Positions 1 to 42,371 of a stretch of 42,371 nt of DNA are shown here, piece after piece. The translations under genes were made by a program, and so were the position numbers. The stretch is from Bacillota bacterium. GTDB lineage: Bacteria; Sysuimicrobiota; Sysuimicrobiia; Sysuimicrobiales; Segetimicrobiaceae. Below the pieces are notes generated by a model. That model was not told where the DNA came from. It did not search any database and was given only the letters and a program-made list of their open reading frames with translations. Location: contig JAJPIA010000067.1 of the NCBI GenBank assembly GCA_021324975.1, positions 1 through 42,371 of the forward strand, written 5' to 3'. How positions within the stretch are numbered: the first letter of the stretch is position 1; each line of letters starts with the position of its first letter.

Positions 1-1656
1 GCGCATGGTCACCGCCGCGCGGAACCGCTGGGTGTGCCCGATGACCCAGTTGGTCATGAAGCCGCCGTAGCTACCGCCGGCCACGCCGAGCCGCTCGGCG
101 TCGATCCACGCATGCTCGGCCAGCGCGTGGTCGAGGCCGCGCATCAAGTCTTCGTAATCCTTGCCGCCCCAGTCGTGCCGCGTCCCCGCGGTGAACGTCT
201 GGCCGTAGCCCTGGCTACCGCGCGGATTGAGATAGACGACCCCGTATCCGGACGCCACCAGGAGCTGGAACTCGTGGAAAAAGGCGTAGCCGTAGGCGGC
301 ATGGGGCCCCCCGTGGATCTCGAGGATCGCGGGCGCGCGCTGAGCGCCGGCGGGGCGCATCACCCAGCCCTCGAACCTCCACCCGTCGACGCTGGCAAAC
401 TCGAACCGTTCCGGTGCCGCGAGCTCGAGCCCGCGGAGCACGGGGCCGGCGTGATCGGTCAACCGGCGCATCGACGCCGGCTCGTCTCCCAATTCCGCGA
501 CCGCGACCTCTCCGGGGTTCAGCGGATCGCCCTCGATACACGCGATCCGGCGGCGCTCCCGGTCGAGGGAGCATCCGATCAACTCGTGATGGCCCCGAGT
601 TTCCACGCGCACCGTGCCCCCGGTGGCGGGCACGGACCCGATCTGCGTGCTCCCGCCGTCGGCAAACATGAAGAAGAGCCGGCGGCCGTCGCCGGACCAG
701 GAGAGGCCGCCAGATGACGGATGCGCGCGCAGATCGGTCACCACATGGTGCCCCACGCTGTGGTCGAACGCGGCGGTCAGGCACACGGGCTCGCCGCCCG
801 CGAGCGCCACGACCCAGACCCGCCAATTGGTGGCGCCCCAACACTCGTTGTCGTGGCCGACGTAGGCGATGTGCGCGCCGTCGGGCGACCACGCGGGCGC
901 CTGGGCCGGGCCGATGCCGCGGGTGAGCCGCCGCGGCTCGCCCGCGGGTCCCGCCGCCGGGATGACCCACAGGTCGGTCACGGTCGTGAGATCGGCCCCC
1001 GGGTCGGGGTTGGCCGTGTACGCGAGGAACGCGCCGTCCGGCGACCATGCCGGCGCGAGGTGATCGCACGCCTCCTGCGTGAGCTGCCGGGGTTCGCCTC
1101 CCGCGGCCGGCACGACGAAGATCTGCTTCCACCGGCCGTCCCAAAAGCCCTCACCGTCCTGCTTGTAGCGCAACCGCGAGATGACGCGCACGTCGCTGTC
1201 CTCGCGCGCCTCCGTCGGGGCCGGGGGCTTGCCGACGAACGCGATGGAGCGCCCATCCGGCGCCCAGGCAATGTCGGAGGGCGACATCTTGCCGGATGTG
1301 ATCGGCCGCGCCTCGCCGCCGCCCACCGCGATGATCCAGATCTGCTTGTCACCGCCGCGGTCGGAGACGAACGCCAGCCGCGACCCGTCGGGCGACCAGC
1401 GGGGCGCGGTATCCCGCGCCCGGGCCGTCGTCAACTGGCGCGGCGTGCCGCCGCGGGATGGAACGAGCCAGATGTGGGTCTGATAGGCGTTCGCGCCGCG
1501 GTCGGCAAGAGTCACCGTATAGCCGATCAGCGAACCGTCGGGCGAGTATTGCGGATCCCCGAGCACCGGCAACGCCAGGAGGTCCTCGATCGTGATCGGC
1601 CGGCGCCCGGCGCTCTTCGGTACGTCTGTCGTTGCCACGGCAGCGTCCACCTCCAT
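1..1656 (-). CDS. S9 family peptidase (acylaminoacyl/dipeptidyl peptidase type), C-terminus cut by window edge
   Basis: This is a serine peptidase of the prolyl-oligopeptidase clan, with an N-terminal TolB-like beta-propeller followed by an alpha/beta-hydrolase domain. Translation from the ATG at 1656 begins MEVDAAVATTDVPKSAG. It then shows repeated propeller signatures such as YSPDGS and WSPDGSRLAFVSDRGG. The nucleophile motif GGSYGGFMTNW lies near the window start, with Ser at codon 529 (bases 70-72). The catalytic Asp and His would lie beyond base 1, so the gene is open at the edge; 552 codons are visible and family members usually have 620-700. It probably trims short peptides in the cytoplasm. 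It is separated from the metallophosphoesterase by about 160 bp and need not share the his transcript. The family call is firm; the substrate is unknown. Confidence 0.9.
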   Translation of the reverse strand, partial: MEVDAAVATTDVPKSAGRRPITIEDLLALPVLGDPQYSPDGSLIGYTVTLADRGANAYQTHIWLVPSRGGTPRQLTTARARDTAPRWSPDGSRLAFVSDRGGDKQIWIIAVGGGEARPITSGKMSPSDIAWAPDGRSIAFVGKPPAPTEAREDSDVRVISRLRYKQDGEGFWDGRWKQIFVVPAAGGEPRQLTQEACDHLAPAWSPDGAFLAYTANPDPGADLTTVTDLWVIPAAGPAGEPRRLTRGIGPAQAPAWSPDGAHIAYVGHDNECWGATNWRVWVVALAGGEPVCLTAAFDHSVGHHVVTDLRAHPSSGGLSWSGDGRRLFFMFADGGSTQIGSVPATGGTVRVETRGHHELIGCSLDRERRRIACIEGDPLNPGEVAVAELGDEPASMRRLTDHAGPVLRGLELAAPERFEFASVDGWRFEGWVMRPAGAQRAPAILEIHGGPHAAYGYAFFHEFQLLVASGYGVVYLNPRGSQGYGQTFTAGTRHDWGGKDYEDLMRGLDHALAEHAWIDAERLGVAGGSYGGFMTNWVIGHTQRFRAAVTMR

Positions 1657-1820
1657 TCGTTGCGCGCGGGTTCACCGCGACGCGGCGAGGTCCGCGTGAG
1701 GCATCCGGCGCATACCGTTCATTTATGGATCCGCGCGCGGAATCCCTATGGCACGGGGCTGCGCGGGTGCGACGCCGCAGGCGGCTAAGCCGCAATCGTG
1801 CAAGACCGGCGCCGATCGGC
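1657..1820. other. intergenic spacer between S9 peptidase and metallophosphoesterase
   Basis: There are 164 bp between two minus-strand genes. I see a GC-rich inverted stretch around 1780-1795 (GCCGCAGGCGGC), which could fold at the end of the his transcript. I find no convincing promoter hexamers for the peptidase and no U-tract terminator. Confidence 0.3.
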
Positions 1821-2555
1821 CTACCGTCCGAACGCGAGACGCTCGGCAAGTAACGGCGGCAGATCCAGCGCGGTGATCTTGGCCTGTGTCTTCTCAATCG
1901 CGTACGGCACCCGACGCAACGTCACCGTCGCGGCGTCGGCATCGTAGACGAGGAATGAGGCGCGGGGATCGCCGTCACGCGGCTGGCCGACGCTTCCAAC
2001 GTTGATGAGATAGCGGACCTCCGGCCGCAGTCGGACCGCCGAGCCGGGAGCCAGCTCGGTTGCGCCGAGCCGCCCGTCGGGCTCCAAGGCGAACGCGCCG
2101 GGCACGTGCGTGTGGCCGACGAAGCAGCGCGCGAACGGGTCCGCGGAGAAGTTTGCCAGCGCGCCCGGGAGATCGAGGATATACTCCTCCACGGGATCCC
2201 GCGGGCTCCCGTGGACGGCGAGACAGCCGCCGATGTCGCGGCGAAGCGGGAGGGCCGCGAGCCATGCGCGCGCCGCGGGGTCCAGCGCGCCCTGCGTCCA
2301 TTCGATCGCGGCCCGCGCCAGGGCGCTGAACCGCTCGAGATCCACCGCGCCGACAGCCGCCTGGTCGTGATTGCCGGCGACGGTCGCGGCGCCGAGATCG
2401 CGCACGCGCGCGACGCACTCGTTTGGGTCGGGACCGTACCCCACCACGTCGCCGAGACACACGTACACGTCCGGCTGGGCCCGAGCGGCGTGCGCGAGCA
2501 CCCGCTCGAGCGCCTCGAGATTCGCGTGCACATCGGAGAAGATGGCGTACCGCAT
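1821..2555 (-). CDS. YfcE/MJ0936-type metallophosphoesterase
   Basis: This is a calcineurin-like phosphoesterase that uses two metal ions to hydrolyse phosphodiesters or phosphomonoesters. All hallmark motifs are present in order: FSDVHAN (D-x-H) at the N-terminus, GDVVGYGP, GNHD, then the late GHTH motif and NVGSVGQPRDGDP, typical of the YfcE/MJ0936 group. I start it at the ATG at 2555 (MRYAIFSDVHAN), giving 244 aa. An in-frame extension upstream is arginine/proline-rich and not family-like. It follows hisIE by about 60 bp on the same strand, so it is probably the last gene of the his transcript. A role in histidine synthesis is not indicated; members act as general or nucleotide phosphodiesterases. 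Confidence 0.88.
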   Translation of the reverse strand: MRYAIFSDVHANLEALERVLAHAARAQPDVYVCLGDVVGYGPDPNECVARVRDLGAATVAGNHDQAAVGAVDLERFSALARAAIEWTQGALDPAARAWLAALPLRRDIGGCLAVHGSPRDPVEEYILDLPGALANFSADPFARCFVGHTHVPGAFALEPDGRLGATELAPGSAVRLRPEVRYLINVGSVGQPRDGDPRASFLVYDADAATVTLRRVPYAIEKTQAKITALDLPPLLAERLAFGR

Positions 2556-2615
2556 CGTGCTACCCCGGCGCGGCGGCGGCCGCGCCACGCGCCGCGCCGG
2601 TGCACGCGGCGGCCG

Positions 2616-3302
2616 CTAGCCTCGGCGTTTGGCCAACTCGTCGAACACGCGCGCCGGATCCACGCCCTGGTGCACGAGCAGGACCAGCGTGTGATACCAC
2701 AGATCCGCGGCTTCCTCGACGAGCCTCGCGGGCGTCTCCTTCCTCGCTGCGCGGATGACCTCGGCTGCCTCCTCCATCACCTTCTCGTTGAGCCGGGCGA
2801 GCCCTTCGGTCAACAACGCCGATGTGTACGAGCCGGCCCGGGGCGCGCGGACGCGTTCCTCGAGCACGCTGATGAGCTCGTCCAGCACCGCGGAGGCCGC
2901 CCCGCGCGCGGTCCGGGCGGCCGCGCCCGGCGATGCCACAGGGCCGGCCGGTTGAGCCTCTGCGCGAATCCGAGCGCCGTCCAGCGTCACGCTTCTATAA
3001 AAGCACGTGGCGTGGCCGGTGTGGCATGCGGGGCCGGTTTGGTCCACGGTCAGCACAACGGCATCGCCGTCGCAGTCGAGCCGCACGGCGCGAACATGCT
3101 GCGTGTGCCCGGACGCCTCGCCCTTGCGCCACAGCCGCCGCCGCGACCGGCTCCAATACCAGGCCTCCCCTGTGGCGAGCGTCCGTTGCAGCGCCTCCCG
3201 GTTCATGTACGCCACCATCAGCACGGCGCCGGTCGAAGCGTCCTGGGCCACGACGGTCACGAGTCCCGCCGCGTCGAAGACGACCTCATCGGCTTGTAGC
3301 AT
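2616..3302 (-). CDS. hisI: bifunctional phosphoribosyl-AMP cyclohydrolase / phosphoribosyl-ATP pyrophosphatase
   Basis: HisIE catalyses steps 2 and 3 of histidine synthesis: PR-ATP to PR-AMP, then ring opening of PR-AMP. The N-terminal HisI domain (about residues 1-110) shows [12 protein letters not shown], the tract [13 protein letters not shown] and the zinc-site region [25 protein letters not shown] linker of about 25 residues leads to the HisE domain, with [15 protein letters not shown] and [14 protein letters not shown]. The ATG at 3302 is preferred over one at 3308 because GGAGG lies 6 nt upstream of it. It overlaps the 3' end of hisF by 17 nt, which suggests translational coupling. The product is 228 aa, normal for the fused form. 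Confidence 0.96.
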
Positions 3303-4071
3303 GCGCATCCTCCACCGGGCGCACGGCCACGCCGCGCGCCGCCAAGAACTCCTTGACCGCGGCGATGCTGTACTTACGATAGTGGAAAATCGAGGCGGCC
3401 AGCACCGCGTCTGCGTCCGCTTCGACGATGGCGGCCCAGAGGTGTTCCGGGGCCCCCGCGCCGCCCGACGCGATCACGGGGATCCGCACCGCACCGGTCA
3501 CGGCGCGAAGCAGCGGCAGGTCGTAGCCGTCTTCGCGCCCGTCCTCGTCCATGCTGGTCAGCAAGAGCTCGCCGGCACCGAGCGCGGCGGCCTCGGCGCT
3601 CCACGCCACCGCGTCCATGCCCGTGGGCGTGCGCCCCCCGTGAACGTAGACTTCCCATCGCCCGTGGCCGGCGCGGCGCGCATCCACGGCCACGGCCACA
3701 CACTGGCTGCCGAACAGGCGTGCCGCTTCGCGGATGAGCTCCGGCCGCCGCACGGCCGCCGTGTTGATCGCCACTTTGTCGGCGCCGGCACGGAGCATCC
3801 GCCGCATGTCCTCGGCGCTACGCAGCCCGCCGCCCACCATGAACGGGATCGTGAGCACCTCGGCGGTCTTGCGTACGACGTCCTCCATGATGCCCCGCCC
3901 TTCGTGGCTCGCGGTGATGTCCAAAAACACCACCTCGTCGGCGCCCTCGCGATCGTACAGCGCCGCGAGCTCGACCGGATCGCCGGCGTCGCGCAGATCG
4001 ACAAAGCTCGTCCCCTTGACGACGCGGCCCGCGCGCACGTCGAGACACGGGATGACACGCCGGATGAGCAC
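3286..4071 (-). CDS. hisF: imidazole glycerol phosphate synthase, cyclase subunit
   Basis: HisF is a (beta/alpha)8 barrel that takes ammonia from HisH and converts PRFAR to imidazole glycerol phosphate and AICAR. It starts with the typical [19 protein letters not shown], containing the first catalytic Asp. VAVAVDARR carries the second catalytic Asp, and LLTSMDEDG and PVIASGGAG form the phosphate sites. I choose the GTG at 4071, one base after the hisA stop codon. An in-frame ATG upstream would add an arginine-rich tail absent from the family. The product is 261 aa, against a usual length of about 252. Its gene sits directly between hisA and hisIE. Confidence 0.96.
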
Positions 4072-4072
4072 G

Positions 4073-4795
4073 CTACGCCGCCGCGGCGAGCAGGTCCTGG
4101 AGGCGCACACGCCCCTCGTACAATGCGCGGCCCACGATCACGCCCTCCAACCCCCGCGCCTCGAGGGCCCTGAGGCCGCGGACATCGGCGGCCGAGGCGA
4201 CCCCGCCCGACGCGATCACCGGCGCGGCGGCGACCTCGAGCAGCGCTTCGAGCTCGCGCAAGTTTGGCCCGCCGAGCATCCCGTCACGGCTGGTATCCGT
4301 GAAAATGAGACGCCGCGCGCCCGCCTCGATGACCCGCACGGCGGCGTCGACGGCCCGTTCACCGGTCGCCGTGACCCACCCGTCGGTCACCACCGACCCT
4401 CCGCGCGCGTCGATGCCGACCGCCACGCGATCGCCAAACTGCGCGCAGACATCTCGGAGGAAATCCGGCGACGTCGCGGCCGCGGTCCCGAGGACGACCC
4501 GCGCCGCGCCTCCGACGAGGTACCGCGCGACCGCCGCCGCGTCGCGGATGCCGCCGCCGACCTGGACCGGCAGGCGCACCGCGCGCACCAAACCCGCGAT
4601 CGTGTCCTCGTTCACGGGGCGCCCCTGGAACGCGCCGTCGAGATCGACGACGTGCAACCACGGCGCACCCTCGGCCTCCCACCGCTGCGCGGCCGCGATC
4701 GGATCGTCACCGTAGACCAGCTCGCGGTCCCGCGCGCCCTGAATCAAACGCACGCACCGCCCCTGCCGGATGTCAACGGACGGCAGCACCAGCAC
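4073..4795 (-). CDS. hisA: ProFAR isomerase (HisA)
   Basis: HisA is 1-(5-phosphoribosyl)-5-[(5-phosphoribosylamino)methylideneamino]imidazole-4-carboxamide isomerase, a (beta/alpha)8 barrel performing an Amadori rearrangement. Visible motifs are [14 protein letters not shown] with the N-terminal catalytic Asp, [28 protein letters not shown], and [11 protein letters not shown] with the second catalytic Asp. [10 protein letters not shown] forms the C-terminal phosphate-binding loop. Translation starts at a GTG (4795), and the 5' end overlaps hisH by 23 nt. The length of 240 aa is normal. Because trpF is not in this window, I cannot tell whether it acts like the bifunctional PriA; the sequence looks like ordinary HisA. 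Confidence 0.95.
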
Positions 4796-5399
4796 CGACG
4801 ATCCACCTCGCGATGTTCTGCAGCATGCGGATCCCCACCGCGCCCGACTTCTCGGGATGAAACTGGGTCGCCCAAAGATTGCCGCGGCCCACCACCGCGG
4901 CGACCTCGACCCCGTAGGACGCCGTCGCCGCGACCACGGCCGGATCGGCCGGCACGGCGTGGTAGGAGTGGACGAAGTACACGTACGCCCCCGTGGCGAT
5001 GCCGTCGAGGAGGGGGGACGGCCGGACCACGCGCAGCCGGTTCCACCCGATGTGCGGCACCTTGACCGTGTCCGGCAGCCGCCTCACGCGACCGGGCACG
5101 ATACCGAGGCCGGCGTGCCGCCCGTCCTCCTCGCTCTCGTCGGAGAGCAGCTGCATGCCGAGGCAGATGCCGAGGAAGGGCCGCCCCGCGCCCACGTGTT
5201 GCCGGATGCGGTCGTCCCAGCCGAGCGCCCGCAGCCGCGCGACTGCGGGCCCAAACGCGCCGTCCCCCGGGACGACGAGCGCCGCGGCGTCGCGCAACGC
5301 GTCCGGCGCCTCGACGATCCCGACATCCAGCTCCAGACGCGCAAGCGCCTGATGGATGCTGTGGAGATTGCCGGCGCCGTAATCCACGATGGCGATCAC
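4773..5399 (-). CDS. hisH: imidazole glycerol phosphate synthase, glutamine amidotransferase subunit
   Basis: HisH is a class I glutaminase that feeds ammonia through the HisF barrel. The GTG at 5399 gives [14 protein letters not shown], the standard N-terminus. The nucleophile-elbow cysteine is in [11 protein letters not shown], and the His-x-Glu pair in FHPEKSG completes the triad. The 208-aa length fits the family. Its GTG overlaps the hisB TGA stop in the tetramer GTGA, so translation is probably coupled. The same frame stays open far upstream into hisB but that part is not family-like. Confidence 0.95.
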
Positions 5400-5986
5400 G
5401 ACAGCGTCCCCTTGGTCGACGGGACGTCCTCCACGCGCGGGTCCCGCTCCGTGGCGCGGTCCAGCGCCAAGGCCAGGGCCTTGAACGCGGCCTCCACGAT
5501 ATGGTGTGCGTTGCGGCCGTGCACGAGCATGAGGTGCACGGTGATCCCGGCGTTCATGGCGAACGCGCGGAAAAACTCCTCCGTCAGATCGGTGTCGTAG
5601 GCGCCGAGGCGCTGGCGCGTCACGGAAACGCCGTAGTGCAAGAACGGCCGCCCACTCACATCCACGACCGCCAGCACCAGCGCCTCGTCCAGCGGCGCGT
5701 ACGCCGACCCGTAGCGCCGGATGCCGGCACCCGCGCCGAGCGCATCGCGCAGCGCGCGTCCCAGCGCGGTGCCGGCGTCCTCCACGGTGTGGTGCGCGTC
5801 GACGGCGAGGTCTCCGGCGGCGGCCACCGTGAGGTCGAACCGCCCGTGCCGCGCGACCTGCGCCAGCATGTGGTCCAGGAACGGGATGCCGGTCGACACC
5901 TCGCACCGGCCCATGCCATCGATCGTCCACGCCGCCTCCACGCGCGTCTCCGCGGTGGCGCGGGCCGCGTGTCCACGCCGAATCAT
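5396..5986 (-). CDS. hisB: imidazoleglycerol-phosphate dehydratase
   Basis: This is monofunctional HisB, which dehydrates IGP to imidazole acetol phosphate using a di-manganese site. The duplicated metal motifs are clear: DAHHTVEDAG in the first half and GRNAHHIVEAAFKALA in the second. FLDHMLAQVARHG near the start and PSTKGTL at the end are also diagnostic. There is no HAD phosphatase domain, so histidinol-phosphate phosphatase must be encoded elsewhere. The ATG (5986) overlaps the hisD stop in an ATGA tetramer. The 196-aa length is normal. Confidence 0.97.
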   Translation of the reverse strand: MIRRGHAARATAETRVEAAWTIDGMGRCEVSTGIPFLDHMLAQVARHGRFDLTVAAAGDLAVDAHHTVEDAGTALGRALRDALGAGAGIRRYGSAYAPLDEALVLAVVDVSGRPFLHYGVSVTRQRLGAYDTDLTEEFFRAFAMNAGITVHLMLVHGRNAHHIVEAAFKALALALDRATERDPRVEDVPSTKGTLS

Positions 5987-7293
5987 GCCGGCCCGCCGCG
6001 CGCCGTCACGGCCAGGACATGGGCCGGAAAGTTCTCGTAGCGGCCAAGACGCTCCACGACCGGCCGCACGGCGGCGAGCCCGCGCGGGTCCAGACGCGCG
6101 ACGGAGGTGGTCTTGAGGTAGCTCAAAACGGTCACGCCGGATCCGACCCGCGCCGACCCGCCCGTCGGCAACGCGGCGGGCACGCCGATCGCGTAGTTTC
6201 CCGCGGAAAACGGCGTGTCCTGACCGAGGAGCACCTCGGCCGCGTGCCTGATCCGGGCGAGCGTCGCGGCGGGATCCCGCGTCGCGATCTGCAGATGCTC
6301 CGGCGCGTAGGCGTTGACGAAGTCGACCGCCTCGTCGAAGGTGCGGGCCAGGACGGCGCCTCCGCAGTCCTGGAGCGCCGCGGTCGCGAACTCGCGGCGC
6401 CCCTCCGGCAACTGGGTGAGGTAGCGCGGCAGGACGTCCTGCACCTCGTCCACCAGCGCCGCGGAGTCGGTCACGAGAATCGCCGCGGAGTCGGCGCCGT
6501 GCTCGGCTTCATTTAATAGATCGAGGGCAAGGCGGTGCGGATCGGCGGTGCCATCGGCGAGGATCATGGATTCTGTCGGACCGAGCGCGGCGAGCAACCG
6601 GACGCCGTAGCCTTGGAGGGCCAGCTGCGCCGCGAGCACGTAGGGATTGCCCGGGCCGCCCAGGAGACCGACGCGCGGAAACGTCGCGGTACCGAACGCG
6701 AGCGCGGCGACACCGGCGACGCCGTTTGCGCGGAAGACCTGCGTGATCCCGAGCAGGTCCGCCGCAACCAGCAGCGCCGGGTCCGCGCCGCCATCCCGGC
6801 GCGGCGGCGTCACCGCCACGATCTCCTCGACGCCGGCCACGACCGCGGGCGCCACCATCGTGATGAACGTCGAGGGGAACGCCCCTTTGCCGCTCGGCAC
6901 GTACACGCCGGCGCTGTCGACCGGTGTCCACTTCACGCCCACGGTGATGCCGGGTTCCACTTCGTCCAAGACGAGCTGGGGCGGCCGCAACCACTCGCTG
7001 TACCGCCGAACCCGCGCGATGCTCGTCTCCAGGGCGGTGCGGAGGCCGTCGTCGACCGCCTCGTAGGCCCGCACGGTGTCCTCGCGATCGACACGCAGGC
7101 GCTCAGGCGCGAGCCGCACGCCGTCGTAGCGTTCGGTATGGTCGAGCACGGCGGCGTCTCCCCGCCGCCGCACGTCCTCGATGATGTCACGGACGTGGGC
7201 CAGCCGCTCCGGCGCCAGCGCCTCGGCGCGGGCGCGGCGAAGCATGCGCTCTAACCGCTCGGGCGGTGCGTCGCCGAGCCTCAGGACGTCCAC
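5983..7293 (-). CDS. hisD: histidinol dehydrogenase
   Basis: HisD performs the last two steps, L-histidinol to histidinal to histidine, with NAD and Zn2+. The sequence shows LGGPGNPYVLAAQ (nucleotide site), GPTESMILADGTADP, LNEAEHGADS (zinc and catalytic region) and YAPEHLQI with the catalytic Glu-His pair. I choose the GTG at 7293 (VDVLRLGDAPPERL), because GGGGAGG lies about 7 nt upstream and the 436-aa product matches the family. The frame is open up to an ATG at 7347 inside hisG, but that adds an arginine/glycine-rich tail. It follows hisG by 34 bp. Confidence 0.95.
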   Translation of the reverse strand: MDVLRLGDAPPERLERMLRRARAEALAPERLAHVRDIIEDVRRRGDAAVLDHTERYDGVRLAPERLRVDREDTVRAYEAVDDGLRTALETSIARVRRYSEWLRPPQLVLDEVEPGITVGVKWTPVDSAGVYVPSGKGAFPSTFITMVAPAVVAGVEEIVAVTPPRRDGGADPALLVAADLLGITQVFRANGVAGVAALAFGTATFPRVGLLGGPGNPYVLAAQLALQGYGVRLLAALGPTESMILADGTADPHRLALDLLNEAEHGADSAAILVTDSAALVDEVQDVLPRYLTQLPEGRREFATAALQDCGGAVLARTFDEAVDFVNAYAPEHLQIATRDPAATLARIRHAAEVLLGQDTPFSAGNYAIGVPAALPTGGSARVGSGVTVLSYLKTTSVARLDPRGLAAVRPVVERLGRYENFPAHVLAVTARGGPA

Positions 7294-7327
7294 GTGTGCC
7301 CCTCCCCGTCCGATGCCGTCGCGGGCG

Positions 7328-7981
7328 TCATCGAGGCGCCGGCGCATGCTGCCCCGCCGCGCCGCGCAGCCGGTCGACGGCGGCGGCCACGGCGTCCGCG
7401 CGGCTGCGGAGGCTGACGCGGTTGACCACCAGCCTGGCCGTCGCCTGGAAGAGCTCCGCCACCTCGACGAGATGATTTTCCGCGAGCGTGCGCCCGGTCA
7501 TCACGAGGTCCATGATGCCGTCGGCGAGGCCGACCTGCGGGGCCAGCTCGACGGTGCCGTGCATCGTGATGACGTCGACCGCGCGGCCCCGGCTCCAGAA
7601 GTAGCGCTCGGTCACCCGCGGGTATTTCGTGGCAATCCGCACGGCATGCTTTCGCTCCCACTCGCGGGCCGAGTCCTCGGGGAACGCGAGCACCCCCCGG
7701 CACCTTCCGAAGCCGAGGTCGACGAGCTCGTAGACGTCGCCGGCCCGCTCGAGAAGCACGTCCTTGCCGGCGATGCCGAGGTCCGCCGCCCCGTGCTCGA
7801 CGTACGTCAGGAGGTCCGCGGGCTTCGCGATCAGGCAGCGCACGGTACCGTCGGCGCCCGGCAGGATCAACCGGCGGGTCTCGCGCCACGCCCCGGGGGC
7901 TAAGTAGCCCGCGGCTTCGAGCGTGCGCACGGCGTCCTCCTGCAACCGTCCCGATGGAATGGCGATCGTGACGCAGCTCAT
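7328..7981 (-). CDS. hisG: ATP phosphoribosyltransferase, short catalytic form (HisG-S)
   Basis: HisG-S condenses ATP and PRPP, the committed step of histidine synthesis. At 217 aa it lacks the C-terminal ACT-like regulatory domain of the long form and so needs HisZ, encoded directly upstream. Visible motifs are IAIPSGRLQEDAV, YVEHGAADLGIAGKD, IATKYPRVTERYF, and the PRPP-binding loop DLVMTGRTLAENHL. The ATG (7981) overlaps the hisZ stop as ATGA, which would keep the two subunits at matched levels. Confidence 0.96.
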   Translation of the reverse strand: MSCVTIAIPSGRLQEDAVRTLEAAGYLAPGAWRETRRLILPGADGTVRCLIAKPADLLTYVEHGAADLGIAGKDVLLERAGDVYELVDLGFGRCRGVLAFPEDSAREWERKHAVRIATKYPRVTERYFWSRGRAVDVITMHGTVELAPQVGLADGIMDLVMTGRTLAENHLVEVAELFQATARLVVNRVSLRSRADAVAAAVDRLRGAAGQHAPAPR

Positions 7982-9243
7982 CTCAGACGCCCTCCGGTCT
8001 CCTCGTCCCGCAGCGCTGCGAGCGGCATCACGTGCTGGCGGCCGCCGCGCTCACGGACCAGAACGGTCTCGCCGCGCACCAGGAACGCGCGCTCGGCGCC
8101 GCGCGCTTCCGCGTCGCGCGCGACCTCCTCCCATAGACGGCCCTGCACCTCGACCGCGACGACGAGCCCGCGCTCGCGCAGCGTTCTCGCGCAGGCCAGC
8201 GCCGCCTCCCGGCTGCCGTTTTCGAAGGCCACGACGGCGTCCGGCGCCCAGGCGTCGGCCGGCTCCTCGTCGGCGGACAGCACCCGCTCGACCCGAACGG
8301 CGAAGCCCGTCGCGGGAAGGGGCACGCCGAAGCGCTCCAGCAGGCGATCGTACCGCCCGCCGCCCAGCAGCGGCACACCGAGCGCCGTGGTATGCCCCTC
8401 GAAGACGATCCCCGTGTAGTAGTCGAAATCGCGGATGATGCCGAGGTCCAGGGTGACGGCGTCCCACACGCCGTAGGCCCGGAGCATCCGCTCCAGCGCG
8501 GCGAGATCCTCGACGACCGCCAGCAGTTCCGGCGTGTCCGCGAGCCGGCGGGCCTCGTCGATCGCGCCGGACCCCTGCAGCGTCGGCAGCGCGAGCACGG
8601 CCCGAACACGGGCCGGCGGCGCGCCGTGAACTTCGAGGAGGCGCCGCAGTTCGACGAAGTCCTTTTGGTAGAGGAGCGCGCGGACCTCGTCGAGTGCCGG
8701 CTCGGCAAGCCCGAGCCCGGCGAGGAGGCCGCGCAGGAACCCAACGTGGCCGAGGCTGACCGAGAACTGCCCCACGCCCGTGGCCTGTAGCACCTCCACG
8801 GCGACCGTGACGATCTCCGCGTCCGCTTCCAACGTGCCGGCTCCCAGCAGCTCCCCGCCGGCCTGCGGGAACTCGCGCAGGCGGCCGGATCCGGCCTCGC
8901 GCCATCGAAACACCGGACCCGCGTACGCGAGCCGGAGCGGCAGCGGCGCGCCGCGCAGCCGGGTGGCGACGAGGCGGGCCACGGGCGTCGTCATCTCCGG
9001 CCGCAGCGCCAGGAGCTCACCGTCCCGGTCCACCAGCTTGAACAGGCGCCGGCCCGCGGCCGCGCCTTCCCCGCGCACGAGCACGTCGAGGTACTCGAGC
9101 GTGGGCGTTGTCACCTCGCGGTAACCCCACCGCCGCATGCGGTCGAGGACGCGGTCGATCACCGCGCGCACCCGGGCCGTCTCGTGCGGCAGCAGATCAC
9201 GCGTGCCTGCCGGCACCTGTTGCCAGCGTTCCACGTGCATCAC
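7978..9243 (-). CDS. hisZ: ATP phosphoribosyltransferase regulatory subunit
   Basis: HisZ is a histidyl-tRNA-synthetase paralogue that has lost aminoacylation and acts as the histidine-sensing regulatory subunit of HisG-S. The N-terminus VPAGTRDLLPHETARV and the region GYREVTTPTLEYLDVLVRG resemble HisRS motif 1. Motif 2 is degenerate (FRWREAGSGRLREFPQ), and DFDYYTGIVFEGHT is the HisRS-like signature with core changes. It is 421 aa. Adjacent Met codons (9243/9240) are both possible starts. It is the first gene of the his operon, about 77 nt from the predicted transcription start. Adjacency to short hisG favours HisZ over true HisS. Confidence 0.93.
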   Translation of the reverse strand: MMHVERWQQVPAGTRDLLPHETARVRAVIDRVLDRMRRWGYREVTTPTLEYLDVLVRGEGAAAGRRLFKLVDRDGELLALRPEMTTPVARLVATRLRGAPLPLRLAYAGPVFRWREAGSGRLREFPQAGGELLGAGTLEADAEIVTVAVEVLQATGVGQFSVSLGHVGFLRGLLAGLGLAEPALDEVRALLYQKDFVELRRLLEVHGAPPARVRAVLALPTLQGSGAIDEARRLADTPELLAVVEDLAALERMLRAYGVWDAVTLDLGIIRDFDYYTGIVFEGHTTALGVPLLGGGRYDRLLERFGVPLPATGFAVRVERVLSADEEPADAWAPDAVVAFENGSREAALACARTLRERGLVVAVEVQGRLWEEVARDAEARGAERAFLVRGETVLVRERGGRQHVMPLAALRDEETGGRLR

Positions 9244-9293
9244 CGGACCTCTGCCTCTGCGCCGCGTCTGGCGTCGGCGGCATGCTTCATCAC

Positions 9294-9309
9294 GCTAAAG
9301 CACTACAGC
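9294..9309. promoter_or_regulatory. candidate operator downstream of the his promoter
   Basis: The 16-bp element GCTAAAGCACTACAGC has two-fold symmetry of the form GCTnnAGnnCTnnAGC. It also contains a direct repeat CTA(A/C)AGC. It lies roughly +11 to +26 relative to the predicted hisZ start of transcription, where a repressor would block elongation or initiation. A TrpR-family gene (10254-9907) lies upstream on the same strand and belongs to the group known to include HisR-type regulators. The link is inferred. Confidence 0.4.
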
Positions 9310-9326
9310 ACGAAAGACACCGCCGT

Positions 9327-9355
9327 ATCGTAGCATGCGCGCGGTTCATCGTCAA
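9327..9355 (-). promoter_or_regulatory. sigma70-type promoter of the his operon
   Basis: On the minus strand a -35 box TTGACG (9355-9350) is followed by exactly 17 bp and a -10 box TACGAT (9332-9327). This predicts a transcript start near 9320 and an untranslated leader of about 77 nt before hisZ. It sits in the only substantial gap upstream of the eight his genes. Confidence 0.7.
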
Positions 9356-9416
9356 CGGATCGATCTGCCCGTTGCCCTCACGCTTCGTGTTGAGGCGCCG
9401 GCCGCGGGCCCCGGAC

Positions 9417-9440
9417 CCGCATCCCGCCGGCGGGATGCGG
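9417..9440. repeat. perfect 24-bp palindrome after ccmH
   Basis: The half-site CCGCATCCCGCC is followed immediately by its exact reverse complement, with no spacer. It starts on the base next to the ccmH stop codon and lies about 60 bp before the his -35 box. It may be a terminator-like hairpin for the yerC-ccmH transcript (no U-tract is seen) or a dimer-protein binding site. Confidence 0.6.
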
Positions 9441-9914
9441 TCAGCGTTCGAGCGCGTCCAGGTCGCGGGCCAGGCGATCCAGGTCCGCCGGGTCGACGGC
9501 CGGCGGCATGGGGGGCGCGGCCCGCGCCCCGCGCGCCCACCGGCGAATGCGCCAGGCCGCGAGCGCCAGCCCGCAGGCGAGCGCGGCGAACGGACCGGCG
9601 TAGAGGATCCAGGAGACGCCGCGGCGCGGAGGCTCCGCGAGCACGCTCTCGCCGAACTGCCCGACGAAGTAGCGGAGGATCTGGTCCGGGGTTTCGCCGG
9701 CGGCGAGCTTCCGCCGGATGACGGCCCGCATCTCCCGGGCCACCGTCGAGTCGCTCTCCGCGACCGTCTGTCCCTGACACACCGGACACAGGAGCTGGCG
9801 GGCCACCCCGTAGACGCGATCGTCCAACGTCACCGCCGGCGCGGCCGCGGCCGCGATCAGGATCACGACCGCGGCGAGCGCCACGATCCGGAGCGCCGGA
9901 GGGCCGCTACGCAT
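9441..9914 (-). CDS. ccmH: cytochrome c maturation protein CcmH (CycL-like)
   Basis: This is a membrane-anchored thiol-disulfide protein of system I cytochrome c maturation that helps reduce or hold apocytochrome for haem ligation. It has an N-terminal signal-anchor (RIVALAAVVILIAAAAAPAV) followed by the diagnostic LLCPVCQGQTV with redox cysteines 43 and 46. Next come SDSTVAREMRAVIRRKLAAGE, typical of the family, and a second membrane segment (WILYAGPFAALACGLALAAW) before a proline-rich cytoplasmic tail. The ATG at 9914 overlaps the upstream yerC-like gene by 8 nt, so the two are probably co-translated. No other ccm gene is in the window. Confidence 0.87.
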   Translation of the reverse strand: MRSGPPALRIVALAAVVILIAAAAAPAVTLDDRVYGVARQLLCPVCQGQTVAESDSTVAREMRAVIRRKLAAGETPDQILRYFVGQFGESVLAEPPRRGVSWILYAGPFAALACGLALAAWRIRRWARGARAAPPMPPAVDPADLDRLARDLDALER

Positions 9915-10254
9915 GATCGCGGTGTGCCGGGCGCGGGCGCCGCCGGCGCGCCCGATCGACGCCGCGGGCGAGCCGCCCGAGAACCAGCGCGTACCCGTCC
10001 GCCCCGTAGGCCAGGAAGCGGCGCACCCGGCTGATCGTCGCCGACGATGCGCCCGTGCGGGCCTCGATCTCCTGGTACGTGCGGCCGTCGTCCAGCATCC
10101 GGGCGACCGCAAACCGCTGCGCGAGCGCCTTGAGCTCCCCGACCGTGCAGAGGTCCTCGAAGAAACGGTAGCACTCCTCGACCGTGCGCAGGCGCAGCAC
10201 GGCTTGAAACAGCGCATCGGTCAGGGGGTTTCGCAGCTTGGGATTGACCACGGC
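9907..10254 (-). CDS. YerC/YecD TrpR-family transcriptional regulator (HisR-like)
   Basis: This is a small DNA-binding protein of the TrpR-related YerC/YecD family. The core reads NPLTDALFQAVLRLRTVEEC, FFEDLCTVGELKALAQR and a helix-turn-helix DGRTYQEIEARTGASSATISR. That layout (long helix, then a TrpR-like HTH) is highly characteristic. After the HTH the tail is arginine-rich. The start is uncertain: a GTG at 10254 (VVNPKLRNPLT) fits the family best, with a longer in-frame start at 10278. Members of this family include the histidine-biosynthesis regulator HisR of Gram-positives. The location upstream of the his operon makes that role likely here, but it is inferred. Confidence 0.85.
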   Translation of the reverse strand, partial: AVVNPKLRNPLTDALFQAVLRLRTVEECYRFFEDLCTVGELKALAQRFAVARMLDDGRTYQEIEARTGASSATISRVRRFLAYGADGYALVLGRLARGVDRARRRRPRPAHRDHA

Positions 10255-10307
10255 GTGATCACCGTCCCCGGCGCGCACGCGTCACTGGCAAGCAGCGCAG
10301 CCTTCGC

Positions 10308-11153
10308 TCACACCAGCGCCTCGACCTGCCGGGCTTCCCACTCGCAGTCCAGTGCGCGAAACGATACCGCCGCGGCGACCACCAGGTCCACGGCGTCGGA
10401 TCGCCCGGCGGCCAGCGCCGCGTGCGCCTCGGCGCGGGCGGCCCTGGCCTGGAGGTACCGATTGCCGGCGTCCCGCAGGGCTTCTGCCGCGTCGCGGGCA
10501 ATCCGCACGGCCCGCTTCGCGTCCCGGCCTGCCGCGAGCGCCTCCGCGAAGTCGCACGCGGCCACCGCGCGGCCTTGGATGTCCCGGTCCGGCCACGCGT
10601 CGAGCGCCGTCGCAAAGAGGCGCAGCGCGTCGCGGCGGCGGCGCTCGTCCTCGGGGCGGAGCTCATGCAAGCGCACGAGCAGCGCCGCCTTCGTCGCCTG
10701 CGCGGGCGGCGCGGCGCCGGTTGCCCGCAACCGCCGCGCGAGCGTGAGCGTGCGCTCGCAGGCCTCGATACCGCCCTCTGCCGCCCCGACGGCCTCCTCC
10801 CCACGCTCCACGTCGGCGAGATCCCGGTACGCCCCCTCCAGCCCGTGGCGGTAGGGCAGCGTGTCCTCCGCGCCTCGGTGCCGGCGGACAATGTTCACGA
10901 GCTCCTGGGCGAGCACCACGGCCTGCCGCGAGTCGTCGGCATCCCGCCGCAGGCGAAGCGCAAGGGAGAGGCCAAGGAGCGTGTTCACGAGCGGCTCCCC
11001 GCCGCCCGCGCCCCGCTGCAGTCGCTCGGCCTCACGGAACGCGGCGACGGCGGGGGCCAGATGCGTCCGCCCCTCCTGGAAGAACGCGGCCAGATGCCGC
11101 CACCCGGCCGCCAGCCGTTCCTCGGCGGGCTGCGGGTCGGGAACGCCGCTCAT
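10308..11153 (-). CDS. TPR-like helical repeat protein of unknown function
   Basis: This is an unrecognised 281-aa cytoplasmic protein, almost entirely alpha-helical and alanine/arginine-rich. Repeated helix pairs such as LAAGWRHLAAFFQEGR, PAVAAFREAERLQRG, RDALRLFATALDAWP and AVRIARDAAEALRDAG look like divergent tetratricopeptide repeats. There is no signal peptide or catalytic motif. The start at ATG 11153 (MSGVPDPQPAEERL) is chosen because the preceding gene stops at 11156 and upstream in-frame codons are arginine-rich noise. It is probably co-transcribed with the membrane protein gene just upstream and may act with it. The TPR assignment is by pattern only. Confidence 0.6.
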   Translation of the reverse strand: MSGVPDPQPAEERLAAGWRHLAAFFQEGRTHLAPAVAAFREAERLQRGAGGGEPLVNTLLGLSLALRLRRDADDSRQAVVLAQELVNIVRRHRGAEDTLPYRHGLEGAYRDLADVERGEEAVGAAEGGIEACERTLTLARRLRATGAAPPAQATKAALLVRLHELRPEDERRRRDALRLFATALDAWPDRDIQGRAVAACDFAEALAAGRDAKRAVRIARDAAEALRDAGNRYLQARAARAEAHAALAAGRSDAVDLVVAAAVSFRALDCEWEARQVEALV

Positions 11154-11155
11154 TG

Positions 11156-11893
11156 TCAGGACGTGGCGCGCGAGACGGCCGGCCGGAGGCTCAGCACGAC
11201 CGCGTAGCCGAGCAGCCCCAGGCCGATGACGATGCCGAGCAGCGTCCACGTTTGAAGCGTCAGGAGCTGTTGCGAGAACAGCACGGCGAGGATGCCGTAC
11301 AGCGTCTCATAGAGAACCGCGACGAGCAGGTACATGCCGAGCCGGCGATGGGTCGCCCCATATGTTACGAGCGCCGTGGACGCGGCGTTCGCGGCCACGA
11401 ACCCGAGCTGTTGCACCAGCGGGGTGGCCAGGCTTCCTGTGCCGATGGGCAGCGTCCGCGCGATCAACGCCAGCGCGATCACCTGATATGCGCCAAACGC
11501 GCCAAAGCCGGCCCCCGCCGCGGCGCCGAACGCGGCCGCGTCAACCTCCGTACCGCCCCGAGCGAGGGTCATCAGCGCCGCCGCGAGCTTGAAGATCTCG
11601 TTGATCGCCGCCGCGATGAGCGCCCCGATGAGACCGATGCCAACGTTGATGCTGTAAGCGTCGATCTCCCAACCAAACACATACGCCACGAGCGCCTGGA
11701 TGGGGTCTACGAGCAACGCCGCTACCCAAAACGCGACCGCGCCCGCGAGAAACGCGGCGAGAAACCACGGCCGGCGCATGCACCCGCGACCCACCACCGC
11801 CGCGATCACGAGTCCGTAGACGAGACCGACACCGACGGCGATGGGGGAGAATGCGAGAACGGCGCGGGAGACCGCATGAAAGAATGCGCTCAC
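11156..11893 (-). CDS. polytopic membrane protein, possibly YhfC/PrsW-like
   Basis: This 245-aa integral membrane protein has about seven hydrophobic segments, including IAVGVGLVYGLVIAAVV, WFLAAFLAGAVAFWVAALLV and LVQQLGFVAANAASTALV. A conserved-looking NEIFK in ALIAAAINEIFKLAAALM and a glycine-rich GAAAGAGFGAFGAYQVI segment recall the E-x-x-K and G-x-G-F motifs of PrsW/YhfC-type intramembrane proteases. The canonical EE and His residues are absent. The start is uncertain: GTG 11893 or TTG 11902. Its own promoter lies at 11923-11951, giving a leader of only about 23 nt. It stops 2 bp before the TPR-like gene. Function unknown; the family link is tentative. Confidence 0.6.
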   Translation of the reverse strand: MSAFFHAVSRAVLAFSPIAVGVGLVYGLVIAAVVGRGCMRRPWFLAAFLAGAVAFWVAALLVDPIQALVAYVFGWEIDAYSINVGIGLIGALIAAAINEIFKLAAALMTLARGGTEVDAAAFGAAAGAGFGAFGAYQVIALALIARTLPIGTGSLATPLVQQLGFVAANAASTALVTYGATHRRLGMYLLVAVLYETLYGILAVLFSQQLLTLQTWTLLGIVIGLGLLGYAVVLSLRPAVSRATS

Positions 11894-11922
11894 AAGGAAC
11901 AACCGATGAACACGACAGGCGT

Positions 11923-11951
11923 ATTGTATGCTCCGGGGAGGATCAATGCAA
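11923..11951 (-). promoter_or_regulatory. promoter of the membrane protein/TPR gene pair
   Basis: On the minus strand, TTGCAT (11951-11946), a 17-bp spacer and TACAAT (11928-11923) form a good sigma70-like promoter. The predicted start is near 11916. It lies between the leuB stop codon (12000) and the membrane protein gene, so the downstream pair can be expressed separately from the ilv-leu operon. Confidence 0.65.
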
Positions 11952-11999
11952 GGGCGGCGTCAGGCCGCCGCGCGTTCGGCTCGGGCGACGCCGGCGACG

Positions 12000-13082
12000 C
12001 TACGCGAAACGTTCCAACACCGCGTCCGTCATCGCGCGGGTGCCGAGCGCCGGTGCCGTCCCCGCCATGTCCGCCGTGCGGCAGCCATCCGCCAGCGCCC
12101 GCGTCACGGCAGCCTCGATGGCCGCCGCGGCGTCCTCATGCTCCACCCCGTACCGCAGCAGCAGCGCCGCGGTGAGGATGGCCGCAAGCGGGTTCGCGAT
12201 TCCCTTGCCGGCGATGTCCGGCGCGGTGCCGTGCACCGGCTCGAACAGACCCGGCGGGCGGTCTCCGAGGCTGGCGGACGGCATCAAGCCGAGCGACCCG
12301 AGCACCCCCGCGGCCTCGTCGCTCAGGATGTCGCCGAACGTGTTTTCCGTGACGATCACGTCGAATTGCCTGGGATCACGCACGAGCTGCAACGCGGCGT
12401 TGTCCACCAGCATGTGGGCGAAACGGATGTCTGGGTACTCGCGCGCGGTCTCGGTCGCGACCTCGCGCCACAGGCGGGAGGTCTCCAGCACGTTGGCCTT
12501 GTCAACCGACGTCACCTGCCGGCGCGGCCGGAGGCGCGCCAGCTGGCAGGCCTTGCGCACCACGCGTCGGATCTCGGCGGCGGAATACGGGAGCGTGTCC
12601 GCCGCCGCCCGCGCATCTCCCTCGCCGGTGCGGGACTGGACGCCGTAGTAGAGGCCCCCGCACAGCTCCCGCACGATCAGGAAGTCTGTGCCGTCCACGA
12701 CCTCGCGGCGGAGCGGTGACGCCCCGAGAAGCGGCGGCGACATGCGTGCCGGGCGCAGGTTGGCGTAGAGCTGAAGCGCTTTGCGCAACACGAACAGCGC
12801 CTGCTCGGGCCGCAATTCCGCCGGCCCCCGGTCCCACTTCGGCCCGCCGCACGCGCCGAGCAGGATGGCGTCCGAGCGGCGGCACAGCGCGACGGTCTCC
12901 TCCGGGATGGGGTGCCCGGTCGCATCGATCGCAGCGCCGCCGGCGAGTCCTTCCTCGAAAGCCAAGTCGATGCCGAACCGGCGGCCTACGTCGGACAGCA
13001 CCCGCACCGCCTCCGCGGTCACCTCGGCGCCGATCCCGTCACCGGCGATGACGGTGACGCGGTAGGTGCGAGAAGCGCTCAC
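12000..13082 (-). CDS. leuB: 3-isopropylmalate dehydrogenase
   Basis: LeuB oxidises and decarboxylates 3-isopropylmalate to 2-oxoisocaproate with NAD+. In lineages with cimA it can also act on methylmalate for isoleucine. Motifs present are TVIAGDGIGAEVTAEAV, the arginine region LYANLRPARM, LIVRELCGGLYYG (family catalytic loop), and VTENTFGDILSDEAAGVLGSLGLMPSASLG with the metal-binding Asp residues. EPVHGTAPDIAGKGIANP forms the NAD adenosine site. It is 360 aa and starts at a GTG (13082) with GGGGGAGG about 8 nt upstream. It is the last gene of the ilv-leu operon. leuC, leuD and ilvD are not in the window. Confidence 0.97.
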   Translation of the reverse strand: MSASRTYRVTVIAGDGIGAEVTAEAVRVLSDVGRRFGIDLAFEEGLAGGAAIDATGHPIPEETVALCRRSDAILLGACGGPKWDRGPAELRPEQALFVLRKALQLYANLRPARMSPPLLGASPLRREVVDGTDFLIVRELCGGLYYGVQSRTGEGDARAAADTLPYSAAEIRRVVRKACQLARLRPRRQVTSVDKANVLETSRLWREVATETAREYPDIRFAHMLVDNAALQLVRDPRQFDVIVTENTFGDILSDEAAGVLGSLGLMPSASLGDRPPGLFEPVHGTAPDIAGKGIANPLAAILTAALLLRYGVEHEDAAAAIEAAVTRALADGCRTADMAGTAPALGTRAMTDAVLERFA

Positions 13083-13122
13083 CGGCGTACCTCCCCCCGC
13101 TCCCCGTGCGCCGGCGCTCCCG

Positions 13123-14739
13123 TCATCCCAGCACTCCGGGATCCGCCACGCGCTCCGCCGGCTCGCCCCGGCGCTCGCGGGGGAGAAGCACGTACTCCAG
13201 GCTGTCCACGAGGGCCTGCCACGATGCTTCGACCACGTTTTCCGAGACCCCCACCGTCCCCCACGCCTTGTCGCCGTCGGTGGATTGGATCAACACCCGC
13301 ACCCTGGCGGCGGTTGCGGCGTCGGCGTTCAGGACGCGGACCTTGTAGTCCACCAATCGCACGCGGGCGATCTCCGGGTAAAATCGCTCCAACGCTTTGC
13401 GCAGCGCCCGATCCAGCGCGTGGACCGGCCCGTTGCCTTCCGCGGCGGTGTGCTCCTCCCGGCCGTCCACGGCGACGCGGATGCTCGCCTCGGAGATCTC
13501 GGCGCCGTCCCCCCGCTTCTCCGCCAGCACGCGATAGCCCAGCAGCCGAAACGCCGGGCGGTGCTGCCCGAGCGTGCGCCGCATCAGCAGCTCGAACGAC
13601 GCCTCCGCGCCCTCGAACTGAAACCCGCGGTGCTCGAGCCGCTTGAGCTCGGTGAGGATCTCGCGCGTCTCGGGACAGTCCCTGCTCAGGTCCACGCCCA
13701 TCTCCTCGGCCTTGTAGAGCACGTTGCCCCGGCCGGAGAGGTCGCTCACGACGACGCGACGGCAGTTGCCGACCTGTTCCGGCGGGATGTGCTCGTACGT
13801 CGCCGGGCGAGCCATGACGGCGCTGACATGCACGCCGCCTTTGTGCGCGAACGCGTTGCGGCCGACGAACGGCTGGTACTCGTTCGGCGCCATGTTCGCA
13901 AGCTCCGCGACGTAGCGCGCCAGCTCGCCGAGCCGCTCGAGCGAGCCGTGAGGCACGCACCGGCACCCCATCTTCAACTGGAGGTTCGGGATCACGGACA
14001 CGAGGTTGGCGTTGCCGCATCGCTCCCCGATGCCGTTGACGGTGCCCTGCACGTGCACGCAGCCCGCCCGCACGGCCACGAGCGTGTTGGCCACACCCAG
14101 CTCGCCGTCGTTGTGCGCATGAATGCCGAGGGGGATGTCCACCGCGCGGCGCGCCGCCTCCACGCCGGCCCGGATCGCAAACGGCAGGCTGCCGCCGTTC
14201 GTGTCGCAGAGGACGATCACGGCCGCGCCGCCGCGCCGGGCCGCGGCGAGCGTGGCGAGCGCGTACGCCGGGTCGGCCGTCCAGCCGTCGAAGTAGTGCT
14301 CCGCATCGTACACGACCTCGAGGCCGCGGGTCCGCAGGTAACGGACCGAATCCTCGATCATGCGGAGGTTTTCCTCCGGCGTGGTGCGCAGCGCCTCGCG
14401 CACATGAAGATCCCAAGACTTCCCGAAGATCGCGGCCGCGGGCGTGCCCGCCGCCACGATCAGTCGCAGGTTCTCGTCCTCCTCAGGCGCCACGCCGGCG
14501 CGTCGCGTGCTCCCGAACGCCACGAGCCACGCGTGGCGCCACGGACGGGCCCGCGCCCGCTCGAAGAACTCCAGGTCCTTGGGGTTGCTGCCGGGCCATC
14601 CCCCTTCGATGTAGTCGACGCCGAAGTCGTCAAGCCGTTCCGCGATCCGCAGCTTGTCGTCGGCCGACAGGGTGATCCCCGCCCCCTGGGTCCCGTCGCG
14701 GAGCGTCGTGTCGTAGACGGCGATGCGCGTCTCGCCCAC
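13123..14739 (-). CDS. cimA: (R)-citramalate synthase
   Basis: CimA condenses pyruvate and acetyl-CoA to citramalate, feeding a threonine-independent route to 2-oxobutyrate and isoleucine. It is an HMGL-like TIM barrel. The N-terminus IAVYDTTLRDGTQGAGITL, with GTQGAG in place of the GEQSPG of LeuA, plus GVDYIEGGWPGSNPKD are characteristic of the CimA clade. HNDGELGVANTLVAV, GIGERCGNANL and AHKGGVHVSAVM complete the active site. The C-terminal about 130 residues form the LeuA-type allosteric domain. It is 538 aa with a GTG start (14739), 13 bp after leuA. Some clade members are 2-isopropylmalate synthase-like; the neighbouring true leuA supports CimA. Confidence 0.9.
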   Translation of the reverse strand: MGETRIAVYDTTLRDGTQGAGITLSADDKLRIAERLDDFGVDYIEGGWPGSNPKDLEFFERARARPWRHAWLVAFGSTRRAGVAPEEDENLRLIVAAGTPAAAIFGKSWDLHVREALRTTPEENLRMIEDSVRYLRTRGLEVVYDAEHYFDGWTADPAYALATLAAARRGGAAVIVLCDTNGGSLPFAIRAGVEAARRAVDIPLGIHAHNDGELGVANTLVAVRAGCVHVQGTVNGIGERCGNANLVSVIPNLQLKMGCRCVPHGSLERLGELARYVAELANMAPNEYQPFVGRNAFAHKGGVHVSAVMARPATYEHIPPEQVGNCRRVVVSDLSGRGNVLYKAEEMGVDLSRDCPETREILTELKRLEHRGFQFEGAEASFELLMRRTLGQHRPAFRLLGYRVLAEKRGDGAEISEASIRVAVDGREEHTAAEGNGPVHALDRALRKALERFYPEIARVRLVDYKVRVLNADAATAARVRVLIQSTDGDKAWGTVGVSENVVEASWQALVDSLEYVLLPRERRGEPAERVADPGVLG

Positions 14740-14752
14740 CGGCGCGACCTCA

Positions 14753-16288
14753 CTACCCGTAGATGTTGCTCATCCAGTGCTGGCGTTCGTAAATGATCTT
14801 GTTGACCGCGACAAGGTAGGCGCGCGCGCTGGCCTCCAGGACGTCCGTGCTGGTGCCCCGGCCGATAAACAGGCCATCCCCGTCGCGCACCTTGACCGTG
14901 GCCTCCCCCATCGCATCCGTCCCCCCGGTGATGGCCTTGATCGCGTAATCGGCCAGCGTCGGCGTGAGCTGGACGATCATGTTGATGGCGTTGTAGATCG
15001 CGTCCACCGGGCCGTCGCCCGACGCCTCCTGCGTGAACAGCTCCTGCCCGCGCACGAGCGTCACCGAGGCCATCGGAGGCAGGGTGCTGCTCGTGGAGAC
15101 ATGGAACGCCCGCAGCGCAAACGTCTGCGGTGCGGTCCGGAGTTCCGTCTCCACCAGCGACAGCACGTCCTCGATCGTCACCTGCTTCTTCTTGTCGCAC
15201 AACGCCTTGAACTCCTGAAAGACCTGCTGCAGCTCGTGCTCGGTCACACGCACGCCGTTGTCCTCGAGATGCTTCTTGATCGCGTGGCGGCCGGAGTGCT
15301 TGCCGAGCACCAGCTTGTTGCTCGGGATGCCCACCGCCTCCGGGGTCATGATCTCGTAGGTGGCGCGGTTCATCAGCACGCCGTGCTGGTGGATGCCTGC
15401 CTCATGCGCGAAGGCGTTGTCCCCGACCACCGCCTTGTTCGGCTGCACGGGGACGCCCGAGATGGCGCTGATAAGCCGGCTCGTGCGGTAGATCTTGGTC
15501 GTGTCGATCCCCGTCTCGATCCCGTAGTGGTTGCGCCGCGTGTGCAGCGCCATCACGATCTCTTCGAGCGCGGCGTTGCCGGCCCGCTCGCCGATCCCGT
15601 TGATGGTGCACTCGACCTGCCGAACGCCAGCTTGGACCGCGGCGAGCGAGTTGGCGACGGCCAGGCCGAGATCGTCGTGGCAGTGCGCGCTCCAGATCAC
15701 GCGGTCGCTCCCCGGCACCCGCTCCCTGAGGAGGCGCAGGAGGTTGGCGTACTCCTCCGGGGTGGCGTAACCGACGGTGTCCGGTACGTTGATCGTCGTG
15801 GCGCCGGCCCGGATCACGCCCTCGAACACCCGGCACAAGAATTCCGGATCGGAGCGGCTCCCGTCCTCCGCGGAGAACTCCACGTCGTCGGTGAAGGTGC
15901 GGGCGTAGCGCACCGCGTCAACCGAGACGTCGTAGACCTCGTCCGGCGTCAGCCGGAGCTTGTGCTCCATGTGGATGGACGAAGTGGCGATGAACACGTG
16001 GATCCGCGCTCGTTCCGCGTGGCGAATCCCCTCCGCGGCCGCGTCGACGTCCTGCCGGTTGGCGCGCGCGAGGGCCGCGATGATCGGTCCCCGGACCTCG
16101 CGCGCCACGAGCTGCACGCCTTCGAGGTCCCCGGGGCTGCTGATCGGGAAGCCGGCCTCGATGATGTCCACCCGCATGGCCGCGAGGGCTCGCGCGACCT
16201 CCAGCTTTTCCTGGGTGTTCATCGTAAACCCGGGCGACTGTTCGCCGTCCCGCAGCGTCGTGTCGAAGATCCTGACGTTCGTGGCCAT
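14753..16288 (-). CDS. leuA: 2-isopropylmalate synthase
   Basis: LeuA condenses acetyl-CoA with 2-oxoisovalerate, the first committed step of leucine synthesis. Motifs are [18 protein letters not shown] (metal and substrate binding), [49 protein letters not shown] and [15 protein letters not shown]-terminal LeuA dimer/regulatory domain includes [12 protein letters not shown] place the start at ATG 16288 ([14 protein letters not shown]), with GGAGG about 9-12 nt upstream, giving 511 aa. The open frame extends further upstream but into low-complexity sequence. It lies 44 bp after ilvC. Confidence 0.97.
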
Positions 16289-16332
16289 TTGCCTCGCCTC
16301 CGCGCGTGTCGCCGATTGCCGGGGGTCGGTCT

Positions 16333-17388
16333 TCAGCGTTTGGCTTTCGCCGCGCTCCGGGTCGCCGACGCCGCCGCGGCGTCCGGAGCCTCGCCGCGCT
16401 TGAGCCACGGCATCATGGCCCGCAGCTGCGCGCCGATCTCTTCGATGGGATGGTGGCGCTCCTGCCGGTAGCGCGCGGCGAAGACCGGCCGCCCGGCCTG
16501 GTTTTCCAAGATCCATTCCTTGGCGAACGCGCCGCTTTGGATCTCGGCGAGGATCCGGCGCATCTCCCGGCGGGTCTCCTCGGTAACGATCCGGCGGCCC
16601 CGGGTGAAGTCGCCGAATTTGGCGGTGTTGCTGACCGAGTACCGCATCAGGCTCAGGCCGCCCTCATAGATGAGGTCCACGATCAGCTTCATCTCGTGCA
16701 GACATTCGAAATAGGCGATCTCGGGAGCGTACCCGGCCTCCACGAGCGTCTCGAACCCGGCCTTGATGAGCTCGGAGATGCCGCCGCACAGCACGGTCTG
16801 CTCCCCGAAGAGGTCGCTCTCGGTCTCCTCGCGGAACGTCGTCTCGATGACCCCCGCGCGCAGGCTGCCGATGCCGTGCGCGTACGCCAGGGCCACGGCC
16901 TTCGCCTTGCCAGAGGCGTCCTGATGGATCGCCAGCAGTGATGGGACGCCTTTGCCGTCCACGTACATGCGCCGGAGCAGGTTGCCCGGGCTCTTCGGCG
17001 CGACCATGAAGACGTCGGCGTCGGGCGGCGGCACGATTTGATGGAAGTGGATGCTGAACCCGTGCGACACGCCGAGCGCCTTGCCTTTGGTAAGGTGCGG
17101 TTGAATCTCCTCACGATACACGCGGGCTTGGATCTCATCCGGGATCAGTACCTGGATGATGTCCGCGGCCTGGGCGGCCTCGGCCACCGTCGCCACCTCG
17201 AGACCGTCGGCGGCGGCCTGCTCCCAGGAGCGGCTGCCGCGGTACAGGCCGACGATGACGGACACGCCGCTGTCACGGAGGTTTTGGGCCTGCGCGTGGC
17301 CCTGGCTCCCGTAGCCGATGACGGCGACGCGCTTGCCCCGGAGCACGTTGAGGTTCGCGTCTTGCTCGTAGTACACGTTGGCCGGCAT
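16333..17388 (-). CDS. ilvC: ketol-acid reductoisomerase (class I)
   Basis: IlvC isomerises and reduces acetolactate or acetohydroxybutyrate to the dihydroxy acids for valine, leucine and isoleucine. The Rossmann motif [20 protein letters not shown] is followed by the cofactor loop [11 protein letters not shown], whose Arg and Ser residues suggest NADPH use. The knotted C-terminal domain has [12 protein letters not shown] and [17 protein letters not shown] with the Mg-binding acidic residues, and [13 protein letters not shown]. It is 351 aa, normal for class I except for a short Ala/Lys-rich tail after WLKRGEAPD. It lies 17 bp after ilvN. Confidence 0.98.
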
Positions 17389-17405
17389 GTGTGTGACCCT
17401 CCTAC

Positions 17406-17891
17406 CTACGTCGGCTGCGTGCCGCGGACCAGCGTCACCTGACCCGTGCGCACCATCTCCCGGATGCCGTACTTGTGCAGCAGCGACATGATGGCGTCGA
17501 TCTTATCCGACCGCCCGGTGACCTCGAGCGTCATCGTCTTCTCGGTCAGGTCCACGACGTTGGCGCGGAAGACATTGCTGATCTCCATGATCTCCATCCG
17601 CGTGGTCGGGGTGGCGTTCAGCTTGATCAGCGCGAGCTCTCGGTCCACGGTGTTGAAACCGGTGACGTCGTTGACCTTGACGACCTCGATGAGCTTGTTC
17701 AGCTGCTTGATGATCTGCTCCAGAATCTCCGGGGCACCCTCCACCACGATGATCATACGCGACACCGAGGGTTGCTCGGTCACGCCGACCGCCAAGCTGT
17801 GGATGTTGTAGGCACGGCGCCGGAACAACCCGGCAACCTTCATCAAAATGCCCGGCGTGTTCTCCACGAGCACCGAGATGGTGTGCTTCAT
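17406..17891 (-). CDS. ilvN: acetolactate synthase small (regulatory) subunit
   Basis: This regulatory partner of IlvB binds the feedback amino acid and activates the catalytic subunit. The N-terminal ACT domain reads [21 protein letters not shown] and [15 protein letters not shown]. The second domain includes [21 protein letters not shown] and [20 protein letters not shown] choose ATG 17891 ([14 protein letters not shown]), the family start, giving 161 aa. An in-frame ATG at 17948 would overlap ilvB by 20 nt and add 19 residues; its GGAG is 13 nt away, so it remains possible. Confidence 0.95.
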
Positions 17892-17928
17892 GGACGTCCG
17901 CGCGGCGGATGGGGCTTCCCGGGACAGC

Positions 17929-19671
17929 TCAATCGCGGATCCGGTCATCTTCGACGATCATCTCCTTCACCGATTGCCCCGACGGGATCATGGGGTAGCA
18001 GTTCTCCTCCGGATCCACGGCGATCGTGACGACGCACGGCCGGTCCGTCACCTCCAACGACCGGCGCACCGCGGGCTCGAGCTCGTCCACCCGGCGCACG
18101 TTGATCCCCACGGCGCCGTACGCCTCGGCGAGCTTCGCAAAGTCCGGATTCTTGAGAAAGACGTGCGAATAGCGCTCGCGATAGAACAGTTGCTGCCACT
18201 GGCGAACCATCCCGAGGGACCCGTTGTCGAGCACGTAGAGCTTGAGCGGGAGGCCCCACTCCACGGCGGTCCCGAGATCCTGCAACGTCATCTGAAAACC
18301 GCCGTCGCCGAGCAGCGCGCACACGAGGGCGCCGGGCCGGCCAATCTGCGCGCCCAGGGCTGCCGGGAAACCGAAGCCCATTGCGCCCAATCCGCCGGAG
18401 GTGAGCCAGGTCCGCGGCTCCGCAGTGAGGTAGAATTGCGCGGCCCACATCTGGTGCTGCCCGACATCCGTGACCACGATCGCCCGACCCTCCGTCAGGC
18501 GGTAGACCTGCTCGATCGCGAACTGGGGCTTGATGGTGTCGCCCGTCTGCCGGTAGCGAAGCGGGTAGCGCGCCTTCCACTCGGCGACCTGCCGGTGCCA
18601 GGGCTCGCAGTCCGGAGGCGGCGTCTGAGCGTCCAGCGCGCGCAGCGCCTCTTTGGCGTCCCCCACGATCGGCACGTGGGCGGGCTTGTTCTTGCCGATC
18701 TCCGCGGGGTCGATGTCGATGTGGATGAACCGCGCGCCCGTGGCGAAGTCGCTGAGCCGCCCCGTCACGCGGTCATCGAAGCGCGCGCCGACCGCCAGGA
18801 TGACGTCGGCCGCGTTGATGGCGTAGTTGGCGTAGGCGGTGCCGTGCATCCCGAGCATCCCCAGCGAGAGCGGATCGGTCTCCGGGAACCCGCCCTTGCC
18901 CATCAGGGTCGTGGTCACGGGAATCCGCGTCCGCCGCGCCAGCGCGGTCAGCTCCGCCGCGGCGTTGCCGGTGATCACGCCGCCACCGGCGTAGATGACG
19001 GGCCGCGCGGCCTGGCGCAGGAGCGCGGCCGCCGCGGCGATCTGGTTGGGGCTCGGGACCGCCGGCGGGATCTTGCCGCTGCGCAGGGCGATTTGCTCCG
19101 GGAACTCGAACTCCGCCTCGGCCGAGGCGATGTCGCGGGGAATGTCCACCAGCACCGGGCCGGGCCGGCCCGAGCCAGCGATGAGGAACGCCTGCAGCAC
19201 CACGCGCGGCAACTCCGCGGCCCGCTGGACCTGGGCGTTGTGCTTGGTGATGGGCGTGGTGATGCCCATGACGTCCGCCTCTTGGAACGCGTCCGTGCCG
19301 ATCGCGTGCGTACTGACCTGCCCGGTGATCGCCACCACGCCGGCGGAATCCATCAGGGCGTCCGCGATGCCGGTGATCAGGTTGGTGGCCCCGGGCCCCG
19401 AGGTGGCCATGCAGACGCCCACCTTGCCGGTGACGCGGTGGTAGCCGACCGCGGCGTGCGCGGCCACCTGCTCGTGCCTCACGAGGACGTGACGGATGGC
19501 GCGCGCATCGTAGAGCGAGTCGTACAGTGGCAGCGCGGCGCCGCCGGGATGACCGAAGATGGTGTCAACGCCGGCGCGGTGGAGGCACTCGATAAGCGCC
19601 TGCCCACCCGTCATGCGCTTTGTCGTGGCAGCGGAGCCCGCCCGCACGAGGGGCGTCGTCTGGCGTGCCAT
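17929..19671 (-). CDS. ilvB: acetolactate synthase large (catalytic) subunit
   Basis: IlvB is the thiamine-diphosphate and FAD enzyme that makes acetolactate or acetohydroxybutyrate. DTIFGHPGGAALPLYDSL and RHEQVAAHAAVGYHRVTGKVG carry the catalytic Glu. Central FAD-like domain segments (GGGVITGNAAAEL, GARFDDRVTGRL) follow. The ThDP motif runs from GDGGFQMTLQDL to NGSLGMVRQWQ. I start it at ATG 19671 (MARQTTPLVRAG), because AAGGAGG lies about 7 nt upstream, giving 580 aa. It is the first gene after the T-box leader. Confidence 0.97.
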   Translation of the reverse strand: MARQTTPLVRAGSAATTKRMTGGQALIECLHRAGVDTIFGHPGGAALPLYDSLYDARAIRHVLVRHEQVAAHAAVGYHRVTGKVGVCMATSGPGATNLITGIADALMDSAGVVAITGQVSTHAIGTDAFQEADVMGITTPITKHNAQVQRAAELPRVVLQAFLIAGSGRPGPVLVDIPRDIASAEAEFEFPEQIALRSGKIPPAVPSPNQIAAAAALLRQAARPVIYAGGGVITGNAAAELTALARRTRIPVTTTLMGKGGFPETDPLSLGMLGMHGTAYANYAINAADVILAVGARFDDRVTGRLSDFATGARFIHIDIDPAEIGKNKPAHVPIVGDAKEALRALDAQTPPPDCEPWHRQVAEWKARYPLRYRQTGDTIKPQFAIEQVYRLTEGRAIVVTDVGQHQMWAAQFYLTAEPRTWLTSGGLGAMGFGFPAALGAQIGRPGALVCALLGDGGFQMTLQDLGTAVEWGLPLKLYVLDNGSLGMVRQWQQLFYRERYSHVFLKNPDFAKLAEAYGAVGINVRRVDELEPAVRRSLEVTDRPCVVTIAVDPEENCYPMIPSGQSVKEMIVEDDRIRD

Positions 19672-19737
19672 GCTCGCGTCCTCCTTCGCAACCGCGCCGT
19701 CTTCGTCGAGCCCTGCTCGAAGCATCGCGCCTTGCCT

Positions 19738-19789
19738 GAAAAACAGAAACCGCGCGGAGCCGTCCCTCTAAGGACGGGGCTCCCCGCGG
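19738..19789 (-). terminator. T-box intrinsic terminator before ilvB
   Basis: On the minus strand GGAGCC(CC)GTCC, loop TTAGA and GGGACGGCTCC form a stem extended by CCGCG/GCGCGG. It is followed by the U-rich tract TTTCTGTTTTT. Its 5' arm overlaps the end of the T-box sequence, so antiterminator and terminator are mutually exclusive. Confidence 0.88.
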
Positions 19790-19995
19790 TACCACCTTAG
19801 TTCCGTCCGAGCGGCTGGGCTCGGACGGCCCTCATCCCGATTTCGGCGGGCTCCGGCGGGTGCTACTCGGCCGCAGGCGGCCTTTGGTTCCCGCGGCTCA
19901 GAGTCGAGCGTTCGCAGCGCCGGATGCTGGCTCGCACCTTGATCCAGCTCTCTCGGATCCGGGGTGGCTGCGACCCGGTCTCGTCATCGCCGATA
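19750..19995 (-). ncRNA. T-box riboswitch, probable Leu specifier
   Basis: Read on the minus strand, the leader begins stem I with GATGACGAGAC. It then shows the AG-bulge AGAGAG and the apical motif GGTGCGAG in the hairpin CTGG...CCAG. On the 3' side, GAAC precedes a likely specifier CTC (19908-19906, leucine) and ACTCTGAGC follows. A hairpin GGCCGCCTGCGGCC and the stem GTCCGAGC/GCTCGGAC precede the invariant T-box AAGGTGGTACCGCGG (19798-19784). Uncharged tRNA pairing at specifier and T-box should stabilise the antiterminator and allow transcription of ilvB-ilvN-ilvC-leuA-cimA-leuB. The T-box call is firm; the specifier is my alignment. Confidence 0.92.
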
Positions 19996-19999
19996 TGAC

Positions 20000-20023
20000 A
20001 TTCGGCCGACGCGCGGCCGAAAT
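20000..20023 (-). promoter_or_regulatory. extra 5' hairpin upstream of T-box stem I
   Basis: TTCGGCC and GGCCGAA, separated by 7 nt, form a strong hairpin between the predicted transcript start and stem I. It lies outside the canonical T-box. Its role is unknown; it may protect the 5' end or help fold the leader. Confidence 0.45.
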
Positions 20024-20096
20024 GCTGTCCCTGGGTTCACGCTGCCGTGCGGTGAGATCCAACGAGCACGATCCGAAACCCCCGGACGTTCCCGTT

Positions 20097-20126
20097 ACTC
20101 TAGCAGACCACCGGAGGGCTTGTCAA
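20097..20126 (-). promoter_or_regulatory. promoter of the T-box/ilv-leu operon
   Basis: A consensus -35 TTGACA (20126-20121), an 18-bp spacer and -10 TAGAGT (20102-20097) lie on the minus strand. The predicted start near 20090 gives a leader of about 420 nt before ilvB, which holds the T-box. Confidence 0.75.
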
Positions 20127-20146
20127 ATCGAGGTCGATGCGGCGCG

Positions 20147-20560
20147 CTACCGCCCGAGCATCCCCGTCATGTATGCGCGGCCGACCAGCCCGAGCAGGAA
20201 GAGACAGAGCACCATGAGCCACCGCGACTCGCGGTATCTCGCCTCGTCACGCACGATGGCGCGCCGGATCCGGCTGCCGGGACGCAGCGCAGCCAGCGCC
20301 GCGAGGGTCGCCACGATCAAGGCGCCGTACATGAAATGCAGCGAGGTGCTCGGTCGTTGCCCCGCCGCAAGCAGCGCGAGCCCCAGCACGAGCTGGATGC
20401 CTAGGGGAATCTGCGCGAGCCAGAGAACCCACCAGAAGATGTGCGGCATGCGGTAGCGACCGGTGAGGTCGCCGAACACGGCGGCCGCGACACAGAGCGC
20501 GTCCCCGGCGAGCGTCACCACCAGCAACACCGGCCAGGCGTGCCACTGAGGCAAGGTCAT
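20147..20560 (-). CDS. small four-helix membrane protein, unknown function
   Basis: This 137-aa protein has four predicted membrane segments: WPVLLVVTLAGDALCVAAAVFG, IFWWVLWLAQIPLGIQLVLGLALLA, FMYGALIVATLAALAAL and WLMVLCLFLLGLVGRAYM. A His before the second helix (MPHIFWW) and another before the third (SLHFMYG) could serve as haem or metal ligands, as in small cytochrome b-like proteins. That is only a suggestion. The start is ATG 20560, divergent from the methyltransferase 49 bp away; a longer open frame upstream lies antisense to that gene and is rejected. It ends about 20 bp before the ilv-leu promoter. Confidence 0.6.
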   Translation of the reverse strand: MTLPQWHAWPVLLVVTLAGDALCVAAAVFGDLTGRYRMPHIFWWVLWLAQIPLGIQLVLGLALLAAGQRPSTSLHFMYGALIVATLAALAALRPGSRIRRAIVRDEARYRESRWLMVLCLFLLGLVGRAYMTGMLGR

Positions 20561-20609
20561 CGTTTTGGGATTCTGGCGCGTCGCACCCGGTCCTGCGTGG
20601 AGGCCCTGA

Positions 20610-21386
20610 ATGGTCGATGACGCGAAAGCGTCGGTGCGGTCCCAATTCGCGCGGCAGGCCGCCTGGTACACCGTCAGCGCGGTCCACCGGCGCTCCGCGG
20701 GACTCAATGCGCTTCTGCGGCTCGCCGCGCCGGGTCCGGCAGACCGGGCCGTCGACGTCGCGACGGGGACCGGGTTCACGGCGTTCGCGCTCGCACCGCA
20801 CTGTGCGCGCGTCCTCGCGGTCGACATGACGCCGGGGATGCTGGAGGAAGCCCGAAAACTTCGTAAGGCGCGCGGGCTCGGCAACGTCGCGTTCTGCCTT
20901 GGCGACGCAGAATCGTTGCCGCTGCGGAGCGCGTCCGCGGACCTCGTGACGTGCCGGCATGCCGCGCACCATTTTCCGCACCTCCCGGCGGCCCTCGCGG
21001 AGATGGCGCGGATCGTCCGGACCGGGGGACGCGTCGTCCTGGACGACACCTGTGCGCCCGAAGACCGCGTGCTCGCCGCGCTGATGGATGACTGGGAACG
21101 GCGCCGCGATCCCTCCCACGTCGCCAGCTACCCGCCGACGCGGCTGCGGGAGATGTTCGAACGGTGCGGCCTCGGTGTAACTGACGTGGTGGTGACCCAC
21201 GTTGCGCTGCGCTTCAACGATTGGGTTCGTCGGGCCGGCGTGCGGGCGGAGCAGCAGGCATCGCTCAGGGCTGCGCTGGTCGGCGCATCGCCCGCGGCAC
21301 GGGCGGCGTTTCGCATTCGTCTCGAAGACGACGGTGACGTGAGCTTCGGGTGGGACGAGATCGTGATCCTCGGCGTGAAGCGCTGA
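20610..21386 (+). CDS. class I SAM-dependent methyltransferase (UbiE-like)
   Basis: This 258-aa protein has the Rossmann-like methyltransferase fold. Motif I is AVDVATGTGFTAFALAP, motif II AVDMTPGML, and acidic motif III FCLGDAESLPLRSASADLVTCRHAAHHF; the post-motif is RIVRTGGRVVLDD. The layout matches UbiE/Coq5 and methyltransferase-11 family proteins acting on small molecules. The substrate cannot be deduced. A GGAGG lies about 8 nt before ATG 20610. It is the first plus-strand gene in the window and ends at the bidirectional terminator at 21410-21450. Confidence 0.85.
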   Translation: MVDDAKASVRSQFARQAAWYTVSAVHRRSAGLNALLRLAAPGPADRAVDVATGTGFTAFALAPHCARVLAVDMTPGMLEEARKLRKARGLGNVAFCLGDAESLPLRSASADLVTCRHAAHHFPHLPAALAEMARIVRTGGRVVLDDTCAPEDRVLAALMDDWERRRDPSHVASYPPTRLREMFERCGLGVTDVVVTHVALRFNDWVRRAGVRAEQQASLRAALVGASPAARAAFRIRLEDDGDVSFGWDEIVILGVKR

Positions 21387-21409
21387 GTCGCGTCGGCGGG
21401 CGCAGATCG

Positions 21410-21450
21410 CGACGCGGGGCGGCGAGACCTGATCTCGCCGCCCCGCGTCG
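21410..21450. terminator. bidirectional terminator between convergent genes
   Basis: A perfect 18-bp inverted repeat (arm CGACGCGGGGCGGCGAGA, 21410-21427, mirrored at 21433-21450) surrounds a 5-nt loop. It lies between the methyltransferase (+) and the DUF5666-like gene (-). There is no long T-tract, but the stem is very stable and placed for both strands. Confidence 0.75.
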
Positions 21451-21488
21451 TTAGGACTCCGGAGCGTTGCGCGCGCGGTTGCCGGCGG

Positions 21489-22175
21489 TCAGTGCGCGGT
21501 CGGCGCTACCACGATCAACCCCGCCGTCATGCTACCGTCCGGGTTCGGTGTACCCTGCACGACGACGCGCGCGCCGGCGACGAGCCCGCTCGGGGGAAGC
21601 GACGTTATGGTAAAGATCCGTGCGGTCGCGGGTACCGCGACGCTTGCGACGCTCCCATCCGCGGCCCTCACGGACAGCGCCGCGGCGCCGACTTGGGCCA
21701 CGGTTCCGCCCAAGACCGTGCGCCCATCGCGCGCCTCAGCCGTACTGGCCTTGCCGTGCATCGGAAGTCCAACATTCGTAGGAACATCCTGCACCGCCAT
21801 CGCGGTCAGCGACCCATCCTGAGCCTTCGTGGCAACGACTCGAACGAGATCGCCGGCTCTGACATTGGCCAGGGTGGCGCGCGCGCGGCTGAGGATGCGC
21901 GTGGCCGACGTGGTTTTGACCGTGACAGGCGTGCCGGCGCGCCCGGTCACCACAAACGTGTCATCGGACACCGACGTAATGGCGCCCGCGACCGGCCGCC
22001 GGCCGGCGTGGCCCTGAGGTGCGGCCGGCTGGGTGCCCGGCTGTTGGACCGCCGGTGACTGCGGCGGGGCGGTTTGCCCCCGGGCCGGGCGCGCGCTTGA
22101 AACCACTCCGGCCGCGGCACCGACGGCCACCAGCATCGCCGCGAATATCAGAAATGCGTCTCGTGACGTTCTCAT
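21489..22175 (-). CDS. secreted DUF5666-like beta-domain protein
   Basis: A 228-aa exported protein. The N-terminal signal segment is FLIFAAMLVAVGAAAGVVSSA with probable cleavage near ARG-Q. A Gln/Pro/Ala linker follows, then two similar small beta domains. The first, VAGAITSVSDDTFVVTG with TVKTTSATRIL and VRAGDLVRVVATKAQDGSLTA, has the order typical of DUF5666. The second, LGGTVAQVGAAALSVRAADGS with TARIF and VAGARVVVQGTPNPDGSMTA, repeats it. The start ATG 22175 has AAAGGAG at good spacing. It probably works at the cell surface; its partner is unknown. It is convergent with the methyltransferase. Confidence 0.75.
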   Translation of the reverse strand: MRTSRDAFLIFAAMLVAVGAAAGVVSSARPARGQTAPPQSPAVQQPGTQPAAPQGHAGRRPVAGAITSVSDDTFVVTGRAGTPVTVKTTSATRILSRARATLANVRAGDLVRVVATKAQDGSLTAMAVQDVPTNVGLPMHGKASTAEARDGRTVLGGTVAQVGAAALSVRAADGSVASVAVPATARIFTITSLPPSGLVAGARVVVQGTPNPDGSMTAGLIVVAPTAH

Positions 22176-22470
22176 GTCTACGCTCCTTTACGTGAGAGTG
22201 CCTCCTAAGCGATGCTGGCCTAGGAAAGGTTCCGTCCATGGTGGAGCCGCCGGCGACACTGGCCGAGGTTCGAGGCCGCGTCGGCACGGGCAGAGGGCTT
22301 TGGATGGCCGCGGACGCAAGCGGCACTGGACGGGCGTGGACGCACCCATGGGTTCTGGCGTGCGGACCGGGGCATCTTGGGCGGCTTATGCGCCGCCATC
22401 CGGCGATAACACGACGTCCCGCGGCGGCTGACCCGCCGCGGGCGAGGGCCGGCTTCCGTGGAATTGCAGT
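22176..22470. other. intergenic region with a GC hairpin
   Basis: There are 295 bp between two minus-strand genes. It holds an inverted repeat with perfect 10-bp arms (CCCGCGGCGG, 22418-22427, and its mirror 22433-22442). It may end the SPOR-gene transcript, though no U-tract follows. Frames open here look like GC-rich noise; I see no gene. Confidence 0.4.
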
Positions 22471-23265
22471 CTACTCCACGGTGCGCGCGGTCGTCACCTC
22501 GGCGGGAAGCCCGATCTCCGCCAGCGCATGCACCAACCGCTCGGCCTGCACGCGGGTCCGGTACGTCCGTGTAATCACCGCCGCCTCGCTACCGACAGGC
22601 GCGACGTGCACGAGATACCCCTTACGCCGGATCGCATGCATCGCGCTGTCCGCGACGGCCCGGTTGGCGAACTGACCGAAGCTCACGGCGTATCCGAGGA
22701 CGACGGGCCGGCGCACGATGTGCGCGGTGACGGCGGGCGGACGGGGCGCCGGGGCGGCAAGCTTCAAGGCCGTCGCCTCAGCTGCCGGCGGGGCTTCCGT
22801 CAGCGACTTCGACGACTCGGCCACGGATGGGTGCTTCCACAGTGCCGTCGCCACGTCGGGCGGCGCCACGGGCTGCGCCCGCTGCTCGGTGACGCCGATC
22901 AGCCGCGCCCCCGCGATCATAAACACCGCGGCCGCGGCGGCGGCCGCGAGGCCCCAGCGCATCGCGACGGGACGAACGGGCCGAGGCTCGGGCTTTCGCG
23001 CCGCAACCGCCGCCGCGTCCAGCATTCGCGCGTACTGCTGGAGTCGACGCAACTCGTGTAGCGAGCGCTCGCCCGTGCGGAGATCCGCGAGTTCCTCCTT
23101 GAGCTCACGATCAATGCGCCGCCACACGTCGTGCCACGCGTACGCTTCGATCGTGGCGGCGTCGGTTGGGCCGACGAGCGGGATTCCCTGCGCGTCGAAG
23201 AGATACAAGTAGCCCTCGACTTCACGGATGCGATAGCCTTCCGGCAGCGAAACTTCAATCCGCAC
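22471..23265 (-). CDS. single-pass membrane protein with C-terminal SPOR domain
   Basis: This is a 264-aa bitopic protein. The N-terminal cytoplasmic part (about 1-100) begins RIEVSLPEGYRIREVEGYLYLFDAQG and includes a helical stretch ELKEELADLRTGERSLHELRRLQQYARML. One membrane segment (RWGLAAAAAAAVFMIAGARL) follows, then a Pro/Ala-rich linker. The C-terminal SPOR-like domain reads YAVSFGQFANRAVADSAMHAIRRKGY with TYRTRVQAERLVHALAEIG. SPOR domains bind denuded peptidoglycan glycan strands at septa, so a cell-envelope or division role is plausible. The start is a GTG (23265) with GGAG 9 nt upstream. Confidence 0.75.
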   Translation of the reverse strand: MRIEVSLPEGYRIREVEGYLYLFDAQGIPLVGPTDAATIEAYAWHDVWRRIDRELKEELADLRTGERSLHELRRLQQYARMLDAAAVAARKPEPRPVRPVAMRWGLAAAAAAAVFMIAGARLIGVTEQRAQPVAPPDVATALWKHPSVAESSKSLTEAPPAAEATALKLAAPAPRPPAVTAHIVRRPVVLGYAVSFGQFANRAVADSAMHAIRRKGYLVHVAPVGSEAAVITRTYRTRVQAERLVHALAEIGLPAEVTTARTVE

Positions 23266-23286
23266 GTTACCATCTCCCGACCTATA

Positions 23287-23300
23287 TTGACCAATATGGT
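23287..23300. promoter_or_regulatory. inverted repeat upstream of the SPOR gene
   Basis: ATATTG and CAATAT, separated by 2 bp, form a short AT-rich inverted repeat about 25 bp upstream of the SPOR-gene GTG. It stands out in GC-rich surroundings and may be an operator overlapping the -10 region. This is weak on its own. Confidence 0.3.
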
Positions 23301-23479
23301 GCCCACAATCATCGAATGCTAGCGGCCGCGCGTCCGCGTTGCCGTCGAAAGCCGTGGGATTCTACGGGTTCTTGCATTAGCCCTAAAGCGCTAGCCCAGA
23401 CTCCAAAAACTCTTTACCGCACAGTTACCGATGCTGGGTAAACGCAGGACAAATCTGGTGGCAGGGAGGCGAGACGACC

Positions 23480-23707
23480 ATGCGTCGTATTGCGGTATTG
23501 GCGATGCTCGGAGTAATGGTGTTGACGGTAACCGGGATGGCAGGGGTCGGCGCCGCGGGGTCGGTGATTACGGCAAGCTACGACACCGTAAACTGCGGCG
23601 GCGTGGACGTTCCGAGCGTAGCAATGTCAGGACTGCCGAGCCCGGACACCGGACCGTACCTGGACGCCAACCCCATGTGCGGCGGGACGAACAACACCGG
23701 ATCGTAG
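23480..23707 (+). CDS. small secreted peptide precursor, two cysteines
   Basis: A 75-aa protein with a clear signal peptide, MRRIAVLAMLGVMVLTVTG, and likely cleavage after VGAAG or GMAG. It leaves a mature part of about 45 residues, SVITASYDTVNCGGVDVPSV and LDANPMCGGTNNTGS, with one cysteine in each half that could form a disulfide. GGGAGG lies about 13 nt before the ATG, and a strong hairpin terminator follows at 23775-23802, so it looks like a self-contained transcription unit. I do not recognise the family. Confidence 0.6.
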   Translation: MRRIAVLAMLGVMVLTVTGMAGVGAAGSVITASYDTVNCGGVDVPSVAMSGLPSPDTGPYLDANPMCGGTNNTGS

Positions 23708-23774
23708 GCAGGGCATCCGAATGCTCGATAGGGTCGTGCACGAAGTCACAGACACGAAGTAGCAGAATGGCACG

Positions 23775-23802
23775 GGCCCGGCGAGAGCGATCTCGCCGGG
23801 CC
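23775..23802 (+). terminator. intrinsic-type terminator after the small secreted peptide
   Basis: A perfect 12-bp stem (arm GGCCCGGCGAGA, 23775-23786, mirrored at 23791-23802) with a GCGA tetraloop is followed by TTCC. It shares the stem core GGCGAGA/TCTCGCC with the terminator at 21410-21450. Confidence 0.7.
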
Positions 23803-24026
23803 TTCCATATCTATGAGCGCGGAACGTTCGCCGACGTGTGTAAACCCCGGCGCGCCGGCCGGCCCGTTAGCATCGTAATCATGCTCTCCGGTTCCGGGCC
23901 GCGCTCACCGCTGACGACTATCGAAAGACTAGGAGTCGGTAGGCAAATAAGAGCGTACGCGAAGATGGGTCACCCCATGATCCGCCCCTCAGTGACCGTG
24001 TATCCGCGGGGACCCCAATTAGAAAC
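23803..24026. other. chromosomal flank left of the island, no gene seen
   Basis: There are 224 bp between the small-peptide terminator and the left attachment site. Short open frames here have no recognisable content, no good ribosome-binding site and cross the att boundary. I see nothing else in it. Confidence 0.4.
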
Positions 24027-24074
24027 TGGCGCGCCCGGAGGGATTTGAACCCCCGACCTACGGCTCCGGAGGCC
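24027..24074. repeat. left attachment site (tRNA-Arg 3' fragment)
   Basis: These 48 bp are identical to bases 34435-34482. They equal the tRNA-Arg from residue 29 (anticodon stem) to the CCA end, on the minus strand. This is the displaced original 3' end; upstream sequence does not complete a tRNA, so it is not a functional gene. Confidence 0.92.
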
Positions 24075-24188
24075 CATCCGGGCATCGTCCACTGACATCC
24101 ACGACCGTCCGCCGTGGGGCTAAAATAAAGTGTCCCTGCTGACTCCCTGTTGTGTAGACGTCCGCCAAAATCCGCCACCGCCCGCCCT

Positions 24189-24210
24189 ATTGGCTACAGT
24201 TTGGCTACAG
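24189..24210. repeat. left arm-type integrase site
   Basis: Two TTGGCTACAG units in tandem, separated by one T, match 34364-34385 over 22 bp. The site overlaps the last codons and stop of the integrase gene and lies about 115 bp inside the left core site, as expected for an arm-type binding site. Confidence 0.7.
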
Positions 24211-25330
24211 CGACCGTGCCGAGGAGCGCGTCGAGTTTGGCCGCAGCCTCGCGACCCATCGAGGGTAGCACATGGCTGTAGGTGTCGAGCGTGATCGAAA
24301 TCTGCGAGTGTCCGAGCCGCTCCTGCACCACCTTTGGGTGGACGCCCTGCAGGAGCAGCAGTGTCGCGGCAGTGTGTCGCAGATCGTGGAAGCGGATTCG
24401 CGGGAGGCCAGCCCGCTTGAGGAGCGGCAGGAATGACCGCCGGACAAGGTTACTCTTCCGCACCGGCCCACCCTGAGTATCGCAAAATACGAACTGGCGG
24501 GCTTGTCCTTTAGCCAGCAAGCGCTCCCGGTGCTCGCACAGCGCGGCCACCGCTACAGCAGGAAGATCTACGGCGCGCCGGGCCTTTGGTGTCTTCGGCT
24601 CGTCGAGCCATAGGCGACCGGCCACTTCGTGTAGGGCGTGGCGGACGTGCAGGACCGCGCGGGGGAGGTCAACGTCGTCCCACTGGAGGCCCAAGAGCTC
24701 GCCCTGGCGGAGGCCCGTGGTCACTGCCAGCACGTAGAGCGCGTGAAAGCGGTCCTCACGCGCGGCCGCGAGCAGCACGTTGACTTGCTCTGGCGTCAGG
24801 ACCCGCATGGTCGGGCGTGGCGCCCTTGGCCGCGTTACAGCGTCGCAGACGTTCCGGGGAACTAGGCCCCACTGGACCGCCTGCCCGAGGGCACGGTGCA
24901 GCCGGTCGTAGGCCATCTGCCGGCCACGGGGCGACACCCCTTTGTCCTCCAGGGACGTAAGCAAGCTCTGGACGTGCACCGGCGTCAGCCGCGACAACGC
25001 GATCCCGCCGATCTGTGGGACGATGCGGAGCCGCACGATCTCTGTATACCGTCGATGAACAGACGCCCGGACAGAGGGCCGGGCCACGTCCTCGAGCCAG
25101 CGGTGCAAGAAGGTTGCAACCGTGAGACGCTGGGGATCGCCCAGGACACCCGCGAGGGCGTCGGCCCGTAGGCGGACGAGTTTTTCCAGCACATCGCCCT
25201 TGGTGGCGCCGTACACGGTCCGCCGCTTTCGCGTCCCGCGTTCATCGTAGCCCACGGTGAGCGAGCCGGCCCACACGCCATCGCGCCGCCGGAACACTGA
25301 CCCCTCGCCGCGGCCACGTCTGGTTCGCAC
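24194..25330 (-). CDS. int: tyrosine-type site-specific integrase
   Basis: A phage-type tyrosine recombinase that catalyses island integration and excision at tRNA-Arg. The N-terminal arm-binding domain is RGRGEGSVFRRRDGVWAGSL. The SAM-like core-binding domain starts near TVATFLHRWLEDVARPSV. Catalytic residues: Arg in TGLRQGELLGL (about 207), His and Arg in FHDLRHTAATLLL (315/318), His in LGHSQISIT (341) and the nucleophile Tyr in DTYSHV (351). It is 378 aa with a GTG start (25330), 40 bp after xis. Its stop codon lies inside the left arm repeat. Confidence 0.95.
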   Translation of the reverse strand: MRTRRGRGEGSVFRRRDGVWAGSLTVGYDERGTRKRRTVYGATKGDVLEKLVRLRADALAGVLGDPQRLTVATFLHRWLEDVARPSVRASVHRRYTEIVRLRIVPQIGGIALSRLTPVHVQSLLTSLEDKGVSPRGRQMAYDRLHRALGQAVQWGLVPRNVCDAVTRPRAPRPTMRVLTPEQVNVLLAAAREDRFHALYVLAVTTGLRQGELLGLQWDDVDLPRAVLHVRHALHEVAGRLWLDEPKTPKARRAVDLPAVAVAALCEHRERLLAKGQARQFVFCDTQGGPVRKSNLVRRSFLPLLKRAGLPRIRFHDLRHTAATLLLLQGVHPKVVQERLGHSQISITLDTYSHVLPSMGREAAAKLDALLGTVAVAKL

Positions 25331-25370
25331 CGGGGCTCAACCCTGCTTCAGCTGTTGAACCCGTGTCGAT

Positions 25371-25583
25371 CTAGCCTGAGGAATCCCCATTGAGGTGCGC
25401 CGTGGCCAGGTCGATGAGAGCCCGCCTGGGAATCCGGCGGGCGCGTCCGATCCGAACGTAGGCGAGCTCGCCCTCGTCCATGAGCGTGTAGAGCGTGCTC
25501 CGACTTAGGCGAAGGAACGCGATTGCCTCAGAGACCGTCAGGAGGCCATCGCCCACAAGCGCTTCGGTCGCGTTGTTGACCAT
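25371..25583 (-). CDS. xis: excisionase-family (MerR-like HTH) DNA-binding protein
   Basis: A 70-aa winged-helix protein of the excisionase/helix-turn-helix-17 family. The signature LLTVSEAIAFLRLSRSTLYTLMDEGELAYVR, followed by IGRARRIPRRALID, is typical. Such proteins bend DNA at att arms and bias the integrase toward excision. GAGGAGG precedes ATG 25583. It is transcribed with int from a promoter overlapped by the 14-bp operator repeats at 25623-25681. Confidence 0.88.
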   Translation of the reverse strand: MVNNATEALVGDGLLTVSEAIAFLRLSRSTLYTLMDEGELAYVRIGRARRIPRRALIDLATAHLNGDSSG

Positions 25584-25622
25584 CAGAACTCCTCCTCGTT
25601 TGGCGGCGCCTTTTGTCCTTAG

Positions 25623-25681
25623 TCCGCTTCAAGCATAATCCGAACGGGATGAGTTTGTCAAGCATTTTCCGCTTCAAGCAT
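25623..25681. promoter_or_regulatory. divergent control region with two 14-bp operator copies
   Basis: TCCGCTTCAAGCAT occurs at 25623-25636 and again at 25668-25681, 45 bp apart, and each contains the symmetric core GCTTnAAGC. A partial third copy (GTCAAGCAT) lies between. Copy 1 overlaps the xis -10 and copy 2 abuts the -35 of the divergent small gene, so one regulator could control both directions. Confidence 0.7.
25632..25661 (-). promoter_or_regulatory. xis-int promoter
   Basis: -35 TTGACA (25661-25656), an 18-bp spacer and -10 TATGCT (25637-25632) lie on the minus strand. The -10 overlaps operator copy 1. Confidence 0.7.
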
Positions 25682-25710
25682 TGACTCGTCGGGGCAGTCT
25701 CGCCTATACT
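25681..25710 (+). promoter_or_regulatory. promoter of the small basic protein gene
   Basis: -35 TTGACT (25681-25686), an 18-bp spacer and -10 TATACT (25705-25710). The start of transcription should fall at or next to the ATG at 25717, implying a leaderless mRNA. Confidence 0.7.
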
Positions 25711-25716
25711 GGGGGC

Positions 25717-25914
25717 ATGGCGGAAAATCGCAAGAGGCTCAGCGAAGCCGCGGCAATCCTTGGAAGCGTCGGCGGGAAAATAGGCGGTCCCAAGGGCGGG
25801 CGGGCCCGGGCCAAGAAGTTGTCTGCCGAACGCCGCAGGGAGATCGCACGCAAGGCCGCGCAGGCCCGCTGGGGGAGAACCGAGATCAACAAGAGGCGGA
25901 ACCGGGAAGATTAG
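25717..25914 (+). CDS. small basic protein, candidate island regulator
   Basis: A 65-aa lysine/arginine-rich protein. It has a glycine-rich stretch, LGSVGGKIGGPKGGRARAKK, followed by LSAERRREIARKAAQARWG, a motif seen in many short proteins on plasmids and islands and generally annotated as hypothetical. The start at ATG 25717 is chosen because the -10 box ends at 25710; no ribosome-binding site exists, in line with leaderless translation. Its divergent position next to xis and the paired operators suggests it may bind those operators, but no classical HTH is evident. Confidence 0.65.
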   Translation: MAENRKRLSEAAAILGSVGGKIGGPKGGRARAKKLSAERRREIARKAAQARWGRTEINKRRNRED

Positions 25915-26019
25915 GAGTGACTCGCTAGCATCGATGCCGTCGAAACGACAGCAGTCGGCTTCTGCCAGAAGGCTTAAAGCGGTGTCGCGACATGGAGGAG
26001 TCGTCAGAGAGCGAACGTA

Positions 26020-26478
26020 ATGCCGGACCCACACTCACGTGCCGCAAGAGACACGGCGGCTCCCGGTCGCGGGTGGAAGGAACGGCTCGCCAAGGCCCAC
26101 GTGTTCCTTGCAACCGCACGGACGTGCTTAGAGCAGCAGGACTGGGATACTGCCACGTCGAGAGCCTACTACGCCGCGTTCCACGCGGCGGCCGCGTTCC
26201 TCGAGCAGCACCCGGGACGTCCGAAGAAAGCATCCGGCGAAGGATGGAACGAGAAAGAAATACGGTCTGGTCTGTCTAGGCACTTTCGTGCAATAGTGGT
26301 CAAAGGCGGGAAAAGATTGCACAAGTCATTCGAGGACCTGCTCAGTGAACGGATAGCCGCCGACTATCGGGCTGCGTCCGTCGGGGAGCGGCGCGCCCGC
26401 GAGAGCGTCGAAAACGCCGGAGAGTTCATACGGGGAATCGAGGAAGAGCTTGTCAGACGAGGAGCGATCAGACGATGA
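26020..26478 (+). CDS. HEPN-domain protein, toxin of a HEPN/MNT pair
   Basis: A 152-aa protein with a HEPN four-helix domain. WKERLAKAHVFLATARTCLEQQDWDTATSRAYYAAFHAAAAFL is the family hallmark, followed by KRLHKSFEDLLSERIAADYR and a C-terminal helix ESVENAGEFIRGIEEEL. HEPN toxins are usually metal-independent RNases or targets of adenylylation. An R-x6-H arrangement is present in SRAYYAAFH. The stop overlaps the start of the nucleotidyltransferase gene as ATGA. The start ATG 26020 has a purine-rich stretch about 20 nt upstream, so the N-terminal about 18 residues are uncertain. Confidence 0.8.
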   Translation: MPDPHSRAARDTAAPGRGWKERLAKAHVFLATARTCLEQQDWDTATSRAYYAAFHAAAAFLEQHPGRPKKASGEGWNEKEIRSGLSRHFRAIVVKGGKRLHKSFEDLLSERIAADYRAASVGERRARESVENAGEFIRGIEEELVRRGAIRR

Positions 26479-27002
26479 CGAGGGAAAACGCCACAAAGAA
26501 AACGATGGAAGAGGAGGTAAAGAAAATCATAGAGGCCGTGAAGAAGGACCTGAAGGCACGATTCAACGGAATCACGGTCGTGTCCAGTGCCTCTGCGCCG
26601 GCGTCGGGCAGCGACGTCGATCTCTACATCCGCACGCCAAGGGGTCAGGACCCGTCGGAGGTGCGGCGTGTCGCAGCTGCTATCACGGAAAAGTACGGAG
26701 ATCGGTTCGGCATTTGGGTCCTTCCCGTGATCGAACCCCAGTCCACGCCCAAGACGAGTTACGACATCAGGGTGAAATCTGAGCGGATGCGTCCGACGTC
26801 CGAGTATCCAAAAGGGGGATGGTTGCCGAAGGCGGAGGTGTGGGTGTATAGCGGCGACTCACTGACGGTTACGCCTGTGCAGCCCTCCGGGATAGAAGTT
26901 TTGCCGACGAAGCAAGCAGCAGACGATCGTGCCCTCCAAGTGGCGCGGCTATGGACTCGTGAGGGACTTGGGCGAGAAGGCTCGGCAGGCACCTCTCGCT
27001 AG
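26475..27002 (+). CDS. MNT-like nucleotidyltransferase, antitoxin of the HEPN pair (divergent)
   Basis: A 175-aa protein with a minimal nucleotidyltransferase core. SGSDVDLYI supplies the D-x-D metal motif, and SYDIRVKSE offers the third acidic residue on the next strand. The usual Gly-Ser motif some ten residues before D-x-D is altered (VVSSASAPASG), so activity may be reduced or changed. In known pairs the MNT protein AMPylates and silences the HEPN toxin. The C-terminal half, PKAEVWVYSGDSLTVTPVQ to ADDRALQVARLWTREG, is not part of the standard fold. Translation is coupled to the HEPN gene by an ATGA overlap. Confidence 0.7.
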   Translation: MTRENATKKTMEEEVKKIIEAVKKDLKARFNGITVVSSASAPASGSDVDLYIRTPRGQDPSEVRRVAAAITEKYGDRFGIWVLPVIEPQSTPKTSYDIRVKSERMRPTSEYPKGGWLPKAEVWVYSGDSLTVTPVQPSGIEVLPTKQAADDRALQVARLWTREGLGREGSAGTSR

Positions 27003-27235
27003 AGGGGACGGCCCGATCCCGACGTGCAGGTACACCAATGCGTGTCGGAGAGCACCGCCGGCAGCCAGCGCAGATACATGTCGTCGGTAGGTGACGGAAC
27101 TGATCCGGGGCGGAGTTCCGAGGAAACACCGGGACTCGCTCGCGCTTATTGCTGAGACCCACGACCATCACTTCACGATGCTGATTCCGTGAGGCATGGC
27201 GAGCCATGCCATCGGACAATCGCTGGGTGCGTCTT
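27003..27235. other. convergent intergenic region, no gene seen
   Basis: The HEPN/MNT operon (+) and the restriction-modification operon (-) end on either side of these 233 bp. Short open frames cross it but lack start signals. I see no clear terminator hairpin. Confidence 0.4.
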
Positions 27236-27592
27236 CTATCCGCCCGTACCCTCGCGCTCGGCTTTTCCCGACCGAACGACCTCCTCGATTGCTTTCGACA
27301 GAGCTCGCCGGCCATTCGATTCCGACACAAGCTTCAAGAGATCCCGTGCTCCTTCTGGCCAGCAAGAGTACGGCACGTTGACCGGCCGGAACTCGCCACC
27401 TATCGGGTATTGGGTCCAGGTATCATCGGGTGACCAGTAGTAGCACTTGAGCGGCTGCTTAGTCTTGGGATTGTAATGGTATCGAAGTAGAGCTACGTAA
27501 TAGACATCCCCATGCCTCGGATCAAAGGCCTTACTCACGCGGGCCCTATAGCACAGGCCCGGGTCAACCCACACCGTTTGATCGCTGTTCAT
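27236..27592 (-). CDS. unrecognised 118-aa protein coupled to hsdM
   Basis: I do not recognise this family. The protein is soluble, rich in aromatic residues (ten tyrosines, four tryptophans) and has no membrane or HTH segment. Notable stretches are VWVDPGLCYRARVSKAFDP, DVYYVALLRYHYNPKT, LKCYYWSPDDTWTQYPIGG and the helical tail DLLKLVSESNGRRALSKAIEE. Its ATG overlaps the hsdM stop as ATGA, so it should be made with the methyltransferase. It could modulate the restriction enzyme or be a separate defence gene. Base composition fits the island rather than the chromosome. Confidence 0.7.
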   Translation of the reverse strand: MNSDQTVWVDPGLCYRARVSKAFDPRHGDVYYVALLRYHYNPKTKQPLKCYYWSPDDTWTQYPIGGEFRPVNVPYSCWPEGARDLLKLVSESNGRRALSKAIEEVVRSGKAEREGTGG

Positions 27593-29082
27593 CCGCTCGC
27601 CCGCCCCGGTTCCAATTGTCCGGAGTTGGCCAGCGACCGCGCCACCTGTGCGAACTCGGACAACGCCGCCTCCAGGTCCTCCACGATCTCCTGCGCGATC
27701 ACCTCAGGCGGCGGTAGGCTCGCTGAGTCCTCTAGCGACTGATCGCGCAGCCAGAAGATGTCAAGGCTGGCCTTGTCTCGGGCCACCAAGTCCTCGTAAG
27801 CGAACGGTCGGAACCTCTCAGACTCCTGCCGCTCGTGGCGGTTTGCGGGATTGTAGGCACGGATGAACTCCGCGAGGTCTTCGTAGCGTAGCGGTCGCTC
27901 CTTGAGCGTGAAATGCTGGTTGGTGCGAAAGTCGTAAATCCAGAGTTTCCGCGTCCAGGGTGTCTCCGCGGCTGGCTTCCGGTCGAAGAAGAGCACGTTG
28001 GCTTTGACTCCGCCGGCATAGAAGATACCGGTCGGCAGGCGCAGGAGCGTGTGGACGTCGCACTCGTGCAGCAGTTTCCGGCGGACCGTCTCCCCCGCTC
28101 CACCCTCGAAGAGCACGTTGTCCGGCACGACGATGGCGGCCCGACCGTTGATTGTGAGCAGCGTCTTCACGTGTTGAAGGAAGTTCAACTGCTTGTTGGA
28201 CGTGGTAGCCCAAAAGTCGTCCCGGACGTAGGTCAGGTCCTCTCGCTCGACTTCACCGCCCGCACCGACGACCGTGATCGACGACTTCTTACCGAACGGC
28301 GGATTGGTGAGCACCATGTCGAAGTGCTCGCCCGGATGGCTCTGCAGCGAGTCGGCGACGGTGATGGGGCTGTCGGACTCGGGGGCGCTGATGCCGTGCA
28401 GGAGCAGGTTCATCTGGCACAGGCGCGCGGTGTTGTCGACGATCTCCCAGCCCCGGAACGCCTCGAAGCGAAGGTGCCGCTTTTGGTCGGGGTCGAGAGC
28501 GTGGTTGTGCACGATGAAGTCGTGGGCCGCGAGGAAGAATCCGCCGGTACCGCAGGCCGGATCGCAGATTCGCGTATCAGGCTCGGGCCCCATAACCTCG
28601 ACCATCGCCCTGATCAGCGCCCGCGGCGTGAAGTACTGACCCGCGCCGGTCTTCACATCCTCGGCGTTCTTCGCGAGCAGGCCCTCGTAGGCGTCGCCCT
28701 TGACATCTGCGTCCATGGATGTCCAGGACTCCTGACCGATCAGGTCTAGGACCAGGCGGCGCAACTTGGCGGGGTCCTGGATGCGGTTCTGGGCCTTCCG
28801 GAAGACCACCCCGAGGGTGCCCGAGGCGCGGCCGAGTTCGGTGAGAACGTGGCGGTAGTGGACCTCCAGGTCGTCCCCGTCGCGGTCGAGCAGTGACTGC
28901 CAGTCAAGGCCCGCCGGCACCAGCGGCGGCCGGTTGAACGGGGGCTTGGCGAGTTCATCCGCCATCTTGAGGAAGAGCAGGTAGGTCAGTTGCTCGATGT
29001 AGTCTTGGTAGGAGAGGCCGTCGTCTCGAAGGACCCGGCAGTAGTTCCAGAGTTTCGCAACTAGGGCGGGCGCGTCGCTCAT
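27589..29082 (-). CDS. hsdM: type I restriction-modification DNA methyltransferase subunit
   Basis: An N6-adenine methyltransferase that pairs with HsdS to modify the recognition site and with HsdR to restrict. The N-terminal HsdM helical domain (LVAKLWNYCRVLRDDGLSYQDYIEQLTYLLFLKMADE) precedes the catalytic domain. GAGQYFTPRALIRAMVEVM and DPACGTGGFFLAAHDF form the SAM-binding motif I, and TNPPFGKKS is the catalytic NPPF. The ATG at 29082 overlaps the hsdS stop as ATGA and has AAGGAG 9 nt away; an ATG at 29088 is also possible. It is 497 aa, a normal length. Confidence 0.95.
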   Translation of the reverse strand: MSDAPALVAKLWNYCRVLRDDGLSYQDYIEQLTYLLFLKMADELAKPPFNRPPLVPAGLDWQSLLDRDGDDLEVHYRHVLTELGRASGTLGVVFRKAQNRIQDPAKLRRLVLDLIGQESWTSMDADVKGDAYEGLLAKNAEDVKTGAGQYFTPRALIRAMVEVMGPEPDTRICDPACGTGGFFLAAHDFIVHNHALDPDQKRHLRFEAFRGWEIVDNTARLCQMNLLLHGISAPESDSPITVADSLQSHPGEHFDMVLTNPPFGKKSSITVVGAGGEVEREDLTYVRDDFWATTSNKQLNFLQHVKTLLTINGRAAIVVPDNVLFEGGAGETVRRKLLHECDVHTLLRLPTGIFYAGGVKANVLFFDRKPAAETPWTRKLWIYDFRTNQHFTLKERPLRYEDLAEFIRAYNPANRHERQESERFRPFAYEDLVARDKASLDIFWLRDQSLEDSASLPPPEVIAQEIVEDLEAALSEFAQVARSLANSGQLEPGRASG

Positions 29083-30473
29083 CGGCATGATCTCCTTTGC
29101 GGCAGCGCCAGGAGTTTCCCACCGTCCCGGTCACTTCTGATGCGGTCGAGAAGCACAGACGCTGGTTCGTCCGAAGGGTCTTGCGGCACGAGTCGGCCTG
29201 AGAACGCACAGGAGAGTATCGCCCGGCGAAAACTACCTGCCTTCGCATGATTGCGCGTCAGAACATCGTCTAGGGCGTGCACAATGGACAGTAGGCGGTC
29301 CACCTCCTCGATAATTCTCCGCTGTTCTGAGAGGGGAGGCAACGCTATCAGTTGCGATTTGATTAGACCAAGACTGAGGTTGGGCTGTACGCCACCAACC
29401 GCCAAGCGACGATTTGATTCGTAGTTCGCAGCGAAATGCAACTTGATGAACGGGCGCAAAGTACTGGCCGCGCCCTCCAGCACGATGGCGGCACATGCCT
29501 GATTCGTTGTAGACTCGAAGAGGAGTTCGGAGCACTTGCCTCTAGTCTGCCCTTCCCCATACATAGCGACCAGGAGCGTACCTGCGGGCCAAAGTCTAAC
29601 GCTCGTCTCCCGGAGAGCCTTCTCGGTAATGAATCTCGAAGGTTTGCTGATGAACTCAGCGTTGAGCATCGTGCTCGTAACCCAGGGTATCGTGCCACCC
29701 CCATAGTAGTCGCGGCGGCTCCTCAACGGGGTCGCGCCACTGCCGATACTCGCAACATCGCCGAGGCGCACCCAGCACCAACCTATTGGAAGTTCGGGAC
29801 CGGTGACCGGCTTGATTCGCAGCTTTTCAAGGAACCGCTTCGCTGGTTCGTCATCGGGGTTTTGTGAGATCAAGTGACCAGTCACGGCCGCCTGCAACAC
29901 CGCCGCCCGCATCCGCTGGAGGTTCCGGCGCGCGCGCTGAAGGGCCTCGACGCCGGCATCGATCCGGGAGAACTGTTCCTCGATGGCGGCGACGATGCGG
30001 CGCTGCTCGGCCGTAGGTGGTATAGGAATCGGTATGCTCGCCGCGCGCTGCTTCGAAATCTCGAGGAATGTAGTGCCACTGCCTAAACTTCGGACTTCGG
30101 GCGTTGCGTGCTTCAGGTACCAGTAGACATAGTCGCTGATAACACCATCCGGCGGGACGAAGTTCTTGAAGCCCTGGTTTGTGCAGACAGGCTGCGCCGC
30201 GATTGCAACGTAGCCGATCGGCGCGCGGGATGTGTACAGAACGGTTCCGGCCGGGACCAGTCGAGTGGAGCATGAGCGGTAACCCTTCTCCGTCAGTGAG
30301 CGTCTGCCGCGCTCGATGAACTTTCTCGTGGAGCCGGATAGATCATCAGGTGTGATCCAGGGGATCGCACCGTCCCAGTTCGTTGGATCCGCCGTCCTGG
30401 GAGTCGAACCAGAGACGATGTCGCAAATTTCGCCCATTGTGGTGAGTGCCCATCCAGCTGGGAGGTTGTTCAC
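29079..30473 (-). CDS. hsdS: type I restriction-modification specificity subunit
   Basis: HsdS determines the bipartite DNA target through two target-recognition domains. Domain 1 begins LPAGWALTTMGEICDIVSGSTPRT. Domain 2 begins LPIGWCWVRLGDVASIGSGATPLRSRRDYYGG, the usual internal duplication. Each is followed by a conserved helical spacer (LPPLSEQRRIIEEVDRLLS; PPTAEQRRIVAAIEEQFSR). It is 464 aa and intact. The start ATG overlaps the hsdR stop (ATGA). Its G+C is visibly lower than that of the chromosomal genes, as is usual for exchanged specificity subunits. Confidence 0.95.
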   Translation of the reverse strand: MNNLPAGWALTTMGEICDIVSGSTPRTADPTNWDGAIPWITPDDLSGSTRKFIERGRRSLTEKGYRSCSTRLVPAGTVLYTSRAPIGYVAIAAQPVCTNQGFKNFVPPDGVISDYVYWYLKHATPEVRSLGSGTTFLEISKQRAASIPIPIPPTAEQRRIVAAIEEQFSRIDAGVEALQRARRNLQRMRAAVLQAAVTGHLISQNPDDEPAKRFLEKLRIKPVTGPELPIGWCWVRLGDVASIGSGATPLRSRRDYYGGGTIPWVTSTMLNAEFISKPSRFITEKALRETSVRLWPAGTLLVAMYGEGQTRGKCSELLFESTTNQACAAIVLEGAASTLRPFIKLHFAANYESNRRLAVGGVQPNLSLGLIKSQLIALPPLSEQRRIIEEVDRLLSIVHALDDVLTRNHAKAGSFRRAILSCAFSGRLVPQDPSDEPASVLLDRIRSDRDGGKLLALPQRRSCR

Positions 30474-33292
30474 GCCGCCAGCTCCTCCGTCATCTCCTCA
30501 AGGAGCGAGTCAAGGTCCCGGCCGAACAACGCCGCCGCCTTTCCCAAGCCGCCTCGCTCGACAAAGGGATTCAGATCGAAATCGTCCCGAGTGATCGTCA
30601 GGCTCGTCGCGACATGGTCTCGGATCGCCTCCAGCCACTGCAGCTGCTCCGGCGTGAACGGACGCCCGGACGTCTCCTGGCGGCGGAGCCACTGGTCGAA
30701 CCGCTCGTCCACGAGGACCTTGAACGGCACCAACTCGCCATCTTGCTGCAACTCGAAGCGCACCAGCGACACGAGGTCCGTGAGCACCCGTCCGCCCGCA
30801 CCCCTGACACGCGACTTCTCCAGGGCGGCGTACGCCTGCCAGACCCGCTCTGGTGTGAGACTGTACGGGGGCCTCGCGATGGCGTGCGCTAGCTCCTTGA
30901 TGTCCTTGAACGTGAGCCGCTGCCTGTAGGGACGGCTGTAGAGAATCTGCAGGGCTGTCACCTCGTCCTTGTACTTCTCAATGAATTGCTGAAACGACTG
31001 GACGATGGTCTTCGCAGCTTCGGGGGAAAACCCGACCTGCGTGATGCGGTCCTTTGAGACCTCGTCGATCGCCTGCTCGTACGAGCGGCGCACGTCGATC
31101 AACTTCTCCCGGAGTTTCGGGTTGGTCGCCAGCGGTTCCACGGCCGCGTCTAGCAGCCTGTGCGCGGCTGCGTCCACGTCCTGCTGGCTCGGGACATCTG
31201 CTCCGGTAGCCTCTCGGGCGGCATGCCACTGCCGATCGGGGTCGAGGGCCTGGACGAGGCCGTGGATGAGGTCTTCTAGTTTGACGCCTCCGGCTGCCTC
31301 CTCCAGATCCGCCCGGTCGTCGCTGGTAATCTGTCGAGCTAGCCGTGCCAGACGACTTGCCACCGAGGAGATCGTGTCAACGTCGCGCGCCCCCAGCGCG
31401 ACCTGGTTGAGGAGCCTGTCAAGGGGCAGCGTGGGCTTCCGCTCCAGGGGGGCGGTATCCATGAGGGGGGTCTCCGTGACCCCCACGGCGTCCACGATGA
31501 CGAACCGCGTTTTGGCCCGGGCATCCGGCGTCACACCCCGGAGTTCAGTCTCGTCAATCACCCGGGCGCCCCGCCCCTTCATCTGTTCAAAGAACGTCCG
31601 CGACCGAACAGCCCGCATGAAGATCAGACACTCCAGCGGCTTGACGTCTGTGCCGGTGGCGATCATGTCCACTGTGACCGCGATGCGCGGGTTGTAGGAG
31701 TTGCGGAACTCAGCGATGAGGTCCTCGGTGTTCTTCCCAGTGGTCTTGTAGGTGATCTTGGCAGCGAAGTCGTTCCCCTTGCCGAACTCCTCCCTCACGA
31801 TCTGCACGATGTCCTCGGCGTGGGAGTCGTCCTTCGCGAAGATGAGGGTCTTGGGCACCTCCGTGCGGCCCGGGAAGATGTCGGTGAACAGACGCTCCTT
31901 GAAGGTCTTGATGACGGTGCGGATTTGATCCTTCGCCACGACCTTTCGGTCGAGCTGCTCCGGATCGTAGGGCAGGGGCTCGTCGAGCTGCTCCCAGCGC
32001 ACTTGGCGAGTCTCGCGGTGCCGGAAACCTGTGACGACCCCTGCGTCGATAGTCGAGCCTTGTTCGGTGATCTCGGTCCGGATTTTGTAGACGTCGAAGT
32101 CCACGTTGACGCCGTCCGCCACGGCCTGCTCGTGGGGGTATTCCATAACGAGGTTCTGATTGAAGAATCCAAACGTAATCTTGGCAGGGGTAGCGGTGAG
32201 CCCGATTAGGTAGGCGTCGAAGTATTCCAGAACCTGCCGCCACAAGTTGTAGATGGACCTGTGGCACTCGTCCACGATGATGAAGTCGAAGGTCTCAATC
32301 GGCACGTTCGGGTTATAGACGATCTCAACCGGCGCGGTCGGTTCGATTGCCGAGCCGGGCTCCTCGTCCAGTTCGGGCGCAAGTGGCTCGCTCCTGAGAA
32401 TCGAGTACATGCGCTGGATCGTGGAGATACACACCCGCGCTACGGGGTCGATCGCCTGCGACGCGAGGTGCTGGACATTATAGAGTTCCGTAAATTTCCG
32501 CCCGTCGTCCGGCGTCGAGAACTGTTGAAACTCCTTCAGCGTCTGGCGACCGAGGTGTGCTCGGTCGACGAGGAAGAGTACGCGGCGCGCGTCGGCGTGC
32601 TTGATGAGCCGATAGGCGATGTTCGCCGCAGCGAATGTCTTGCCCGCGCCCGTCGCCATCTGGATGAGTGCCCGCGGGCGATCTTCGCGAAGGGACTTTT
32701 CCAGATTCTCGATCGCGCATGCCTGGGCGGGCCAAAGCCCGGCCGGATCCAACACGGGCATCGTCCGGAGGCGGTGCCTCAGCGTCGAGGCCCCCGCCCG
32801 TTCCCTGATTTCGCGCAGCCATCCCGCGAGCGTTGCGGACCGGTGGAATGCGAACACGGGCCGGCTGCGCGGTTCAGGGTCAGCCCTGTTCGTGAACCGC
32901 GTTTCTACCCCTGTCGACTCGTATGCAAAGGGCAACGGCCGAGCGGGAACGCTCACGTAATCCGGCAGGCCGTCGCGGTACTTGGCAGACTGTACCTCGA
33001 CCCCAGTGAGTGTGGTACCGGCCGGCTTTGCCTCGACGCTACCGACAGCTTGGCGGTCCACGAAGAGCAGATAATCGGCCCGGCCGTGCGGCGGCGTGAG
33101 TGGGAACTCCCTGACGGCTACGCCCTGGGCCGCAGCGAGGTTGACTCCGTCAGCATCCTGGACGGCCCATCCAGCCGCTTCGAGTTCCTGGTCGATCTTT
33201 ACGCGGGCCTGAGCCTCGGCCGTGAGGTAAGGCTCAGAGCCCGAGCGCGATTCCTTGGTCATCGCGGCTTGAGATTCTGTCTCCCTCCCCAT
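30470..33292 (-). CDS. hsdR: type I restriction-modification restriction/translocase subunit
   Basis: HsdR translocates DNA with ATP and cuts at a distance from unmodified sites. The N-terminal PD-(D/E)xK nuclease reads GRADYLLFVDRQAVGSVEAK. The SF2 motor has Walker A MATGAGKTFAAA, motif II DECHRSIYNLW and motif III GLTATP. Later motifs include MIATGTDVKPLECLIFMRAV and the arginine-finger region EQMKGRGARV. The C-terminal helical assembly domain follows. The product is about 940 aa and intact. The start is uncertain: ATG 33292, GTG 33304 or ATG 33262. It is first in the order hsdR-hsdS-hsdM, with ATGA couplings throughout. Confidence 0.94.
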   Translation of the reverse strand: MGRETESQAAMTKESRSGSEPYLTAEAQARVKIDQELEAAGWAVQDADGVNLAAAQGVAVREFPLTPPHGRADYLLFVDRQAVGSVEAKPAGTTLTGVEVQSAKYRDGLPDYVSVPARPLPFAYESTGVETRFTNRADPEPRSRPVFAFHRSATLAGWLREIRERAGASTLRHRLRTMPVLDPAGLWPAQACAIENLEKSLREDRPRALIQMATGAGKTFAAANIAYRLIKHADARRVLFLVDRAHLGRQTLKEFQQFSTPDDGRKFTELYNVQHLASQAIDPVARVCISTIQRMYSILRSEPLAPELDEEPGSAIEPTAPVEIVYNPNVPIETFDFIIVDECHRSIYNLWRQVLEYFDAYLIGLTATPAKITFGFFNQNLVMEYPHEQAVADGVNVDFDVYKIRTEITEQGSTIDAGVVTGFRHRETRQVRWEQLDEPLPYDPEQLDRKVVAKDQIRTVIKTFKERLFTDIFPGRTEVPKTLIFAKDDSHAEDIVQIVREEFGKGNDFAAKITYKTTGKNTEDLIAEFRNSYNPRIAVTVDMIATGTDVKPLECLIFMRAVRSRTFFEQMKGRGARVIDETELRGVTPDARAKTRFVIVDAVGVTETPLMDTAPLERKPTLPLDRLLNQVALGARDVDTISSVASRLARLARQITSDDRADLEEAAGGVKLEDLIHGLVQALDPDRQWHAAREATGADVPSQQDVDAAAHRLLDAAVEPLATNPKLREKLIDVRRSYEQAIDEVSKDRITQVGFSPEAAKTIVQSFQQFIEKYKDEVTALQILYSRPYRQRLTFKDIKELAHAIARPPYSLTPERVWQAYAALEKSRVRGAGGRVLTDLVSLVRFELQQDGELVPFKVLVDERFDQWLRRQETSGRPFTPEQLQWLEAIRDHVATSLTITRDDFDLNPFVERGGLGKAAALFGRDLDSLLEEMTEELAA

Positions 33293-33304
33293 CCTTGAGA
33301 CCAC

Positions 33305-33616
33305 GGTGGCTTAAGAACGCGGCTCCCGAGGGAACCGCGGACACTTTTGATCTAGCGGGCGGGCTGTCCTCCGCGTGGACAGGTTGGTACCCCGGGCGCG
33401 CCCACGGAAACCGATACCCTGCGGACCCTGATTCCAGACGGCGTCCAGAGCTGAAGACGGGCCACGGCGGCGTCCGTGACAAGAATGAGTTTCACCAAGG
33501 GCATTATGCGTACCCGGGCAGACAGCGCGTTGCCCAGGATTCCGCCAAGCACCATGCGAGTCCTCGGGATTCTGAAGGGTGGGCATACACACTGATCGGA
33601 TGGTGAGGGTGAGGCT
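33305..33616. other. divergent spacer between hsdR and the deaminase
   Basis: There are 312 bp that should contain both promoters. An imperfect hairpin (GCGGCTCCC/GGGAACCGC) lies at about 33319-33340. A minus-strand open frame of 67 codons (33352-33555) has no ribosome-binding site or recognisable content. No promoter pair could be assigned with confidence. Confidence 0.4.
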
Positions 33617-34222
33617 ATGGCGCAGATGGGATTCGATCAGTACTTCATGAAGATCGCCACCGCAGTCAGAAAACGGGCGAACTGTCAGGGCCGAAAGGTT
33701 GGCGCGGTTCTTGTCGTCAAGCATAGGATCGTCTCGACCGGCTACAACGGTGTCCCGGAAGGCATGAAGAACTGCGAAGATGGCGGGTGCGACCGATGCG
33801 CGAAACGTAAGCCGGGCGCAGGTTACGATAACTGCATTTGCGTCCATGCCGAAGAGAACGCCTTACTCACGGCGGCGCGATTCGGGATAACCGTTGAGGG
33901 CGGGCTAATCTACACAACGCTGCAGCCGTGTTTCTGGTGCATGAAAGCCTTGCACCAAGCGGGCATCCGCGCCGTGTACTACCTTGAGGAGTGGCAACCC
34001 AAGCGCCCGTTCGTGAGCCAGTATCGCATGATCGAGGCACGATTCCCCGGCGGTGTGAAACCGGTGAAGATCAGGGACCGGACTAACCGCGCATGGATTA
34101 ATCCTCCCAAGAGGGAGCCGGAACGGAGGAGATCTCCGAAGAAGACGGGGGTCACGACAGTGAACATGCAGGCCGCGGCGGCTCACCCCCGTCCTGGGCG
34201 TGTGCAGCATGGAGGTCGATAG
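33617..34222 (+). CDS. dCMP deaminase-family protein (ComEB-like)
   Basis: A zinc-dependent deoxycytidylate deaminase that converts dCMP to dUMP. The N-terminus FDQYFMKIATAVRKRANCQGRKVGAVLVV and STGYNGVPEG match the family. CEDGGCDRCAKR is the accessory zinc cysteine cluster. CVHAEENALLTAARFG supplies the catalytic His and Glu, and TTLQPCFWCMKAL the two zinc cysteines. About 155 residues cover the domain; a further 45-residue basic tail is not family-like. A GTGAGG precedes the ATG. It is carried inside the island next to restriction genes, so a role in nucleotide-based defence or in phage-derived metabolism is possible. Confidence 0.88.
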   Translation: MAQMGFDQYFMKIATAVRKRANCQGRKVGAVLVVKHRIVSTGYNGVPEGMKNCEDGGCDRCAKRKPGAGYDNCICVHAEENALLTAARFGITVEGGLIYTTLQPCFWCMKALHQAGIRAVYYLEEWQPKRPFVSQYRMIEARFPGGVKPVKIRDRTNRAWINPPKREPERRRSPKKTGVTTVNMQAAAAHPRPGRVQHGGR

Positions 34223-34363
34223 CGAAGAGACCTAATCTCGGCGGCCCCTTGTGACAAGACCTCGATCATCGTCGGCGACACCGCTTCGGCACGGCGTGTT
34301 GTGGCAATACGCGAACGATCATCTCGCGCCGCAGTCCTCACGGATATCAACATCCGGGACAAG

Positions 34364-34385
34364 ATTGGCTACAGTTTGGCTACAG
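34364..34385. repeat. right arm-type integrase site
   Basis: Identical over 22 bp to 24189-24210: two TTGGCTACAG units in tandem. It lies about 50 bp inside the right core site. Confidence 0.7.
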
Positions 34386-34434
34386 TAGCAGAGTCGCGCC
34401 ACGTGCCCGGCACGCGGGAAGGCTCGAAAAAACT

Positions 34435-34482
34435 TGGCGCGCCCGGAGGGATTTGAACCCCCGACCTACGGCTCCGGAGGCC
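34435..34482. repeat. right attachment site within tRNA-Arg
   Basis: 48 bp identical to 24027-24074. The repeat begins in the anticodon stem and runs to the CCA end, so integration restores an intact tRNA. Confidence 0.92.
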
Positions 34483-34510
34483 GGCGCTCTATCCGCTGAG
34501 CTACGGGCGC
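34435..34510 (-). tRNA. tRNA-Arg (anticodon CCG)
   Basis: A 76-nt cloverleaf on the minus strand. Acceptor GCGCCCG/CGGGCGC, D-arm GCTC/GAGC, anticodon loop CTCCGGA with anticodon CCG, T-arm GGGGG-TTCAAAT-CCCTC, discriminator G and encoded CCA. The anticodon stem CCGGC/GCCGT has a C27-U43 mismatch. Residues 29-76 are the island's att core, so the present gene is a chromosomal 5' part joined to an island-borne 3' part. It decodes CGG. Confidence 0.93.
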
Positions 34511-34599
34511 ACGCCCTTCATTATATCAAACGATGTACGGCGACAACGACGCGTGCGGCCACGGGACGCAGCAGCAATAGTGACGCGTCGCACCCCGCG

Positions 34600-35604
34600 C
34601 TACGAGACCACGGGCGGCGGCGGCGCGACCGGGGGGCGCGCCCGGCCGCGCTCGATGATGGCCAGCACGATCGCTCCAACGGCCCAGGTCGCGCTCAAAA
34701 ACAGCACGAGCGCACCAAGATGCGGGATCGCAAACGCGACGACGAGCACCACCGCACCGACCAGCGCCTCCAGGCCGACCGTGGATGTTCGAATTCGGCG
34801 CCCGAGCAGCACCGCGATCGCCGCCACACCAAGCTGAAGCGCGGCAATCACCGCGAGCGGGATCAGCGCCACGAGAACAAGGCCCACGACGCTGATCGCG
34901 AGACCAATCGCGAGCGGCCAGATCGCGGCCCACGTCAAGAGACCGACGCCGAACGTCGCCACAGGAGCCCGCTCGAGGAGCCCAGCGAGGTCGATCGTCA
35001 CCCGCGGGAAGAGAACGGCCGTCAGCCAGGTCGTACCCACGAAGCTGAGGAGCGCCCCCAGGAGGAAGAGCAAGAAGAACGCCTTCAACGCCGCGATCAC
35101 ACCGATGATCGCGGGCGGCCAGAGCCAGATATGCGGTCCGCCGAACGGGCCCGGGACCGGCAGGGGCACCGGAACTGAAAATGGCGGTGGGGGAGGCGGA
35201 GTGGGCGCGGGGGGCGCCTGCCCGACGGTTGCCCCAGGCTCGCTCGTGACTTGACCGCCCGTCGCGGTCGCGGCGCCTCCCACGACGGCCGTGGAACGCA
35301 GCACCACGTTACCGCCGACCGCGCGCACGGAACCACCGACACGCCCGGTCACGGTGACGTCGCCGCCGACGGCAAGCGCGTTACCGTCCACCGTACCCGC
35401 GATGTCGAGCGGACCGCCGATGGCGACGGCGTCGCCGTGCACCGACGTACCCGCAGGCACGTCGACGCCGCCCACCCGCACCAGCACTTCCTCAGCGCCC
35501 GCGGGAGCAGCGCCGTAGAGCCACGCCACGCCCGTCAGCAAGAACGCGAGGCATGCGATTCTGCGCACGCGTTCACCAACATTCTGGGGGATTTGTCGCG
35601 ACAT
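34600..35604 (-). CDS. bactofilin-like repeat protein with polytopic membrane domain
   Basis: A 334-aa envelope protein. A signal or anchor segment (IACLAFLLTGVAWLYGAAPAGA) is followed by a short beta-helix-like region of repeating five- to six-residue turns, VHGDAVAIGGPLDIAGTVDG, NALAVGGDVTVTG and SVRAVGGNVVL, as in polymer-forming bactofilin-type proteins. A proline-rich linker leads to about four or five membrane helices (AIIGVIAALKAFFLLFLLGALLS and others). The N-terminal repeats should lie outside the membrane. It is the last protein gene of a closely spaced run, 6 bp after comB. Exact function unknown. Confidence 0.7.
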   Translation of the reverse strand: MSRQIPQNVGERVRRIACLAFLLTGVAWLYGAAPAGAEEVLVRVGGVDVPAGTSVHGDAVAIGGPLDIAGTVDGNALAVGGDVTVTGRVGGSVRAVGGNVVLRSTAVVGGAATATGGQVTSEPGATVGQAPPAPTPPPPPPFSVPVPLPVPGPFGGPHIWLWPPAIIGVIAALKAFFLLFLLGALLSFVGTTWLTAVLFPRVTIDLAGLLERAPVATFGVGLLTWAAIWPLAIGLAISVVGLVLVALIPLAVIAALQLGVAAIAVLLGRRIRTSTVGLEALVGAVVLVVAFAIPHLGALVLFLSATWAVGAIVLAIIERGRARPPVAPPPPVVS

Positions 35605-35610
35605 CCGGGA

Positions 35611-36336
35611 TCATCCATCGATCAGGCGCACGCGCTCGCCCACCCGCGGCACGGCGGCCGACCGGTCGAGTTGCGCGCAGACGCCGAGATCCTCGTCGAG
35701 CCCGATGTCCACCACGTGACGCCCGGCGCGCGTGCGGCGAAATAGGGACGCCGCGTCCGGGTGGGCGCCAAACAAGTCCCGAGCGGCCATCGCGGCGTCC
35801 GTGAGCTCGACCGTGGGCGCGTCCGCGCCGGCACAGATGGCCTCGACCATCGCCCCGGCCGTGTACGCGTCGTCCAACCCGAAACGCGCCTCCCGGCCGG
35901 CACACACGATTGTGAGGTCGAGCCCGAACGCCTGTCCCGCGGCGGTGAGCGCTCGCGCCGCGGCCGTGCGGTTGCGGAGACATGCGACGAGCGCGACCGA
36001 TGCGCCGCGCGCGACGTGCAGCGCACGGGTGCCGTTGGTCGTGGCGAACACGACCCGCCGACCCGCGAGCGGCGCCGTGACGAGCGCCGCCGGACTGTTG
36101 CCGAAGTCGAACCCGGCCGGTGCCAGACCCGCCTGCTCGCCGGCGAGCAGCACGCCCGGATGGGCCGCGGCGTAGGCCCTGGCCGCCTCCAGGCTCGGCG
36201 CGACCAGCACCTCGTCGCAACCACGCTCCGCCATGATCAGCAGCGAGGTCGTCGCCCTGATGACGTCAATCACGGCGACGGCGCGCCGGCGGCAGTCTCC
36301 CGCCTCTTCCGGCAGGAACGCAACGTGGAGTTCCAC
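35611..36336 (-). CDS. comB: 2-phosphosulfolactate phosphatase-family protein
   Basis: A ComB-family Mg-dependent phosphatase; in methanogens it removes phosphate from 2-phosphosulfolactate in coenzyme M synthesis. Diagnostic motifs are VAVIDVIRATTSLLIM, LLAGEQAGLAPAGFDFGNSPAAL, VFATTNGTRALHVARGA and DDAYTAGAMVEAI. It is 241 aa, a normal length, with a GTG start (36336). No other coenzyme M or sulfolactate genes are present, so the substrate is open; many bacteria carry such orphan ComB proteins. It lies 18 bp after the M48 protease gene. Confidence 0.85.
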   Translation of the reverse strand: MELHVAFLPEEAGDCRRRAVAVIDVIRATTSLLIMAERGCDEVLVAPSLEAARAYAAAHPGVLLAGEQAGLAPAGFDFGNSPAALVTAPLAGRRVVFATTNGTRALHVARGASVALVACLRNRTAAARALTAAGQAFGLDLTIVCAGREARFGLDDAYTAGAMVEAICAGADAPTVELTDAAMAARDLFGAHPDAASLFRRTRAGRHVVDIGLDEDLGVCAQLDRSAAVPRVGERVRLIDG

Positions 36337-36354
36337 GCGGTCGGAATCCCCGCC

Positions 36355-37539
36355 TCAGAAACCGCGGTTGTACGGCGCTCTGTCGATGGCCTGAGCGAGA
36401 CCGGCCCGCACGCTCTGCGCAAACGCGCCCGGATCGAGGTGCGCGTTCGCGGCATCTTCAGGGGCGACGTCGTAGAGATCGAACTCCCGGCCGAGCACAC
36501 TCGTCCGTCCGGCGAGCGTGCTCACATGAACGTCGTATGGGGCCGGATCCTCGTTGAAAAATTGATTGAGTTGGGCCACCACCGCCTGCGCACGCTGCGC
36601 CGGTGTCTGCCCGCCCACGCTCGCGGCGAGCGTGACCACGGGCCGTCCGTCGACGCGGATCGTGACCGGCTGGTCGCCCGACGGGGTGGGCGGATCGGTG
36701 GCAATGCGGAGATACCCCTCGGGAATGCGCCGGACGATAGGAAGATGGCGACGCTCAAGGTCCGCCTTGATGTAGGCCACGCGCTCGTCGAACTCGGGGT
36801 GATCCGCGTTGATCGTCCCCGCCGCGCTCGGCATTCCGGAGAGGCGCTCCGCCTGCGCGAGGTGCTCCATGACCGTGAGCATCGCGACCGGGGAGTAAGG
36901 AGTCTTCATTAAATCTGCCACGCTGGTGAGATCGGCATCCTGCTCCAGATCACGCTGATAGGACGACATCGTGCCGGTAACGACGGCCTGCTCCGCGATC
37001 ATCGGGGCCGGGGACTGAGCGAGCACGGACAGCGCCAACCCGATGAGCATCGCCGGCGTCATGTGCCGCAGCCGGTCCTGCTGGATGTAGTAGTGCCGGT
37101 GGTTGATGTGCGTCAGCTCGTGCCCGAGGACCGCCGCGAGTTCGTCGTCGGTGCGCACGAACCGCATCATGCCCTCGGTGACGTACACCCACCCGCCGGG
37201 CACCGCGAAGGAGTTCACCACCGGCGACGCTACGATCTGAAAGTGATACGGCAGGTCTTGCCGCTCCACGACCTTGTCCATGACGCCGCCGATCCGGTTC
37301 AGCCGCGCGACCTGCGCCGGATCGGTCACCAGGCGGTATTGGGATTCGATCTGCTTGGCAAACTCCGCCCCCTGCTTGACCTCGTCCGCCGTGCTGGGAA
37401 ACGTCAGGCCTTCCCCGGGCGTCGGCACGCCGGCCAGCATCATCACGAGCGCCGCCGCTACAGCGCACAAGCAGGCGGCGTATCGTCGCGCCGGTGAACG
37501 GGTGTCCGAATCTCGCCGGCGTGGGTTGGAGCGCGGCAT
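36355..37539 (-). CDS. M48-family zinc metalloprotease, exported
   Basis: A peptidase of the BepA/YfgC-like M48 group. An N-terminal signal or anchor (YAACLCAVAAALVMMLAGV) is followed by EVKQGAEFAKQIESQY, VNSFAVPGGWVYVTEGM and the zinc motif GHELTHINHRH. The third ligand region is SYQRDLEQDADLTSVADLM. The C-terminus has a TonB/BON-like mixed region rather than TPRs. It should act outside the cytoplasmic membrane in protein quality control. The start is uncertain: ATG 37539, or GTG 37554. It lies in the same run as tatD and comB. Confidence 0.86.
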   Translation of the reverse strand: MPRSNPRRRDSDTRSPARRYAACLCAVAAALVMMLAGVPTPGEGLTFPSTADEVKQGAEFAKQIESQYRLVTDPAQVARLNRIGGVMDKVVERQDLPYHFQIVASPVVNSFAVPGGWVYVTEGMMRFVRTDDELAAVLGHELTHINHRHYYIQQDRLRHMTPAMLIGLALSVLAQSPAPMIAEQAVVTGTMSSYQRDLEQDADLTSVADLMKTPYSPVAMLTVMEHLAQAERLSGMPSAAGTINADHPEFDERVAYIKADLERRHLPIVRRIPEGYLRIATDPPTPSGDQPVTIRVDGRPVVTLAASVGGQTPAQRAQAVVAQLNQFFNEDPAPYDVHVSTLAGRTSVLGREFDLYDVAPEDAANAHLDPGAFAQSVRAGLAQAIDRAPYNRGF

Positions 37540-37564
37540 CGGATGCAGGCTCACCGTACGGGCG

Positions 37565-38359
37565 TTAGAGCGCGGCCGTCCGGCCTTGCGTCAAGCCGCG
37601 GGGAAAGACCCGAGCGGCGTTGTCCGCGAGGACCGACGCGAGCGCCTCGTCGGACATGTGCCGCAGGCCGGCAAGCATGCGCGCCGTGTGGACCACAAAG
37701 CCGGGTTCGCAGCGCCGTCCTCGCACGGGGACCGGCGACAGATACGGGGCGTCGGTCTCCACGAGCAAGCGATCGAGCGGCACGCGCCGGGCGGCCTCGC
37801 GCAGCACGTCCGCCTTGGGAAACGTCAGTGGGCCGGCGACCGAAATCATCCAACCGGCCCGCGCCCAGCGCGCCGCGAGATCGGGCGATCCGTTGAAACA
37901 ATGCATGACGACCGCGCATACTTCCTCATTATCTAATATCCGCTCCACGTCCTCCGACGCCTCACGATTGTGGACGACGAGCGGAAGCCCGGTTTCTCGC
38001 GCCAGGCGCGCCTGCGCGGCGAACGCGCGTTGCTGCACGATCGCGTCGCCGCGCCCGCGGGCGTAGTCCAGCCCGGTCTCGCCAATGGCCACGACCCGCG
38101 GGTGGCGCGCCAACACCGCCAACTCGCGCACCGCTGCGTCGGTGAGCAACGCCGCCTGCTGCGGGTGCACGCCCACGGCGGCGAACACCTGAGGATGGCG
38201 CTCCGCGAGCGACACCGCACGCCGGCTGCCCTCCACCGACGTGCCCGCACAAATCATCGCCGTCACACCGGCCGCGACCGCACGCGCAACGACCGCGTCC
38301 CTGTCCGGATCGAACGCGGAGTCGTCCAGATGCACATGTGTATCCGTCCAACCGGCCAT
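37565..38359 (-). CDS. tatD: TatD-family metal-dependent hydrolase/DNase
   Basis: A TIM-barrel amidohydrolase-fold nuclease. The metal motifs are TDTHVHLDDSAF, AVGVHPQQA, AIGETGLDY, LVVHNREASEDV, VMHCFNGS and LLVETDAPYLSP; all ligands are present. TatD proteins act as 3'-5' exonucleases or deacylases in DNA repair and quality control. It is 264 aa from ATG 38359 (MAGWTDTHVHL). The open frame upstream runs antisense-like into the FAD gene and is not family-like. It lies 5 bp after the oxidoreductase gene. Confidence 0.93.
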   Translation of the reverse strand: MAGWTDTHVHLDDSAFDPDRDAVVARAVAAGVTAMICAGTSVEGSRRAVSLAERHPQVFAAVGVHPQQAALLTDAAVRELAVLARHPRVVAIGETGLDYARGRGDAIVQQRAFAAQARLARETGLPLVVHNREASEDVERILDNEEVCAVVMHCFNGSPDLAARWARAGWMISVAGPLTFPKADVLREAARRVPLDRLLVETDAPYLSPVPVRGRRCEPGFVVHTARMLAGLRHMSDEALASVLADNAARVFPRGLTQGRTAAL

Positions 38360-38364
38360 CGCCG

Positions 38365-39510
38365 CTACCGGCCGCGCCCTGCGCGCGCAAACCGGTCGGG
38401 CCGGTACGGCGAAAGGTCCATGGAGGCGCGCCCCGTGGTGATCAGTTCGGACACCAGCCGCCCGACGAGGGGCCCCCGTGCAACGCCTTGCGCCCCAAGA
38501 CCTCCGGCCACCACGTATCCGGGGACGCCCGGCATCGCGCCGATGATGGGCCCGCCGTCCGGTGTGACCGCGCGGACGCCCGCCCACGCATCCTTGACCT
38601 GAGCGTGTCGAAGCGTCGGGTACCGCCGGACGGTCGGCGCGAGGGCATCGTCCAGGTAGCCCCACTCCACCGTTGCGTCGTACGGTTCGCCGGCCGGCTG
38701 GCCGCAAACCATAATGACTCCGTCCGGACGCTTCATGCAGTAGAAATCGCGGGCTTCCTCCTCGATGAACGGCCCGGCGGCGGGATCTGTTCCGGCCGCG
38801 TCGAGCACAAAGACCTGGCGTTTCCGCGCCCCGACCGGGATCCGCAGCCCGGCCAGCGCGCCGAGCGATCGTGTCCACGCGCCGGCCGCGTTCACGACGG
38901 TCGGTGTCGCAATCGTGCCGTCGCGAACTCTGACGCCGCGCACCCGCTCACCGTCCAGATCGAGGCCCGTCACCTCGCAGCGTTCCCGGATGATCGCGCC
39001 GCGAGCGCGAGCAGCGTCGGCGAGCCGCTCGACCGTGGCAAGCGGCGTCGCCCAGGGATCCACGGCGGAAAACGTCGCGACCGCCACGTCGTCCAGGGCC
39101 AGGTCCGGGAACCGATATTTCACCTCGCCGGGCTCGAGCACCTCGAGCCGGACGCCCGCCGCCTCATGCAGTGCGGCGCGGCCGCGCGCCGCATCGGCTT
39201 CCTCCGCCGTCCAGAGCAACAGGCTGCCGACGGGCGCGAGGTCCGTGCCCAACTCCTCCCGCAGGCGCTCGTGGACCGCGACACTCTCCACCTGAAACCG
39301 CAGCTCGGCTTCGCCCCGGGCCTGCAGGGTCATGACGCCCGCGGCCCGCCCCGTGGCACCGCTCCCGATCGTCGCCCGCTCCAGCACGACGACGCTCCGA
39401 ACGCCGGCCTCGCACAGGAAGAACGCCGTGGATACGCCGGCGATCCCGCCGCCGACAACCACGACGTCGGCGGTCTCGGGCAGATCACTCACATCGCGAC
39501 TCCGGTGCAT
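38365..39510 (-). CDS. FAD-dependent oxidoreductase (DadA/sarcosine-oxidase-beta type)
   Basis: A D-amino-acid-dehydrogenase-like flavoprotein. The FAD dinucleotide motif ADVVVVGGGIAGVSTAFFLCEAG is followed by LERATIGSGATGRAAGVM. Substrate-domain segments include RFPDLALDDVAVATFSAVDPWATPLATV. The C-terminal FAD contact is GVRAVTPDGGPIIGAMPGVPGYVVAGGLGAQGVARGP. It is 381 aa from ATG 39510; a GTG at 39492 is an alternative. It likely oxidises a secondary amine or N-methyl amino acid; the substrate is unknown. It follows the frameshifted coupling protein by 53 bp and begins the run through comB. Confidence 0.85.
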   Translation of the reverse strand: MHRSRDVSDLPETADVVVVGGGIAGVSTAFFLCEAGVRSVVVLERATIGSGATGRAAGVMTLQARGEAELRFQVESVAVHERLREELGTDLAPVGSLLLWTAEEADAARGRAALHEAAGVRLEVLEPGEVKYRFPDLALDDVAVATFSAVDPWATPLATVERLADAARARGAIIRERCEVTGLDLDGERVRGVRVRDGTIATPTVVNAAGAWTRSLGALAGLRIPVGARKRQVFVLDAAGTDPAAGPFIEEEARDFYCMKRPDGVIMVCGQPAGEPYDATVEWGYLDDALAPTVRRYPTLRHAQVKDAWAGVRAVTPDGGPIIGAMPGVPGYVVAGGLGAQGVARGPLVGRLVSELITTGRASMDLSPYRPDRFARAGRGR

Positions 39511-39563
39511 GTCGTGGTGCGCATCGCGTGTCGGCTTCTGCGCGGCCGACGCCGCTCCTCCGC

Positions 39564-41173
39564 TCAGGGCCGGACGCCGCCGGCCGGTCGCGGCGCGGGT
39601 ATGCGGCGGGGCGCGGGCCGTCCGCTCCCTGACGCGGTGACATCCGGAGCGCATGCCGCGGGCGGCGCCAGGCGGCGCAGGGCGAACGGCGGTGGTGCGG
39701 GTACGATGCCGGGCATTTCGTAGTACCGGGCCTGGCGGAGGGCAAGCGGGCGCATGCCGCCTGTGAGGACGATGACCCACCCTTCGGGAAGTCGCGCGAG
39801 CTCGTCCGGCGCGGCCAACGGTCGTACGTGAGGGCGCACGGTGGCGGTCCGGCGCGAGCGGCCCCCGGTCGTCATGGAGATCGATGGGACCGACGTGTCC
39901 CCGAGCCACGCGCTGGTCATGCGCGCGGTCTCGAGATCGCCCGCGCGGAAGAGGACTTTCGTCTCGGCGTTGGCGACGATGGTGCGGGCGTCGCGGGGTC
40001 CATACAGTTCCTCGATCTGACTGAGCACCTGCGCGCCCAGGACCACGCTCACGCGCCGCTCGCGCAGCGTGGGCAGCCGGTCGCTCAGCCCGGCAAGATA
40101 TCCGAACCGGCGAAATTCGTCGAGGTACAAGCGCACCGGACACCGGAGTCCCTCCTGGTCTGCCCGCGTGATCTGACGAGCCCGTCGAGAAGGTCGGCGA
40201 CAAGCCAGGCGACCAGCGGCTGGAGACGATGCGCCTCCTCCTCGGGCAGCAAGATGTAGAGCGCCGAGGGCTCCCGGCCGAGCCGGGCGAAGTCCCAGTG
40301 CCCGGACGTGGCATCGCAGACCAGCGGATCGGCCCACGGCGCGAGGCGCTCGAGGAGGCCGGTCACCGCCGCCTCCTGCACACGCCGCTCACGCGCCGCG
40401 AACATGCCGGCCAGCCCGCGCACCTCCACGGCACGGCTCGCCCGGAGGGTCTCGCGGATCGCCGCGGCGCCCGACAGCGCAAGGCGATACACGGCCGCCA
40501 CGGTGTGACCGCCGCCCGCCCGGTCCTGCTGCACATGCAGGAAGAGCAGCGCCGCGAGATCGCGCGCCGCGCCCGCGTAGACACGGGCGTCGCCGGACAG
40601 GTCCCGCGGCGTCGTGTTGTGGATGAGCAGCGCGGCCTTGCGCTGCGCGGCGCCGATCGAGTGCACGTCGTGCAGTGGATTGTAGGGAATCGATCCTGCG
40701 AAGAGCGGACAAAACAGGTGCGCGCGATCGCCGTAGCGGCCCGCGGTCACGGTCCACAAGGCGCGCGGGCCGGTCTTGACGTCCATGACGATGACGCTCT
40801 CGCGGCGGGGATCCCGAAGCAGGATGTTCGTAGCGATGCACCCGGCCGTTTTGCCGGCCCGGGACGGCCCCAACACAAGCACGTGGCCGGACAGCTGCTC
40901 CTCACTGAGGCAGAGGCGCCAGCCGGTGCCCGGCCACAACCCGGCGAGAAACGGCCCCGGCGCAGCGAGACGCGCGGCCTCCGACCACGACGCCCACGAT
41001 GCGCCGGCGACGGGTGCGACACGGGTCTGCCGCACGCCCCAAACCGGCAGCGCGGCAAGCAGGATCGCGGCGCAGCTGCACGCCGCTAGCACGAGCGCCG
41101 CGGACGGCGCGCGTGCAGCCAGCACGACCGTGGCGATACAAGCGAGCCCGGCCCCGAGCCACCGCGGCATCAT
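39564..41173 (-). pseudogene. VirD4/TraG-type coupling protein, frameshifted
   Basis: A type IV coupling ATPase of conjugation systems, split between two frames. The first part (41173 to about 40170) has two N-terminal membrane segments and Walker A HVLVLGPSRAGKTAGCIATN, and runs to VAWLVADLLDGLV. The protein continues in another frame from about 40177: ITRADQEGLRCPVRLYLDEFRRFG (Walker B LYLDEF), SVVLGAQVLSQIEELYG and NAETKVLFRAGD. No slippery heptamer is visible at the junction, so a one-base loss (real or a sequencing error) is most likely. It is ATGA-coupled to the upstream replication-relaxation gene. The total would be about 535 aa. Confidence 0.82.
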
Positions 41174-42093
41174 GCCGGCACCTCCTCAGGACCGTGTACC
41201 GGCCGCCCCACCCCCGCGACGACAACGCTCCGCGCTGCTCCGCCGTCCGTTCGATACGACACGCCGCCAACGATACCGGGCAGCGGCAGCAGGCCCGCCG
41301 CGTCGCCGGTGAGGCGCTCCGGCGCCAACACGCGGGCGCCGACGGCGGCCGCGAGCGCGGCGGCACACATCGCCGCCGAACCGGCCCACACCCGCTCCAG
41401 ACCGGCACGCGCCGCCGTGCAAGCCGCGACTTTTGCGCGCCGCTCGTCGTCGCAGGCGACGACGAGCCAGGCATCCGCCAGCGCGTCCCAGCGGGGGTCA
41501 CCGGCGCGCTCGCACGCGAGCCGGTCCAGTAGCCGGTACCGCCCCCATTTCTCCTCGAGCCGCTGCGCCGGCATCGTTCCGCGGTCGCGCTCGAGGCAGT
41601 AGATCCACGGGCCGCGCTCCGGCGCCGGAACCACGATCATCGCATCGGGCACGAGGTGCGTCAGCCCAAGATCCAGCCGGGCGTGATGGCTCCCCACCCA
41701 CGAGAATGCGGCGAGGCGACCGGCGCGGCACTCGGTACACAGATCGCAGAAGATTTGGTTCGTGGCGATCAGGTGGTCCATGAGCAGCGCACCGACCGCG
41801 AGCGCGCGCGGTCCGGGCGGGGCCGTACCGGCCAGCGCTCCCGCGGCGAGGCGCCCGGTCGCCCCGAGTCCCCAGAACACCCGGCGATCGTCGAACGCCC
41901 GGCCGCCGAGGCGCTCCAACACGCCGCCGCCGCGCAGGCGGGAGAGCCGGTGCGAGACGCTGTTCGTGCGCAGCGTCGGGTAACACGCCTGGCGGATCTG
42001 GTGCACCGTCATGAAGCGAAGCTCCGCGAGTGTTTCGACGAGCAGGCGATCACGCGAGGTCAACCGGAGCAATGCGAGCGTAGCAGACGCCAT
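41170..42093 (-). CDS. replication-relaxation family protein
   Basis: A 307-aa protein of the replication-relaxation type found on conjugative and plasmid-like elements, probably initiating or controlling DNA processing at a nick site. The N-terminal winged-helix reads TSRDRLLVETLAELRFMTVHQIRQACYPTLRTNSVSHRLSRLRGGGVLER. A nuclease-like core follows (MDHLIATNQIFCDL; HLVPDAMIVV; YCLERDRGTMPAQRLEEKWGRY). ATG 42093 has AAAGGAG 8 nt upstream. Its end overlaps the coupling protein start (ATGA). Together they mark the edge of a second mobile element extending beyond the window. Confidence 0.8.
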   Translation of the reverse strand: MASATLALLRLTSRDRLLVETLAELRFMTVHQIRQACYPTLRTNSVSHRLSRLRGGGVLERLGGRAFDDRRVFWGLGATGRLAAGALAGTAPPGPRALAVGALLMDHLIATNQIFCDLCTECRAGRLAAFSWVGSHHARLDLGLTHLVPDAMIVVPAPERGPWIYCLERDRGTMPAQRLEEKWGRYRLLDRLACERAGDPRWDALADAWLVVACDDERRAKVAACTAARAGLERVWAGSAAMCAAALAAAVGARVLAPERLTGDAAGLLPLPGIVGGVSYRTDGGAARSVVVAGVGRPVHGPEEVPA

Positions 42094-42371
42094 GCGATCA
42101 TCTCCTTTCGTGTCTGAATGGTGGAGCGGTGTGCTTGGTGGTCGGATCAGGGTATGCGCGGCGCCAACGCCGAGCGGTACAAAGCCGATCCCGGCGCGTC
42201 GTCGCCGGCTTGGGGACAACAGGGTTGCCGCGGCGCACGGGGTGCGTCCCGCTCGAGAGGTCGATCCGGAGGAGAATCGTACGGAGCCGGACAGCCGGAC
42301 CGGGCGACGATTACATCAAGAGCGGCGTGACTCCGCTGAGGCCAGGGTGACCGACGCCCTCACGAACGACA
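42094..42371. other. upstream region of the replication-relaxation gene
   Basis: There are 278 bp with no convincing gene. Frames open on both strands are arginine/glycine-rich GC noise. I found no clear promoter hexamers and no partial family-like reading frame at the edge. Confidence 0.3.

Follow-up and report, generated by a model that had tools for sequence, protein, structure and literature searches.

The window considered here, that is, the whole 42,371-nucleotide stretch of DNA that was analysed, carries on its minus strand a putative repressor gene, a cytochrome c biogenesis gene, a promoter-like sequence and a his operon, in the order yerC, ccmH, promoter-like sequence, hisZ, hisG, hisD, hisB and further his genes. 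The first gene, yerC/hisR (9907-10278), starts with GTG and encodes a TrpR-family repressor of 123 residues with both NCBIfam and Pfam matches; the ccmH-like gene (9441-9914; Pfam CcmH, 102.7 bits) lies outside the regulation discussed below. Next, hisZ (7978-9243) matches TIGR00443 with 337 bits against a cut-off of 271.65, and is followed by hisG (7328-7981; TIGR00070, 187.6 bits), hisD (5983-7347; TIGR00069, 395.4 bits) and hisB (5396-5986), which is matched by 13 HisB models with a best score of 254.6 bits. The remaining his operon (2616-5395; hisH, hisA, hisF and hisIE) was judged by eye from the translations, without a family search. The original prediction had placed a YerC/TrpR-family gene upstream of hisZ on the same strand; position and strand are borne out, and the two genes are not neighbours, with ccmH (9914-9441) intervening. 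An 8-nt overlap (9907-9914) joins yerC to ccmH; a histidine repressor and a gene for cytochrome c biogenesis make unusual partners. Two reading frames of 313 and 248 residues between yerC and leuB (minus strand, 10311-11902) matched neither NCBIfam nor Pfam models at E <= 0.001.

In profile searches, the YerC protein scored 135.1 bits against NCBIfam TIGR02531 (YerC/YecD; cut-off 42.2) and 97.9 bits against Pfam Trp_repressor (cut-off 27), which places it in the TrpR-related YerC/YecD type. This assignment was made from sequence, which was already decisive. Solved relatives are 3frw, 3g1c and 3kor, with E values from 6.5e-30 to 5.6e-27. The YerC segment GASSATISRVRR aligns to GASTATISRVNR of 3frw and 3g1c, and the Ala, Thr and Arg residues of the recognition helix in the helix-turn-helix, as assigned by TrpR numbering, are conserved. 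The roles of the three residues are described in PMC9413887, where the E. eligens protein 3G1C is named HisR. Candidatus Sysuimicrobiota, into which the lineage would fit, comprises one class, one order and five families (PMC11604079). Within its own genome, YerC is the sole match at E <= 0.001. Among 43 genomes examined from the order (own genome included), yerC was detected in 31; among 57 other genomes, it was detected in 1. Relatives of YerC also occur in records labelled Anaerolineaceae and Leptolinea (L099 and L102), both of which we take to be Chloroflexota. The main text of PMC9413887 names Chloroflexota in a reference title only.

Ahead of hisZ, a promoter scan identified a -35 hexamer, TTGACG (9350-9355), and a -10 hexamer, TACGAT (9327-9332), preceded by TGC as in extended -10 elements. 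This TTGACG-17-TACGAT promoter (9355-9327) had been proposed in the original prediction; a scan of 4.5 kb returned it as the sole sigma-70-like match, whereas 50 shuffles gave 0.0 matches on average. Transcription would start near 9320, about 7 nt past the -10 hexamer. Further towards hisZ lies the candidate operator core, CTTTAGCG|TGATGAAG (9285-9300, within a 20-bp frame at 9283-9302), which emerged from a scan of hisZ upstream regions and is the sole exact match in the genome. Given the presumed start, the core would span about +21 to +36. The 20-bp frame, TGCTTTAGCGTGATGAAGCA at 9302-9283, has one mismatch to TTTA-N6-TAAA, the pattern of a HisR box; the published HisR motif is cacTTTAnnnnnnTAAAgtg (PMC9413887). 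In its conserved form the element reads CTTTAnCn|nGnTAAAG, a HisR box of the Bacillota type with its centre between 9292 and 9293, and the copy in the window is an imperfect dyad (TGATGAAG as against CTTTA).

To place the core in a wider context, hisZ proper was defined by E values below 1e-78 and was found in 32 of 44 genomes; the others yielded weaker matches of the hisS kind, and one had none. The best 16-mer to CTTTA-N6-TAAAG was then taken from about 360 nt upstream of hisZ in 30 of the 32 hisZ genomes (the scan was carried 160 nt further at L121, in genome G010; loci L141 and L142, being duplicates of G010 and G008, were left out of the counts). A core of at least 8/10 is present in 28 of these 30 regions, 19 of them at 10/10, eight at 9/10 and one at 8/10, whereas dinucleotide shuffles of the same regions reached at least 9/10 in 7 of 2800 cases. 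Because genomes within a family are related, such genome counts overstate independence. All 28 sites share TTTA at -7 to -4, C at -2 and AA at +6/+7, and the invariant C lies outside the consensus used for scanning. In 28 of 28 box-bearing cases, the sequence within 75 nt ahead of the core that best matches a promoter follows TTGACn-17/18-TAnnnT.

A box was also found in G018 (10/10), which has yerC, and in G021 (9/10), in which no yerC was found, so that a box precedes hisZ in 30 of 32 hisZ genomes and in 29 of 29 in which both yerC and hisZ were found, the genome of the window among them. The original prediction staked itself on an operator kept before hisZ in relatives that keep the yerC-like gene; this is what is found for the operator in its corrected register (29/29), and not for the element first named (exact in 2 of 28). 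Three hisZ genomes lack a detected yerC. Two of them, G019 and G022, belong to one genus (g12), have a best core of 5/10 and lack the box, an absence of box and yerC that represents at most one independent loss. In this genus (loci L131 and L130), hisZ lies close behind another reading frame as judged by eye, and no Rfam match was obtained. The third, G021, is a contrary case, being 99% complete and retaining the box; as its contig breaks off some 650 nt before hisZ, an assembly gap is a possible reason for the missing yerC. The box of G021 (L143) is followed by AGATAAAC at 8 bp and accompanied by a promoter-like sequence.

The surroundings of the box vary. In other families, hisZ starts less than 200 nt from the yerC match in 15 of 17 box-bearing genomes, G020 and G032 being the exceptions. 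At L141 and L142, some 1.2 to 1.3 kb separate the end of the ccmH match from hisZ, and promoter and box still stand immediately before hisZ despite this long gap. At L117 (G007), the tail of an rve-type integrase (Pfam rve_3) stops 45 nt short of the his -35, as if a mobile element had inserted itself between ccmH and the his promoter and left promoter and operator intact. The hisZ contigs of G001 and G004 end about 240 nt upstream of hisZ.

The core does not stand alone. In the window, a first outer half-site, CTGTAGTG (9301-9308), lies 8 bp upstream of the core half-site, and a second, CTTTCGTG (9309-9316), lies 16 bp upstream. Counting as a half-site any match of at least 4/5 to CTTTA on the promoter side or to TAAAG on the hisZ side, we found one exactly 8 bp from a core half, on either side, in 25 of the 28 sites of the order and in 14 of its 16 genera. 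At 16 bp there is one in 15 of 28, as there is for promoter-side CTTTA (at least 4/5) at the position of the second outer half-site, and other distances from 5 to 40 give 0 or 1 of 28. The side on which the 8-bp half-site falls depends on the family: promoter side in 10 of 11 and other side in 0 of 11 for f1, hisZ side in 5 of 5 and promoter side in 0 of 5 for f4. TA steps at -5, 3, 11 and 19 from the core start occur in 16, 28, 24 and 9 of the 28 sites, with a median of 0 over offsets; those at 3 and 11 are implied by the choice of the core.

The same register appears in Bacillota. From 35 genomes we obtained 30 hisZ loci, of which L177 and L199 were dropped for having hisZ near a contig edge; the remaining 28 include two boxes that score only 7/10 and ten loci with hisZ below its curated cut-off. 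Half-sites occur at 8 bp in 23 of the 28 (13 of the 18 loci whose hisZ passes the cut-off and 10 of the 10 whose hisZ does not), at 16 bp in 10, and at other distances in 0 to 4. TA steps at -5, 3, 11 and 19 number 18, 26, 27 and 10 of 28, with a median of 1, those at 3 and 11 again being implied by the choice of the core. Of 76 loci scanned upstream of yerC itself in Bacillota, 10 have a box of at least 9/10, and 9 of these 10 carry the 8-bp half-site, with other distances at 0 to 3. At the level of sequence, then, these operators have half-sites repeated at 8 bp, as in a tandem operator. We consider it reasonably probable that, in Bacillota as well as in this lineage, HisR/YerC operators generally form strict arrays of TA-centred half-sites at 8 bp instead of single 20-bp palindromes and are occupied by at least two tandem dimers, in the manner of TrpR; tandem binding would then be ancestral to the whole TrpR/HisR family. 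The number and side of the flanking half-sites, which vary by family, may tune repression, and the 'gtg' flank of the published motif may partly be the start of the next half-site. We found no description of an 8-bp HisR array in literature titles and the starts of abstracts, and in the main text of PMC9413887 the word 'tandem' refers solely to histidine codons and riboswitches, while 'cooperativ' appears for T-boxes alone.

Of the alternatives, the one that survives best is that the operator consists of the 16- to 20-bp core only, repressed by a single HisR dimer, with the outer half-sites as leftovers or low-affinity decoration. The outer half-sites are indeed degenerate, and they switch sides between families (left in f1, right in f4). 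Moreover, HisR of Ruminococcus gnavus (R. gnavus) shows histidine-dependent binding to a 20-bp site with poly-G flanks (PMC9413887), and flanking half-sites are therefore dispensable for binding there. Against this, the strict 8-bp register (25/28, 23/28 and 9/10) is hard to explain without selection, and for the related TrpR two dimers in tandem have been reported on synthetic operators (PMC8745587). We thus regard a core-only operator as unlikely, and retain the array as the more probable form of the site.

The extent of the regulon was approached by pattern searches. An exact search with CTTTANCNNGNTRAAG hit a single place per genome in 8 of 10 same-family genomes, and one with CTTTANCNNGNTAAAG did so in 10 of 19 other genomes, where the reversed-pattern control gave zero in all 19. 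The patterns were derived from hisZ sites, and the informative part of the result is the absence of further copies: the 18 exact copies in 29 genomes all lie before hisZ. Genomes without an exact match have variant cores, except G019 and G022, which have none. With up to one mismatch allowed, core matches in the 10 same-family genomes came to 99 rows (a count that includes exact matches and both strands of palindromic sites) against 135 for the reversed-pattern control. A wider regulon was rejected, as these matches do not exceed the control overall, though they do in the genome of the window (G000, 11 versus 4) and in G002 (12 versus 2). Autoregulation of yerC through a full core box was likewise rejected for the same-family genomes, in which exact matches stand before hisZ only. 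Judged by these searches, the regulon looks like a single target.

These counts bear on whether YerC, bound here, might sense a ligand other than histidine or also serve another regulon. Changed functions have been proposed for some HisR2 paralogues, at tyrosine and tyramine genes (PMC9413887), the yerC gene overlaps ccmH, and the one-mismatch matches in G000 exceed their control. Set against this are the single yerC match and the position of all 18 exact boxes before hisZ, and we hold such a role to be very unlikely.

Taken together, the locus very probably constitutes a local HisR-type repression circuit, in which histidine-bound YerC occupies the core and the 8-bp array and blocks RNA polymerase. 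The YerC/HisR protein, an expected dimer, would take up histidine and then bind the core at 9285-9300, just downstream of the his promoter; that the core is bound by the YerC encoded at the locus, with histidine as co-repressor as for the R. gnavus protein, is what we predict. Further dimers would very likely align in 8-bp steps on the flanking half-sites, which here cover 9301-9316 and in some other families lie on the hisZ side. The resulting tandem repressor array, from about +5 to +36, would sterically keep RNA polymerase from forming or leaving the promoter complex: because the array would lie in or beside the footprint of promoter-opening RNA polymerase, histidine-loaded HisR would block initiation or escape. 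When histidine drops, the array would come off, and hisZ and the downstream genes would be transcribed.

A conserved element in a predicted 5' untranslated region could instead act in the RNA, as a leader hairpin, an attenuator or a T-box-like switch, the more so as CTTTA and TAAAG could pair. This RNA leader mechanism was rejected and strikes us as highly improbable: the leader RNA folds no better than its shuffles (z 0.79), and neither the window leader (at the gathering threshold) nor the six loci tested gave an Rfam match. In 6 of 28 sites the outermost pair of the core is disrupted without a compensating substitution, and the inner pairs are nearly constant; moreover, on the left the outer half-sites repeat the core half in direct orientation, a feature for which a hairpin has no need.

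Equally improbable is the circuit in the form in which it was originally predicted, with the 16-mer GCTnnAGnnCTnnAGC (9294-9309) as operator and a 24-bp palindrome as a second element, even though both sequences exist: an exact copy of the 16-mer occurs in 2 of the 28 genomes with a box (G000 and G002), against 28 of 28 for the shifted core (sites chosen for their core) and a box in 30 of 32 hisZ genomes, and the palindrome has neither another copy in the genome nor a counterpart longer than 12 bp in G002 and occurs at about chance level. The element read on the minus strand, GCTGTAGTGCTTTAGC (9309-9294), overlaps outer half-site 1 and the core, and is not conserved as such. Its dyad, centred at 9301/9302 and so 9 bp off the register of the conserved operator, arises because the outer half-site CTGTAGTG (9308-9301) adjoins the core half CTTTAGCG.

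The perfect 24-bp palindrome lies between yerC and hisZ as described, at 9417-9440, starting at the base after the ccmH stop codon; its link to the circuit did not hold up. It is the longest perfect even palindrome of the window, the runner-up measuring 18 bp. From base composition, about 0.012 such palindromes are expected in the window and 1.2 in the genome; the palindrome is unusual for the window, and not for the genome. A search of its own genome with up to 3 mismatches detected no second copy, and in G002, the nearest relative (92% identity in hisZ), perfect even palindromes within 330 nt ahead of hisZ reach 12 bp at most. A role as operator or repeat element was rejected on these grounds. 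The palindrome is possibly a 3' hairpin of ccmH; in a 66-nt context, its RNA folds no better than shuffles (z -0.47). The general reading of repressor, promoter and operator before the his operon as a HisR-type circuit has good support, with the operator moved to another register and the palindrome left out.

This repressor-operator circuit resembles several known systems. Tandem TrpR dimers are offset by 8 bp, and the half-site of the trp operator is CTAG. The E. coli TrpR operators share with the present array the protein family and TA-centred half-sites at an 8-bp period; tandem dimers are reported for TrpR (PMC8745587) and predicted for YerC. They differ in half-site (CTAG there, CTTTA here), in target and in presumed ligand. 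An operator of the TGTAcTnGTnnACnAgTACA type, the TrpR motif given in PMC9413887, is not what was found; the operator is CTTTA...TAAAG before hisZ. T-boxes and attenuators of his genes perform the same job, control of histidine genes, and here the leader contains no T-box or other Rfam family. The closest counterpart is the HisR (YerC) regulon described in PMC9413887, with which the locus has in common a YerC/TrpR-family regulator, CTTTA-N6-TAAAG before the his operon and a nearby regulator gene. According to that work, the regulator gene is near the his operon in Peptococcaceae and in most Selenomonadales/Acidaminococcales. The locus differs from it in that ccmH stands between yerC and hisZ in the family of the window, and in that the operator is here read as an array of 8-bp half-sites, there as one 20-bp palindrome. 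The HisR coverage of PMC9413887 extends to Firmicutes, Actinobacteria, Proteobacteria, Synergistetes, Dictyoglomi, Elusimicrobia and Mollicutes; its main text contains no occurrence of 'Armatimon', 'Sysuimicrobi' or 'CSP1'. We see here a known kind of HisR system in a new lineage, with an extended operator that appears to be undescribed, no description having been found.

The candidate circuit extends HisR-mediated repression of histidine synthesis to an uncultured lineage absent by name from the main text of the main HisR paper. With an operator fixed to the base and an apparent single-target regulon, it offers a system that is simple to test, and the 8-bp array connects HisR with the tandem binding of DNA by TrpR in a way that can be tested. 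If true, the array would alter both the models of HisR sites and the searches for them in the many Bacillota with HisR control.
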